From: Gammaproteobacteria bacterium
GTDB taxonomy: Bacteria > Pseudomonadota > Gammaproteobacteria > Steroidobacterales > Steroidobacteraceae
Length of the DNA: 55,224 bases
NCBI GenBank assembly: GCA_003132025.1
Contig: PKWJ01000018.1
Location: 298,115 to 353,338, forward strand
Direction of reading: 5' to 3'
Shown: in pieces, positions 1-55,224 of the stretch
Numbering within the stretch: the stretch's first letter is position 1
Layout of the letters: every line of letters begins with the position of its first letter
Made by a program: the position numbers and the translations under genes
The notes under the pieces: generated by a model
Told to the model about the DNA's origin: nothing
The model's input: the letters and a program-made list of their open reading frames with translations, nothing else
Database searches by the model: none

Positions 1-409
1 GCGCCTTGGCGCACTTGAACATCAGTTCCACCACGTCATCCAGGCGCAGCAGATTGTCCGGGCGGCAGTAGGCCGACAGGGTGCGCGCGCCGTGGACGTG
101 TTCGGTGACGATGTAGCAGTGGCCGTTTTCCTCGCCGGCGTCGTAGATCGGCAAGATGTTCGGGTGGTGCAGCATCCCGACCATGTGCGCTTCGGACAGG
201 AACATCTTGCGGGCGACGCGGGCGCGCTCGTCATCGCCGCCGGCCTCGATGTTGTAGACCTTGATGGCGACGTCACGACCGTAGTACGGGTCATGTGACA
301 TAAACACGGTGCCCGTGCTGCCGTGGCCGACCTCATTGATGATGGGGTACTTGCCAATGCGCTCGGGAATCTTGATCGCGTTTGCGTTTTTCGGTGCGGG
401 AGCTTTCAT
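1..409 (-). CDS. Serine/threonine protein kinase, N-terminal part (runs off the left edge)
   Basis: The reverse strand reads open from an ATG at 409 to the window edge, giving 136 residues of the small lobe of a Hanks-type Ser/Thr kinase. Visible are a glycine loop GHGSTGTV at residues 28-35, the ATP-binding lysine in VAIK at residue 50, a helix-C glutamate near residue 73 (SEAHM), and the family pattern HPNILPIYDAG at 82-92. The hinge and the beginning of the large lobe follow; the catalytic loop lies outside the window. By family it would phosphorylate proteins on Ser/Thr. It is separated from thiL by about 150 bp with no obvious signal. An FHA protein, which could bind phosphothreonine, lies 16 kb away, but no direct link is visible. 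The kinase assignment is firm; substrates are unknown. Confidence 0.85.
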   Translation of the reverse strand, partial: MKAPAPKNANAIKIPERIGKYPIINEVGHGSTGTVFMSHDPYYGRDVAIKVYNIEAGGDDERARVARKMFLSEAHMVGMLHHPNILPIYDAGEENGHCYIVTEHVHGARTLSAYCRPDNLLRLDDVVELMFKCAKA

Positions 410-558
410 CGACCCGAGGACCCCAGGGTCACAGGACCACAGCAGTCAGAATAAGCGCCGGCAATGCCTGCGGGCTGTGATGCGGATCGCGGATCGGGGC
501 CGGCCGCGATGCGCCGTGCGGCAATTTGCAACACCGCCGGGCGACCGGGTCCCAAAGT
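410..558. other. Gap between thiL and the kinase gene
   Basis: This 149-bp stretch holds no convincing gene. Upstream of the kinase start there is only a weak purine run. The sequence has several GC-rich short inverted segments but no stem followed by a T-tract, so no terminator is called for thiL. Confidence 0.4.
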
Positions 559-1524
559 TCAATTGCCGAAGTGATCGAATCCCGAAGGCGAGAACTGCAT
601 CACCTCACCCGCCGAAGTCAGGGTCAGGCCGGCACCGGGATGCAGCGCGCCGATGCGCGTAACGGCCTGTCCAGTGCGCGCCGCCAGCGCCAGCACGGCG
701 CCCGCCTGCGCCTGCGCGGCGGCGAAGCACAGCTCATAATCCTCGCCGCCCCACAGCGCGCTGCGCCAGGCTTCATCGCCGAGCGTACGCCGCAGCGCCG
801 GCGACAGCGGCAGGCGCTCGAGCTCGAGCGTTGCGCCACAGCCACTCGCCGCCAGCAGGCGCGTCGCGTCGATATACACGCCATCCGAGACATCGATGCA
901 GGCGCTGGCGACGCCGCGCAGCGCCTGCCCCAGCGCCGCGCGCGGCGCGGGATACTCGAAACGCTCCCGCAGCCAGGCGGCATCGGCCGCCACCGCCACC
1001 GCGTCGCCGCGCAGGAGTTGCAACCCGCAGGCGGCATCCCCGACGCTGCCGCTGAGGTACAGATCATCGCCGGCTCGCGCGCCGGCACGCCGCAATGCCT
1101 CACCCGCCGGCACCAGGCCCGCCAGCTGCACGGTAATCGACAGCGCGCCGCGGCTCAGGTTGCCGCCCACCAGCGCCACGTCATGGGCGCGCGCCAGGGC
1201 ACCGAAACCGGCCGCGAATTCGCCCAACCAGGCCTCGTCCGCCAGCGGCAGGTTGAGCGACAGCAGCGCCCAGCTCGGACTGGCGCCCATGGCGGCGATG
1301 TCGCTCAGGTTGACCGCCAGCGCACGATGGCCGAGCGCGCGCGGTGCCGCGCCGGGCAGAAAATGCACGCCCTCGATCAATGCGTCGGTGGTGAGCGCCA
1401 GCTCGCAGCCGGCGGGCACCCGCAGCAGCGCGGCATCGTCGCCGATGCCGAGCACGGTGTCGTCGCGGCGCGCCCCAAGCCCGCGAAAATAGCGCTCGAT
1501 CAGTTGCGATTCGGAGACCGCCAC
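559..1524 (-). CDS. thiL: Thiamine-monophosphate kinase ThiL
   Basis: ThiL phosphorylates thiamine monophosphate with ATP to give the active cofactor thiamine diphosphate. The 321-residue product has the family length and starts with the usual N-terminal helix followed by VLGIGDDAALL, the Mg/ATP-binding segment of the PurM-like fold. Other family segments are LALTTDALIEGVHF, AVNLSDIAAMGASP (the second metal-binding aspartate) and ISDG-like CIDVSDGVYIDATRL. The start is a GTG at 1524; no ATG is available at the conserved N-terminus. It is the last gene of the nrdR-rib-nusB-thiL order known from Escherichia and Pseudomonas, 30 bp after nusB. The usual downstream pgpA is absent. Confidence 0.95.
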   Translation of the reverse strand: MAVSESQLIERYFRGLGARRDDTVLGIGDDAALLRVPAGCELALTTDALIEGVHFLPGAAPRALGHRALAVNLSDIAAMGASPSWALLSLNLPLADEAWLGEFAAGFGALARAHDVALVGGNLSRGALSITVQLAGLVPAGEALRRAGARAGDDLYLSGSVGDAACGLQLLRGDAVAVAADAAWLRERFEYPAPRAALGQALRGVASACIDVSDGVYIDATRLLAASGCGATLELERLPLSPALRRTLGDEAWRSALWGGEDYELCFAAAQAQAGAVLALAARTGQAVTRIGALHPGAGLTLTSAGEVMQFSPSGFDHFGN

Positions 1525-1554
1525 GGCCAGGTCTGGGCATCGGCGCCGCGGCGC

Positions 1555-1992
1555 TCAATGCTCCTGGATACGCCACAGGCGCGCCGCGCGATCGAGCACG
1601 CCATTGACGAATTTGTGGCCGTCGGTGGCACCAAAGCGGCGCGCAAGATTCACTGCTTCGTTGATCACCACACGGAACGGCACCTCGAGCCGGTGCTGCA
1701 GCTCGTAGCTGCCGATCAGCAGCAGTGCGTGCTCGACCGGATCGAGCTCGGCCGGTTTGCGGTCCAGCAGCGGCGCGAGCGCGGCATCGAGCTCGTCGTG
1801 CGAGCCGCAGATGGCGGCCACCAGCGCCTCGAAATACGCGGCATCGGCCCGGGGCATGTCGGCGTCGCTGGCGAACTCGGACACCAGGTCCTGCCATTCG
1901 CAGCTGTTGAGCTGCCAGCGATACAGCGCCTGCAGCGCCAGTTTACGCGCCACCGTGCGGGCGCCGGAGTTGCGCTCGAATCGGCCGCTCAC
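1555..1992 (-). CDS. nusB: Transcription antitermination factor NusB
   Basis: NusB is a small all-helical RNA-binding protein that joins NusE (S10) on boxA to suppress termination in rRNA operons. The 145-residue product has the full fold: N-terminal RKLALQALYRWQL, the middle helices, and the C-terminal signature VINEAVNLARRFGATDGHKFVNGVLDRAA. The start is a GTG at 1992 whose last bases overlap the TGA of ribH by 4 bp (GTGA), so translation is probably coupled. This ribH-nusB adjacency is conserved across many proteobacteria. Confidence 0.96.
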   Translation of the reverse strand: MSGRFERNSGARTVARKLALQALYRWQLNSCEWQDLVSEFASDADMPRADAAYFEALVAAICGSHDELDAALAPLLDRKPAELDPVEHALLLIGSYELQHRLEVPFRVVINEAVNLARRFGATDGHKFVNGVLDRAARLWRIQEH

Positions 1993-2462
1993 TTCAGCCG
2001 CCGCAGCAGACTGACCATCGCGAGCGCGGTGTCGAGCGCCTCACCACCCTTGTTGAGCGAGTCCGGCGCCGCACGTTCCAGCGCCTGCGCGCGCGTATCC
2101 ACGGTCAGTACCCCGAAACTCACCGGCACACCGGTGTCGAGCATCACGCGCTGCAGGCCGTGGGCGCACTCGCCGGCGACGAATTCGAAATGCGCCGTAT
2201 CGCCGCGGATCACGCATCCCAGCGCCACCACGGCGTCGATGTCGCCCTGCAGTGCCATGGCTCTGGCGGCCAACGGCAGCTCGAATGCACCCGGCACGTG
2301 TTCCACCAGCAACGCCGCGTCGGTGCCGCCGTGCATGCGCCACGCGGCGCGCGCGGCATCCAGCAGCGCATCGACGATGTCATCGTTGTAGCGCGCAGCG
2401 ACGATTGCGAATTTGAACTCGCTCGCCGCATACACGCCCGTTTGAGTGGCGGCGGTACCCAT
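1989..2462 (-). CDS. ribH: 6,7-dimethyl-8-ribityllumazine synthase
   Basis: Lumazine synthase condenses 5-amino-6-ribitylaminouracil with 3,4-dihydroxybutanone 4-phosphate, the penultimate riboflavin step, and usually forms 60-mers or decamers. The 157-residue product has the N-terminal FAIVAARYNDDIVDALLDAA, the substrate loop VPGAFELPLAA, the VALGCVIRGDTAHFEFVAGE segment and the C-terminal NKGGEALDTALAM. The ATG at 2462 was chosen because the family alignment begins there; the open frame continues further upstream without similarity, overlapping ribBX. The catalytic histidine sits in GDTAHFEF. It lies 26 bp after ribBX and overlaps nusB by 4 bp. Confidence 0.96.
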   Translation of the reverse strand: MGTAATQTGVYAASEFKFAIVAARYNDDIVDALLDAARAAWRMHGGTDAALLVEHVPGAFELPLAARAMALQGDIDAVVALGCVIRGDTAHFEFVAGECAHGLQRVMLDTGVPVSFGVLTVDTRAQALERAAPDSLNKGGEALDTALAMVSLLRRLK

Positions 2463-2488
2463 ATGAAGGTGCGAAGTATAGCGAAGCT

Positions 2489-3661
<1,173 letters not shown>

Positions 3662-3689
3662 ACGCGCACGCTACCACGGCCCCGTGGCT

Positions 3690-4385
3690 TTAGGCCAAGG
3701 CGCCGATGGCGCTGCCCACGGCCGCCGTGGCGGCCATCGCCAGCGCCCCCCAGAGCGTGACGCGCAGGGCTGCAGCCCCGATTGGTGCACCGCCGGCACG
3801 CGCCGCCAGGCCGCCGAGCAGCGCCAGAAACAGCAGCGAGCTGGCGGCGAGCACCGGGCTCAGGATTGCGACCGGACTCCACAGCACCACCAGCAGTGGC
3901 AGCAGTGCGCCAGTGGCGAAACTTGCGGCCGAGGCCAGCGACGCCTGCAGCGGTCGCGCCCGATGCGTCGCCGACAAGCCGAGCTCGTCGCGGGCGTGTG
4001 CCGCCAGCGCATCCTTCTGCATCAGCTGCGTCGCCACCTGTTCGGCCAGGGCTGGCGCCAGTCCGCGCTGCACATAGATGGCGGCCAGCTCGGCACGCTC
4101 GGAGTCTTCATCCGCCGCCAGTTCGCGGCGCTCGCGTTCCAGGTCCGAGCGTTCGCTGTCGGCCTGCGAGCTCACTGAAACGTACTCGCCGGCGGCCATC
4201 GACATCGCCCCGCCCACCAGGCCGGCAACGCCGACCACCACCGCCTGGCTGCGCGAGACATGCGTGGCCGCGACACCGACCAGCAGACTCGACACGGAAA
4301 CGATGCCGTCGTTGGCGCCCAGCACCGCGGCGCGCAGCCAGCCGCTGCGATTGGAGTAGTGGCGCTCGAATTGATGGCGCCTCAT
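3690..4385 (-). CDS. VIT1/CCC1-family iron/manganese transporter
   Basis: The 231-residue product has the VIT/CCC1 layout. It starts with a short N-terminus followed by transmembrane segment 1 (AAVLGANDGIVSVSSLLVGV). The second helix contains the family signature GGAMSMAAGEYVSVSSQADSE. A charged, glutamate-rich cytoplasmic helical pair (residues about 75-135, the metal-binding domain in this family) and three further hydrophobic segments at the C-terminus complete it. Such proteins move Fe(II) or Mn(II) out of the cytoplasm. The start is the ATG at 4385, which overlaps the stop of the DUF2937 gene by 4 bp (ATGA), so the two are almost certainly co-translated. Its position inside a riboflavin operon is unusual. 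Function is by family; the ion is not known. Confidence 0.88.
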   Translation of the reverse strand: MRRHQFERHYSNRSGWLRAAVLGANDGIVSVSSLLVGVAATHVSRSQAVVVGVAGLVGGAMSMAAGEYVSVSSQADSERSDLERERRELAADEDSERAELAAIYVQRGLAPALAEQVATQLMQKDALAAHARDELGLSATHRARPLQASLASAASFATGALLPLLVVLWSPVAILSPVLAASSLLFLALLGGLAARAGGAPIGAAALRVTLWGALAMAATAAVGSAIGALA

Positions 4386-4927
4386 CGCAGCCGCGGCTCG
4401 GTGCGGCGCGGCGGCACGCGCGGCGGCGCAGTTCCCGCCGCGAACAGCGCGGCGACACCGTGCCACAGGCCGAGAAAAATCGCCCACAGCAGCACGCCCA
4501 CCGCGAGCGCGAATACGGCGCTCTGCAGGTCGAGCGTAAAGGCCGGCTGGTAGCTGCCCCAGGTGGCGCTCAGCAGCGAGCTGTCAGGATGCAGCAGCAG
4601 ATATGCGCACTGGTGCAGCAGGTCGGTGTCGAGCGCCGCCAGCAGTGCGCGCAGGCGGTCGGCGGTCTGCACCATCGCCTGCAGCGCTGCGCCCTCCTGG
4701 TGAAACGTCGCATCGCCGCTTTCCAGGTGGTAGCGGATCAGTTCGGCGAGGCTGCCGCCATGATTGCTGTCGGCAATCGTCTGGAATGGCTTCAGATCCG
4801 CCAGCACCTGATCGAGTCGGCCGCCGGCGCGTTGCCGGTATTGAACGATGAAGCTTGGAATGCAGCCCGCCGCCACCACCGCGGCCAGCAGCACGATGCG
4901 ATCGAATATTTCACGCACGAATTTCAT
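4382..4927 (-). CDS. DUF2937 family membrane protein
   Basis: This 181-residue protein matches the DUF2937 pattern. It has an N-terminal helix (IFDRIVLLAAVVAAGCIPSF), then the IVQYRQRAGGRLDQVLADL segment, a central soluble region, and a second hydrophobic segment near residues 138-163 (SAVFALAVGVLLWAIFLGLW). The C-terminus is a short proline/arginine tail. Two membrane spans with a central helical, probably periplasmic, domain are predicted. Biochemical role is unknown. It lies 16 bp after ribE and overlaps the VIT gene by 4 bp, suggesting that the pair acts together. Confidence 0.75.
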   Translation of the reverse strand: MKFVREIFDRIVLLAAVVAAGCIPSFIVQYRQRAGGRLDQVLADLKPFQTIADSNHGGSLAELIRYHLESGDATFHQEGAALQAMVQTADRLRALLAALDTDLLHQCAYLLLHPDSSLLSATWGSYQPAFTLDLQSAVFALAVGVLLWAIFLGLWHGVAALFAAGTAPPRVPPRRTEPRLR

Positions 4928-4943
4928 GATCGGCTCAAAACCC

Positions 4944-5537
4944 TCAACCGGCGGCCAGCAGCCGCTCGGTGTAGCGCGCGATCACATCGACTTCCAGATT
5001 GACCCGCTCACCGACCGCAAGCCCGGCCAGCGTGGTGACCGCCAGCGTGTGCGGCACCAGGTTGACCTCGAACTCCTGCTGCTCGGCCGCGTTCACCGTC
5101 AGACTCACCCCATCGAGCGCGACCGACCCCTTGCGCGCGACATAGCGCGCCAGCGCCGCCGGCACGCGGATGCGAAATCGCTGCGAGCGCGCCTCGTCGG
5201 CGCGCTCGCAGATCTCGGCGACGCCATCGACGTGTCCGGACACCAGGTGCCCGCCGAGCGCGTCGCCGGCGCGCAGCGCCGGCTCCAGGTTGACGCGCCG
5301 CCCCACGCGCCAGTCGCCGATGGTGGTGAGCGAGAGCGTCTCGCGCGACACGTCGGCGCTGAAGGCGCGCGGCTGCAACGCTACCGCGGTCAGGCACACG
5401 CCGGCCACCGCGATGCTGTCGCCGATCGCGGTGCGCGACAGGTCGAGCCGATCCACGCCCACCGTCAAGCGCGTATCCCCGCCCAGGGCTTCCAGCGCAA
5501 CGATGCGACCCACGTCCTGAATGATGCCGGTGAACAT
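4944..5537 (-). CDS. ribE: Riboflavin synthase alpha chain
   Basis: Riboflavin synthase dismutates two molecules of 6,7-dimethyl-8-ribityllumazine to riboflavin and its diaminouracil precursor. The 197-residue product starts with the hallmark MFTGIIQDVG and shows the two-barrel repeat: VAGVCLTAV / FSADVSRETL in the first half and GSVALDGVSLTVN / VNLVPHTLAVTTL in the second, with GHLVSGHVDG between. The ATG at 5537 is fixed by the invariant N-terminus. It follows ribD by 5 bp. The symbol ribE is the proteobacterial one (ribC in Escherichia). Confidence 0.96.
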   Translation of the reverse strand: MFTGIIQDVGRIVALEALGGDTRLTVGVDRLDLSRTAIGDSIAVAGVCLTAVALQPRAFSADVSRETLSLTTIGDWRVGRRVNLEPALRAGDALGGHLVSGHVDGVAEICERADEARSQRFRIRVPAALARYVARKGSVALDGVSLTVNAAEQQEFEVNLVPHTLAVTTLAGLAVGERVNLEVDVIARYTERLLAAG

Positions 5538-5542
5538 GCGGC

Positions 5543-6679
5543 CTAAACCCGCGCCGCCGGTGCTACCGGCACCGCCGTCAGGCGCAGATCCGGCCCGACC
5601 GGCGTGCATTCGCTGAAATCCAGTCGCATGCGCTGCTCGAGCTGCGAGATCTCGGGCAATTCTACCAGTGCCCGCGCCGCGGGCCCGAGCAGGCTCGGCG
5701 CCAGGTAGACGATGAACTCGTCCACCAGCCGCGACTGCAGCAACGCACCGGCCAGGCGGGCGCCCGCCTCGACCCAGATTTCATTCGCCTCAAGCTCACC
5801 CAGCCGGCGCAGCACCGCTGCCAGATCAAGTCCACCCGCGGCAGCACGGGCGACAGTCTCCACGCGCACGCCGCGGCGCGTAAGTTCCTCGCGGCGCGCG
5901 CCGTCCAGGCTCGCGGTGAACACCAGCGCCGGCCCTTCGCGATCGAACATGCGCGCCTTCGGCGGCACCCGCAGCTCGCTGTCGAGCAGTACCCGCAGCG
6001 GCTGGCGGGTCGCGCCCTCGACGCGCACATTAAGCGCCGGATCGTCGGCCAGCACCGTGCCGCTGCCGCTCAGCACCACCGAACTGCGCGCCCGAAATCG
6101 CTGTGCGTCCTGGCGTGCGGCCGGGCCGGTGATCCAGCGGCTGGCGCCGTTGGCCAATGCCGTGCGGCCGTCCAGGCTGGCTCCGAGCTTGACCCGCACC
6201 CAGGGCAGCCCGGTGCGCATGCGCTTGAAGAACCCCTGGTTGAGGGCGCGCGCCTCCGCGGCCAGCAGCTCACCGACGGTATCGATGCCGGCGGCGCGCA
6301 ATGCCGCAAGACCAGCGCCGTTGACCAGTGGATTCGGATCGGCGCTCGCGTACACCACGCGCCCGACGCCGGCGCCGATCAGCGCCTGCACGCACGGCGG
6401 CGTGCGGCCGGTATGGGCGCAGGGCTCGAGCGTCACATAGGCGGTGGCACCGCGCGCCGACTCGCCGGCCGCGGCCAGCGCGTGTACTTCGGCGTGCGCT
6501 TCCCCGGCGCGCTGGTGCCAGCCCTCGCCCACCACGCGCCCGTCGCGCACCAGCACGCAGCCGACGCGCGGATTAGGGTCGGTGGTATATAGACCGCGCG
6601 CCGCCAGTTCCAGCGCGCGCCGCATATGGCGCATGTCGCGCTCGCTCTGGCTGGCATCGCTATCGGCATGTTCGTTCAT
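5543..6679 (-). CDS. ribD: Bifunctional diaminohydroxyphosphoribosylaminopyrimidine deaminase / 5-amino-6-(5-phosphoribosylamino)uracil reductase RibD
   Basis: RibD performs the deamination and side-chain reduction steps after GTP cyclohydrolase II. The first 150 residues are a zinc deaminase with [11 protein letters not shown], the HAE motif at 62-64 and [11 protein letters not shown] at 86-96. The remainder is an NADPH reductase domain of dihydrofolate-reductase fold ([41 protein letters not shown]). The length of 378 is normal. It overlaps nrdR by 4 bp (ATGA) at its start, the classic nrdR-ribD arrangement. Confidence 0.96.
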
Positions 6680-7206
6680 GACTTCGATTTCACCGCAGTG
6701 TCACCCGGCAGCAGCGGCAGCTGTTCGGAATCGGGCTTCTCCTCGCGTCGCCGCCGATGATGCCGCAGCCGCTCGACCTCCTCGCGAAACGCCTCGGCGT
6801 CCTGGAAGCTGCGGTACACCGACGCGAAGCGCACGTAACCGACCTCGTCCAAGTGGCGCAGTTCCTCCATCACGAATTCCCCGATGGTGCGCGCCGGTAC
6901 TTCGCGCTCGCCGAATACCCGTAACTTGTGACAAATGCGGCTCACGGCCTGCTCGATTGCCTCGGCGCTGACCGGGCGCTTCTCCAGCGCCTTGATCATG
7001 CCGTGGGCCAGTTTGCGTTCATCAAACGGCTCGCGGCTGCCGTCGCTCTTGACGACGCGCGGCATCAGCAGTTCGGCCGTTTCAAAGGTGGTGAAGCGCT
7101 CGCCGCAGCTCAGGCACTCGCGCCGCCGGCGAATCTGGCCGCCGTCGGCGGCCAGCCGCGAGTCGGTTACCTTGGTCTCGACGTGGCCGCAGAAGGGACA
7201 ATGCAT
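6676..7206 (-). CDS. nrdR: Transcriptional repressor NrdR
   Basis: NrdR represses ribonucleotide reductase genes by binding NrdR boxes when loaded with ATP/dATP. The 176-residue product has the N-terminal zinc ribbon (C3, C6, then the [12 protein letters not shown] pair) followed by an ATP-cone domain ([16 protein letters not shown] ... [15 protein letters not shown]). The C-terminus carries a short basic tail. It sits 19 bp after glyA and overlaps ribD by 4 bp. No NrdR box was recognised within the window. Confidence 0.96.
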
Positions 7207-7225
7207 CGACTGCCCGGGTCAGGGT

Positions 7226-8482
7226 TCAATCCGAGTAAACCGGGAATCGGCCGCACAGTTCGACCACCTGCGGCCGCACGCGTTCGATCGCGCTGTCGGC
7301 GCCGCCGGCGTCGAGAATGTCGGCGATCCAGCCGGTGACCTTGCGGATCTCCGGCTCCTTGAAGCCGCGCGTGGTCGACGCCGGCGTGCCCAGCCGCAGG
7401 CCGCTGGCGATCATCGGCGGCCGTGGATCGTTCGGCACCGCATTCTTGTTGACCGTGATATTGGCCCGGCCGAGCGCCGCGTCGGCATCCTTGCCGGTGA
7501 TATCGCGGCCGACCAGGCTGAGCAGCAGCAGGTGATTATCGGTGCCGCCCGAGACGATGCCGTAGCCGCGCGCGGCCAGCGCCGCGCACATGGCGCGCGC
7601 ATTCGCCACCACCTGGCGCTGGTACTGCTTGAATTCGGGCTGCAGCGCCTCGAGCAGCGCCACCGCCTTGGCGGCGATCACGTGCATCAGCGGACCGCCC
7701 TGGGTGCCCGGAAACACCATCGAATTGAGTTTCTTCGTGATGGCATCATTGGCGCGCGCCAGGATCATGCCGCCGCGCGGCCCGCGCAGCGTCTTGTGGG
7801 TGGTGGTCGTGACCACGTCTGCAATCGGCAGCGGGTTCGGATATTCCCCGGCGGCCACCAGGCCGGCGACATGCGCCATGTCGACGAACAGCAGCGCGCC
7901 GACCTTATCGGCAATGGCGCGAAAGCGCGGGAAATCCAGCACGCGCGAATAGGCCGAAAAACCCGCCACGATCATCTTCGGCTTGTGTTCCAGCGCCAGC
8001 GCCTCGATCTGCTCGTAGTCGATCAGCCCGGTGTCCGGGCGCACACCGTACTGGAATGCATGAAACAGCTTGCCGGAGAAGTTCACCTTGGCACCGTGTG
8101 TCAGGTGACCACCATGGTCCAGGCTCATGCCGAGAATCACGTCGCCCGGCGCCAGCAGTGCCAGGTACACCGCCGCGTTGGCCTGCGACCCCGAGTGCGG
8201 CTGCACGTTGGCATAGTCGGCGCCGAACAGTTTCTTCGCTCGATCGATCGCCAGCTGCTCGGCAATGTCGACGAATTCACAGCCGCCGTAGTAGCGCTTG
8301 CCCGGGTAGCCTTCCGCGTACTTGTTGGTCAGCGAGGAACCCTGCGCCTGCAGCACCCGCGGACTGGCGTAGTTCTCCGAGGCGATGAGCTCGATGTGAT
8401 CCTCCTGGCGCTGCCGCTCGCCGTCGAGCGCGCGCTGGAGTTCCGGGTCGACATCCTTGATGAGCAGACGGTTCGAAAACAT
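7226..8482 (-). CDS. glyA: Serine hydroxymethyltransferase
   Basis: GlyA is the PLP enzyme that interconverts serine plus tetrahydrofolate with glycine plus methylene-tetrahydrofolate, the main one-carbon source. The 418-residue product is full length. Typical segments are the N-terminal [18 protein letters not shown], the PLP-lysine motif [29 protein letters not shown] and [21 protein letters not shown] (here as MVFPGTQGG). The ATG at 8482 follows a weak purine stretch. It is the probable first gene of the long operon to thiL, since the gap to nrdR is only 19 bp and a 90-bp leader region lies upstream. Confidence 0.97.
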
Positions 8483-8533
8483 GAATCAACTGCCTTTCGT
8501 GGTTAGGCTCTGATACGAGCGGAAAGGCGCGGG

Positions 8534-8539
8534 ATTGTA
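8534..8539 (-). promoter_or_regulatory. Possible -10 box for the glyA-nrdR-rib operon
   Basis: On the minus strand the 90-bp leader between glyA and the deacetylase gene contains TACAAT, about 50 bp before the glyA start. No good -35 hexamer is seen 16-18 bp further upstream, so the call is weak. No glycine or other riboswitch fold was recognised in this leader. Confidence 0.3.
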
Positions 8540-8572
8540 CCCGAACAGGCGCATTTCAGGCGCCGCGCGGCT

Positions 8573-9529
8573 TTAGGCGGCGAGCAGAGCCTCCACCACG
8601 CCGCACCAGGTGCGGGCAATGTTACCCCGATCGTACCCGCCACCGCCCAATGCCAGCACGCGGCCGTGGCCCAGGCGGTCGGCCAGCAGGCACAGTTCAC
8701 GCGCCGCGCGCGCATGACAGGTGCTCGAGAGCTTCAGGTGCGTGATCGGATCGCCGGCGACGCTGTCGGCACCGCACTGCAGTATCATGAATGCCGGAGC
8801 GTAACGTTCCACGTGCGCCAGCATGCCCGGCCACACCGCGTTGAACTGCGCGTCGCCGGCGCCGGCCGGCAGCGGTACGTTGAGCTTGGTGCCGGCGGCG
8901 GCGCCGCGGCCGATTTCGGCATCGGAACCGGTGCCCGGATACAGCGACTGGCCGCTCTCGTGCAGGTCGGCAAAGATCAGCTCGGGATCGTCGTCGAAGG
9001 CGTAATAGACCCCATCGCCGTGATGCGCGTCGATATCCACGTAGGCGATGCGCGACAGCCCGTGCGCGCGCCGCAGGTGCTCGATCACCACGCCACAGTC
9101 ATTGAACACGCAGAACCCGGCGGCCCGGTCGCGCGCGGCATGATGCAGGCCGCCGATGGGTACGAACGCGCGCCGGCGCAGGCCCTGCATGATCCAGTCG
9201 GCGGCCGAAAGGCTCGAGCCAACCACGCAGGCGGCAGACTCGTACACGCCGCGATATGCGGGCGTATCGCCCGCGTCCAGCCAGCCGTTGCCCGCCTGTG
9301 AGCGCTCGGCGACGAACTGCAGGTACTCGGGCGTATGAAACAGCAGCAGCTCGGCCTCGGCGGCCTCGCGCGGCTCGAGCAGCGCGACGTGCGCGCCCAG
9401 GCCGCGCTGCGCGAATTCGCGTTCGAATACGCCGTGGCGGTCCGGACCGAACGGATGGCCGTCGCCAAACCCGTAACGGGCCAGCTGCTCACCGAGCACG
9501 ACTGCAACCTCTGGGCCTGGGGCGTTCAA
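8573..9529 (-). CDS. Histone deacetylase family protein (AcuC/acetoin-utilisation-like)
   Basis: This protein of about 318 residues belongs to the arginase/deacetylase fold. Recognisable are FGDGHPFGPDRH near the N-terminus, GGLHHAARDRAAGFCVFND (active-site histidine pair), YVDIDAHHGDGVYYAF (zinc ligands Asp and His), LQCGADS (third zinc aspartate) and GGGGYDRGN near the C-terminus. It would remove acyl groups from protein lysines or small amides; the substrate is unknown. The first usable start is a TTG at 9529, just downstream of a stop. A GTG at 9499 with an AGAGG ribosome-binding sequence 8 bp upstream is an alternative but would cut the first strand. It is divergent from ettA. Confidence 0.88.
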   Translation of the reverse strand: MNAPGPEVAVVLGEQLARYGFGDGHPFGPDRHGVFEREFAQRGLGAHVALLEPREAAEAELLLFHTPEYLQFVAERSQAGNGWLDAGDTPAYRGVYESAACVVGSSLSAADWIMQGLRRRAFVPIGGLHHAARDRAAGFCVFNDCGVVIEHLRRAHGLSRIAYVDIDAHHGDGVYYAFDDDPELIFADLHESGQSLYPGTGSDAEIGRGAAAGTKLNVPLPAGAGDAQFNAVWPGMLAHVERYAPAFMILQCGADSVAGDPITHLKLSSTCHARAARELCLLADRLGHGRVLALGGGGYDRGNIARTWCGVVEALLAA

Positions 9530-9656
9530 GGGCTACGCTTCGAGCTTTTGAGCCTGCGACACTGCAGACCGCGGCAAGATATCACACCGCAGTAGCACCG
9601 CACCTGCGCGTTCAATGATAATGCGCGCCCTCCACAAGAGTGCGATCTGGAACCCC

Positions 9657-11330
<1,674 letters not shown>

Positions 11331-11398
11331 CGCGCGCGATGTTATGTCCGGGCGTTATGTCTGCAAGCCCCTGGCAGGCCTAGCACTGCGCCGTCGCC

Positions 11399-11427
11399 GT
11401 GCCACTGTGTCGCCATTCGGCTACACT
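11399..11427 (+). promoter_or_regulatory. Possible sigma-70 promoter for the DUF4145-like gene
   Basis: GTGCCA (11399-11404) and TACACT (11422-11427) are separated by 17 bp, each matching 4 of 6 consensus positions, about 34 bp ahead of the ATG at 11462. The rest of the ettA-to-gene gap (11331-11461) shows no other clear signal. Confidence 0.35.
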
Positions 11428-11461
11428 GATCGCGCGTAAAACAGCATAAGCAAGCGGCACC

Positions 11462-12199
11462 ATGTCGGTCCATATCGATACCAGCGATCGGCTGCATCAG
11501 GAGCAGGCTAGCAGCCTGGCGCTCACCTGCCCGCACTGCCTGGTGCTGGCCCACGTGACGCCGGAGGCGGTGCCACGCTTCTCCGACCTGAGCGCCGCAC
11601 GCCCGAAGCAGATCGGCATCGTGTTTCGCTGCGATGCCTGCAATGCCCCGATCTTTCTGCGCTTCACGGTGCGCAACTACGGCCCGGCGCGTATCGAGCT
11701 GTCATCGCAGTTCAGCGAGATCGAACGCCCGAAGGAAAAATTCAGCTTCACCTACCTGCCGGAAGAAGTGGAGACGATGTTTCGCGAGGCCCTGGTGTGC
11801 TACTCGCACGGCGCCTTCAACGGCTTTGCCACCATGTGCCGGCGCACCATGCAGGCGGTGTTCGCGCACAGCGGCGAATCCGGTCGGTTGCGGGTGTTCG
11901 ATGAGCTCAATGAGGTGCGCGACATGGCGCAGGTCGATGGCGCGAGTTTCGCGTCGATCAAGCGCGTGATCTTCGGCACCGATGCCGACCCGCCCCCGGG
12001 CATGCCGACGCTCGACGATGATCAGTCCGGCTTGCTGCTCGAAGTCATGAAGGACCTGCTGTACCAGTCATACGTGCGCAAGGGACGACTGCAGCAGGCG
12101 ATGGTGGTGCGGCGCTTCTTCTCCGATGAAGCCGACCGCAACGCGCGCGCCGAGAACGGCGGCGCCAGGTCGCTCGAGAGCAGCCGCATCGAAGGCTGA
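11462..12199 (+). CDS. DUF4145-like protein with N-terminal zinc ribbon
   Basis: This 245-residue soluble protein has two CxxC pairs (Cys23/26 and Cys57/60), the spacing of a zinc ribbon. A helical region follows with YLPEEVETMFREALVCYSHGAFNGFATMCRRTMQAVF, which resembles the DUF4145 domain often found in restriction- and defence-associated or standalone proteins. The C-terminal 60 residues are helical and charged. It stands alone between ettA and purL (convergent with purL, 22 bp apart). The ATG at 11462 is the only sensible start. No catalytic motif is visible; function unknown. Confidence 0.7.
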   Translation: MSVHIDTSDRLHQEQASSLALTCPHCLVLAHVTPEAVPRFSDLSAARPKQIGIVFRCDACNAPIFLRFTVRNYGPARIELSSQFSEIERPKEKFSFTYLPEEVETMFREALVCYSHGAFNGFATMCRRTMQAVFAHSGESGRLRVFDELNEVRDMAQVDGASFASIKRVIFGTDADPPPGMPTLDDDQSGLLLEVMKDLLYQSYVRKGRLQQAMVVRRFFSDEADRNARAENGGARSLESSRIEG

Positions 12200-12221
12200 C
12201 CGCCGCCACCATGGCGCGGCT

Positions 12222-15200
12222 TCAGCCCAGCCACAGCCGCGCATTGCGGAACATGCGCATCCAGCCGCTGTCTTCACCAGCATCGTCCGGATGCCAGGAG
12301 TTCTGCACTGTACGGTACACGCGCTCGGGGTGCGGCATGGTGATGGTGACGCGGCCGTCGACGCTGGTCAGTGCGGCAATCCCCTGCACCGCCCCATTGG
12401 GATTGGCCGGGTAGGCATGCGCCACCTCGCCACGGTTGGTGATGTATTGAAATGCAATCAGCCGCTGCTCGAGGCAACGCTCAAGGTCGTGCGCAACATG
12501 GAATTGCGGCTGCCCCTCGCCATGCGCCATGGCCACCGCCAGGCGCGAACCGGCCATACCTGCCAGCAGCACCGACGGTGAGTCCGCGATCCGCACCAGA
12601 CTGAAGCGCGCCTCGAACTGCTCGCTGCGGTTGCGCAGGAATCGGGGCCAGTGCTGCGCGCCCGGAATCAGTTCCCTGAGCAATGCAAACATCTGGCAGC
12701 CGTTGCACACGCCAAGTGAGAAGGTATCGCCGCGGTCGAAGAAACGCTGGAAGTCGCGGCGCGTACGCTCGTGAAACAGGATCGAGCGCGCCCAGCCGCC
12801 GCCGGCGCCGAGCACGTCGCCATAGGAGAATCCGCCGCAGGCGACCAGGCCCGAGAACCCCTCGAGCGTGCGCTCGCCGCCGAGCAGATCCGACATGTGC
12901 AGATCGTGCGCTTCGAAGCCGGCACGATCGAGCACCGCCGCCATCTCCACCTGGCCGTTGACCCCCTGCTCGCGCAACACCGCGACCCGCGGCCGCGCGC
13001 CGCGCGCAATCAGCGGCGCCGCGACATCCTGCTGCGGATCGAAGCTCAGCTGCTGCGACAGCCCCGGATCGTCCGCATCGAGCATCGCCGCCAGTTCCTC
13101 CTCGGCGCATTGCGGATCATCGCGCAGCCGGCGCATCCGGTATGACGTCTCCGACCAGGCGCGGCGCAGATCGATCCAGGTTTCATCGAGCAGTGCCGCG
13201 CCGCAGTGGATCCGCAGTCGCATGTCCGCCGCCGGCGCACCGATGAGCTGCACGCATTCGGCCAGACCATGGCGGGCGAGACACTCCTGCACCGCAGGCT
13301 GCTGGGACTGCAGCACCTGCAATACGGCTCCCGGCTCCTCGGCGAACAGCGGCGCGAATGCGCCGTCGCTCCCGGCAGCCAGCGTAACGTCCAGACCGCA
13401 GTGGCCGGCAAAGGCCATCTCGGCCAGCGTCACCAGCAGCCCGCCGTCGGATCGGTCGTGATAGGCGAGCAGCAAGCCGCGCGTGCGCAATTCGATCAGC
13501 GCTGCCGCAAAAGCGCACAGCAGCATCGGGTCGTCGAGATCGGCGGGTTCGCCGCCGGCGGCATTGAACACCTGCGCCAGGCAGCTCATGCCGAGGCGAT
13601 TGCGGCCGCGCCCCAGATCGACCAGTAGCAGCGCTGAAGGGCCCCGATCCAGTCGCAGCACCGGCGTGAGCGTGCGGCGCACGTCGCGCACCGGCGCGAA
13701 CGCCGAGATGATCAGTGATATCGGCGCCAATACGCTCCTGGTATCAGCGCCGTCCTGCCACACGGTCTTCATCGACAGCGAGTCCTTGCCGACCGGAACG
13801 GCGATGCCCAGCGCCGGACACAGCTGTTCGCCGACGGCGCGCACCGCGGCGTACAGCGCCGCGTCCTCGCCCGGCTCCCCGCATGCCGCCATCCAGTTGG
13901 CCGACAGGCGCACGTCGCTCAGGGCGGCGATATCGGCCGCCAGTATGTTGGTGATCGCCTCGGTGACCGCAAGCCGCGCGGCGGCGGTCGCGTCGAGCAA
14001 CGCCGCCGGCGTACGCTCGCCGATCGCCATCGCCTCGCCGGCATGATGATGGTAGTCGGCCAGCGTCACTGCAACATCGGCCACCGGCACCTGCCATGGA
14101 CCCACCAGCTGGTCGCGGTTGATCTGGCCGCCCACCGTGCGATCGCCGATCGTGATCAGAAAGGTCTTGTCGGCGACCGCCGGCAATCGCAGCACGCGGT
14201 ACACGGCCTCGCGCAGTTCGAACTTGCCGCAGTCGAGCTCGCGCCGCGGCGCCGGCAGGCTGTCCGCCACGCGGCGCATGCGCGGCGGCTTGCCGAGCAG
14301 GGATTCGATCGACATGTGCACCGGGTCATTGCCAAACTGACGATCGTGCACCACCAGTACACCGTCGTCGGTAATCTCGCCGATCGCCGCCGCCGGACAG
14401 CGCTCGCGCTGCGCGATGGCCTGGAAGCGCGCCAGGCTTCCTGGCTTGAGCACCAGCACGTAGCGCTCCTGCGCCTCATTGCACCAGATCTCGAGCGGCG
14501 ACATGCCGGGCTCGGCATTGGGGATTTCCCGCAGTTCGATCCGCGCGCCGCGCCGGCTGTGGGCCACGGCCTCGGGGATGGCATTGGACAGCCCGCCCGC
14601 CCCGACGTCATGAATCAGTTCGATCGGATTGTCGGCGCCCAGCGCCCAGCAGCGATCGATGACTTCCTGCGCCCGGCGCTGCAACTCCGCGTTGGCCCGC
14701 TGCACCGACGCGAAATCCAATTCCTCGGCCGAGGTGCCGCTGCCGACCGACGATGCCGCGCCGCCGCCAAGGCCGATCAGCATTGCCGGGCCGCCCAGCA
14801 CCACCAGCGTGGCACCGACCGACACCGCGCTCTTCTCCACCTGCGAGCGGCGCACGTTGCCCAGTCCGCCCGCGAGCATGATCGGCTTGTGATAGCCGCG
14901 CACCCGCCCGCACCCGGCCCCCGGCAGCGCGGTCTCCAGGGTGCGGAAATAGCCGCAGATGTTGGGCCGGCCGAATTCGTTGTTGAACGCGGCGGCTCCC
15001 AGCGGCGCCTCGAGCATGATGTCGAGCGCCGAGGCGATGCGCGCCGGCTTGCCGATGCTGCGCTCCCACGGCTGGATGAATTCCGGGATCAGCAGGTGCG
15101 ACACCGAGAAACCCACCAGCCCCGCCTTGGGCTTGGCGCCGCGGCCGGTAGCCCCCTCATCGCGAATCTCCCCGCCGGAACCGGTGGCAGCGCCGGGGAA

Positions 15201-16118
15201 CGGCGAGATCGCGGTCGGGTGATTGTGCGTCTCGACTTTTATCAGGATGTCGATCGGCTCGTCGTGACCGCGGTAGATGCGGCTTGCCGGATCGGGGTAC
15301 CAGCGCGTGGCGCTCACGCCCTCGATCACCGCGGCGTTGTCGCGATAGGCCGATAGCACGCCGAGCGGGGCATTGCGGTAAGTGTTGCGAATCATCGCGA
15401 ACAGCGAGTGTTGACGCTCGTGGCCGTCGATCACGAATTGCGCATTGAAGATCTTGTGGCGGCAATGCTCGGAATTGGCCTGCGCGAACATCATCAGTTC
15501 GACATCGGTGGGATCGCGCCCGAGTGCGCGAAAGGTCTCGAACAGGTAGTCGATCTCAGCCCCGGCCAGCGCCAGACCCAGGCGCTGGTTGGCATCGACC
15601 AGGGCGGCGCGGCCCTGTCCTAGGCTGATGAACCCCAACGGCCGCGGCGGCAGGTTGGCGAACAGGCGGCTGGCGCTGTCCACGTCCTCGAGCACCGCCT
15701 CGGTCATCCGGTCGTGCAGCATGGCGGCAAGTGGAAGTACGCCGGCAGCCGCTACGCTGCACTGCAACTCAAGCGTAAAGAGGACGCCGCGCTCGATGCG
15801 TCGCACGCGGCGCAGTCCGCACACGTGCGCGATATCGGTGGCCTTGCTCGACCATGAGGATATCGTGCCGGGTCGCGGCACCACCAGCAGCCGCAGCACT
15901 GCGGCCGCCGTCGCGGCGGCCGCTGGCCGCTCGCCGCCATCGTCCAGCAGCTGATCGAGCAGGCCGCGCTCGTGGGCATGCAGCTCGGCGCTGCAATCGA
16001 CGAAATGCAAAAACTGCGCCTGCAGCGCGCGCACCGCGGGCTCGAGCTGCTGTAGGCGCGCGAGCTGGCGGGCGATGCGAAACGCGGATAGTGCTGACGA
16101 ACCCGGCAGCTTGAGCAT
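12222..16118 (-). CDS. purL: Phosphoribosylformylglycinamidine synthase, single-chain type
   Basis: PurL converts FGAR, glutamine and ATP to FGAM, the fourth purine step. The 1298-residue protein is the large proteobacterial form. It has an N-terminal domain with [15 protein letters not shown]-like elements, then two PurM-like halves ([49 protein letters not shown]-like [13 protein letters not shown]). A C-terminal class I glutaminase completes it, with nucleophile Cys in [10 protein letters not shown] and the later [10 protein letters not shown] and TMPHPERV. The start is the ATG at 16118, overlapping the TGA of the upstream DUF1820 gene by one base, so the two are probably co-translated. 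Confidence 0.97.
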
Positions 16119-16465
16119 CAAGTCTTCTTCGGTCGCGGGTCCATGGCCGACGGCGGCATCAGCGGCGCCGGAAACTGCGCCACATTGCTGCCCTCGAGCG
16201 CGACGATCTTGCTGACGCCCTGCTTGCGCACCTCGTCGATACGAATGATCGATTGCAATGGCAGGTAGCTGCGCTTGACTCCGGCGAACTCGCTCTTTAC
16301 CCGCTCCTCGCCCGGATCCAGCACCACCGAGGAGCGCTCGCCAAATACCAGCTCTTCGATCTCGACGAAACCAAACAGGGAGCCGTGACTGACCTTGCGC
16401 GCATAGACCTCATAAACCTTGCCCTGGTTCACGAACATGACCTTGAAGATATGGCTCGATGGCAT
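16118..16465 (-). CDS. DUF1820 family protein
   Basis: This 115-residue protein matches the DUF1820 family: [19 protein letters not shown] at the start, [29 protein letters not shown] in the middle, and [19 protein letters not shown], followed by a short polar tail. Predicted to be a small beta-rich cytoplasmic protein; function unknown. It is translationally linked to purL (stop and start share a base), an association that may be a useful hint. Confidence 0.85.
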
Positions 16466-16528
16466 CGTAGGAATTCGCCGGTGGCAGCCTTTTTTGAACG
16501 GCGCAATGCTCAGAACCCGCCGCGGGCC

Positions 16529-16535
16529 TATTATA
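16529..16535. promoter_or_regulatory. Overlapping divergent -10 boxes (DUF1820-purL versus FHA gene)
   Basis: The 103-bp divergent gap contains one AT-rich heptamer that reads TATTAT on the plus strand (16529-16534, toward the FHA gene at 16569) and TATAAT, a perfect -10, on the minus strand (16530-16535, toward the DUF1820 gene at 16465). Neither has a strong -35. Two polymerases could not occupy both, so mutually exclusive use is possible. Confidence 0.35.
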
Positions 16536-16568
16536 TGGGTTACGTGGACCGAACCTAGAGCTGTTCAG

Positions 16569-17777
16569 ATGGCCCTGAAGCTGACCATTGTCGACGACCA
16601 GCGCGGCCAGCCAGGCCGGGGCGGCAGCATCGTGTTCGGTGTCGGCGGCGGCGGCATCGGCCGGGCGCACGACAATGACTGGGTGCTGCCCGATCCGCAG
16701 CGCTACCTGTCGGCCCATCACGCGCGCGTGCAGTTCCGCGATGGCACCTATTACCTGCTCGACACCAGCACCAACGGCGTGTACATCAACGACGGCAGCG
16801 CACCGCTGGGCCGGCGCAATGCCTATGCGCTGCGCGACGGCGATCGCCTGCGGCTGGGCGACTACCAGCTGGTCGTCAGCATTGACAGCGAGCGCGCCGA
16901 GGCGCCGGAGGCGAGTTCCATCTTCCCCGTCACTCCCGAGCCGTTGACGTCCAGCTCCATGATTGCTCGCGGCGACATAGGCGTGGAGCTGAACGTGCGC
17001 GACCTGCTGCGCCCGGACGCAGCGCCCGACAATCGCATGGGCGCGATGGACGCCTTCGGGCAATCGATGCTGACCGAGGATACCGGGCTGCTGGCTTTCG
17101 ACGGCGGCCAGCGTACCGCTCCGATCGAGCAGCGGGTCGCAGTGCCGGCCGAGCGCTCCGCCCGGCGCGAGCCGCGCCAGCCCGAACGTTCCGGCGACAA
17201 CGCCTCCGGGATCGAGGCCTTCTGTCGCGGCGCCGGCATCGACGTCAAGCAGCTGCCAGCGGATGCGTCGGCCCGCATGCTGCAGCTGGCGGGAGTACTG
17301 CTGCGCGAGGCGCTGCTGGGCCTGAAGGGCCTGGCGCTGGCGCAGCGCGAGATCCGCGACCAGTCGCACATCAAGGTCGGCAAGGAGGACCCGCAACACA
17401 TCGGACTCACCGGCCTGCCGGTGGACGATCTGCTGCTGCGGCTATTGATCGGTCACGATCAGCGCGATCTGGACGCGGTGCAGTGGGTGCGCGATATGCT
17501 CGCCAGCACGCGCCGCCACGATATTGCCACGATGCGTGCCCTGCACTCCGCGCTGGGCGAATTTCTCGCCCGGCTCGATCCCAGGGCGCTGGCACAGGTC
17601 GATGGACGTGCCAGCGGCGCCGACGCCGGCAGTGCGGATTCCTCGGGCCTGGCGGCGCGTTTTCGCAGCATCACCGAGATGCCGGCCGGCAAATTTCCGC
17701 ACTTGTTCGCCGAGGCGTTCTCGCGCGCCTTCGTTGCCGCCTTCAAGCACAACAACGGCGAGCACTCCAAGTCCTGA
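16569..17777 (+). CDS. FHA-domain protein of the type VI secretion TagH type, orphan
   Basis: The 402-residue product starts with a forkhead-associated domain: LTIVDDQRGQ..., GRAHDNDWVLPDPQRYLSAHHARV with the Arg and Ser/His phosphothreonine-binding positions, and TSTNGVYIN. A flexible linker (about residues 110-205) follows. The C-terminal region matches the type VI secretion FHA family (AFCRGAGIDVKQLPADASARMLQLAGVLLREALLGL, later LARLDPRALAQ and FPHLFAEAFSRAF). In T6SS such proteins assemble with a PpkA kinase to control firing. No T6SS gene is visible here. The ATG at 16569 starts directly at the FHA strand; longer in-frame starts overlap the divergent gene. Confidence 0.82.
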   Translation: MALKLTIVDDQRGQPGRGGSIVFGVGGGGIGRAHDNDWVLPDPQRYLSAHHARVQFRDGTYYLLDTSTNGVYINDGSAPLGRRNAYALRDGDRLRLGDYQLVVSIDSERAEAPEASSIFPVTPEPLTSSSMIARGDIGVELNVRDLLRPDAAPDNRMGAMDAFGQSMLTEDTGLLAFDGGQRTAPIEQRVAVPAERSARREPRQPERSGDNASGIEAFCRGAGIDVKQLPADASARMLQLAGVLLREALLGLKGLALAQREIRDQSHIKVGKEDPQHIGLTGLPVDDLLLRLLIGHDQRDLDAVQWVRDMLASTRRHDIATMRALHSALGEFLARLDPRALAQVDGRASGADAGSADSSGLAARFRSITEMPAGKFPHLFAEAFSRAFVAAFKHNNGEHSKS

Positions 17778-17809
17778 CCGGGGCCGCGGTCCCGGCGCCA
17801 CGCGCGCCG

Positions 17810-18964
17810 CTAGGACTGATCGGCGCGCACTTTGACCATGGTGCCGTCCAGGATCGAATCGGGCGGGTTCACAATGACCCGATCCGCAGCCGTAACGCCG
17901 CTCAGGATTTCTACCACGGCGCCGTAATCGCGCCCAATGGTCACGGTGTTCAGATGCACCTTGCTGTCCGCATCGACCGTTGCCACATGCAGGCCATCGG
18001 CGCGAAACAGCAGCGCGTTGGATGGCAGCCGCCAGGTCTTCATGCCCGCCGGCAGCGGCAGATGCACCTGCGAGAAGGCCCCGGGCAGCAGCTCGCCGTT
18101 CGGGTTGTCGGCATCCAGTTCGGTCAGCAGGGTGCGCGTTGTGGCATCGATCGACCCGGCGGTGCTCACGACCTTGGCCGGATGGCGCAGATCGGGCCGG
18201 TCCACCGTGGTCAGGTCGGCCGACATTCCCGGCCTGATCCAGCTCGCATAGGCCTGGGGCACCTGCACATAGACGCGTAGCCGCGTGGTCGAGCTCATAT
18301 GAAACAGCTCCTGGCCGGTGGTGCTGCCTTCGGTTACCAGCGCTCCGACGTCGACCTTGCGCGCGGTCACGACACCGTCGAACGGCGCGGTGATGCGGTT
18401 GAAGCCCTGCATCTGCTCCAGCCGCTGCAGATTCTGCCGTGCCGACTCACTCTGCGCCTTCTTGGCCTCGGCATCGCCGACTGCATTGTCGACGTCCTGC
18501 TGCGCCACCAGGCCGGTCTTGCGCAGCTCCTGAAAGCGCTGCGCGGTGGTCTGCGACAGGCGATTGTTGGCATCGGCGGTGGCAAGGTCGGCCTTCGCCT
18601 GGCGATACTGCGCGTCCACCTCCGGCGTCTCGATTTCCGCCAGCAGCTCGCCGGCCTTGACGTGCTTGCCGATGTCCGCGTACCAGCGCTTCAGATACCC
18701 GCTGGTGCGCGCGTAGATGGGCGCATCGGTAAACGCCTGCACGTCGCCCGGAAGCACCAGTTCATCGCCGGCGTCGCTATGCTTAGGGCTGGTCACGAGC
18801 ACCACCGGCACCAGTGACTGCTGCGCTTGCCGCTTCAGGACGGCGCGCGATTGAACGCGCGTGAAAATGCCCCAGGCGGCGATGATGATTGCCGCCAGCA
18901 GCACATACAACGCGAAGCGCTTGAGTCGTCGCAATGCCGCAGATGCTTCGGGTGTGTCGATCAT
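17810..18964 (-). CDS. RND efflux periplasmic adaptor subunit (MFP)
   Basis: This 384-residue adaptor links an inner-membrane RND pump to an outer-membrane channel. It has an N-terminal membrane anchor (FALYVLLAAIIIAAWGIF), then the lipoyl/barrel half DVQAFTDAPIYARTSGYLKRWYADIGKHVKAGELLAEIETPEVDAQ. A coiled-coil hairpin (about residues 115-175), the second lipoyl half ITAPFDGVVTARKVDVGALV and a beta-barrel/membrane-proximal C-terminus follow. No lipobox is present. The start at 18964 (MIDTPEAS) lies 16 bp after the pump gene and is favoured over a start 39 bp upstream inside it. No outer-membrane factor gene is adjacent. Confidence 0.9.
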   Translation of the reverse strand: MIDTPEASAALRRLKRFALYVLLAAIIIAAWGIFTRVQSRAVLKRQAQQSLVPVVLVTSPKHSDAGDELVLPGDVQAFTDAPIYARTSGYLKRWYADIGKHVKAGELLAEIETPEVDAQYRQAKADLATADANNRLSQTTAQRFQELRKTGLVAQQDVDNAVGDAEAKKAQSESARQNLQRLEQMQGFNRITAPFDGVVTARKVDVGALVTEGSTTGQELFHMSSTTRLRVYVQVPQAYASWIRPGMSADLTTVDRPDLRHPAKVVSTAGSIDATTRTLLTELDADNPNGELLPGAFSQVHLPLPAGMKTWRLPSNALLFRADGLHVATVDADSKVHLNTVTIGRDYGAVVEILSGVTAADRVIVNPPDSILDGTMVKVRADQS

Positions 18965-18980
18965 GCAGTGCCGTGTCGGC

Positions 18981-21900
18981 CTAGGCGTGTGCGGCGCCGG
19001 CACGGCCGCCAGGCTGGGTAAATCGGCTGTGTATCACGGCAAATACCACCGGCACGAACAGCAGCGTTGCAAACGTGGCAAACAGCAGTCCGCCGATGAC
19101 CGCCCGCCCCAGCGGCGCGTTTTGCTCGCCGCCCTCGCCCAGGCCGAGCGACATCGGCAGCATGCCGATCATCATGGCCAGCGCGGTCATCAGCACCGGC
19201 CGGAAGCGCACGAAGCCGGCCTCCAGGGCGGCCGCCATGGCGCTCGCTCCGCCATCCATGCGTTCGCGGGCGAAGCTTACGATCAGGATACTGTTGGCGG
19301 TGGCCACGCCCAGGCACATGATGGCCCCGATCAGTGCCGGCACGCTGATGGTGGTGCCGGTAACGAACAGCATCCATACCATGCCGGCCAGCGCCGCTGG
19401 CAGCGCGCTGATAATGATCAGCGGATCGAGCCAGCTCTGGAAGTTCACCACGATCAGCAGGTAGATCAGCACCACCGCACCGATCATACCGAAGGCCAGG
19501 CCGTTGAATGAGGTGCGCATGGTTTCCATCTGGCCGCGGATCGTCAGGTCGCTGCCGCGCGGCAGCTCGTGCCGGGAAGCGTCGACGATGCCGCGCACCG
19601 CAGTGGCCACCGTGCCCAGGTCGGTGCCATCTACCGAGCCGTAGATGTCGATCACCGGCCGCCCGTTGTAGTGGCTGACCACGGCCGGGCCGACGCCACG
19701 GCTGACGGTGGCGAGACTGGCCAGTAACTGCTGCGGGCCGCCATTGCCGCTGGTGATCGGAGTCGCCGTCAGGTCCTGCAGCGAGGTCAACCGGTACTGC
19801 GGTGCCTGCGTGGTGACGTTGTACTGCACGCCGCTTTTAGTGTCGACCCAGAACGTCGGCGCGGTCTGCTGGCTGCCGGAGAGCGAAATCAGAACGTCGT
19901 TGGCGACCTCCTGCTGCGTCAGTCCGACCTGTGAGGCATCGGTACGGTTGACGTCAACATTGAACTGTGGATAGTCGAATGCCTGCTGGATGCGCAGGTC
20001 GGCCGCGCCGGGAATGGTTTTGAGCTTTGCCAGCAGCTTATTGGCGAAGCTGCGGTTGGCATCGATGTTAAAACCCACCACCTGCACGTCGAGTGGCGCG
20101 GGCAGGCCGAAATTCAGGATCTGATTGACGATGTCGGACGGCAGAAAGGCAAACGTGGTGCCGGGAAATTCATCGCGCAACCGCGCGCGCAGCATGCGTA
20201 CGTACTCGGCGGTGGGCCGATGGCGATCCGCGCGCAGCGCAATCATGATGTCGGCGTCGCCCGGGCCTACCGGCGCCGAGGTGCTGTAAGACAGGTTGAT
20301 ACCGCTGTACGGTATGCCGATATTGTCTATCAGGGTGTCCAGATCCTGGGGCGGAATGATCTGGTTGATCCTGGCCTCGACTGCATCGCACAGTCTGGCG
20401 GTCTCCTCCAGCCGCGTGCCACTGCGCGCGCGCAGGTGCAGCCGCACCTGGCCGGCGTCCACGGTCGGGAAAAAGTCGCTACCGAGCCACGGCAGCAGCA
20501 GAAATGCCGTAGCCCCGATCACCATGAACGCCAGCGTGAAGGCGAGACTGTGGTGCAGGGCGGTGCCCAACAGCTCGTGATAGCCCTCGCGAAAGGCGGC
20601 GAAGCGGTGCTCGAAGCCGCGCTGGAATCGCTGGAAGAAATTGCTGGGGGCCGCGGCGATGTGCTCCGGCACGTGCTTCTGGAGCCAGTACATGGCCAGC
20701 GTCGGCACCAGCGTTCGCGACAGCACGTACGATGCGAGCATTGCGAACACCACCGCCTCGGCCAGCGGCACGAACAGGAAGCGCGATACACCGGACAGCA
20801 GGAACATCGGTACGAATACCACGCAGATGCACAGCGTGGATACCAGCGCCGGCACCGCGATCTGGTGCGCACCATCGAGAATCGCCGGTTCGACTTCCTT
20901 GCCCTGCTCCAGGTGCCAGTTGATGTTCTCGATCGCCACCGTGGCGTCGTCCACCAGGATTCCCACCGCCAGCGCCAGCCCGCCCAGGGTCATGATGTTG
21001 ATGGTCTCGCCAATCGCCGACAGGCAGATGATCGAGGCCAGCACCGACAGCGGAATCGAGATGGTGATGATCAGCGTGCTGCGCCAGGAGCTCAGGAATA
21101 GCAGTATCATCAGCCCGGTGAGAGCGGCGGCGATGATGCCCTCGCGCACCACGCCGTTGATTGCGGCGCGCACGAATAGCGACTGATCGCCGGTCAGGCC
21201 GACGTGGAACCCTTCAGGCAGCTGCTTTTGGATATCGGGCATCAGCCGCTTGATGTCCTCGATGATCCGCAGCGTCGAGGCACTGCCGGTCTTGAGCACC
21301 GACATCAGCACCGCGTGGTGGCCCGCCACTCGCACCAGGTTAGTCTGGGGACTTGAGCCGTCGTGCACATTGGCGACGTCGCGGATGAACACCACGGTGC
21401 CGTTGACGGTGCGTATCGGGGCATCGTTCAGTTCCTCGGGCCTGAGCGGGGTGGAGTTGAGCCTGATGTTGTATTCGATGTCATCGATCTTCTCGGTGCC
21501 CGCCGGAATGATCAGGTTCTGCAGCCCGATCGCGTTGCTGACGTCCGCCGCCGACAGGCCCTTGGAACGCAGCGCCTCCGGGTCGATGTCGACCTGCACC
21601 TGGCGCTGCTTGCCGCCATAGGGATAGGGCAGCGCCGCCCCCTGAACCGTCGCCAATCCCGGGCGGATGACTGAATTGCCGAGGTCGAACAGCGTCGCCT
21701 CCGACAACGTGGTGCTCTCCAGTGCCAGCTGCAGTATCGGTACCGTCGACGCGTTGTAGGCCAGGATGAACGGCGGCGTGGTACCCGGCGGCGCCTGTCG
21801 CAGCAATGCCTGCGATACCCCGGTAATCTGCGCGTACGACAGGTCCTCGTTGACGTTCGGCTGGAAGAAGTACTTCGCCACGCCGATGCCGGGCAGCGAC

Positions 21901-22151
21901 TGCGATTCAGTGTGTTCGATGTCGTTGACGGTGGTCTGCGCGTAGCGCTCGGCGTTTTCAAGGATGCGGTTCGCCATGTCCTCGGGCGGCAGGCCGGTGT
22001 AGCCCCAGATGGTGCTGACGACTGGAATGTTGATCGCCGGAAAGATGTCGGTCGGCGTACGCAGGATGGTGAACAAGCCGAGCAAGACGATCAGCACGGC
22101 CAGCACGATGAACGTGTAAGGCCGTCGCAGCGCAAGTCTTACGATCCACAT
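18981..22151 (-). CDS. RND efflux permease (AcrB-like, hydrophobe/amphiphile type)
   Basis: The 1056-residue permease has the standard 12-helix RND plan, beginning MWIVRLALRRPYTFIVLAVLIV, with two large periplasmic loops. The fourth helix keeps the proton-relay pair Asp401-Asp402 (GILVDDATVAIENI). In the tenth helix the lysine essential in AcrB is replaced by Ala952 (GVATANSILIVSFARE). The start at 22151 matches where RND pumps begin; earlier in-frame codons have no similarity. It precedes its adaptor by 16 bp, an order (pump then adaptor) opposite to acrAB. Export substrate unknown. Confidence 0.92.
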   Translation of the reverse strand: MWIVRLALRRPYTFIVLAVLIVLLGLFTILRTPTDIFPAINIPVVSTIWGYTGLPPEDMANRILENAERYAQTTVNDIEHTESQSLPGIGVAKYFFQPNVNEDLSYAQITGVSQALLRQAPPGTTPPFILAYNASTVPILQLALESTTLSEATLFDLGNSVIRPGLATVQGAALPYPYGGKQRQVQVDIDPEALRSKGLSAADVSNAIGLQNLIIPAGTEKIDDIEYNIRLNSTPLRPEELNDAPIRTVNGTVVFIRDVANVHDGSSPQTNLVRVAGHHAVLMSVLKTGSASTLRIIEDIKRLMPDIQKQLPEGFHVGLTGDQSLFVRAAINGVVREGIIAAALTGLMILLFLSSWRSTLIITISIPLSVLASIICLSAIGETINIMTLGGLALAVGILVDDATVAIENINWHLEQGKEVEPAILDGAHQIAVPALVSTLCICVVFVPMFLLSGVSRFLFVPLAEAVVFAMLASYVLSRTLVPTLAMYWLQKHVPEHIAAAPSNFFQRFQRGFEHRFAAFREGYHELLGTALHHSLAFTLAFMVIGATAFLLLPWLGSDFFPTVDAGQVRLHLRARSGTRLEETARLCDAVEARINQIIPPQDLDTLIDNIGIPYSGINLSYSTSAPVGPGDADIMIALRADRHRPTAEYVRMLRARLRDEFPGTTFAFLPSDIVNQILNFGLPAPLDVQVVGFNIDANRSFANKLLAKLKTIPGAADLRIQQAFDYPQFNVDVNRTDASQVGLTQQEVANDVLISLSGSQQTAPTFWVDTKSGVQYNVTTQAPQYRLTSLQDLTATPITSGNGGPQQLLASLATVSRGVGPAVVSHYNGRPVIDIYGSVDGTDLGTVATAVRGIVDASRHELPRGSDLTIRGQMETMRTSFNGLAFGMIGAVVLIYLLIVVNFQSWLDPLIIISALPAALAGMVWMLFVTGTTISVPALIGAIMCLGVATANSILIVSFARERMDGGASAMAAALEAGFVRFRPVLMTALAMMIGMLPMSLGLGEGGEQNAPLGRAVIGGLLFATFATLLFVPVVFAVIHSRFTQPGGRAGAAHA

Positions 22152-22260
22152 CGATTGAGCGTTCCCGAACTGAGTGCCGACGAGATCCGGTACGGCAGCA
22201 AATACCGGCCGGAGTAAGCACTCCCGCACGAATGGATGCCGGCATTATGCCCCGCATCTT

Positions 22261-22278
22261 TGTCAGCGACAGCTGACA
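22261..22278 (-). promoter_or_regulatory. Inverted repeat in the RND-pump leader, possible operator
   Basis: TGTCAG and CTGACA (perfect 6-bp arms, 6-bp spacer CGACAG) lie 110 bp ahead of the pump start and 15 bp beyond the tRNA-Ser gene. On the minus strand a CATAAT box follows near 22242-22247, and a poor -35 (CTGTCG) would fall inside the repeat, the placement of a repressor site. It could alternatively be the stem of a terminator for the tRNA, but the T-run (TTTTT) lies before it rather than after. Confidence 0.3.
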
Positions 22279-22292
22279 TAAGAAAAATTACT

Positions 22293-22385
22293 TGGCGGAG
22301 AGGGTGGGATTCGAACCCACGTGCCGGTTTAACCCGACCATCCGATTTCGAGTCGGCGCCGTTATGACCGCTTCGGTACCTCTCC
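22293..22385 (-). tRNA. tRNA-Ser (anticodon CGA), CCA encoded
   Basis: On the minus strand the sequence folds as a class II tRNA. The acceptor GGAGAGG pairs with CCTCTCC, followed by discriminator G and an encoded CCA. The anticodon arm reads CCGACTCGAAATCGG with anticodon CGA (reads UCG serine codons), the long variable arm is typical of serine tRNAs, and the T arm contains GTGGGTTCGAATCCCAC. A -10-like TAGAAT sits at 22400-22405 just upstream. A T-run follows the CCA at 22284-22288 and may end transcription. No integrated element is attached to it. Confidence 0.96.
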
Positions 22386-22413
22386 GGGGATAGGCTGGTA
22401 TTCTAGCGTAGTG

Positions 22414-23886
22414 ATGAACGCAATGAGACCAAAGCTTTCGGGCCACCGCCGGCTACGCCGCCGTTGCCGTGCACCGCGGCTGCTGGCCGCGGCGGCTACC
22501 GCGCTGCTGCTGGCGGCCTGCGCCCAGCCGCAGAGCGCGCTGCAGCGCATTCGTGCCCGCGGCGAGCTGCGTGTAGTCACGCTCAACGATGCCACCAGCT
22601 ATTACCTGGGTGCCCAGGGACCGCAGGGATTTGAATACCGGCTGGCGAGCGCATTCGCGCGCCAGCTGCAGGTGAGGCTGGTGATGCAGCCGCTGCCGGA
22701 TGCGGCGGCCATGCGCGCGGCGCTGGCTGGCGGCCGGGCCGACCTCGCGGCGGCGCAGATCAGCCCCGATGGGCAATGGCTGCAGGCTGGCATGGCGACT
22801 GATAGCTACGACCAGATCGCGCAGCTGGTGGTGCAGGGGCGCGGCAGATTGCATGGGCACGACCTGAGCGCTTTGCACCTGGCCAGGCTCGTGGTGCGCG
22901 AGGACAGTCCGCAGCTCGATCTGCTGCGCTCGATCAAGCGCGACGGCATGCCGGACCTGTCCTGGGTCGCGCTCAAGGCAGATCAGCGCGATCCACTCCA
23001 GGTGGTGACCGACGGCGATGCCGACTACGCCATCGTCGACGCCAACGAATTCGAATTCGCGCACCATCTGTATCCCGATGCCAGCGTCGCCTTCGCGCTG
23101 CCGGATGCGCGGCCGTTGAAGTGGGTGGTGCCGGCCGACGCGCTCGACCTGGCGCAGGCGGCGAACGGATTTTTCATCAGCGCCAGGGCGTCCGGCGAGT
23201 TCGCGCGCATCGCGCGCGACGCAGGCCTGGAGGCGCGCGGATTTGACTACGCGGATGCGATTCGCTTTCAAGCCGACATCAGCAGCCGTCTGCCGCAGCT
23301 GCAGGCCATGTTCGAGGAAGCCGCACAGAGCACCGGGCTCGACTGGCGGCTGCTGGCCGCGGTCGGTTATCAGGAATCGAAATGGCAGACGCAGGCGACG
23401 TCCGCCGATGGCGCGCAGGGCATCATGATGCTGACCAGCGACACCGCCAGCACCGTCGGCGTCAAGGATCGCTCCGATCAGTGGCAGAACATCCTTGGCG
23501 GTGCCAAGTACCTGGCACAGGTCATCGACACCATCCCCAGGCGCATCGGCGAGCCCGATCGTACCTGGCTGGCGCTCGCCGCTTATAACGTCGGCTACGG
23601 TCATCTGGAGGACGCGCGCGTGCTGACGCAGATGCGCGGCAAGGATCCGGACTCGTGGAACGACGTACGCGCGCAGCTTCCGCTGCTGGCGCAGGAGCAA
23701 TGGTATTCGCGCGTCAAGCGCGGCTATGCACGCGGCTGGGAGCCGGCCCGATTCGTAGAACAGGTACGACAGTACCTGGCGGTGCTCGAATGGTCCGGCG
23801 CCGGCACCGTGGCGCGCGTGCACGAGCCTGGCGCGCTGCCGGTGACGCTGGCGTCATCGGCAACGGACGCACGCCGGTTCAACTAA
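22414..23886 (+). CDS. mltF: Membrane-bound lytic murein transglycosylase F
   Basis: MltF cleaves peptidoglycan glycosidic bonds to form 1,6-anhydro-muropeptides and is anchored to the outer membrane. The product of about 490 residues has an arginine-rich n-region, a hydrophobic stretch and the lipobox LLLAAC. A periplasmic substrate-binding-like regulatory domain (RIRARGELRVVTLND...) and a C-terminal SLT domain follow, with the catalytic Glu in VGYQESKWQTQATS, GAQGIMMLT and AAYNVGYGHLEDA. The ATG at 22414 is preferred to the overlapping GTG. The purL / mltF / tadA neighbourhood is conserved in gammaproteobacteria. Its end overlaps tadA tail-to-tail by 8 bp. Confidence 0.95.
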   Translation: MNAMRPKLSGHRRLRRRCRAPRLLAAAATALLLAACAQPQSALQRIRARGELRVVTLNDATSYYLGAQGPQGFEYRLASAFARQLQVRLVMQPLPDAAAMRAALAGGRADLAAAQISPDGQWLQAGMATDSYDQIAQLVVQGRGRLHGHDLSALHLARLVVREDSPQLDLLRSIKRDGMPDLSWVALKADQRDPLQVVTDGDADYAIVDANEFEFAHHLYPDASVAFALPDARPLKWVVPADALDLAQAANGFFISARASGEFARIARDAGLEARGFDYADAIRFQADISSRLPQLQAMFEEAAQSTGLDWRLLAAVGYQESKWQTQATSADGAQGIMMLTSDTASTVGVKDRSDQWQNILGGAKYLAQVIDTIPRRIGEPDRTWLALAAYNVGYGHLEDARVLTQMRGKDPDSWNDVRAQLPLLAQEQWYSRVKRGYARGWEPARFVEQVRQYLAVLEWSGAGTVARVHEPGALPVTLASSATDARRFN

Positions 23887-24340
23887 CCCGCCGCTGTTCG
23901 AAAAAATCCCGCAGCAGCGTGCCGCACTCATCGGCCAGCACGCCACCGAACACGTCGAGGCGCGATTTAGGGCCTGCAAGTTTGAACACGTCGATCAGGC
24001 TGCCCGCCCCGCCCGCCTGAGGGTCGAAGGCGCCGAATACCAGGCGCCGCACGCGCGCCTGCACCAGTGCCGAGGCGCACATCACGCACGGCTCGAGGGT
24101 GACAAACAGCGTAGTGTCGTTGAGGCGGTAGCTGCCGGTGGCGCGGGCTCCGGCACGGAGTGCCTCGATCTCCGCGTGTGCCGTCGGATCGCAGGCCGCG
24201 ATCGGCCGGTTCGCGCCGCTGGCGATGACCGCCGCGCCACGCACCAGCACCGCCCCCACCGGCACTTCCCCATTGGCCGCGGCCGCGCGCGCCAGCCCGA
24301 GCGCGAGCAACATGTAGTCGCAGTCACCTGGCGGCGGCAT
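23879..24340 (-). CDS. tadA: tRNA-specific adenosine(34) deaminase
   Basis: TadA deaminates A34 to inosine in tRNA-Arg(ACG), allowing it to read CGU, CGC and CGA. The 153-residue product carries the zinc deaminase motifs: HAE in DPTAHAEIEAL with the catalytic glutamate, and PCVMCASALV (PCxxC). The family segments EVPVGAVLV and VFGAFDPQAGGAGSL are also present. The C-terminus DECGTLLRDFFEQRR is typical. The ATG at 24340 lies within the last codons of the aldo/keto reductase gene (17-bp overlap), so it probably shares that transcript. Confidence 0.95.
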   Translation of the reverse strand: MPPPGDCDYMLLALGLARAAAANGEVPVGAVLVRGAAVIASGANRPIAACDPTAHAEIEALRAGARATGSYRLNDTTLFVTLEPCVMCASALVQARVRRLVFGAFDPQAGGAGSLIDVFKLAGPKSRLDVFGGVLADECGTLLRDFFEQRRVS

Positions 24341-25391
24341 GGCTTGCGCCGTCGGCCTGCGCCAGCTGCGCTCGCCGATAATCCCCCTGCCGATCGAGCA
24401 TCCAGCCCGGATATTCGGCCGGCAGCGCGCTCGCCTTATCGAGCATGCCCAGCTCTTCCGAGTTCAGGGTGATAGTCGTCGCGGCGATGTTGTCGTCCAG
24501 TTGCTCGACCCGCTTGGCACCGATGATGACGCTGGTCACCACGGGCTGATGCAGCAGCCACGCGAGCGCGATCTGCGCCACCGAGACGCCGCGCGCCTGT
24601 GCAGCCTGGCGCATCACGTCGATGCAATCGTAGGCGCGCTCGAGGTTCACTGGCGGGAAATCAAATGTCACCCGACGACTGCCCGCTGCGGTCTTGACGT
24701 CACGACCGAATTTACCGCTCAGCAGGCCGCCGGCCAACGGGCTCCACACCATGAGCCCGACTCCTTCGCTTAGCAGCATCGGTACCAGCTCGCGCTCGAG
24801 ATCGCGGCCGGCGATCGTGTAGTAGGCCTGCAGGGATTCAAAGCGCGCCAGGCCGAGCCGCTCGGAGATGCCGAGCGCCTTCATGACCTGCCACGCCGCC
24901 CAGTTCGAAACGCCGATATAGCGCACTTGGCCGTGCTGCACCAGGCTGTCGAGTGCGTACAGCGCCTCGTCGATCGGCGTCGCCGGGTCAAATCCGTGGA
25001 TCTGGTAGAGGTCGATGTGATCGAGCTGCAGGCGCTGCAGACTGGCTTTCACAGCCTCCATGATGTGGAAGCGCGACGTGCCGCGCGAGTTGACCGCCTT
25101 GGTTCCGGTCTCGCCCAGTACCTTGGTCGCGATCACGACGTTTTCGCGCGCGACGCGCAGGTTCTTCAGCGCCTGGCCGGTGATGAGTTCCGAACGGCCG
25201 TCGGCATAGACATCGGCAGTGTCGATGAAGTTGATGCCGGCATCGAGCGCACGGCCGATCAGACGCTCGGCCTCGCCCTGCTTCAGGTTACCTATCTGGG
25301 CCCACAGGCCGTCTTCACCGCCGAATGTCATGGTACCGAGGCACAGCTCCGAAACGAACAGCCCGGTACGTCCGAATTTTCTATAACGCAT
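24324..25391 (-). CDS. Aldo/keto reductase
   Basis: The 355-residue NADPH-dependent oxidoreductase has the AKR barrel motifs. These are MRYRKFGRTGLFVSELCLGTMTFG at the start, FIDTADVYADGRSE (catalytic Asp and Tyr), VVIATKVLG (Lys), LYQIHGFDPATPIDEAL (His), GVSNWAAWQV, and the cofactor-binding SVIIGAKRVEQLDDN near the end. The overall character is of the YajO/potassium-channel-beta-like group. The ATG at 25391 is preceded by AGGAGG at ideal spacing, which decides the start over an upstream in-frame codon. Physiological substrate unknown. Confidence 0.92.
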   Translation of the reverse strand: MRYRKFGRTGLFVSELCLGTMTFGGEDGLWAQIGNLKQGEAERLIGRALDAGINFIDTADVYADGRSELITGQALKNLRVARENVVIATKVLGETGTKAVNSRGTSRFHIMEAVKASLQRLQLDHIDLYQIHGFDPATPIDEALYALDSLVQHGQVRYIGVSNWAAWQVMKALGISERLGLARFESLQAYYTIAGRDLERELVPMLLSEGVGLMVWSPLAGGLLSGKFGRDVKTAAGSRRVTFDFPPVNLERAYDCIDVMRQAAQARGVSVAQIALAWLLHQPVVTSVIIGAKRVEQLDDNIAATTITLNSEELGMLDKASALPAEYPGWMLDRQGDYRRAQLAQADGASHAAAR

Positions 25392-25537
25392 GTGATCGCC
25401 TCCTGTTGCCGGCATTCCCACAGGTACATCAACTCGCCCCGCCGGCGGGTGATGGTTCAAACCGGGAATCGGATGCCCGAGTATGTACGCGGGCGGCTTA
25501 CTTTTGACAGCGTTTTGTCGTCAGCGCATGGCGCGCT

Positions 25538-27691
25538 TCAGGCCGCGGTCTGTGCCGCCGGAGTCGACGGCAGACGCAGCTTGTGCGCGGCTGGATCCCA
25601 ACGTCCGTGCTGCCACATCGCCGCGACCGCGGAGGCCGGCACCGGTTGGCTGATCAAATATCCCTGGGCTTCGGTGCATCGCCAGCGGCACAGGGCATCC
25701 CACTGCGCGGCGGAGGCGACACCCTCGGCAATGACTTTCAGCCCGAGCGAGCGGCCGATGCCGAGGATGTTGAACGCCAGGTTGCTATCGCCCTGCTCCT
25801 CGCCGATGCCCGATATGAAACTGCGATCGATCTTGAGGATGTCCAGCGGCAGTCGCCGCAGATAGGACAGCGACGAGTAGCCGGTGCCGAAGTCATCCAA
25901 CGCGATCTGGCAGCCCAGGCGGCGGATCTCAGCCAGCAGTTTCATCGCCGATTCGGCGTCATCGATCAGGCAGCTCTCGGTCAGCTCAACCTGCAGAAAC
26001 AACGGCTCGATGACCTGGCGGATGCAGGCGCCGCGAATACTGGACACCACATCCCCGGTGACCATCTGCTGCGGCGACACGTTGACCGCCACCTGCACCA
26101 GGCCAAGGCCTTCGGTGCGCCACTGCGCGATCTGTTCGGCGGCCTGTTCGATCACCCAGTCCCCGAGCTGCGCGATCAGGCCGGTGCGCTCGGCGATCGG
26201 GATGAAGATCGCCGGCGGCACAAACACGCCCTTCTCGTGCTGCCAGCGCAGCAGCGCTTCGAAGCCGACGATGCGGCCATCGGGTATCGACAGCTTGGGC
26301 TGATAGTGCAGCTGCAGCTGCCGCCGCTCGATGGCATGGTGCAGTTCGTACTCGAGCCGCGCCTGTTCCCGGGCGCGCACCACCGCCGCCATGATGGTGC
26401 CCGGGCCGCCGTCCTCGCTCATCGAAAAGTAATCGCAGGCCAGGCTCGCTGCCTTGAGGATCACATCCGGACTTGATCCGTCCCTGGGCCAGGTCGCCAT
26501 TCCGATGCGGGTGTTGATCAGCTTGAGCCGCTCATCGGTAGCCACGGCGCTGCGAGTGGCCTCCAGCAGTCGGGTCAACGGTGCGACCATGCTCTGGTCG
26601 TCGGTCATATCGGGTATCAGCACCACGAACTCGCCGCCGGCCAGCCGGGCCAGCACCTGTTCCCTGTTCGGGTTGATGCGGATCACGCCCGGCACATTGC
26701 GCAGGCTGGCCTCGATGCCTTCGGCAAATGCGCGCAGCAGGACGCCGCCGGTTTCGTAGCCGTGATGGCTGTAGAAGTCCGCCAGCCCCTGCAGCCGCAG
26801 CAGCAGGATCGTGCCCTTCTTGTAGTCCTGGCCGATGCGCATCAGTGATTGCAGCACCCGATCGCCGTGCCGCAGGCCGAGCGTCGTGTCCAGCATGCGG
26901 TTGGCAGCGTCGGCGGTGGATCTGGATTCCACCGGTGTGACGTCCTGAATCACCAGATCGAGCCGTCGCGGCAGCATCCCCGGACTGCCCAGCGTCGGAT
27001 GACCGGTCAGCCGCACGCGCCGCTTGTGGCTGCGATCGATGCGGATGTCGTACTCGGCTTCAAAGCCCATGCCCGACTCGAATGATCCGCTGACGGTGTC
27101 GAGCAACCGCTGGCGGTCGGGTTCGTCACAGTGATCGAATAACTTCCGCCAGTGAATCGGCTGCGATCGGTCCCGGCGGCTGCCCGCGCCCGGCAGCCCC
27201 AGCAGCCCCGCCAGGGTGTCATTCACGCGGCAACTCTGGCTTTCGGTCTCGATGGTCACCACTTCGACGCGACTCAGTTGCAGCAGCGTACTGAGCGCGG
27301 TGTGGTCGCGCCGCAGCGTGGCCAGCATCAACAGCTGCTCGAGGCGATCGACTACGAGTTCCCAGTCGAACGGCGCGATGAATTGCGCCGCGAGCTGCGC
27401 CGGCACGACAGCCAGTGGTTTGCCGCTGAGCAGCACCATGGCCGGCGGATTGCTGGTCGCCGCTTCGATTAATTGCGAGCACAGCGCGGCGCCATCCTGG
27501 TTCGCCCCGTCGGCGATGATCAGGACTACGGCCGGGTAACCGGTGGCGATGGAGCCGGCAGCCGCCCCGGCTTCCTTCAGTTGGAGCAACGGATACGCCA
27601 GTCGGGCCAGCGATTTCTTCGCCGCACGTCCGTCCGCTGCCCCGCCCGGATCAACGATCAACAGCGGCGGCTTTTCGCCCGCGACCAACAT
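25538..27691 (-). CDS. Cyclic-di-GMP phosphodiesterase (EAL) with degenerate GGDEF and N-terminal receiver-like and PAS-like regions
   Basis: The product of about 717 residues begins with a receiver-like fold (PPLLIVDPGG..., VVLIIADGA..., residues 1-120) that lacks a clear phospho-acceptor pair. A PAS-like region (about 145-255) follows, then a GGDEF-like domain whose signature is AGGEF (351-355), so it is probably not a cyclase. The C-terminal EAL domain is intact: EALLRW (478-480 for EAL), VAVNVSPQQM, ELTESCL, ALDDFGTGYSSLSYLRRLPLDILKIDRSFI and AEGVASAAQW. It should degrade c-di-GMP. The ATG at 27691 has GGGG 9 bp upstream; an ATG at 27700 and longer in-frame starts are possible. Confidence 0.88.
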   Translation of the reverse strand: MLVAGEKPPLLIVDPGGAADGRAAKKSLARLAYPLLQLKEAGAAAGSIATGYPAVVLIIADGANQDGAALCSQLIEAATSNPPAMVLLSGKPLAVVPAQLAAQFIAPFDWELVVDRLEQLLMLATLRRDHTALSTLLQLSRVEVVTIETESQSCRVNDTLAGLLGLPGAGSRRDRSQPIHWRKLFDHCDEPDRQRLLDTVSGSFESGMGFEAEYDIRIDRSHKRRVRLTGHPTLGSPGMLPRRLDLVIQDVTPVESRSTADAANRMLDTTLGLRHGDRVLQSLMRIGQDYKKGTILLLRLQGLADFYSHHGYETGGVLLRAFAEGIEASLRNVPGVIRINPNREQVLARLAGGEFVVLIPDMTDDQSMVAPLTRLLEATRSAVATDERLKLINTRIGMATWPRDGSSPDVILKAASLACDYFSMSEDGGPGTIMAAVVRAREQARLEYELHHAIERRQLQLHYQPKLSIPDGRIVGFEALLRWQHEKGVFVPPAIFIPIAERTGLIAQLGDWVIEQAAEQIAQWRTEGLGLVQVAVNVSPQQMVTGDVVSSIRGACIRQVIEPLFLQVELTESCLIDDAESAMKLLAEIRRLGCQIALDDFGTGYSSLSYLRRLPLDILKIDRSFISGIGEEQGDSNLAFNILGIGRSLGLKVIAEGVASAAQWDALCRWRCTEAQGYLISQPVPASAVAAMWQHGRWDPAAHKLRLPSTPAAQTAA

Positions 27692-27937
27692 GGCATGCAT
27701 CCCCTGATTACTGGCGACAATGTATACCCCGCAGGTCGGTCGGCGGCTGTTAGCTGTATCGCGGAACCACGCAAGTCTGGCGGCTCCTGAGCCGCCCACG
27801 GGCCGCGGCCGCAGGGGATCTAAAGATTGCGCAAACGCTGCCGATAATGCCGCCGGCAAGGAGCGTCTGGGCGCTGAACATTCTGCAAAAGGCGCACTGC
27901 TATGCCCCCATGCCCTGTTCTATCCTCCCGCAGCGGC

Positions 27938-27967
27938 TTGACTAATCAATAACCATTCGGTTATGGT
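27938..27967 (+). promoter_or_regulatory. Promoter of the ArsR-SRPBCC operon
   Basis: TTGACT (27938-27943) and TATGGT (27962-27967) are 18 bp apart. With the usual 6-7 bp from the -10 to the start of transcription, RNA would begin at or next to the A of the ATG at 27974, so the message may be leaderless. Confidence 0.5.
27949..27964. promoter_or_regulatory. Palindromic operator ATAACC-N4-GGTTAT
   Basis: A perfect 6-bp inverted repeat with spacer ATTC lies between the -35 and -10 boxes and overlaps the -10. This is the expected position for autorepression by the adjacent ArsR-family protein. Confidence 0.6.
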
Positions 27968-27973
27968 TTTGCA

Positions 27974-28297
27974 ATGCATGCCGCGCAGGACCACATTTTC
28001 AGATCGCTTGCCGACCCGACGCGCCGGGCAATTTTCGAGCACCTGTGCCGCGACGGCGAACACAACGTACGCGAGCTCACCGCCCTCGCGGGCGTCTCGC
28101 AGCCGGCGGTATCCAAGCACCTGGGCCTGCTGAAGCTTGCCGGCCTGGTGCACGACCGGCGCGCGGGCCGCGAGACCCACTACAGTCCCCGGCCGCAGTG
28201 CCTGGCGCCGCTGATCGACTGGATGAGCCTGTACGAGGCCTTCTGGCGCGAGCGCCTGGACGGGCTGGAGGCACTGCTGAACCGGATCGAGCCATGA
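27974..28297 (+). CDS. ArsR/SmtB-family winged-helix repressor
   Basis: The 107-residue protein has the ArsR fold: an N-terminal helix with IFRSLADPTRRAIFEHL, then the recognition helix region VRELTALAGVSQPAVSKHLGLLKLAGLV and the wing DRRAGRETHYSPRP. No ELCVCDL-type metal site or other cysteine cluster is present, so it is not an obvious metal sensor. It belongs to the group that is paired with AHSA1/SRPBCC proteins. The stop and the start of that gene overlap by 4 bp (ATGA). There is no Shine-Dalgarno sequence before the ATG, consistent with a leaderless message. Confidence 0.93.
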   Translation: MHAAQDHIFRSLADPTRRAIFEHLCRDGEHNVRELTALAGVSQPAVSKHLGLLKLAGLVHDRRAGRETHYSPRPQCLAPLIDWMSLYEAFWRERLDGLEALLNRIEP

Positions 28298-28740
28298 GCA
28301 GCGGCGCACCCGCCACCCGTTCCCTGGTCATCGAACGGGAACTGCCGCATGCCCCGGAAAAGATCTGGCGCGCGCTCACCTCCGGCCCGCTGATGGCGCA
28401 GTGGCTGATGAACAATGACTTCCTGCCGCTCGTAGGTCATAAATTCCAATTCCGGGCTACGCCGATGCCGCAATGGAATGGAGTGATCGACTGCGAGGTG
28501 CTGGCGGTGGAATCGAATAAACGGCTGTCGTACAGCTGGAATTCCTCGGGCGCCGAGGCGGCGACAGGACTGAAGAGCGTCGTCACCTGGACATTGACGC
28601 CCACGGCCAGCGGCGGGGTGCTGCTGCGCCTGGAGCAGTCCGGCTTTCAACCCGACGATGAACGCAACTACCAGGGCGCAAGCTTCGGCTGGCCGCGCTT
28701 TCTCGCCAGCCTGGAACGCCTGATTGCCGGGCCGGACTGA
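28294..28740 (+). CDS. SRPBCC (AHSA1/START-like) domain protein
   Basis: The 148-residue protein has the AHSA1 pattern: SLVIERELPHAPEKIWRALTSGPLMAQWLMNNDF, GVIDCEVLAVESNKRLSYSW, TWTLTPTASGGVLLRLEQSGF and a C-terminal helix GWPRFLASLERL. This fold encloses a hydrophobic ligand cavity. In such ArsR-linked pairs the partner often binds a small molecule or acts on lipids; the ligand is unknown here. Translation is coupled to the repressor through a 4-bp overlap. Confidence 0.9.
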   Translation: MSSGAPATRSLVIERELPHAPEKIWRALTSGPLMAQWLMNNDFLPLVGHKFQFRATPMPQWNGVIDCEVLAVESNKRLSYSWNSSGAEAATGLKSVVTWTLTPTASGGVLLRLEQSGFQPDDERNYQGASFGWPRFLASLERLIAGPD

Positions 28741-28762
28741 TGATTACCTCCAGTGCGCGCCC

Positions 28763-29548
28763 TCAGATCTCCACCTGCCCTTCAAGATAGAACACGCAGC
28801 TGCCCTCGAGCTCGACGCGATCACCGGCCAGGCGGCAAATGACCTCGCCGCCGCGCGTTGAGGCCTGAAAGGCGCGCAGCGCGGTTTTGCCGAGCTTGCC
28901 TGCCCAGTACGGCGCCAGCATGCAGTGGGCCGAGCCGGTCACCGGATCCTCCGGGATGCCCTTGGCGGGGGCGAAATAGCGACTGACGAAGTCATAACCG
29001 CCGTCGCCCGGCGCGGTCACGATGATGCCACCGCGGTCGATGCGGGCAATCCCGGCCATGTCGGGCACAAGCCCGCGCAACACCTGCGCGCTTTCCACCA
29101 GCACCAGATAGTTGAACGCGTTCATCAGCACTTCGATCGGCTGCACGCCGAGCGCATCCGCCAGACCGCGTGGCGGCGCCACCGATTCCGAACCACGAGC
29201 CGGGAAATCCATGACGTAAGCACCAATGATGCGCCTGACTTTCAGCGGCCCGCTCGCCGAGTGAAACAGCACTGCGTTGCGCCCGGGTTCGAGCCGTTCC
29301 ATGACCACCGCGGCACTGGCGAGTGTGGCGTGGCCGCACAGCGGCACCTCGACCCTGGGTGTAAACCACCGCAGGCGATAGTCGCCGTGTTCAGGAACCA
29401 GAAAGGCGGTTTCAGCCAGATTGTTCTCGGCGGCGATGCACTGCAACGTCGAATCAGCCAGGAAGCGCTCCAGCGGCATCACCGCCGCCGGATTTCCGGC
29501 AAACCGCCGGCTGGCGAAAGCATCGACCTGAAAGATTGATGTGCGCAT
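28763..29548 (-). CDS. PhzF-family isomerase/epimerase
   Basis: The 261-residue protein is a full-length member of the PhzF / diaminopimelate-epimerase fold: QVDAFASRRFAGNPAAVMPL at the start, NNLAETAFLVP with the conserved acid Glu46, RWFTPRVEVPLCGHATLASA, and EDPVTGSAHCMLAPYW in the second half. No phenazine genes surround it, so its substrate is unknown. It is convergent with the SRPBCC gene (22 bp apart). Upstream, the 101-bp gap to the TonB receptor gene shows no clear promoter. Confidence 0.92.
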   Translation of the reverse strand: MRTSIFQVDAFASRRFAGNPAAVMPLERFLADSTLQCIAAENNLAETAFLVPEHGDYRLRWFTPRVEVPLCGHATLASAAVVMERLEPGRNAVLFHSASGPLKVRRIIGAYVMDFPARGSESVAPPRGLADALGVQPIEVLMNAFNYLVLVESAQVLRGLVPDMAGIARIDRGGIIVTAPGDGGYDFVSRYFAPAKGIPEDPVTGSAHCMLAPYWAGKLGKTALRAFQASTRGGEVICRLAGDRVELEGSCVFYLEGQVEI

Positions 29549-29649
29549 TGGGTGTAGCTCTCTGGAAGGCCGTTACAGTGTCGAATCCGGGTGCATGGGC
29601 AGCTACGGGTCGGCGAGAGGTTGTCAGCAATGACTCGTGTGCTCCAACA

Positions 29650-31641
29650 CTAGAGATCCGTAGTCAGATAAGCGAAATAGGATCGCGGCTGAAATTGAGA
29701 GAATCCGGGGCTGTAACCCATATTCCAAAAATAGAAATTCGTTGCATTCTGCACCTGGACGCGCAGCGTTGACGTCGCGCCCCACATTTTGAAGCGGTAG
29801 CGGCCACCTAGCAAAAACACCGTCTGCGCAGGATTTTGCGCGACATCATCAACGCTGGCCGGGGAAGTGCCAAAGTGCATCACGGTGACGTCGACCGAGA
29901 GCGCCGGCCACAACGGAAGCTTGTAGTCGGCATTGAGTGTCCCCTGGACATGGGGCTGACCGAACGCGGCCGTTCCAACGCCTTCGGCGCGCAGGTTGGA
30001 TCCAATGATCTCGACCTCACCCAGTAGCGCCCCCACAGCGACATTGAGATTCCTAACAACCTCTCCGGACAGGGATAGCTCGACGCCATGCGCACGTTGG
30101 ACGCCAAGCTGGCGGTCCACGTTGTTGGTGTCGAAATTGAAATACGGCTTTTCAATTTCAAACACCCCCGCGATCAGCTTGAGCTTTGAGGTCATTAGAT
30201 ATCGAAGCCCCGCATCCATCTGCCAGGTTCGCGCGTCGGGCAGAATGGTCCCGCGATTGGCGGCCACATTGGGAACGGAACCGGAATCCTCGAGCCCCTG
30301 GGTATAGCCTGCGTAGGTCGTAACGCGTTCGCCGAGGGCTACTGCAGCGTTTCCATAGGCGCGCAACGGGCGATCGGTGCGTCGGGCCGCGGGCAGCCCC
30401 GGAAAGATGACATCCTTGTCGTAGCTTTCCCGCTGGATTCCGAACGCAAAATCTCCATGTCCCTGCCACTGGGCGCGGTAGGCGATTCCGGCACTCCAGA
30501 GTTCGGTGCGGTCCCGGGTGCGTGCGGTGTAGGTGAACGCGGGCTGCGGCACCTGGACGCCTTGGTCGATGAGCGCCGCGCCGACGTCTACGACATCCGA
30601 GCCGCCGTAAAGGGCCAGCGTGTCGCGGCCGCGAGCCAGAAACACAATGTCGTGGCGCCAGGAACCGGTTCCAAAGCGGCCCGTGAGCCGCGCTTCGCCG
30701 GAAGTCGACGCGGTCCTCTGCTCGGGATTGCCGACCATGAACTGCTGCGCAGAGCCGTTTGGCAAGGTGTTGAGGTAGAGGTCCTCATAACTGACCGGCA
30801 GATCCGCGATGGAACGAAACATTCCGGCCGCCAGAGCCCAATGGGTGCTCAGTCGAGCCGTGACGATCCCGCCAAAGTTCTCTGCAAGCGCTCTGCCTTC
30901 GGCCCAATTCTGCCCGTAGTAGCCACGGGGGGTTCCTGGAGGTAGATAGTCGCCCGCGGTGAAGACAAACGGCAGCGTTTTGATCTGGGTGGTTTGTGTC
31001 CAGTCGAAAATCCCGCGCACCGTAAGCCAGTCGTTGGGCTTCCACTGAGGGGTTGCGCCAACGTTCGCGACTGTCGATGTGTAACCCGGATTTGCCCCAC
31101 CGGCCGCCGTCTGGGTGCTGGTCTGCAGGCTCGCGCCCATCGGTAGTTGCAGTGCGCTGGAGACGAGTGGCAGATTGCCGTCGACACTTAAACCATGCGC
31201 CTGAAAGGGACCCGCGCTCGCCACCACGGTGGCGCTCGGCGTTCCGTTGCCGGGATGTCGCAGATCATAGTCAACGATGCCGGTTGGAGCTGGAAAGGCA
31301 TAGCCGATCTCACTCACGCCGATACGGATCGTTGAACCTTCCACCACGCGATTCGACAGCGCTCCCTGCTGGTCAAAATACAGACCACCGATGCGCACGT
31401 TGCCGGCTGATTGCGGATTGAAGCCACGAACCCCGCCGGGTCCATACAGGCCGATGCTCTCCAGGCCTAGCGTCAGCCCGAAGGCGTCGTTCGCCGAGGC
31501 GAGTGGATCGTCAGAGGCATGCTGCGCATGAACGGCTGTGACAGGTGCGAGCGCCATGAGTGCCATGGCGATCGACAAGGGCCTCGGCGAGGTCCCGTCG
31601 CAGATCCAAAATTCCCAAGGCGGTGTAGTTGCGTGACTCAT
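29650..31641 (-). CDS. TonB-dependent outer-membrane receptor
   Basis: The product of about 660 residues starts with a signal-like region (SIAMALMALAPVTAVHAQ). A short plug domain follows (LGLESIGLYGPGGVRGFNPQSAGNVRIGGLYFDQQG), then a long beta-barrel with alternating aromatic strands, ending with RSYFAYLTTDL. The family imports siderophores, cobalamin or sugars using TonB energy. The start is uncertain: ATG at 31641 has a weak CAGG sequence, and an ATG at 31566 begins directly at the hydrophobic core but lacks positive charges. GC is visibly lower than in flanking genes. It is divergent from a degenerate MocR fragment, its likely former regulator. Confidence 0.85.
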   Translation of the reverse strand: MSHATTPPWEFWICDGTSPRPLSIAMALMALAPVTAVHAQHASDDPLASANDAFGLTLGLESIGLYGPGGVRGFNPQSAGNVRIGGLYFDQQGALSNRVVEGSTIRIGVSEIGYAFPAPTGIVDYDLRHPGNGTPSATVVASAGPFQAHGLSVDGNLPLVSSALQLPMGASLQTSTQTAAGGANPGYTSTVANVGATPQWKPNDWLTVRGIFDWTQTTQIKTLPFVFTAGDYLPPGTPRGYYGQNWAEGRALAENFGGIVTARLSTHWALAAGMFRSIADLPVSYEDLYLNTLPNGSAQQFMVGNPEQRTASTSGEARLTGRFGTGSWRHDIVFLARGRDTLALYGGSDVVDVGAALIDQGVQVPQPAFTYTARTRDRTELWSAGIAYRAQWQGHGDFAFGIQRESYDKDVIFPGLPAARRTDRPLRAYGNAAVALGERVTTYAGYTQGLEDSGSVPNVAANRGTILPDARTWQMDAGLRYLMTSKLKLIAGVFEIEKPYFNFDTNNVDRQLGVQRAHGVELSLSGEVVRNLNVAVGALLGEVEIIGSNLRAEGVGTAAFGQPHVQGTLNADYKLPLWPALSVDVTVMHFGTSPASVDDVAQNPAQTVFLLGGRYRFKMWGATSTLRVQVQNATNFYFWNMGYSPGFSQFQPRSYFAYLTTDL

Positions 31642-31716
31642 TGACGCCTGACCAAATGACATCGTCCAAGTGTTCGGGGACAATAATCTTGGCAATGTAC
31701 GAGGTCAAAGTTTATC

Positions 31717-31732
31717 TTGTCCCATAGTACAA
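31717..31732. promoter_or_regulatory. Imperfect inverted repeat TTGT-N8-ACAA in the receptor / MocR gap
   Basis: Half-sites TTGT and ACAA flank CCCATAGT between the divergent TonB receptor and MocR remnant. The half-sites recur in a perfect palindrome 190 bp away (31913-31926). This resembles GntR-family sites and may have been the regulator's target; spacing differs between the two. Confidence 0.3.
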
Positions 31733-31746
31733 ATGGAGGCGCGTCG

Positions 31747-31900
31747 ATGACCGCATGCGCCTGGCAGCCCAGGCTCGATTCCGGATCGGAACCGATCTAT
31801 GCGCGAATCGTTGCGGCACTCGGACATCGTGGCGCTTACGCTCGGAAAAGAACGCCTTCGAACCGCGCTCCAGGATGATCGATCCGGGAGCGATGCGATG
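31747..31900 (+). pseudogene. Degenerate 5' fragment of a GntR/MocR-family regulator
   Basis: An ATG at 31747 with GGAGG 7 bp upstream opens a 43-codon frame ending at 31878. Its first 25 residues (WQPRLDSGSEPIYARIVAAL) resemble the start of MocR/GntR regulators. Similarity then continues in another frame (SDIVALTLGKERLRTAL, comparable to the family's DI-x-TL-x-GERL segment), indicating a frameshift. Everything after about residue 50 of a protein that should be about 450 residues is missing. The fragment is divergent from the TonB receptor gene. Confidence 0.5.
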
Positions 31901-31912
31901 ATTATTTTATGA

Positions 31913-31926
31913 TTGTACTAGTACAA
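31913..31926. repeat. Perfect 14-bp palindrome TTGTACTAGTACAA
   Basis: A complete 7+7 palindrome lies 17 bp beyond the stop of the RidA fragment and just after the MocR remnant. It has no loop, so it is not a terminator; it looks like a binding site for a dimeric regulator. Confidence 0.5.
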
Positions 31927-31943
31927 TATCGAGCGACCCTCCC

Positions 31944-32235
31944 TCAGGATCCCGGGGCGGTAACCGCGATCTCGATCTTGTAGTCCGGTGAGGCCAGCTG
32001 CGGGCTGGCCACGGTCGCACGCGTCGGTGCCGCGCCTGTGGCCACCCAGGCCTCCCACACGCGATTCATTTCCGCAAAGCTCGCCATGTCCACCACCCAG
32101 ATGGTGGCCGTCAGCGGCCTTGTCTTGTCGGTTCCCGCTTCCGCCAGCAGTGCGTCGATCCGCGCAAGAATATCCTTGGTCTGCTCCGCGACGGCTGTGG
32201 TGTCGGCGGCTGCGGCGATTAGCGGCCCACCGGTC
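31944..32235 (-). pseudogene. RidA-family (YjgF/RutC-like) gene lacking its 5' end
   Basis: The frame encodes the last 90 or so residues of a RidA-like protein: AEQTKDILARIDALLAEAGTDKTRPLTATIWVVDMASFAEMNRVWEAWV, then APTRATVASPQLASPDYKIEIAVTA and a normal stop. Family members are about 115 residues and begin with a 25-residue strand region that is absent here. Similarity stops at about 32235, exactly where the fucosyltransferase stop codon lies, and upstream codons are only that gene's other frame. No start codon with a ribosome-binding site is available at the junction. RidA proteins remove reactive enamines/imines; this copy is probably inactive. Confidence 0.65.
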
Positions 32236-33048
32236 CTAATTGTCCAGGAGGATCCAGCTCGGCGACGCCATGGCGATCGTGCGCGTGTCGAAGCCGAGCC
32301 ATATTGCCGGCGCAACGATTTGCTTGTCGCTGCGCGTGTTGAGCCAGGCGCCCCACCAGGAGAACGTACTGTTGGCAATGATGTGGTGCCGGCACAGCGA
32401 CATGAGGCGCATGTCTTCGTGCCCACGCGTCGCATCGTTGTGATCGACGATGACGATTCTGGGGTCTGCGCGCGACCACTCCCGGGCACATTTCAGATCG
32501 TCCGAGAACACAAAGAAGGTGCTGCGCGGGTTCTGGTTCACGAAGTGGCTCATCGCCCGCTCATAATAGCCATGCGACAGAAGCATATGTCTGCCGAAGA
32601 ACGAAGCATAATCGCCGCGGCGGAAGTGCAGCGATATCGGATGCTCGGCTGCAGCGATTCGCACGATCTCTGAGTCCTGCCAAAATCCGGCCAGATATGC
32701 AGTGCGTACTCCGGCCGCAATCAGCAACTCCTGATGGAACAGAAATTGTTCTGGATTCTGCAGAATCACCTGAATGTTGCAGGCGGCCTGTGCGAGTTTG
32801 GTGAGTAGCTGAAACCGCCGGCGCGTGGACAGCGCCAGGCGGTCAAAATAACTGGCCGCCCTGACTTCAGCGCGGACGGCAAACTTGCGCAATAGCACCG
32901 GCCTGCGATGCCCGAAGGATACCAGCTTATGATCCAGCTCCTCGGAAACCTGCAACGTCGCGTCGTATCGCTTCGCCAGCTATCTGCCCGCTGCGTATTG
33001 AAATAGCTGATTCCCTAGTCCGCTGTTTTGCCTGACGATGATGTTCAT
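32236..33048 (-). pseudogene. GT11 alpha-1,2-fucosyltransferase-like gene interrupted by one TAG codon
   Basis: Read from an ATG at 33048, the frame encodes MNIIVRQNSGLGNQLFQYAAGR, then TAG (32982-32980, codon 23), then LAKRYDATLQVSEELDHKL and 230 more residues without a break. The N-terminal GLGNQLFQYAAGR and the later HFRRGDY, FFVFSDD and HHIIANSTFSWWGAWLN are GT11 motifs. The C-terminus (WILLDN) looks complete. In relatives codon 23 is usually Tyr or Phe, one base from TAG. An ATG at 32955 could give a 239-residue protein lacking the GxGNQ donor-site motif. No other polysaccharide gene is nearby, and GC is lower than in flanking genes. Confidence 0.8.
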
Positions 33049-33095
33049 GTCGATTCCGGTAAGAGCTCATCGCGCGCGACCGAACTAAGCCCGAC

Positions 33096-34703
33096 TCACT
33101 CCCACTCGATCGTCGCCGGCGGCTTGCCGGAAATGTCGTACACCACGCGCGAGATGCCCGGAACCTCATTGACGATGCGCCGCGACACCAGGTCGAGAAA
33201 TTCGTACGGCAGATGGGCCCAGTGCGCGGTCATGAAGTCGATCGTCTCTACCGCGCGCAGCGCAATCACGTAATCGTAGCGCCGCGCATCGCCCATGACG
33301 CCGACCGAGCGCACCGGCAGGAACACGGCGAACGCCTGGCTGGTGCGCTCGTACAGCTCATGACGGCGCAGTTCCTCGATGAAGATGTGATCGGCGCGGC
33401 GCAGTAGTTCGGCATATTCGCGTTTGACCTCGCCCAGGATTCGCACCGCCAGGCCCGGCCCTGGAAATGGATGCCGATTCACCATCTCGCGCGGCAGCCC
33501 GAGCTCGATGCCGATGCGGCGCACCTCGTCCTTGAACAGTTCGCGCAGCGGCTCGACCAGCTGCAGATTCATCTTCGTCGGCAGCCCGCCGACGTTGTGA
33601 TGCGATTTGATGACGTGCGCCTTGCCGGTGCGCGTCCCGGCCGATTCGATCACGTCCGGATAGATCGTTCCCTGCGCCAGGAACCGCGTATCGCGCAGCT
33701 TGCGCGCCTGCTGCTCGAATACCTCGATGAACAGTCCGCCGATGATCTTGCGCTTCGCCTCCGGATCGCTCTGGCCTTCCAGCGCAGCGAGAAAACGCTG
33801 CTCGGCATTCACCCGAATCACCTGCACGCCCAGTGCATCGACGAAGGTGCGCATCACCTGGTCGCCCTCACCGAGCCGCAACAGGCCGTGGTCCACGAAT
33901 ACGCAGGTCAGCTGCGCGCCGATCGCCCGCTGCAGCAGCGCCGCGACCACCGAGGAATCGACACCACCCGACAGCCCCAGCAGCACCCGTCCGGTGCCAA
34001 CCTGCGCGCGTACGCGCGCCACGAGATCCTCGATGATGTTGCTGGCGGTCCAGCGCGCCTCGCAGCCGCAGATCTCGCGCACGAAACGCTCCAGAATCGC
34101 CGCGCCCTGGCGCGTGTGCGTGACCTCCGGGTGGAACTGCACGCCGTAGAGTCGTCGTTGCTCGTCCGCCATGGCGGCGTACGGCGCATCACGCGTCCTG
34201 GCAACCGCGGTAAAGCCCGGTGGCAGCGCATCCACACGATCGCCATGACTCATCCACACGTCGAGCACCGCGCGGCCGTCGTGCTCGCGATCGAGGATGC
34301 CTTCGAGCAGCCTGCAGGAGCTGCCAATCTGCACCTCGGCATAGCCGAACTCCCGCGTGTGGCCGCCGGCAACGCGGCCGCCGAGCTGTTGCGCCATGGT
34401 TTGCATTCCATAGCAGATCCCCAGCACCGGCGCGCCGAGCTCGAACACCGCCTGCGGTGCCCGCGGCGGCTCGCAGTCGGTCACCGATTCCGGACCGCCG
34501 GACAGGATGACACCGCGCGCACCGAACGCGCGCACCTGGGCGTCGCTCAAGTCCCACGGATGAATCTCGCAGTACACGCCCAGCTCACGCACGCGGCGCG
34601 CAATCAATTGCGTGTACTGCGCACCGAAGTCGAGGATCAGGATGCGGTGGGCATGGATGTCCGCCGGTGGCACCACGGCGTCGAGCGCGCTTACGGACAC
34701 CAC
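33096..34703 (-). CDS. guaA: GMP synthase (glutamine-hydrolysing)
   Basis: GuaA converts XMP to GMP using glutamine and ATP. The 535-residue protein has a class I glutaminase ([19 protein letters not shown], nucleophile Cys in [16 protein letters not shown], and [11 protein letters not shown] with His/Glu). An ATP-pyrophosphatase domain follows ([17 protein letters not shown]), then a C-terminal dimerisation domain ([16 protein letters not shown] ... PATIEWE). The start is a GTG at 34703, 1 bp after the guaB stop, giving an N-terminus about 15 residues longer than usual. It is the second gene of guaBA. Confidence 0.96.
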
Positions 34704-34704
34704 A

Positions 34705-37576
<2,872 letters not shown>

Positions 37577-37580
<4 letters not shown>

Positions 37581-38443
37581 ACAGTCATTGCATAGCCTGG
37601 CGGGCAGCGGCGGTGTCGCTGAGCCTGTGCGGCGGCGCGCTGGCGATCGACCTGCCTGCCGCCAGCCCGGTGCCGGGCGGGGTCGCACTGCTGCCGCTGG
37701 CGGCCAGCCCCGCTGATGGCGGTGCCGCGCCATGGGTCAGCTACGGCGATGAGCGCGTCATGGTGCTGAAGCAGCCCGACCACTGGCTGGTGGTCGTGGG
37801 CATCCCCTTAAGCGCCGAGCCCGGCCCGGCGTCGCTCGCGGTCAGGCGTTCGAGCGGCACTGCCGCCGAAACACTGCCGTTCCAGATCGGACCGAAGGAC
37901 TATGTGGAGCAGCGGCTGACGGTCGCTCCCTCAAAGGTCGACCTGTCCAAAAAGGACCTGGAGCGCGTCGAGCGCGAGCAGGCTCATCTGCACCAGGCCC
38001 TCTCCAGCTTCGCCGAGCAGCCTCCGGCCACGCTGCAGCTGTTGGCGCCGGTGGACGGCGTGCGCTCCAGCTCGTTCGGCTCGCGCCGCATTTTCAACAA
38101 CCAGCCGCGCAATCCGCACTCCGGGATGGACATCGCCGCCGCCTGGGGCACGGCGGTACACGCCGCCGCCGCCGGCCGCGTGATCGACACCGGGAATTTC
38201 TTCTTCAATGGCAATACCGTACTGATCGATCACGGCGAAGGCCTGATCACCATGTACTGTCACCTGTCGGCGATCGGCGTGCGGCCGGGAGACGTGGTGT
38301 CTTCGGGTACCGTCATCGGCAAGGTCGGCGTCACCGGCCGCGTGACCGGACCGCACCTGCACTTCGGCGTCGCACTCAACCGCGTTTTTGTCGACCCGGC
38401 ATTGTTCTTGCCGCCTTCCGCGGCTTCACCTTCCCCGCCTTGA
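37577..38443 (+). CDS. M23-family metallopeptidase (LytM domain), exported
   Basis: The 288-residue protein has a signal peptide ([13 protein letters not shown]), then an N-terminal beta domain typical of periplasmic M23 proteins ([32 protein letters not shown]). The C-terminal LytM domain keeps all zinc and catalytic positions: His181 and Asp185 in NPHSGMDIA, His229 in MYCHLS, and His260/His262 in GPHLHFG. It should cut peptide crosslinks of peptidoglycan. It overlaps xseA by 4 bp (ATGA), so it is co-transcribed, and its last 68 bp overlap the end of der on the other strand. Confidence 0.92.
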
Positions 38444-39758
38444 CGCGATCGTAGGGATTGGCGTCGGTGCGAAACTCGATCGCCACCGGAGTCGCGAACA
38501 GGTCGAATGCTTCGCGATACACGTTCGCCAGGTAGCGTCGATAGGACTCCGGCACCGATACCGTCTGATTGCCGTGGATCACGATCCGCGGTGGATTACG
38601 CCCGCCCTGGTGTGCATAGCGCAGCTTGATGCGGCGGCCACGCACCAGCGGTGGTTGATGCGCCTGCAGCGCTTGCTCGAGCGTGCGCGTCAGTGCCGGC
38701 GTCGGCATGGCACGCATCGCGGCGTCGTAGCCGCGGATGGCATCGCGTGCCAGTGCGCCCACTCCGGTGCCGTGGCGCGCCGAAATGTAGTGCAGCGGCG
38801 CAAACGGCACGAAATCGAGTTTCAGCGTGAGCTGGCGCTTGATTTCCTCGCGCTGCTCCTGGGCAATGCCGTCCCATTTATTCACTGCGATCAGGATCAC
38901 GCGGCCGCGATCCAGTGCCTGCCCGAGCACGCTCGCATCCTGCTCGCCGACATTGTGGTGCGCATCCAGCACCAGTATCACCACGTGCGCCCCGGCGATC
39001 GCCTGCAGTGTGCGCGCGACACTGGCGCGCTCGATCGGATCCTCTACCCGCGCCCGGCGCCGCACGCCGGCGGTGTCGATGAACAGGAATTCGCGCCCAT
39101 CGCGCCGGAACGGCACGAAAATACTGTCGCGCGTGGTGCCCGGCTGTTCGCTGGCGATGACGCGATCCTCGCCGATCAGGCGGTTGACCAGCGTCGACTT
39201 GCCGACGTTGGGACGGCCGATGATGGCGACGCGAATGCCGCTGGTATCGTCGGCCGGCGCGCTCTCGGGCGTGACTCCCGCGAGCAGCGCGTCGAGCAGC
39301 GCAAGGCACCCCTGGCCGTGGCTGGCGGCGATCGCCATCGGCATGCCCAGTCCCAGCGTGTGAAAATCCGCGGCGACCGCATCGCCCTCGAGTCCCTCGG
39401 CCTTGTTCAGCGCCAGCACTACCGGCTTGCCGGTGCGGCGCAGCTCGCGCGCAATAAACTGATCCTGTGCGGTCATCCCGGCACGTGCATCGGCGACCAA
39501 AATCAGAAAGTCGGCTTCGGCCACCGCCTTCTCGGTCTGCGCGCGCATCTGCGCATCCAGGCCCTTGGGATGTTCGATCAGGCCGCCGGTATCGATCAAC
39601 ACGCATGGCACCCGGCCGACACGCGAGTAGCCGTACTGGCGGTCGCGCGTGACGCCCGGCACGTCGGCGACGATCGCCGCATGGCTGCGGGTGAGCACAT
39701 TGAAGAGCGTCGATTTGCCGACGTTCGGTCGGCCGACGATCGCGACGATCGGCAGCAT
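38376..39758 (-). CDS. der: Ribosome biogenesis GTPase Der (EngA)
   Basis: Der has two consecutive GTPase domains and a KH-like domain and is needed for 50S assembly. The 460-residue product shows G1 [16 protein letters not shown] and NKAEG in the first domain, and [19 protein letters not shown] and NKWDG in the second. The KH-like domain ([26 protein letters not shown]) is followed by a basic tail. The ATG at 39758 gives [16 protein letters not shown], the invariant start; the open frame further upstream is an arginine/histidine-rich shadow of the bamB tail. It is 10 bp after bamB. Confidence 0.97.
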
Positions 39759-39768
39759 GGTTAGCCGC

Positions 39769-41154
39769 CTACTTGGTCGGCTCCGCTGCGCCCGCAGCCG
39801 CCGGTGCCACGGGCGCCGGTGCCGCAGCCGCCGGTGCCGCAGCCGCCGGTGCCTCCGGCGGCGGTGCCGATGCCGGTGCGGTCGCGCCGGCGTCTGGCAG
39901 CGGGGCACTATAGGCGCTGAGCACACCGTTGTCGGAGAACGCCAGCAACAATCCTCCAGCCACGACTGGGGTGCTGCTGACGCGCTTCTTCAGGGCGATA
40001 CCCTTGGAGGCGATGGTGCTGTTGCGGCCGACCGATTTACCGACCTCGGCGCGCGCGATGAAATCGCCGGTAGCCGCGTCGAGCCAGTGCAGTATGCCGC
40101 CGCCATCGGCCACCACCACGCGGCCGCGGTAGATCACGGGCGCCGTCAGCTGGCGCCGATCCAGTGCCTTCTGCGTCCACTGCTCGGTGCCGTTCTTGCG
40201 GTCCACGCGCACCACGTTACCGTCCGCGGTCGAGATGTAGATCGCGTTCTCGTCGACCGCCAGGCCCCGATAGCTCGACATGTCGCGCGCCCAGACCACC
40301 TGCCCGGTCTCGCGCGCCAGCCGCGTCAGGCGTCCCTGATAGGCCACCGCAAACAAATCATCGCCGTCGGCCACCACCGGCGCATCGACGTCGATCAGCC
40401 GTTGCAGCTCGGTGCTGCCACGGGATTGTCCGACCGCGGTATCCCAGGCGGTCGTGCCGTTGCCGATAGTGACGGCGGCAACGCGCCCGTTGTCGAATCC
40501 GGCGATGGCCAGATCCCCCACCAGCAGCGGCACTCCGGTGCCGCGCAACGACAGCCGCGGCACCTGCTGCTCGGCCACCCAGAGTTCGCTGCCGTCGCGG
40601 ATCGACAGCCCATGCATGCGTCCGTCCACACCGCGCACTATCACCAGGTCGCCGCCGATGGCCGCCGCGGACAGGATCTCGGCATTGATGCGGATGCGCC
40701 AGGCCGGACTGCCGTCGGCTTCCGACAGCGCGATCACCTCGCCTTTGGAGCTGCCGACCACCACCAGGCCGAGCCCGGCGGCCGGACCGCCTGCAAGCGG
40801 CGCCTTGACCTTGCGACTCCACAGCCGCCGTCCGCTCTTGAGATCGAATGCCTCGACCTCACCCTTGTGGTTGGCGGCAAATACGCGCTCGCCGTCGACA
40901 GCCAGGTCGAGCCCGAGGCGCAGCCGCGGCACTTCGCCGGACAGCGAGACCGACCAGACGCGCTGCAGCTCGATGCGATTGGCGAACGGCACCAGCACCA
41001 TCGGCTCTTCGGCCTTTTTCTTGGCGAGCTTGGCCTTGCTGTTGAAAATCGAACCGTTGAACACCGAACACCCGGCGCATAGCAGTGCCGCGCAGGCCAG
41101 CGCACCGAGCAGCGCGACCAGGCCCGGTCGCCGCCAAACCTCAGGTGTGATCAC
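39769..41154 (-). CDS. bamB: Outer-membrane assembly lipoprotein BamB
   Basis: BamB is an eight-bladed beta-propeller lipoprotein of the BAM complex that inserts outer-membrane proteins. The 461-residue product has an export signal ending LLCAGC (an unusual Cys at the -3 position of the lipobox). PQQ-like repeats follow (RVFAANHKGEVEAFDLKSGRRLWSRKV; GLVVVGSSKGEVIALSEADG; AYQGRLTRLARETGQVVWARD). A C-terminal extension of about 45 residues, almost only Ala and Pro, is not normal for the family. The GTG start at 41154 overlaps the yfgM stop by 4 bp (GTGA). Order rodZ-hisS-yfgM-bamB-der is conserved. Confidence 0.94.
   Translation of the reverse strand: MITPEVWRRPGLVALLGALACAALLCAGCSVFNGSIFNSKAKLAKKKAEEPMVLVPFANRIELQRVWSVSLSGEVPRLRLGLDLAVDGERVFAANHKGEVEAFDLKSGRRLWSRKVKAPLAGGPAAGLGLVVVGSSKGEVIALSEADGSPAWRIRINAEILSAAAIGGDLVIVRGVDGRMHGLSIRDGSELWVAEQQVPRLSLRGTGVPLLVGDLAIAGFDNGRVAAVTIGNGTTAWDTAVGQSRGSTELQRLIDVDAPVVADGDDLFAVAYQGRLTRLARETGQVVWARDMSSYRGLAVDENAIYISTADGNVVRVDRKNGTEQWTQKALDRRQLTAPVIYRGRVVVADGGGILHWLDAATGDFIARAEVGKSVGRNSTIASKGIALKKRVSSTPVVAGGLLLAFSDNGVLSAYSAPLPDAGATAPASAPPPEAPAAAAPAAAAPAPVAPAAAGAAEPTK
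39790..39880. repeat. GC-rich tandem repeat encoding the BamB Ala/Pro tail
   Basis: A 15-bp unit (GGTGCCGCAGCCGCC on the plus strand) occurs in two perfect copies with degenerate copies on both sides. In frame it encodes repeats of APAAA. Such a tract can expand or contract in multiples of 5 codons without frameshift. Confidence 0.6.
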
Positions 41155-41780
41155 GAGCGCGCCAGCTCGCCGATCTTCAGATCGAGCAGTCCGACATCGA
41201 TGGTGGCGTCGGCGCTGCTGCGCGCGTCGCGGTAAGCCTTGAGCGCCCCGTCGCGATCGCCATTGGCGAGCAGCGCATCGCCGCGCACTTGCGCGTAGCG
41301 GGCCGCGAAGGCGCCCGGCTTGACTGCGTCGAGAGTCTTCAGTGCCTGATCGGCGTTGCCCTGCGCCAGCTCGACGCGCGCCAGCCGCAGTCGTGCCAGC
41401 AACGCCAGCTCGGGATCGCTGCTCGAGGCGAGCACCTGCTGCAGCCGCGCGGCAGCCGCATCGAGTTGTTTGTTCTCCACCTGGATACGTGCCACTGCCA
41501 GGTTGGCCTGATCGGCGTAGGCCGTGGCCGGAAACGCCTTGACCAGCTCGTCCGCCAGCCGCGAGCCGCCGTTGACATCGTTGTGTTCGAAAGCGTCGAT
41601 CACCTGCTCGTAGCGCGCCGCGGCCGCGAGATTGCGCTGCTGGGTGCGATTCTGCCAGTAGTTCCAGCCGCCATAGACCGCGAGCGCCACCGCCACTCCC
41701 GCCAGGATCCACGGACCCTGCTCGCGCAGCCAGGCGAGCACGCGCTCCCATTGTTCCTTTTCATTCAAATACTCTTCCAC
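41151..41780 (-). CDS. yfgM: YfgM: inner-membrane TPR protein linked to SecYEG / BamB
   Basis: The 209-residue protein has a cytoplasmic N-terminus (EEYLNEKEQWERVLAWLRE), one membrane span (ILAGVAVALAVYGGWNYW, residues 26-43) and a periplasmic TPR-like domain with helical repeats (AARYEQVIDAFEHNDVNGGSRLADEL, LARLRLARVELAQGNADQALKTLD). YfgM associates with the SecYEG translocon and the PpiD chaperone in Escherichia. It overlaps bamB by 4 bp and follows hisS by 19 bp. Confidence 0.9.
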   Translation of the reverse strand: MEEYLNEKEQWERVLAWLREQGPWILAGVAVALAVYGGWNYWQNRTQQRNLAAAARYEQVIDAFEHNDVNGGSRLADELVKAFPATAYADQANLAVARIQVENKQLDAAAARLQQVLASSSDPELALLARLRLARVELAQGNADQALKTLDAVKPGAFAARYAQVRGDALLANGDRDGALKAYRDARSSADATIDVGLLDLKIGELARS

Positions 41781-41799
41781 TCGCGATCTCCCACAGGTC

Positions 41800-43068
41800 C
41801 TAGAGTAACGCCGCGATGCGCGCCGGCAGCTCGTGCAACGGACACTCGATCTGACCGTCGTCGCGGCGCAAAGGTTTCACCGCCGCCACGCCCCGATCGA
41901 GTTCGGCGTCTCCCAGGATCAGCGCCAGGCGCGCTCCGCTGCGATCGGCGCGGCGGAACTGCGTCTTGAAATTGCCGCCACCCAGATTGAGCAGCACGCC
42001 GCGCCCCGGCAGCGCATCGCGCAGCTGTTCGGCCAGGCGCATGGCCTCGCGTTCCGATCGCTCGCCGCTGGCGACGATGTAGATGTCGGGCGCGACGCCC
42101 GGAACCGCGTTGCCGGCCTGGTTCATCAGCTCCACCGTCCGCTCGATTCCCATGGCGAAGCCGATCGCCGGCGTGGCCTCGCCCCCGAGCTGCGTAATCA
42201 GGCCGTCGTAGCGCCCGCCCGAGCAAACCGCATCCTGGGCGCCGAGCGCATCGGTGACCCACTCGAACACGGTGCGCGAATAATAGTCGAGTCCACGTAC
42301 CAGCCGTGGATTGACTTCATAAGCCACGCCCACGGCATCCAGCCCGGCGCGTAGGCCGGCGAAGTGCGCCTGCGACTCCGGGTCCAGGTGCTCCGTGAGC
42401 AGCGGCGCAGCCTCGATCAGCGCTCGCATCGCCGGCTGCTTGCTGTCCAGGATGCGCAGCGCGTTGCCGTCGAGGCGTCGGCGGCTGTCCGCATCCAGTT
42501 CACTCTCGTGGGCGCGAAAATACTGCTGCAGCCGCTCACGGTAGCTGGCACGCGCCGCCACGGTCCCGAGCGAGTTGATCATCAGTCGCACCCGCGTAAT
42601 CCCCAGCGCGCGCCACAGCCGCGCGCTCAGCGCGATCAGCTCGATGTCGACATCCGGTCCCGCAAATCCCAGGGCTTCGAGGTCAAACTGATAAAACTGC
42701 CGGTAGCGACCCTTCTGCGGCCGCTCGTGCCGGAACATCGGACCCAGGCACCAGAACTTGTGGCGCGCGCCGCGCAGCAGGCCGTTGGAGATTGCCGCCC
42801 GGGCAATGCCGGCGGTCGCCTCGGGGCGCAGCGTCAGGCTGTCGCCGCCGAGGTCCTGGAAGGTATACATCTCCTTTTCGACGATATCGGTGTGTTCGCC
42901 GATCGAGCGCTGGAACAGCTGCGTATGCTCGACGATGGGCACCCGCACCTCTTCGTAGCCATAGGCCTCGAACACCGCGCGACCAACGCGCTCGAGATGC
43001 TGCCAGGCACCGATTTCGGCGGGCAGCACGTCATTCATGCCGCGCACCGGCTGGATCTGCTTGCTCAA
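41800..43068 (-). CDS. hisS: Histidyl-tRNA synthetase
   Basis: HisS is a class II synthetase that charges tRNA-His. The 422-residue protein starts KQIQPVRGMNDVLP and contains the class II motif 2 (HKFWCLGPMFRHERPQKGRYRQFYQFDLEALG), the histidine-binding loop (RGLDYYSRTVFEWV and SGGRYDGL), motif 3 (GFAMGIERTVELM) and an anticodon domain at the end (IYIVASGERSE...). The start is a TTG at 43068 overlapping the rodZ stop by 4 bp. In relatives ispG lies between rodZ and hisS; here it is absent. Confidence 0.97.
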   Translation of the reverse strand: MSKQIQPVRGMNDVLPAEIGAWQHLERVGRAVFEAYGYEEVRVPIVEHTQLFQRSIGEHTDIVEKEMYTFQDLGGDSLTLRPEATAGIARAAISNGLLRGARHKFWCLGPMFRHERPQKGRYRQFYQFDLEALGFAGPDVDIELIALSARLWRALGITRVRLMINSLGTVAARASYRERLQQYFRAHESELDADSRRRLDGNALRILDSKQPAMRALIEAAPLLTEHLDPESQAHFAGLRAGLDAVGVAYEVNPRLVRGLDYYSRTVFEWVTDALGAQDAVCSGGRYDGLITQLGGEATPAIGFAMGIERTVELMNQAGNAVPGVAPDIYIVASGERSEREAMRLAEQLRDALPGRGVLLNLGGGNFKTQFRRADRSGARLALILGDAELDRGVAAVKPLRRDDGQIECPLHELPARIAALL

Positions 43069-44003
43069 GGCGGCGCGGTTGGCGCCGACGGTGCGCGCTG
43101 GGGTCGTGAGGCGGGGACGTCGCTCATGCGTCCGCCGTCGTCCAGTAGAAAGCGTTGCGGCCGGCCGCTCTCGGCAGCCGAACGCAATGCCACCGGGTGG
43201 CCGTCCAGCTCGAGCGTGATGCCGTCGGGATTGCCCAGCAGCACGCGCAGCGGCCCCGCCCCGCTCACGTGCCGTACGGATCCGGCGCCGCCGAAGTCGT
43301 GGTATAGCGTCGCGCCGTGGGCGTCATAGATCTCGACCCAGCTGTCCTGGTTGAACCTGATCGCCAACCGCACGCGCCCGATGGACGAAGCCTTAGGCGC
43401 CGGCGGTGCTTCCTTCGATGTCGCGCTACTGTCCTTGGAACTGGTCGCGGCATTCTTCGGCGGCGCCACAGCCTCCGCGGCGGGAGCCGGACCGGCTGCC
43501 GCCCCGTCCGTGGCCGGGGGGGCTGGCGGCAAGGCTGGCGGGGCGGGCGCCGCGGACGTTGCGCTGGGTGGATTCGCGGGGCGGCGGTGCCCGGCAGGCA
43601 CCCGCACCGCCCACCAGATCCAGGCGGCCAGCACCAGCACGATGGCGCCGATCAGGGCTGCCCAGGGTGGCAATGCCACGCCACGCGATGCCGTAGTGCC
43701 CGGCAGGGTCGTGGTACGCCGCAGGTCCGGTTGTGGCGCCAGCCGCGCCGCGCAGGCCGCATAGGCGGCCTCGATCTCCTCGACCGGCAGGTCCACCAGC
43801 TCGGCATAGTGACGCAGATGTCCGCGCACGAACACGGCGGCGCCCAGGGTCTGGAACTGCCCGGCCTCGAGCGCCTGCAGCGTCGCGATATCCAGCCGCA
43901 GGCGTTCGGCAACCTGGGGCAGCGTCATGCCGGCCGCCTCGCGTGCAGCCGCCAGGCGCGCGCCTGGGTTGCCGCTGTGTGATTGCGCCGCCCCCTCGTC
44001 CAT
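43065..44003 (-). CDS. rodZ: RodZ-like helix-turn-helix membrane protein
   Basis: RodZ links MreB filaments to the wall-elongation machinery. The 312-residue product has an N-terminal HTH of the XRE type (LAAAREAAGMTLPQVAERLRLDIATLQALEAGQF, then FVRGHLRHYAELVDL). One membrane span (WAALIGAIVLVLAAWIWWAV, about 113-132), a long Pro/Ala/Ser/Lys linker (about 140-210) and a C-terminal periplasmic DUF4115-type beta domain (LAIRFNQDSWVEIYDAHGATLYHDFG, GAGPLRVLLGNPDGITLELDG) follow. It overlaps hisS by 4 bp and lies 21 bp after pilW. Confidence 0.93.
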   Translation of the reverse strand: MDEGAAQSHSGNPGARLAAAREAAGMTLPQVAERLRLDIATLQALEAGQFQTLGAAVFVRGHLRHYAELVDLPVEEIEAAYAACAARLAPQPDLRRTTTLPGTTASRGVALPPWAALIGAIVLVLAAWIWWAVRVPAGHRRPANPPSATSAAPAPPALPPAPPATDGAAAGPAPAAEAVAPPKNAATSSKDSSATSKEAPPAPKASSIGRVRLAIRFNQDSWVEIYDAHGATLYHDFGGAGSVRHVSGAGPLRVLLGNPDGITLELDGHPVALRSAAESGRPQRFLLDDGGRMSDVPASRPQRAPSAPTAPP

Positions 44004-44024
44004 GTTTTAGCCGCCGTCCATGGA

Positions 44025-44852
44025 TCAGCCGGGATTGAGCTTGCTGGCCGCCAGCGCATGCGCCTGGTCGGAGTCGGGGAATTCCTGCCCCAGACGCGCC
44101 CCGTAGCGCTGCTGCGCGCCGGCGTCGTTCTGCGCCTGCGCAATGCGGTAGGCCAGCAACAGCAGGTCGGGCGTGGACGGATTGGTCAGCAGGAACACGT
44201 CGATGCGGAAGCGCGCATCGGCAAGCTTCTGCTGCTGGAAATCCAGATCCGACGCCTGGTACACCGCTTCGGAATAAGCCGGGTTGGCACGCAACGCGCG
44301 CGCGAAGCGCTGCGCGGCATCGGCATCACGATGCACCCCACGCATGCACACCCCGGCATTGGTGTAGGCCGCCCAGGGCGTTGGGTAGAGCGGATTGGTC
44401 GCGGCCTCTTCGAAATAGCGCACGCCCTCGTCGGCGCGTCCGTGGCTGCACAGGAACACCGCATAATTGTTCAACATCGCCGGATCATGCGAATCCAGAT
44501 CGAGCGCGGTGCGATATTCCTTGTCGGCTTCCTTATCCTTGCCCAGGCGCTCATCCAGCAGCGCCATCGCGCCGTGAATCTCCGGATTGTGCGGATCCTG
44601 GCTGCGCGCGCGCTCCAGCTTCTCCTTGGAGATCGGCAGGTTCCCCTCCCGCAGGTAACCGAGACCGAGCTGCATGTTGATCTTGGCCGCGGCCTGGATC
44701 CTGCTCTCGTTGCTGCTGTAGCTGCCGCTGCTGCCGCTGTTGATGTTGCCGGCGCCGTTGTTGCCGTTATAGACGGCGCTGTTGACGGTTGGCGTATGGC
44801 TGCACGCGCTCAGCATAAGGCTTAGCCACAGGCACCCCAGGCGGCAGTTCAT
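44025..44852 (-). CDS. pilW: Type IV pilus assembly lipoprotein PilW/PilF
   Basis: PilW (PilF) is the pilotin that carries the secretin PilQ to the outer membrane. The 275-residue product has a lipoprotein signal (LSLMLSAC, Cys17), a Ser/Gly/Asn-rich linker and about six TPR repeats (INMQLGLGYLREGNLPISKEKLERA; PEIHGAMALLDERLGKDKEADKEYRTALDLD; NNYAVFLCSHGRADEGVRYFEEA). It overlaps rlmN by 4 bp. The rlmN-pilF-rodZ order is as in Pseudomonas. Other pilus genes are not in the window. Confidence 0.93.
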   Translation of the reverse strand: MNCRLGCLWLSLMLSACSHTPTVNSAVYNGNNGAGNINSGSSGSYSSNESRIQAAAKINMQLGLGYLREGNLPISKEKLERARSQDPHNPEIHGAMALLDERLGKDKEADKEYRTALDLDSHDPAMLNNYAVFLCSHGRADEGVRYFEEAATNPLYPTPWAAYTNAGVCMRGVHRDADAAQRFARALRANPAYSEAVYQASDLDFQQQKLADARFRIDVFLLTNPSTPDLLLLAYRIAQAQNDAGAQQRYGARLGQEFPDSDQAHALAASKLNPG

Positions 44853-46003
44853 GCGTCGACTCCACCGGCCGCGCGCGTCCGCGCCGCCTCCACCCTGCTG
44901 CCCAGGCGCACCACGGTGCGATCGGTGACGCGGCCCACCAGCTGGCCGCAGGCGGCGTCGATATCATCGCCGCGCGTGCGCCGTACCGTTGCCATCACGC
45001 CCCCGCGCAGCAGCAGGTCGCGAAACTGGCCAATGGCGGCCTCGCTCGAACGCCGGAACTGGGTGCCATGATATGGATTGAACGGGATCAAATTCACCTT
45101 GGCCGGATGTCCGGTAAGCAACCGCGCCAGGGCGCGCGCCTGCGCCGGGGAATCGTTCACGCCGTCGAGCATCACGTATTCGAAGGTGACGCTGCGGCCA
45201 TTCTGTTCGTCGATGTAGTGCCAGCAGGCCTCGAGCAGCTCGGCGATCGGGTGCAGCCGGTTGATCGGCACCAGCTGGCTGCGCAGCTCGTCGTCCGGCG
45301 CGTGCAGCGACACCGCCAGCGCGACGTTGATTTCCTGCGCCAGGCGGTAGATCTGCGGCGCCAGGCCCGAAGTCGACAGCGTGACGCGCCGGCGTGAGAG
45401 ATCGAACCCCAGGTCATCGAGGAAAATCCGCAGCGCCGGAATCACGTTGCGGAAATTGGCCAGCGGCTCACCCATGCCCATCAGCACCACGTTGGTGATG
45501 ATGCGATCGCCGCCGGGCTGAAATCCCAATTCGCGCTTCGCCAGCCACACCTGGCCGACGATCTCGGCGCTGGAGAGGTTACGGTTGAAGCCCTGCTGGG
45601 CAGTGGCGCAGAACGCGCAGTCGAGCGCGCAGCCGACCTGCGAGGAAATGCACAACGTGCCACGATCGGCCTCCGGTATGTACACCATCTCGAACGCCTG
45701 GGTCTGATCGGCGCGCAGCAGCCACTTGCGCGTGCCGTCGCTGGCGCGCTGCTCGGTGACGATCTCGGGCAAGGTGATCGCGGCACGCTCGGCCAGCTGC
45801 CCGCGAAAATCGCGCGCCAGGTTGCTCATGTCCTCGAAGCGATCGCAACCGCGCTTGTACAGCCAGTTCATCAGCTGGCGCGCGCGAAACGGCTTTGCGC
45901 CCAGCCCGGCGCAGAACGCTTCCAGCTCGGCCCGCGGCAATCCCAAAAGGTTGACGCGGCCCCCAGCGTTGTCTGTGGTCTCACCCGCGCCGATGGCCGT
46001 CAT
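44849..46003 (-). CDS. rlmN: 23S rRNA/tRNA adenine-C2 methyltransferase RlmN
   Basis: RlmN is a radical-SAM enzyme that methylates A2503 of 23S rRNA and A37 of some tRNAs. The 384-residue protein has the CxxxCxxC cluster motif at Cys125, Cys129 and Cys132 (GCALDCAFCATAQQGF), the methyl-carrying cysteine in the C-terminal AACGQL, and the SAM-binding GMGEPLANF. The extra cysteine before the cluster (LCISSQ, Cys118) is also in place. It lies 20 bp after ndk and overlaps pilW by 4 bp. Confidence 0.97.
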   Translation of the reverse strand: MTAIGAGETTDNAGGRVNLLGLPRAELEAFCAGLGAKPFRARQLMNWLYKRGCDRFEDMSNLARDFRGQLAERAAITLPEIVTEQRASDGTRKWLLRADQTQAFEMVYIPEADRGTLCISSQVGCALDCAFCATAQQGFNRNLSSAEIVGQVWLAKRELGFQPGGDRIITNVVLMGMGEPLANFRNVIPALRIFLDDLGFDLSRRRVTLSTSGLAPQIYRLAQEINVALAVSLHAPDDELRSQLVPINRLHPIAELLEACWHYIDEQNGRSVTFEYVMLDGVNDSPAQARALARLLTGHPAKVNLIPFNPYHGTQFRRSSEAAIGQFRDLLLRGGVMATVRRTRGDDIDAACGQLVGRVTDRTVVRLGSRVEAARTRAAGGVDA

Positions 46004-46023
46004 TGCTGTTCTGCCGGGCGCCT

Positions 46024-46452
46024 TCAGGTGCGCGGGCAGATCTCCGTCGCGCTGAAGAAAAACGCGATCTCGCCGGCCGCGGTGGCCGGGGAATCCGAGC
46101 CATGCACTACGTTCTCCTCGATACTGTGCGCAAGATCGGCGCGGATGGTGCCCGGGGCGGCTTTTTTCGGATCGGTGGCACCCATCAGGTCGCGGTGCCT
46201 GGCGATCGAACCGTCGCCTTCCAGCACCTGCGCCATCACCGGACCCGAGCTCATGTAACGTACCAGGTCGCGGTAGAACGGCCGCTCGCGATGCACCTGG
46301 TAGAACAGTTCCGCCTGCTGCTGCGACAGCCGCAGCATGCGCGCGGCGATGATATGCAGCCCCGCGCTCTCGAACCGGCGATAGACCTCGCCTATCAGAT
46401 TGCGGGCCACGCCGTCGGGCTTGACGATGGAAAGGGTGCGCTCGACCGCCAT
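46024..46452 (-). CDS. ndk: Nucleoside-diphosphate kinase
   Basis: Ndk balances NTP and dNTP pools through a phosphohistidine. The 142-residue product shows [61 protein letters not shown] and the active-site His in [10 protein letters not shown]. It has a good ribosome-binding site (GGAGG 4-5 bp before the ATG) and its own promoter, described separately. In Pseudomonas-like relatives ndk follows the full isc operon. Confidence 0.97.
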
Positions 46453-46479
46453 GGAACCTCCGTCCAGAAAAAGGGCGGC

Positions 46480-46508
46480 AGTATAGGGGGTGGCGGAAGT
46501 CCCGGCAA
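46480..46508 (-). promoter_or_regulatory. Sigma-70-type promoter of the ndk-rlmN-pilW-rodZ-hisS-yfgM-bamB-der operon
   Basis: On the minus strand TTGCCG (46508-46503) and TATACT (46485-46480) are separated by exactly 17 bp, about 28 bp before the ndk ATG. The downstream genes are all in close spacing or overlapping, so this promoter may drive eight genes. Confidence 0.55.
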
Positions 46509-46519
46509 TTTAAGGCAAT

Positions 46520-46846
46520 TCAGGCGGTAGTAAAGCTCTCGCCGCAGCCGCATTCGCCGGCAACGTTCGGATTCTCGAACCGGAAGCTCTCGTTCAGGCC
46601 GGAACGCACCAGGTCGATGCGGGTGCCGTCGATCGCCGCCAGGCTCGCCGGATCGACGTACACCTTGACACCGGAGCTGTCGAAAACGAGGTCATCCGGG
46701 CGAACTTCGTCGGCGTAATCAACGACGTAGCTATAGCCGGAGCAGCCGCTAGCCTTGATGGCAAGGCGCAGCCCCAGCCCCCGGCCACGGGTGGCAATAC
46801 GGCTGCGGATGCGCTCGGCTGCTGATTCGGTTAAGGAAATGGCCAT
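46520..46846 (-). CDS. iscA: Iron-sulfur cluster assembly protein IscA
   Basis: The 108-residue A-type carrier has the three conserved cysteines (SGCSGYSYVV and ECGCGESF) and is close in sequence to Escherichia IscA along its whole length (ISLTESAAERIRSRIATRGRGLGLRLAIKASGCSG ... ENPNVAGECGCGESF). A-type proteins pass clusters from the scaffold to target apoproteins. A TAAAAT box at 46873-46868 and a CTGGAG ribosome-binding sequence precede the ATG. It lies downstream of the IscU-like gene and upstream of ndk; hscB, hscA, fdx and iscX, normally between, are absent. Confidence 0.94.
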   Translation of the reverse strand: MAISLTESAAERIRSRIATRGRGLGLRLAIKASGCSGYSYVVDYADEVRPDDLVFDSSGVKVYVDPASLAAIDGTRIDLVRSGLNESFRFENPNVAGECGCGESFTTA

Positions 46847-46873
46847 CGTTGAGTCTCCAGTGCCTTCATTTTA

Positions 46874-47266
46874 CTACGAATCGGTCACCGATTTGTCAGC
46901 CGCGGCTAAAGCTGCGACGAGTGCATCCTCGACCACCAGCAGCCTTCCTAACCGCGCCTGCGGGATCTGCAGCTGCCGCGCCCAGTCGGCGGGAGCGCCG
47001 AGCGAACCCCGGTCAGCGCTTTCCAGCCGCGTAGCCAGCCATTCGCAGGCCGCGAGCGTGTACGGGCAGCCGTAGGCCCGGTAGCGCGCCCGCAGTACGC
47101 GCTGACCGCTCAGTTCCAGCATGAAGCGCACCCGAGTGCCGCGCTGCTCGCGCCCGGCTTCACCGTACACCACCGGCAGCGTGCCGGCCGGCTCGCCGGC
47201 GTGGGATAGCGCGCCGAACAGCCGGCGCACCTCGGGTCCCAGCGGATCTTCGAGGCTCGCGTTCAC
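46874..47266 (-). CDS. IscU/NifU-N-like protein lacking most cluster ligands
   Basis: The 130-residue product occupies the iscU position. Its middle (RVLRARYRAYGCPYTLAACEWLATRLE) and end (ARLGRLLVVEDALVAALA) follow the IscU fold outline. Of the three cluster-binding cysteines of IscU, only the second is kept (Cys67 in YGCPY). The first loop reads GEPAGTLPVVYGEAG with no Cys or Asp of the usual kind, and the third, normally His-Cys before the last helix, is replaced by Gly-Arg. Another Cys is at 74. It cannot form the canonical scaffold site unaided. GTG start at 47266, overlapping iscS by 4 bp. Confidence 0.75.
   Translation of the reverse strand: MNASLEDPLGPEVRRLFGALSHAGEPAGTLPVVYGEAGREQRGTRVRFMLELSGQRVLRARYRAYGCPYTLAACEWLATRLESADRGSLGAPADWARQLQIPQARLGRLLVVEDALVAALAAADKSVTDS
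46879..46893. promoter_or_regulatory. Perfect 7-1-7 palindrome AATCGGT-C-ACCGATT upstream of iscA
   Basis: The palindrome lies in the last codons of the IscU-like gene, directly upstream of the TAAAAT box of iscA and thus across a would-be promoter spacer. It does not resemble the known IscR type 1 or type 2 consensus. It may be an operator for an unidentified regulator of iscA. Confidence 0.45.
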
Positions 47267-48450
47267 GGTGCCGCCGCCCGCAGCCGCCGCACCTCGCGCG
47301 TCACGGCGGCGATCGCCAAGTCGATATCCTGCTCGCTGCTGTAGCGGCCGAGGCTGAATCGCAGCGCACTTTGCGCCAGTTCGGTGTCACGGCCCAGTGC
47401 CCGCAGCACGTAGGAGGGCTCATCGCTGTCGGAGCTGCAGGCCGAGCCGGTCGACAGCGACAGTTCGGTCAGTCCCATCAACAGGCTCTCGCCCTCGATG
47501 CCGGTGAAGGACACATTCAGGATCCCGGGCACGCGCTGCGTGGGATGGCCGTTGAGCAGGACGCCTCCGATCGCGTTCAGGCCCTGCCATAGCCGCGCGC
47601 GCAGCCGCTCGCAGTGCTCGGCGTCCGCGCGCCAGGCAGCCGCGGCCAGCTCGCAGGCCAGGCCGAAGCCGACGATCTGGTGTACTGCCAGCGTGCCGGA
47701 ACGCAGGCCCCGTTCGTGCCCGCCGCCGAACACCAATGGCTGCAGCGATGCGCGCCGCGCGGGCGCGAAGTACAACGCGCCGATGCCCTTGGGACCATAG
47801 AGTTTGTGCGCGGTGAACGACAGCAGGTCGCACTGCAGGCGCTCGACATCCAGCGCCACCTTGCCGGCGCTCTGTGCCGCATCCACGTGCAGCGGCACCG
47901 CGCGCTCGTGACAGATGGCGGCGATGGCCTCGATGTCCTGCAGCACGCCGATCTCGTTGTTGGCGTGCATGATCGACACCAGTACCGTGTCGTCGCGCAG
48001 CGCCTCGCGCACCAGTTGCGGTGCGATCAGACCCTGGTGGTCGGTGTCCAGATAGCTCACCTGGAAACCCTCGTGTTCCAGCCGGCGGCACGGATCGAGC
48101 ACCGACTTGTGCTCGGTGCGTGCGGTGACCAGGTGGCGGCCGGGATGGCGACCGCGCTTGGCGGCGGCGCGCGCGCTGCCGAGAATCGCAAGGTTATTCG
48201 ACTCGGTTGCGCCCGAGGTCCACACCAGCTGCTGCGGCGGCGCATTGATCAGAGCGGCGGCCTGCGCCCGCGCATGTTCCACGCGCGCCCGCGCCAGCCT
48301 GCCATGCTGATGCATCGAGGACGGATTACCGAACACGCCCTCGCGCGTCAGGCACTCGCCCATCGCCGCCGCCACCCGCGGATCGGCCGGAGAGGTGGCG
48401 GCGTAGTCGAGATATATCGGTTCCTGAGCGTTCACCGGTGTGCCTCTCAT
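47263..48450 (-). CDS. iscS: Cysteine desulfurase IscS
   Basis: IscS removes sulfur from cysteine to supply iron-sulfur and tRNA thiolation pathways. The 395-residue PLP enzyme has YLDYAATSPADPRV, TSGATESNNLAILG, His114 in RTEHKSV, MHANNEIGVLQDI, the PLP lysine Lys216 in FTAHKLYGPKG, and the sulfur-carrying Cys338 in STGSACSSDSDEPSYVLRALG. After LRFSLGRY and about 25 more residues it stops at LRAAAP. The final 18-20 residues of Escherichia IscS, which contact IscU, are missing. The start at 48450 overlaps the trmJ stop by 4 bp. Confidence 0.94.
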   Translation of the reverse strand: MRGTPVNAQEPIYLDYAATSPADPRVAAAMGECLTREGVFGNPSSMHQHGRLARARVEHARAQAAALINAPPQQLVWTSGATESNNLAILGSARAAAKRGRHPGRHLVTARTEHKSVLDPCRRLEHEGFQVSYLDTDHQGLIAPQLVREALRDDTVLVSIMHANNEIGVLQDIEAIAAICHERAVPLHVDAAQSAGKVALDVERLQCDLLSFTAHKLYGPKGIGALYFAPARRASLQPLVFGGGHERGLRSGTLAVHQIVGFGLACELAAAAWRADAEHCERLRARLWQGLNAIGGVLLNGHPTQRVPGILNVSFTGIEGESLLMGLTELSLSTGSACSSDSDEPSYVLRALGRDTELAQSALRFSLGRYSSEQDIDLAIAAVTREVRRLRAAAP

Positions 48451-49190
48451 GAGTCCTGGCCAGCGCGCCGCCGGCGCTGCTGCACCGCTGTCAGGATGCC
48501 ACGCAGGATATTGACCTCGTTGGCGTCCGGCTCGGCGCGCTGCAACAGCCGCCGGATGCGTTTCATCAGGTGTCCGCCGCTCTGGGTGCGATCGCGAAAG
48601 TCGATCTCCTCCAGCACCGTGGCCAGGTGCTGGTACAGATGATCCAGCTCGGCCGGCGTCGCCAGCGGTGCGGCGCGTGCCTCGATGCGCGCTTCCTGCG
48701 GCGGCGCGAGCCGCGCACGCAGGATTTCGTAGGCGACGATCTGCACCGCCATCGCGATGTTGAGCGACGCGTAGGCCGGATTGGCCGGTATACGCAGCAG
48801 CGCATGCGCATAGCGCAGCTCCTCGTTGGTCAGCCCGGCGCGTTCGGAGCCGAACATGATGGCCACCGGCGCGTGTTCGGCCTCGGCCACCGCGCGGCAA
48901 GCGGCCTCGCGCACATCGAACACGCGAAAATACTGGTCGCGTTCGCGGCTGGTGGTCGCCAGCACCAGCCCGCAGCCCTGCAGTGCGGCCGCAAGGTCGG
49001 CCTCGACCCGCGCGCCCGACAGCAGTTCCACCGCGCCGGAGGCGCGGGCGCTGGCCTCCGGATGCGGGAACAGCTTCGGCCGCACCAGCACCAGATCTTC
49101 GAGCTGCATGTTCTTGAGCGCGCGCGCCACCGCACCGATGTTGCCGGGATGCGAGGTTTCGACCAGGACGATGCGAATTGGACAGGGCAC
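48447..49190 (-). CDS. trmJ: tRNA (cytidine/uridine-2'-O)-methyltransferase TrmJ
   Basis: TrmJ is a SPOUT methyltransferase acting on position 32 of several tRNAs. The 247-residue product has the knot motifs: IRIVLVETSHPGNIGAVARALKNMQLEDLVLVRP at the start, MFGSERAGLTNEEL in the middle and the ASLNIAMAVQIVAYEI segment. A C-terminal helical extension follows. It starts with a GTG at 49190 and is divergent from suhB (41 bp apart). In Pseudomonas, trmJ is followed by cysE and iscR; both are missing here. Confidence 0.95.
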   Translation of the reverse strand: MPCPIRIVLVETSHPGNIGAVARALKNMQLEDLVLVRPKLFPHPEASARASGAVELLSGARVEADLAAALQGCGLVLATTSRERDQYFRVFDVREAACRAVAEAEHAPVAIMFGSERAGLTNEELRYAHALLRIPANPAYASLNIAMAVQIVAYEILRARLAPPQEARIEARAAPLATPAELDHLYQHLATVLEEIDFRDRTQSGGHLMKRIRRLLQRAEPDANEVNILRGILTAVQQRRRRAGQDS

Positions 49191-49231
49191 GACCTGTTAT
49201 CCTAATCGTTTATTCTTCGCGATTGTCCGCC

Positions 49232-50032
49232 ATGCACCCATTGCTCAATATCGCCGTGCGCGCCGCGCGCCGCGCCGGTGAGGTGATCGTCCGCAGCCTG
49301 GTGCGGCTGGAGAGCCTCGAGGTCACCTCCAAGGGTCGCAACGACTACGTCAGCGAAATCGACCGCACCGCCGAACGCGACATCATCGACATCATTCATA
49401 AGCACTATCCCGAGCATGCGATCCTGGCCGAGGAAAGCGGTAGCAGCGGCGACAACGATACCGTCTGGATCATCGATCCGCTCGACGGGACCACCAACTT
49501 CCTGCACGGTTTTCCGGTATTCGCGGTGTCGATCGCGGTACAGCAGCGCGGCAAGCTCGAGATTGGAGTCATCTACGACCCGATGCGCCAGGAAGTGTTC
49601 ACCGCGGCGCGCGGCGAGGGCGCGCATCTGGAGAATCATCGCATCCGCGTCAGCAAGCAGCGCGGGCTGGAGGGCGCGCTGCTGGCGACCGGATTTCCGT
49701 ACCGCGAGGATGATCGCTACGCCGACAACTATTTCGCCATGTTCCGCATGCTGACGCAGATGAGCGCCGGCATTCGCCGGCCAGGCTCCGCGGCGCTGGA
49801 TCTGGCCTATGTCGCTTGCGGCCGCGTCGACGGCTTTTGGGAAATGGGACTCAAGGCCTGGGACACGGCCGCCGGCACGCTCATGATCCGGGAAGCCGGC
49901 GGTCGCGTCGGTACGCTGGGCGGCGACGAGTATCGGCTTGGTGCGAACATCGTTGCCGGTGCGCCAAAAGTGTACGAGGCGCTGATCGAGGCGCTCGCGC
50001 CGCATGTACCGGGGGAACTGCGCAACGTGTAG
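49232..50032 (+). CDS. suhB: Inositol-1-monophosphatase SuhB
   Basis: SuhB dephosphorylates inositol 1-phosphate and also associates with the Nus complex in rRNA transcription. The 266-residue product has the metal site signature ILAEESG, WIIDPLDGTTNFLHGFP and, near the end, WEMGLKAWDTAAGTLMIREAGG. The ATG at 49232 matches the normal N-terminus (HPLLNIAVRAARRAGEVI); earlier codons overlap the trmJ start. With nusB in the same window, two partners of the antitermination complex are present. Confidence 0.95.
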   Translation: MHPLLNIAVRAARRAGEVIVRSLVRLESLEVTSKGRNDYVSEIDRTAERDIIDIIHKHYPEHAILAEESGSSGDNDTVWIIDPLDGTTNFLHGFPVFAVSIAVQQRGKLEIGVIYDPMRQEVFTAARGEGAHLENHRIRVSKQRGLEGALLATGFPYREDDRYADNYFAMFRMLTQMSAGIRRPGSAALDLAYVACGRVDGFWEMGLKAWDTAAGTLMIREAGGRVGTLGGDEYRLGANIVAGAPKVYEALIEALAPHVPGELRNV

Positions 50033-50070
50033 AGTGCGGCTACATCAGGCGATCTGCCCGGGAACCTTCA

Positions 50071-51555
50071 ATGGATGCACCATTAGAAAAGAAAGGTCTG
50101 TTCGCGACCAAGTCGATCGCGGACTACCAGGAGGAAGCTGCCGGCCGGCACCTGGTACGCGCCCTGGGAATCCCGGCCCTGATCGCCTTTGGCATCGGCG
50201 GCATCATCGGCACCGGCATCTTCGTACTCACCGGACTTGCAGCTGCCCAGCACGCGGGTCCCGCCATCGTCATCTCCTTCATCATCGCCGGCATCGGCTG
50301 CATGTTCGCCGGACTGTGCTACTCCGAATTCGCCGCCATGGTTCCGGTGTGCGGCAGCGCCTACGCCTATAGCTACGCCACGCTGGGCGAGGTCGTCGCC
50401 TGGTTCGTCGGCTGGAACCTGGTACTCGAGTACATGATGGCCTGCTCCACGGTCGCGGTCGGCTGGAGCCGCTATCTCGTGGCGTTCCTGGAGTTATTTC
50501 ACGTGCACTTGCCGGTCGCTCTCACCAGCGCGCCGTTTGCTTCCGGCGAAACCGGCAATGAGATCTATCGCACCGGCGCGATCCTCAATCTGCCGGCGGT
50601 GCTGATCGTCGCTGCGGCCGCGGCCTTGTGCTACAAGGGCATCAAGGAATCGGCCATCGTCAACACCATCATCGTGCTGATCAAGGTCAGCATTGTGGTC
50701 GCGGTGATCATCTTCGGCGCGTTCTTCGTCAATACCGCCAACTGGTTCCCCTATATCCCGCCCAACACCGGCACCTTCGGCCAGTTCGGCTGGAGCGGCA
50801 TCTGGCAGGCCTCGGCGATCATCTTCTTCGCCTATATTGGCTTCGACGGTGTCTCCACCGTGGCGCAGGAAGCCAAGGACCCGGCGCGCGGCATGCCGAT
50901 CGGCATGCTCGGCAGCCTCGCGATCTGCACGCTGCTGTACATCCTGATGTCGAGCGTGATGACCGGGCTGGTGCCGTTCAAGGAGCTGAACGATGCGGCG
51001 CCGGTGGTCGCGGCGCTGAAGCCGCATCCGCAGCTGTTGTGGCTGCAAACCTGGGTCATCATCGGTGCGCTGGCCGGCCTGACCTCGGTGATCATCACGA
51101 TGATCATCCCGCAGGCGCGCATCTGGCTGACGATGTCGCGCGACGGCCTGATGCCGAAGGTGTTCGGCAAGGTGCACCCGCGTTTTCGCACGCCGCACAT
51201 TTCGACCGCCATCACCGGTGTGATGGCCGCGACCTTCGCCGGGCTGCTGCCGATCGGCATCCTCGGTGAGCTGGTGTCGATCGGCACGCTGATCGCATTC
51301 ATCGTGGTATGCATCGGCGTCGTGGTGTTGCGCTACACGCGGCCCGACCTGGTGCGGCCGTTCAGGGTCAAGGCCGTGTGGCTGATCGCCGGCGGCGGCG
51401 TCCTGTTCTGCGGCATGATGGCCTACTCGCTGCCGAACGCCACCTGGTGGCGGTTGCTGATCTGGAGCGTGGTCGGCTTTGCGCTCTACTTCTTCTACGG
51501 CCACAAGCACAGCCGGCTGCGCGCCGGCCTGCCGCCGGACCCTTCCGACGGCTGA
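50071..51555 (+). CDS. APC-superfamily amino-acid permease (cationic amino acid transporter type)
   Basis: The 494-residue integral membrane protein has the APC start (LVRALGIPALIAFGIGGIIGTGIFVLTG, with the unwound GGIIGTGIF substrate helix), about twelve predicted spans, and typical segments EFAAMVPVCGSAYAYSYATLGE, WNLVLEYMMACSTVAVGWS and FFAYIGFDGVSTVAQEAKDP. Similarity is to the CAT/YfnA group of basic or branched amino-acid transporters. The ATG at 50071 begins MDAPLEKKGLFATKS, a normal cytoplasmic N-terminus for this group. It follows suhB by 38 bp. Confidence 0.92.
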   Translation: MDAPLEKKGLFATKSIADYQEEAAGRHLVRALGIPALIAFGIGGIIGTGIFVLTGLAAAQHAGPAIVISFIIAGIGCMFAGLCYSEFAAMVPVCGSAYAYSYATLGEVVAWFVGWNLVLEYMMACSTVAVGWSRYLVAFLELFHVHLPVALTSAPFASGETGNEIYRTGAILNLPAVLIVAAAAALCYKGIKESAIVNTIIVLIKVSIVVAVIIFGAFFVNTANWFPYIPPNTGTFGQFGWSGIWQASAIIFFAYIGFDGVSTVAQEAKDPARGMPIGMLGSLAICTLLYILMSSVMTGLVPFKELNDAAPVVAALKPHPQLLWLQTWVIIGALAGLTSVIITMIIPQARIWLTMSRDGLMPKVFGKVHPRFRTPHISTAITGVMAATFAGLLPIGILGELVSIGTLIAFIVVCIGVVVLRYTRPDLVRPFRVKAVWLIAGGGVLFCGMMAYSLPNATWWRLLIWSVVGFALYFFYGHKHSRLRAGLPPDPSDG

Positions 51556-51583
51556 GCCGGCAGCTGTAGCCCCTGGCGACTGT

Positions 51584-52312
51584 CTAGCGCGGCGTCCTGC
51601 CGAGCAGCCGTCGCAACCGGATGTTGACCAGTTCCACCACCACCGAAAACGCCATCGCAAAGTACAGGTAGCCCTTCGGCACTTCGAACTCCAGCGCCTC
51701 GGCCACCAGCGCCGCGCCGATCAGCACCAGAAACGCCAGCGCCAGCACCTTCATGCTCGGGTGACGCGCCACGAAGGCCGCGATCGGACCGGACAGCCAC
51801 ATCATGACCACCACCGACAGCACGATCGCCGCCGCCATGATCGGCAGCTGATCCGGGCGCGCGAGCCCGACGGCCGTGAACACCGAGTCGAGTGAAAACA
51901 CCACGTCGATCAGCGCGATCTGGATCACGACCATATGGAACGCTTCCCACCTGGAAGCCGGCCGCGGCGCCGCCGAGCCCTCCAGCGTGTTGTGAATTTC
52001 CGTGGCGCTCTTGCCCAGCAGGAACAGGCCGCCCGCGCCCAGGATCAGGTCGCGGCCGGAAATCGGACGCTGCAACACACTGAATAGCGGCGTGGTCAGC
52101 CGCGTCAGCCACACCACCGAGAACAGCAGCGCCAGGCGCGTCAGCATCGCCAGCAGCAGGCCGAGGAGTCGGCCGCTGCGCTGGCGCGCCGCCGGCAGCC
52201 GACCGACCAGGATCGACAGAAAAATCACGTTGTCGATACCGAGTACGGTCTCGAGCAACGCCAGGGTCGCGAACGCGATCCAGTTTTCCGGAGATTGCAG
52301 CAGCGCCAGCAT
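51584..52312 (-). CDS. TerC-family integral membrane protein
   Basis: The 242-residue protein has about seven spans with the TerC signatures LLETVLGIDNVIFLSILVGRLP and IALIDVVFSLDSVFTAVGLA (paired acidic residues in membrane helices, thought to bind a divalent metal). The last span ends YLYFAMAFSVVVELVNIRLRRL. Members export Mn(II) or supply metal to exported proteins. It is convergent with the permease gene (28 bp apart, no clear terminator) and lies 31 bp after secF. Confidence 0.92.
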   Translation of the reverse strand: MLALLQSPENWIAFATLALLETVLGIDNVIFLSILVGRLPAARQRSGRLLGLLLAMLTRLALLFSVVWLTRLTTPLFSVLQRPISGRDLILGAGGLFLLGKSATEIHNTLEGSAAPRPASRWEAFHMVVIQIALIDVVFSLDSVFTAVGLARPDQLPIMAAAIVLSVVVMMWLSGPIAAFVARHPSMKVLALAFLVLIGAALVAEALEFEVPKGYLYFAMAFSVVVELVNIRLRRLLGRTPR

Positions 52313-52343
52313 CGCCCACTTTGAGGCCGCGCTCTCCTTCAGT

Positions 52344-53276
52344 TTAGGGTAGGTCGTCCAGCGGCTTCTTCACCGCGGTCGCCAGCAGATGCTCGGCTTT
52401 CAGGCCGCAGTCCAATGCCACCGCGCTCGAGATGTAGATCGAGGAGTAGGTGCCGGCCAGGATGCCGATGATCAGCGCCTCGGAGAATCCGCGCAGCACC
52501 GGACCGCCCAGCGCATACAGCGCTACCACCACGATCAGCGTTACTACTTTGGTCATGATGGTACGCGACAGGGTCTGATTGATCGACTGATCGAGCACCG
52601 CCACCGGGTCCAGGCGCCGGCCGGTGTGGAAGCGCTCGCGAATGCGATCGAACACCACCACGGTATCGTTGAGCGAATAGCCGATCACCGCCAGCATCGC
52701 CGCCACCACGGTCAGATCGAAATCGGTTTGCGTGAGCGAGAAGGTGCCGAGCACCAGGATCGGATCATGCAATACCGCCAGAATCGCGCCCAGCGACAGC
52801 CGCCAGGTGTGAAAGCGCAGTGCGATGTAGCCGAAGATCAGCAGCAGGGTCGCGATCAGCGCCTGCAGCGCGCTACGCTGCAGCTCACCGCCGATTTGCG
52901 GACCGACCACATCGACCTGCTGGATCGTCGCGCCGGCATCGATGCCGCGCAGGATCTGCTCGATCTTGCCGCGCACTTCGGCGGTACTCAGCTTGGTCGG
53001 CGGCAGCCGGATGGCGAGTTCGCGTGAGCTGCCGAAGATCGTGACCTGCGGGTCGCTATAGCCGGCGCTGGTCAGCGCCTTGGTCACCGCGTCGCGATTG
53101 GCGGCCGTCGGGAACGTCGCCTGCACGGTCACGCCGCCGGTGAAGTCTACGCCCAGGTTCAGGCCGCGCGTCGCCAGCGACACCAGCGAAATCAGGATCA
53201 GGACGATCGATAACCCGTACCACACCTTGCGCGTGGACATGAACGGGAAACTGGTCGCGCGATGAAAGAATTCCAC
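52344..53276 (-). CDS. secF: Protein translocase subunit SecF
   Basis: SecF with SecD uses proton motive force to pull exported proteins through SecYEG on the periplasmic side. The 310-residue protein has six spans and the SecF hallmark GLNLGVDFTGG after the first span. A periplasmic domain follows, then the C-terminal half with VIGYSLNDTVVVFDRIRE and the TLSRTIMT segment. The start is a GTG at 53276, 52 bp after secD. Confidence 0.96.
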   Translation of the reverse strand: MEFFHRATSFPFMSTRKVWYGLSIVLILISLVSLATRGLNLGVDFTGGVTVQATFPTAANRDAVTKALTSAGYSDPQVTIFGSSRELAIRLPPTKLSTAEVRGKIEQILRGIDAGATIQQVDVVGPQIGGELQRSALQALIATLLLIFGYIALRFHTWRLSLGAILAVLHDPILVLGTFSLTQTDFDLTVVAAMLAVIGYSLNDTVVVFDRIRERFHTGRRLDPVAVLDQSINQTLSRTIMTKVVTLIVVVALYALGGPVLRGFSEALIIGILAGTYSSIYISSAVALDCGLKAEHLLATAVKKPLDDLP

Positions 53277-53328
53277 GGTGGTCCTTGAGTGATAGCTGTG
53301 GCTGATGCTGTGGCGACGGCGTGCGCGC

Positions 53329-55203
53329 CTATCCGATCGACAGCCGCGCTACCTTGCGCCGGCCGCCGTAAATCAGCGTGATCAGCGCCCGGCTGCCGAG
53401 CAGCGAGCTGAACATCGAGGTGGCGATGCCGAGCGTGAGTACGATGGCAAAGCTGCGAATAGCGCCGGTGCCGATCACCCACAATGCCAGACCTGCGATC
53501 AACGCGGTGACGTTCGAATCGGCGATGGCCGAGAACGCCTTGTCGAAGCCGGCGCGGATCGCGGCCTGCGGCGAGACGCCGTTACGCAGCTCCTCGCGGA
53601 TACGTTCGTAGATCAGCACGTTGGCGTCGACCGCTATGCCGACCGTCAGAATGATGCCGGCAATGCCGGGCAGCGACAGCACCGCATGCAGCATCGACAG
53701 CAGCGCGGTCAGCAGGATCACGTTGGCGAGCAGCACCGCATCCGCCACCAGACCGAACACGTGATAGTAGAGCGCCATGAACACGAACACGGCCAGCATG
53801 CCGATCTCCAGTGCACGCACGCCCTTGTCGATGTTGTCCTGGCCCAGGCTCGGGCCGATGGCCCGCTCCTGCACCACCTCGATCGGCGCCGCCAGCGATC
53901 CCGAGCGCAGCATCAGCGACAGATCGCGCGCCTCGCCGCTGGTCAGTCCGGTGACCTGGAACTGCGGCCCGAACACGCCGCGGATGGTGGCCACGTTGAT
54001 GACCTTCTCGCTGGTGGAATCGCGATCGACTTTCTGGCCGTTGACCTCGACCTGGCGGCGGCTTTTCTCGATATAGACCACGGCCATGGGCTTGCCGACA
54101 TTGAGCCGTGTGGTACGCAGCATGGAATCGGCGCCCCGGGCATCGAGCTTGATCGACACCGCGGGTCCCTCGTTCGACGTGGCCGAGGTGGCGCTGGTGA
54201 GTTCATCGCCGGTGACGATGACTTCGCGCTTGAGCAGAATGGGAGATCCGTCCTCGCGCTTGTACAGTTTGGTGCCCAGCGGCGCGTGCCCGCCCTGCTC
54301 CGCCTGCAGCGCGTTGTCCTGGGTATCCACCAGGCGCAGCTCCAGTGTCGCCACCTTGCCCAGCAGATCCTTGACCTCGGCGGAATTCTGGACGCCCGGC
54401 AGCTGCACCAGTATCCGGTCCAGGCCCTGACGCTGCACGATTGGCTCCGACACGCCCAGTTCATTGACGCGATTGGTCAGCGTGGTGCGATTCTGCTCCA
54501 GCGCATAATCCTCGCGCGCCTTGATCTGGGCCGGCGTGAGCAGCATGTCGACCGCCGCTGCGCCGGCCTCGCTACTGCTGGTGAATTTGAGCGTGGAATC
54601 GACCTTCCTCAGCACCTCGATCACGGCGCCGCTATCGGCGCCCGCCGGCAGCGTCACGCGCAGGCCATTGGCAACGCCGCCGCCGCTCGCGCCAATGGTC
54701 GTGACGTCGGTGAACGGCAGTTTGGCTTCGATCAGCGCGCGCCGAAAGCTCTGCTCATAACTCTCGAGCAGCTGGCCGACCGCCCCCTGCAGATCCACCT
54801 GGTACAGCAGATACAGCCCGCCGCGCAGGTCGAGGCCGAGCGGCATGGCCTTCAACCCGATCTTGCGCATCCAGCTCGGCGCCCGCGACGCATTGCCCAG
54901 CGCCGAGCGGTCGACGTCCGACAGCGTGGCATCGACCGTATCGCGCGCCTTGAGCTGCGAGGCGACATCGTTGAACGCCACTATCAGCCGCCCGCTATCG
55001 ATGTAGTCGCGCTTGATCACCACGTTCTGCTTGTGCAGCAGGTCTTCGATCGACTGGCGCGCAAAATCGTCCATCGGCGCCCGGCTCTTGCGCTCCACCT
55101 GCAGCGCCGGATCCTCGCCAAACAGATTCGGTAGCGCGAATAGCAGTCCGATCACGAGCACGAGCGTGACCAGCACGTATTTCCAGCGCGGTAATTCCAG
55201 CAT
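53329..55203 (-). CDS. secD: Protein translocase subunit SecD
   Basis: The 624-residue SecD has an N-terminal span (WKYVLVTLVLVIGLLFALPNLFG), the large periplasmic head (MPLGLDLRGGLYLLYQVDL; VNELGVSEPIVQRQGLDRILVQLPGV), and a C-terminal five-span half with GIAVDANVLIYERIREEL, in which the aspartate takes part in proton movement. It is complete. The ATG is 21 bp from the right edge; the residual upstream bases do not allow yajC, its usual neighbour, to be recognised. Confidence 0.97.
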   Translation of the reverse strand: MLELPRWKYVLVTLVLVIGLLFALPNLFGEDPALQVERKSRAPMDDFARQSIEDLLHKQNVVIKRDYIDSGRLIVAFNDVASQLKARDTVDATLSDVDRSALGNASRAPSWMRKIGLKAMPLGLDLRGGLYLLYQVDLQGAVGQLLESYEQSFRRALIEAKLPFTDVTTIGASGGGVANGLRVTLPAGADSGAVIEVLRKVDSTLKFTSSSEAGAAAVDMLLTPAQIKAREDYALEQNRTTLTNRVNELGVSEPIVQRQGLDRILVQLPGVQNSAEVKDLLGKVATLELRLVDTQDNALQAEQGGHAPLGTKLYKREDGSPILLKREVIVTGDELTSATSATSNEGPAVSIKLDARGADSMLRTTRLNVGKPMAVVYIEKSRRQVEVNGQKVDRDSTSEKVINVATIRGVFGPQFQVTGLTSGEARDLSLMLRSGSLAAPIEVVQERAIGPSLGQDNIDKGVRALEIGMLAVFVFMALYYHVFGLVADAVLLANVILLTALLSMLHAVLSLPGIAGIILTVGIAVDANVLIYERIREELRNGVSPQAAIRAGFDKAFSAIADSNVTALIAGLALWVIGTGAIRSFAIVLTLGIATSMFSSLLGSRALITLIYGGRRKVARLSIG

Positions 55204-55224
55204 GAGCTAGCGACTTTCCGAAAG

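Follow-up and report, generated by a model that had tools for sequence, protein, structure and literature searches.

IscU is usually viewed as the scaffold for Fe-S cluster assembly, and what it does to the cysteine desulfurase IscS is not easily told apart from this assembly function. A gene block in a genome of the gammaproteobacterial order Steroidobacterales raises the question of what an IscU homolog does next to iscS once most of the cluster ligands have been lost. In the window, that is, the whole analyzed stretch of 55,224 nucleotides, the minus strand carries trmJ-iscS-iscU*-iscA-ndk-rlmN, in this order (the IscU-like protein is denoted IscU* here). The ORF of the tRNA methyltransferase TrmJ (48447..49190) ends with a stop codon that overlaps the start of iscS (ATGA), and the start of the desulfurase gene (47263..48450) was placed at this overlapping ATG. 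The iscS stop, in turn, shares 4 nt (GTGA) with the GTG start of the IscU* gene (46874..47266, 130 amino acids), the gene for the A-type carrier IscA (46520..46846) follows after 27 nt, and the conserved neighbors ndk (46024..46452) and rlmN (44849..46003) lie downstream. Given the two overlaps and the proximity of iscA, the gene set looks translationally coupled, with IscS and IscU* unfused in the window. The iscR, hscBA, fdx and iscX genes are absent from the block between trmJ and rlmN; for hscB, hscA, fdx and iscX, absence between iscA and ndk follows from the size of the gap there, just 67 nt. The sequence-only reading of this locus as an isc operon cut down to iscS, an IscU-like gene and iscA was therefore accurate, down to the ORF coordinates. 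The window IscS has a short C-terminus and retains the active-site Cys, the PLP Lys and the His, with a score of 485, below the IscS equivalog cut-off of 643; the window IscA matches IscA models at scores slightly below the equivalog cut-offs.

As a single protein, IscU* falls below the cut-offs of the family models (19 bits against 22 for Pfam NifU_N, and 12.6 bits against 192.4 for the TIGR01999 model of IscU) and has no match at E ≤1 to TIGR01994 (SufU) or to Pfam SufE or TusA. In a profile search of solved structures, the IscU* family profile matches E. coli IscU over its full length (2kqk_A, profile positions 2-120, E = 1.6e-15), whereas its match to SufU is far weaker (E = 2.3e-5), so that IscU* is identified as an IscU homolog and a member of the IscU/NifU_N superfamily. 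In the alignment with E. coli IscU, Cys37 is replaced by Arg, Asp39 by Thr, His105 by Gly and Cys106 by Arg, whereas Cys63 is retained as Cys67 of IscU* (codon 47066..47068, minus strand; numbering begins with the GTG at 47266). This confirms the earlier count of one cluster-binding Cys out of three and the loss of the His-Cys site. A scaffold would require Cys37, Cys63 and Cys106 along with Asp39, and the entire window protein contains only two Cys and one His. The LPPVK motif, by which IscU binds HscA, is missing as well.

The rest of the genome was surveyed in an assembly of 4.2 Mb in 61 contigs (97.04% complete, 4.67% contaminated). Neither a second isc operon nor a canonical IscU was found in this assembly, and the sole other NifU_N match is SufU, which is encoded in a complete suf operon consisting of a regulator gene (TIGR02944) followed by sufB-sufC-sufD-sufS-sufU-sufT; the SUF system that had been predicted to reside elsewhere in the genome is thus present. 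Genome-wide searches for HscB, isc-type Fdx (at E 1e-20) and CyaY detected none of the three. Together with the ligand loss, the failure to find HscB and Fdx supports the initial suspicion, and IscU* appears very unlikely to be a working [2Fe-2S] scaffold. Searches of the same genome for TusA and ThiI gave no matches, and MnmA was found at 380 bits.

Among 32 hand-picked genomes, 22 carry IscU* only (one of these, G234, has three TIGR01999 matches, the best at 4.5e-38, which might be NifU), and in these 22, HscB, Fdx and CyaY were detected in none, SUF in 21 (the exception being a genome that is 77% complete), MnmA in 20 and TusA over the cut-off in nine. The nine genomes with canonical IscU, which were taken from the top of the class search, include HscB, Fdx, TusA and MnmA in all nine and CyaY in six, with SUF in none, although the latter does not amount to a general contrast because the E. 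coli control has both ISC and SUF proteins. Within the order, TusA was detected in one of eight genomes.

The reduced locus proved to be real and more widespread than the sequence-only reading had indicated. A match to IscU* was detected at E ≤0.01 in 94 of the 98 genomes of the order, that of the window included, and at least one of these matches is due to chance because inspection of L090 (G014) revealed no IscU*; loci were recovered for the best matches of this search only. The named relatives with IscU* are metagenome-assembled genomes. In 72 distinct loci, some of which stop at contig ends, IscS is encoded in all 72 (in the same ORF or locus), iscA is found in 69, ndk in 67, rlmN in 66 and trmJ in 65, with all five in 59. 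Outside the order, 12 further families of the class carry a ligand-poor IscU*, with different ligands lost, and sequence inspection confirmed IscU* in at least 20 of the 369 genomes of the class sample.

The link between the two proteins is often covalent. In 37 of the 72 distinct loci, IscU* is in frame with IscS in one ORF, joined to the IscS C-terminus directly or via a linker; a further set of loci contains seven fusions out of 20, or five out of 18 after removal of two genomes already counted, so that overall, 42 of the 90 distinct loci encode an IscS-IscU* fusion (these counts take in 39 loci from a motif scan). In two species of one genus (G028 and G047), TrmJ, IscS and IscU* form a single frame of 799 and 809 amino acids, respectively. 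Thus, the genetic link to IscS consists of the 4-nt overlap in the window itself and of fused ORFs in its relatives, and the IscS-IscU* fusions provide strong evidence that the two proteins work together.

The cluster ligands are depleted throughout. In 47 loci of the order, Cys37 and Asp39 are retained in none, Cys63 in 45, His105 in one and Cys106 in two; in 14 loci from the 12 other families, the respective counts are zero, three, six, five and five. Among these 61 loci, none has all three cluster Cys, three have two, 52 have one and six have none. This 61-locus set does not include L030, which comes from the same genome as L080, L019, in which the domain is split, or L097 (G017), which is no duplicate and keeps Cys63 only, and the 39 motif-scan loci were left out of the Cys counts because the scan itself selected for A[YRW]GCP[HY]TLA. 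Cys-less versions are found in the order (L082 and L084) and in other families (L103, L105, L106 and L109); L146 also lacks the ligand Cys, and in the window's own genus, a Cys-less IscU* is fused to IscS (L140, from G006). In G355, IscU* is Cys-less, and no IscS was found in ~2.9 kb of upstream and 1.7 kb of downstream sequence. The residue next to the retained Cys, position 64, is Pro in all 47 loci of the order and in 12 of the 14 others, compared with Gly in canonical IscU. Of the HscA motif, Pro101 remains in seven of the 47 loci and Val102 in none.

If IscU* acts on IscS, the positions that face the desulfurase could be expected to be conserved. According to PMC2854127, E. coli IscU contacts IscS through Tyr3, Tyr11, Gly38, Val40, Lys42, Lys59-Gly64 and Lys103. 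Across the eleven IscS-facing positions (with Cys63 excluded), the mean entropy is 1.01, compared with 1.75 overall (p = 0.0017 by random draws); p rises to 0.03 when positions 62 and 64 are omitted, to 0.08 without 59-64 and to 0.23 without 59-64 and 103, so that the low interface entropy rests on the strand 59-64 and Lys103. At the latter position, charge reversal abolished the binding of E. coli IscU to IscS (PMC2854127), and Lys or Arg is found in 45 of the 47 loci of the order and in 11 of the 14 others. Lys42 is Lys or Arg in just 32 and four loci, respectively, and an aromatic residue occupies position 3 in 16 of 46 loci of the order, within the segment of residues 1-12 that is required for binding of E. 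coli IscU to IscS (PMC2854127).

On the desulfurase side, the catalytic Cys328, the PLP Lys206 and His104 are present in all 45 IscS rows of the order, including that of the window, and in all 14 others. Of the IscU site on IscS, Glu311 is kept in 44 of the 45 rows, Leu313 in 45, Arg379 in 40 and Arg381 in 42, whereas positions 386-391, the end of the IscU-contacting helix, are mostly gaps or other residues, and it is at about these positions that the fusion junction falls. Because removal of residues 374/376-404 from E. coli IscS weakens or abolishes its binding of IscU (PMC2854127), the docking of IscU* on IscS must differ in part from that of IscU. The sites for other IscS partners are unevenly preserved. 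Two residues of the E. coli TusA site, Trp45 and Glu49 (PMC2854127), are Arg and Ala, respectively, in the window IscS, and Trp45 is replaced by Arg in 35 of the 45 rows; a link between the loss of Trp45 and the presence of a tusA gene was tested in these data and not found. Arg220 and Arg225, which serve CyaY and IscX (PMC2854127), are retained in 11 and 12 rows, respectively, and three further Arg residues of the partner sites are mostly kept (Arg223 in 36, Arg237 in 33 and Arg340 in 42 of 45).

Considered together, these observations suggest, with a probability of roughly 0.7, that IscU* descends from IscU and now serves IscS as a non-scaffold subunit, directing sulfur to uses other than cluster assembly. 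Its place as a subunit of IscS is well supported by the linkage and the fusions and, in part, by the residue conservation. Under this scenario, the former scaffold would have become a dedicated subunit of IscS, with Fe-S clusters made by the SUF system (sufB-C-D-S-U-T). Gene overlap or covalent fusion would hold IscU* on IscS, probably at the IscU site, beside the active-site Cys, and most likely, IscU* would set the activity of IscS and steer the persulfide to those acceptors that are left once Fe-S assembly is bypassed. The proposal that the IscU-like protein modulates IscS is thereby strengthened, action on IscS being most likely in view of the frequent in-frame fusion and the partly retained IscS-facing positions. 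The proposed example, tRNA thiolation, is not supported for the E. coli route, given that the window genome gave no match to TusA or ThiI and that the window IscS has substitutions at both Trp45 and Glu49; transfer through TusA was rejected for this genome. The presence of MnmA makes tRNA thiolation possible by direct or IscU*-relayed transfer, and with TusA and ThiI not found, MnmA, which acts in tRNA 2-thiouridine formation, is the likely acceptor in the window genome. Sulfur delivery to MnmA, either direct or via Cys67, is the leading putative route there. A precedent for the direct path is Bacillus subtilis, where the desulfurase and MnmA alone suffice for tRNA thiolation, with no carrier (PMC11784392, PMC5372739).

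How IscU* would act on IscS can be envisaged in two ways, and because both describe a subunit of IscS, their odds overlap with the estimate given above. One is a persulfide relay as the main function, whereby Cys67 takes the sulfur from IscS for delivery to MnmA and so stands in for TusA-TusBCD-TusE, just as SufU became the sulfur carrier of SufS; this appears quite possible, at somewhat less than even odds. Cys67 is retained not only in 45 of the 47 loci of the order but also in 19 of 20 further loci examined by eye (G023 is represented in both sets), TusA was detected in one of eight genomes of the order and not in that of the window, MnmA is present in 20 of the 22 IscU*-only genomes, and Cys63 of IscU ranked second after Cys37 as the likely sulfur acceptor in PMC2854127. 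However, TusA scores over the cut-off in nine of the 22 IscU*-only genomes, a carrier between the desulfurase and MnmA is dispensable in B. subtilis, and the Cys is lost in each of the Cys-less versions listed above, including those in L146 and in L140 of the window's own genus, so that relay through Cys67 cannot operate in every IscU*. In most of the order, Cys67 may also carry the persulfide.

The other possibility is that IscU* is a purely structural or allosteric subunit that keeps the catalytic loop of IscS active or protected and blocks other partners, with no sulfur passing through it. This explanation, which we consider plausible but short of an even bet, accommodates the persistence of Cys-less IscU*, in some cases (L082 and L140) fused to IscS, and is in line with the observation that in E. 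coli, IscU alters the activity of IscS on binding, as does TusA, with which it competes for the enzyme (PMC11302665); however, it leaves the near-invariance of Cys67 in the order unexplained. What all versions of IscU*, with or without the Cys, would have in common is the role of a partner that stays on IscS and adjusts it.

It is far less probable that IscU* is still a scaffold, with the cluster built on it and the missing ligands supplied by other residues, IscS or IscA. A three-Cys IscA is encoded next door in loci of this type, and the order offers some candidate ligands, namely His at position 65 in 27 of 47 loci and Cys at position 70 in 21. However, the window protein has just one His and two Cys and carries Tyr at position 65, conservation of Cys or His reaches 60% in the loci of the order at no position other than that of Cys63, the HscB and Fdx searches came back empty, and the ligands that are kept vary between families, which argues against a single hidden alternative cluster site. 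A scaffold with rebuilt ligands was therefore rejected. The remaining alternative, that IscU* is a decaying, functionless remnant of a lost isc operon, would fit the undetected partner genes and the variable ligands but is extremely improbable and was dismissed, considering the near-ubiquity of IscU* matches in the order (94 of 98 genomes, with at least one chance hit), the repeated fusion, the near-invariant residues and the purifying selection that acts on IscU*, with dN/dS (NG86) of 0.14-0.43 in 14 pairs that are partly non-independent. The dN/dS of IscS is lower than that of IscU* in 12 of the 13 pairs comparable for both.

No description of a ligand-poor or IscS-fused IscU was found in the literature searched, with partial coverage that left out most subscription journals and bioRxiv. 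IscU* shares with canonical IscU the full-length homology, the location next to iscS and iscA, and part of the IscS-facing positions, but differs from it in the loss of Cys37, Asp39, His105, Cys106 and LPPVK, in the frequent fusion to IscS and in that searches for HscB, isc-type Fdx and CyaY gave no matches. A possible parallel is SufE, which accepts persulfide from a desulfurase on a single reactive Cys. Another is TusA, in which a single reactive Cys likewise takes the desulfurase persulfide (PMC2854127), although IscU* matches the Pfam model of neither and its Cys is not universal. SufU is another IscU homolog that, instead of being a scaffold, works with a desulfurase in sulfur transfer (PMC8593673). 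However, SufU is zinc-dependent, retains three Cys and partners with SufS, the window genome has a SufU of its own beside sufS, the IscU* profile is closer to IscU than to SufU, and IscU* has no TIGR01994 match at E ≤1. In Mycobacterium tuberculosis, too, the ISC system has shrunk around IscS in a SUF-using cell, but there, according to PMC10848736, iscS alone is left, whereas the loci described in this work retain a partner descended from IscU, often as a fusion.

It follows that an IscU-like gene beside iscS does not count as evidence of a working ISC system. Many SUF-using environmental bacteria appear to keep a stripped-down scaffold that is probably cluster-free, which suggests a second job for this protein. 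Evolution seems to have split the two activities of IscU, with the cluster site lost and the partnership with IscS kept, often in one chain, so that with IscU*, cluster-independent steering of sulfur flow by IscU becomes directly testable, and the IscS-IscU* fusions are natural single-chain complexes for structural study. A TusA-free route of tRNA thiolation might also exist in a large environmental group. The most far-reaching version of this idea would be a distinct IscS-IscU* desulfurase system in many SUF-using Gammaproteobacteria that supplies sulfur to tRNA via MnmA in place of TusA and its relay, with TrmJ-IscS-IscU* as a tRNA-modifying complex and with the steering of IscS as an old, cluster-independent role that canonical IscU still has; we regard this as speculative and, on balance, unlikely.

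Canonical-type IscU scores over the TIGR01999 cut-off in 152 of the 369 genomes of the class sample. In an unrooted IscS tree built with a quick search, the 12 canonical rows, an uneven sample made up of some of the best matches of one search and E. coli, fall on one side of a branch with SH-aLRT support of 96, so that a single origin of IscU* is possible, as are several. In one genome, G346, the assembly of which consists of ~90 contigs, with one possibly mis-binned, one contig carries the isc genes from iscS to iscX, and a different contig encodes an IscS-IscU* fusion next to trmJ.

In the alignment of IscU*, the ligand-poor derivative of IscU, proline replaces the canonical Gly64 (Escherichia coli numbering) in 59 of the 61 ligand-poor versions, and, judging from this alignment, proline at position 64 could be diagnostic of the IscU* family. 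In two species of one genus, TrmJ, IscS and IscU* are encoded in a single open frame, of 799 amino acids in G028 (locus L091, 1520-3916) and of 809 amino acids in G047 (L126), so that the desulfurase is covalently linked to the tRNA methyltransferase.

A Cys-less IscU* in genome G355 (L146, 2908-3279), with no IscS found within the surrounding 5 kb, is an exception to the linkage between IscU* and IscS. Genome G346, an assembly of about 90 contigs in which one contig might be mis-binned, carries an isc gene set that extends from iscS to iscX, a trmJ-linked IscS-IscU* fusion on a different contig (the two contigs being L147 and L148), and SUF. The SufS of the window genome (L003, 5085-6350) scores 643 bits against the model of the family 2A encapsulin cargo desulfurase, below the cut-off of 800. 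In three other loci (L022, L023 and L030), an in-frame TGA or TAG lies inside the span of the IscU* match; the gene may terminate at these stops, in which case the match extends beyond it.
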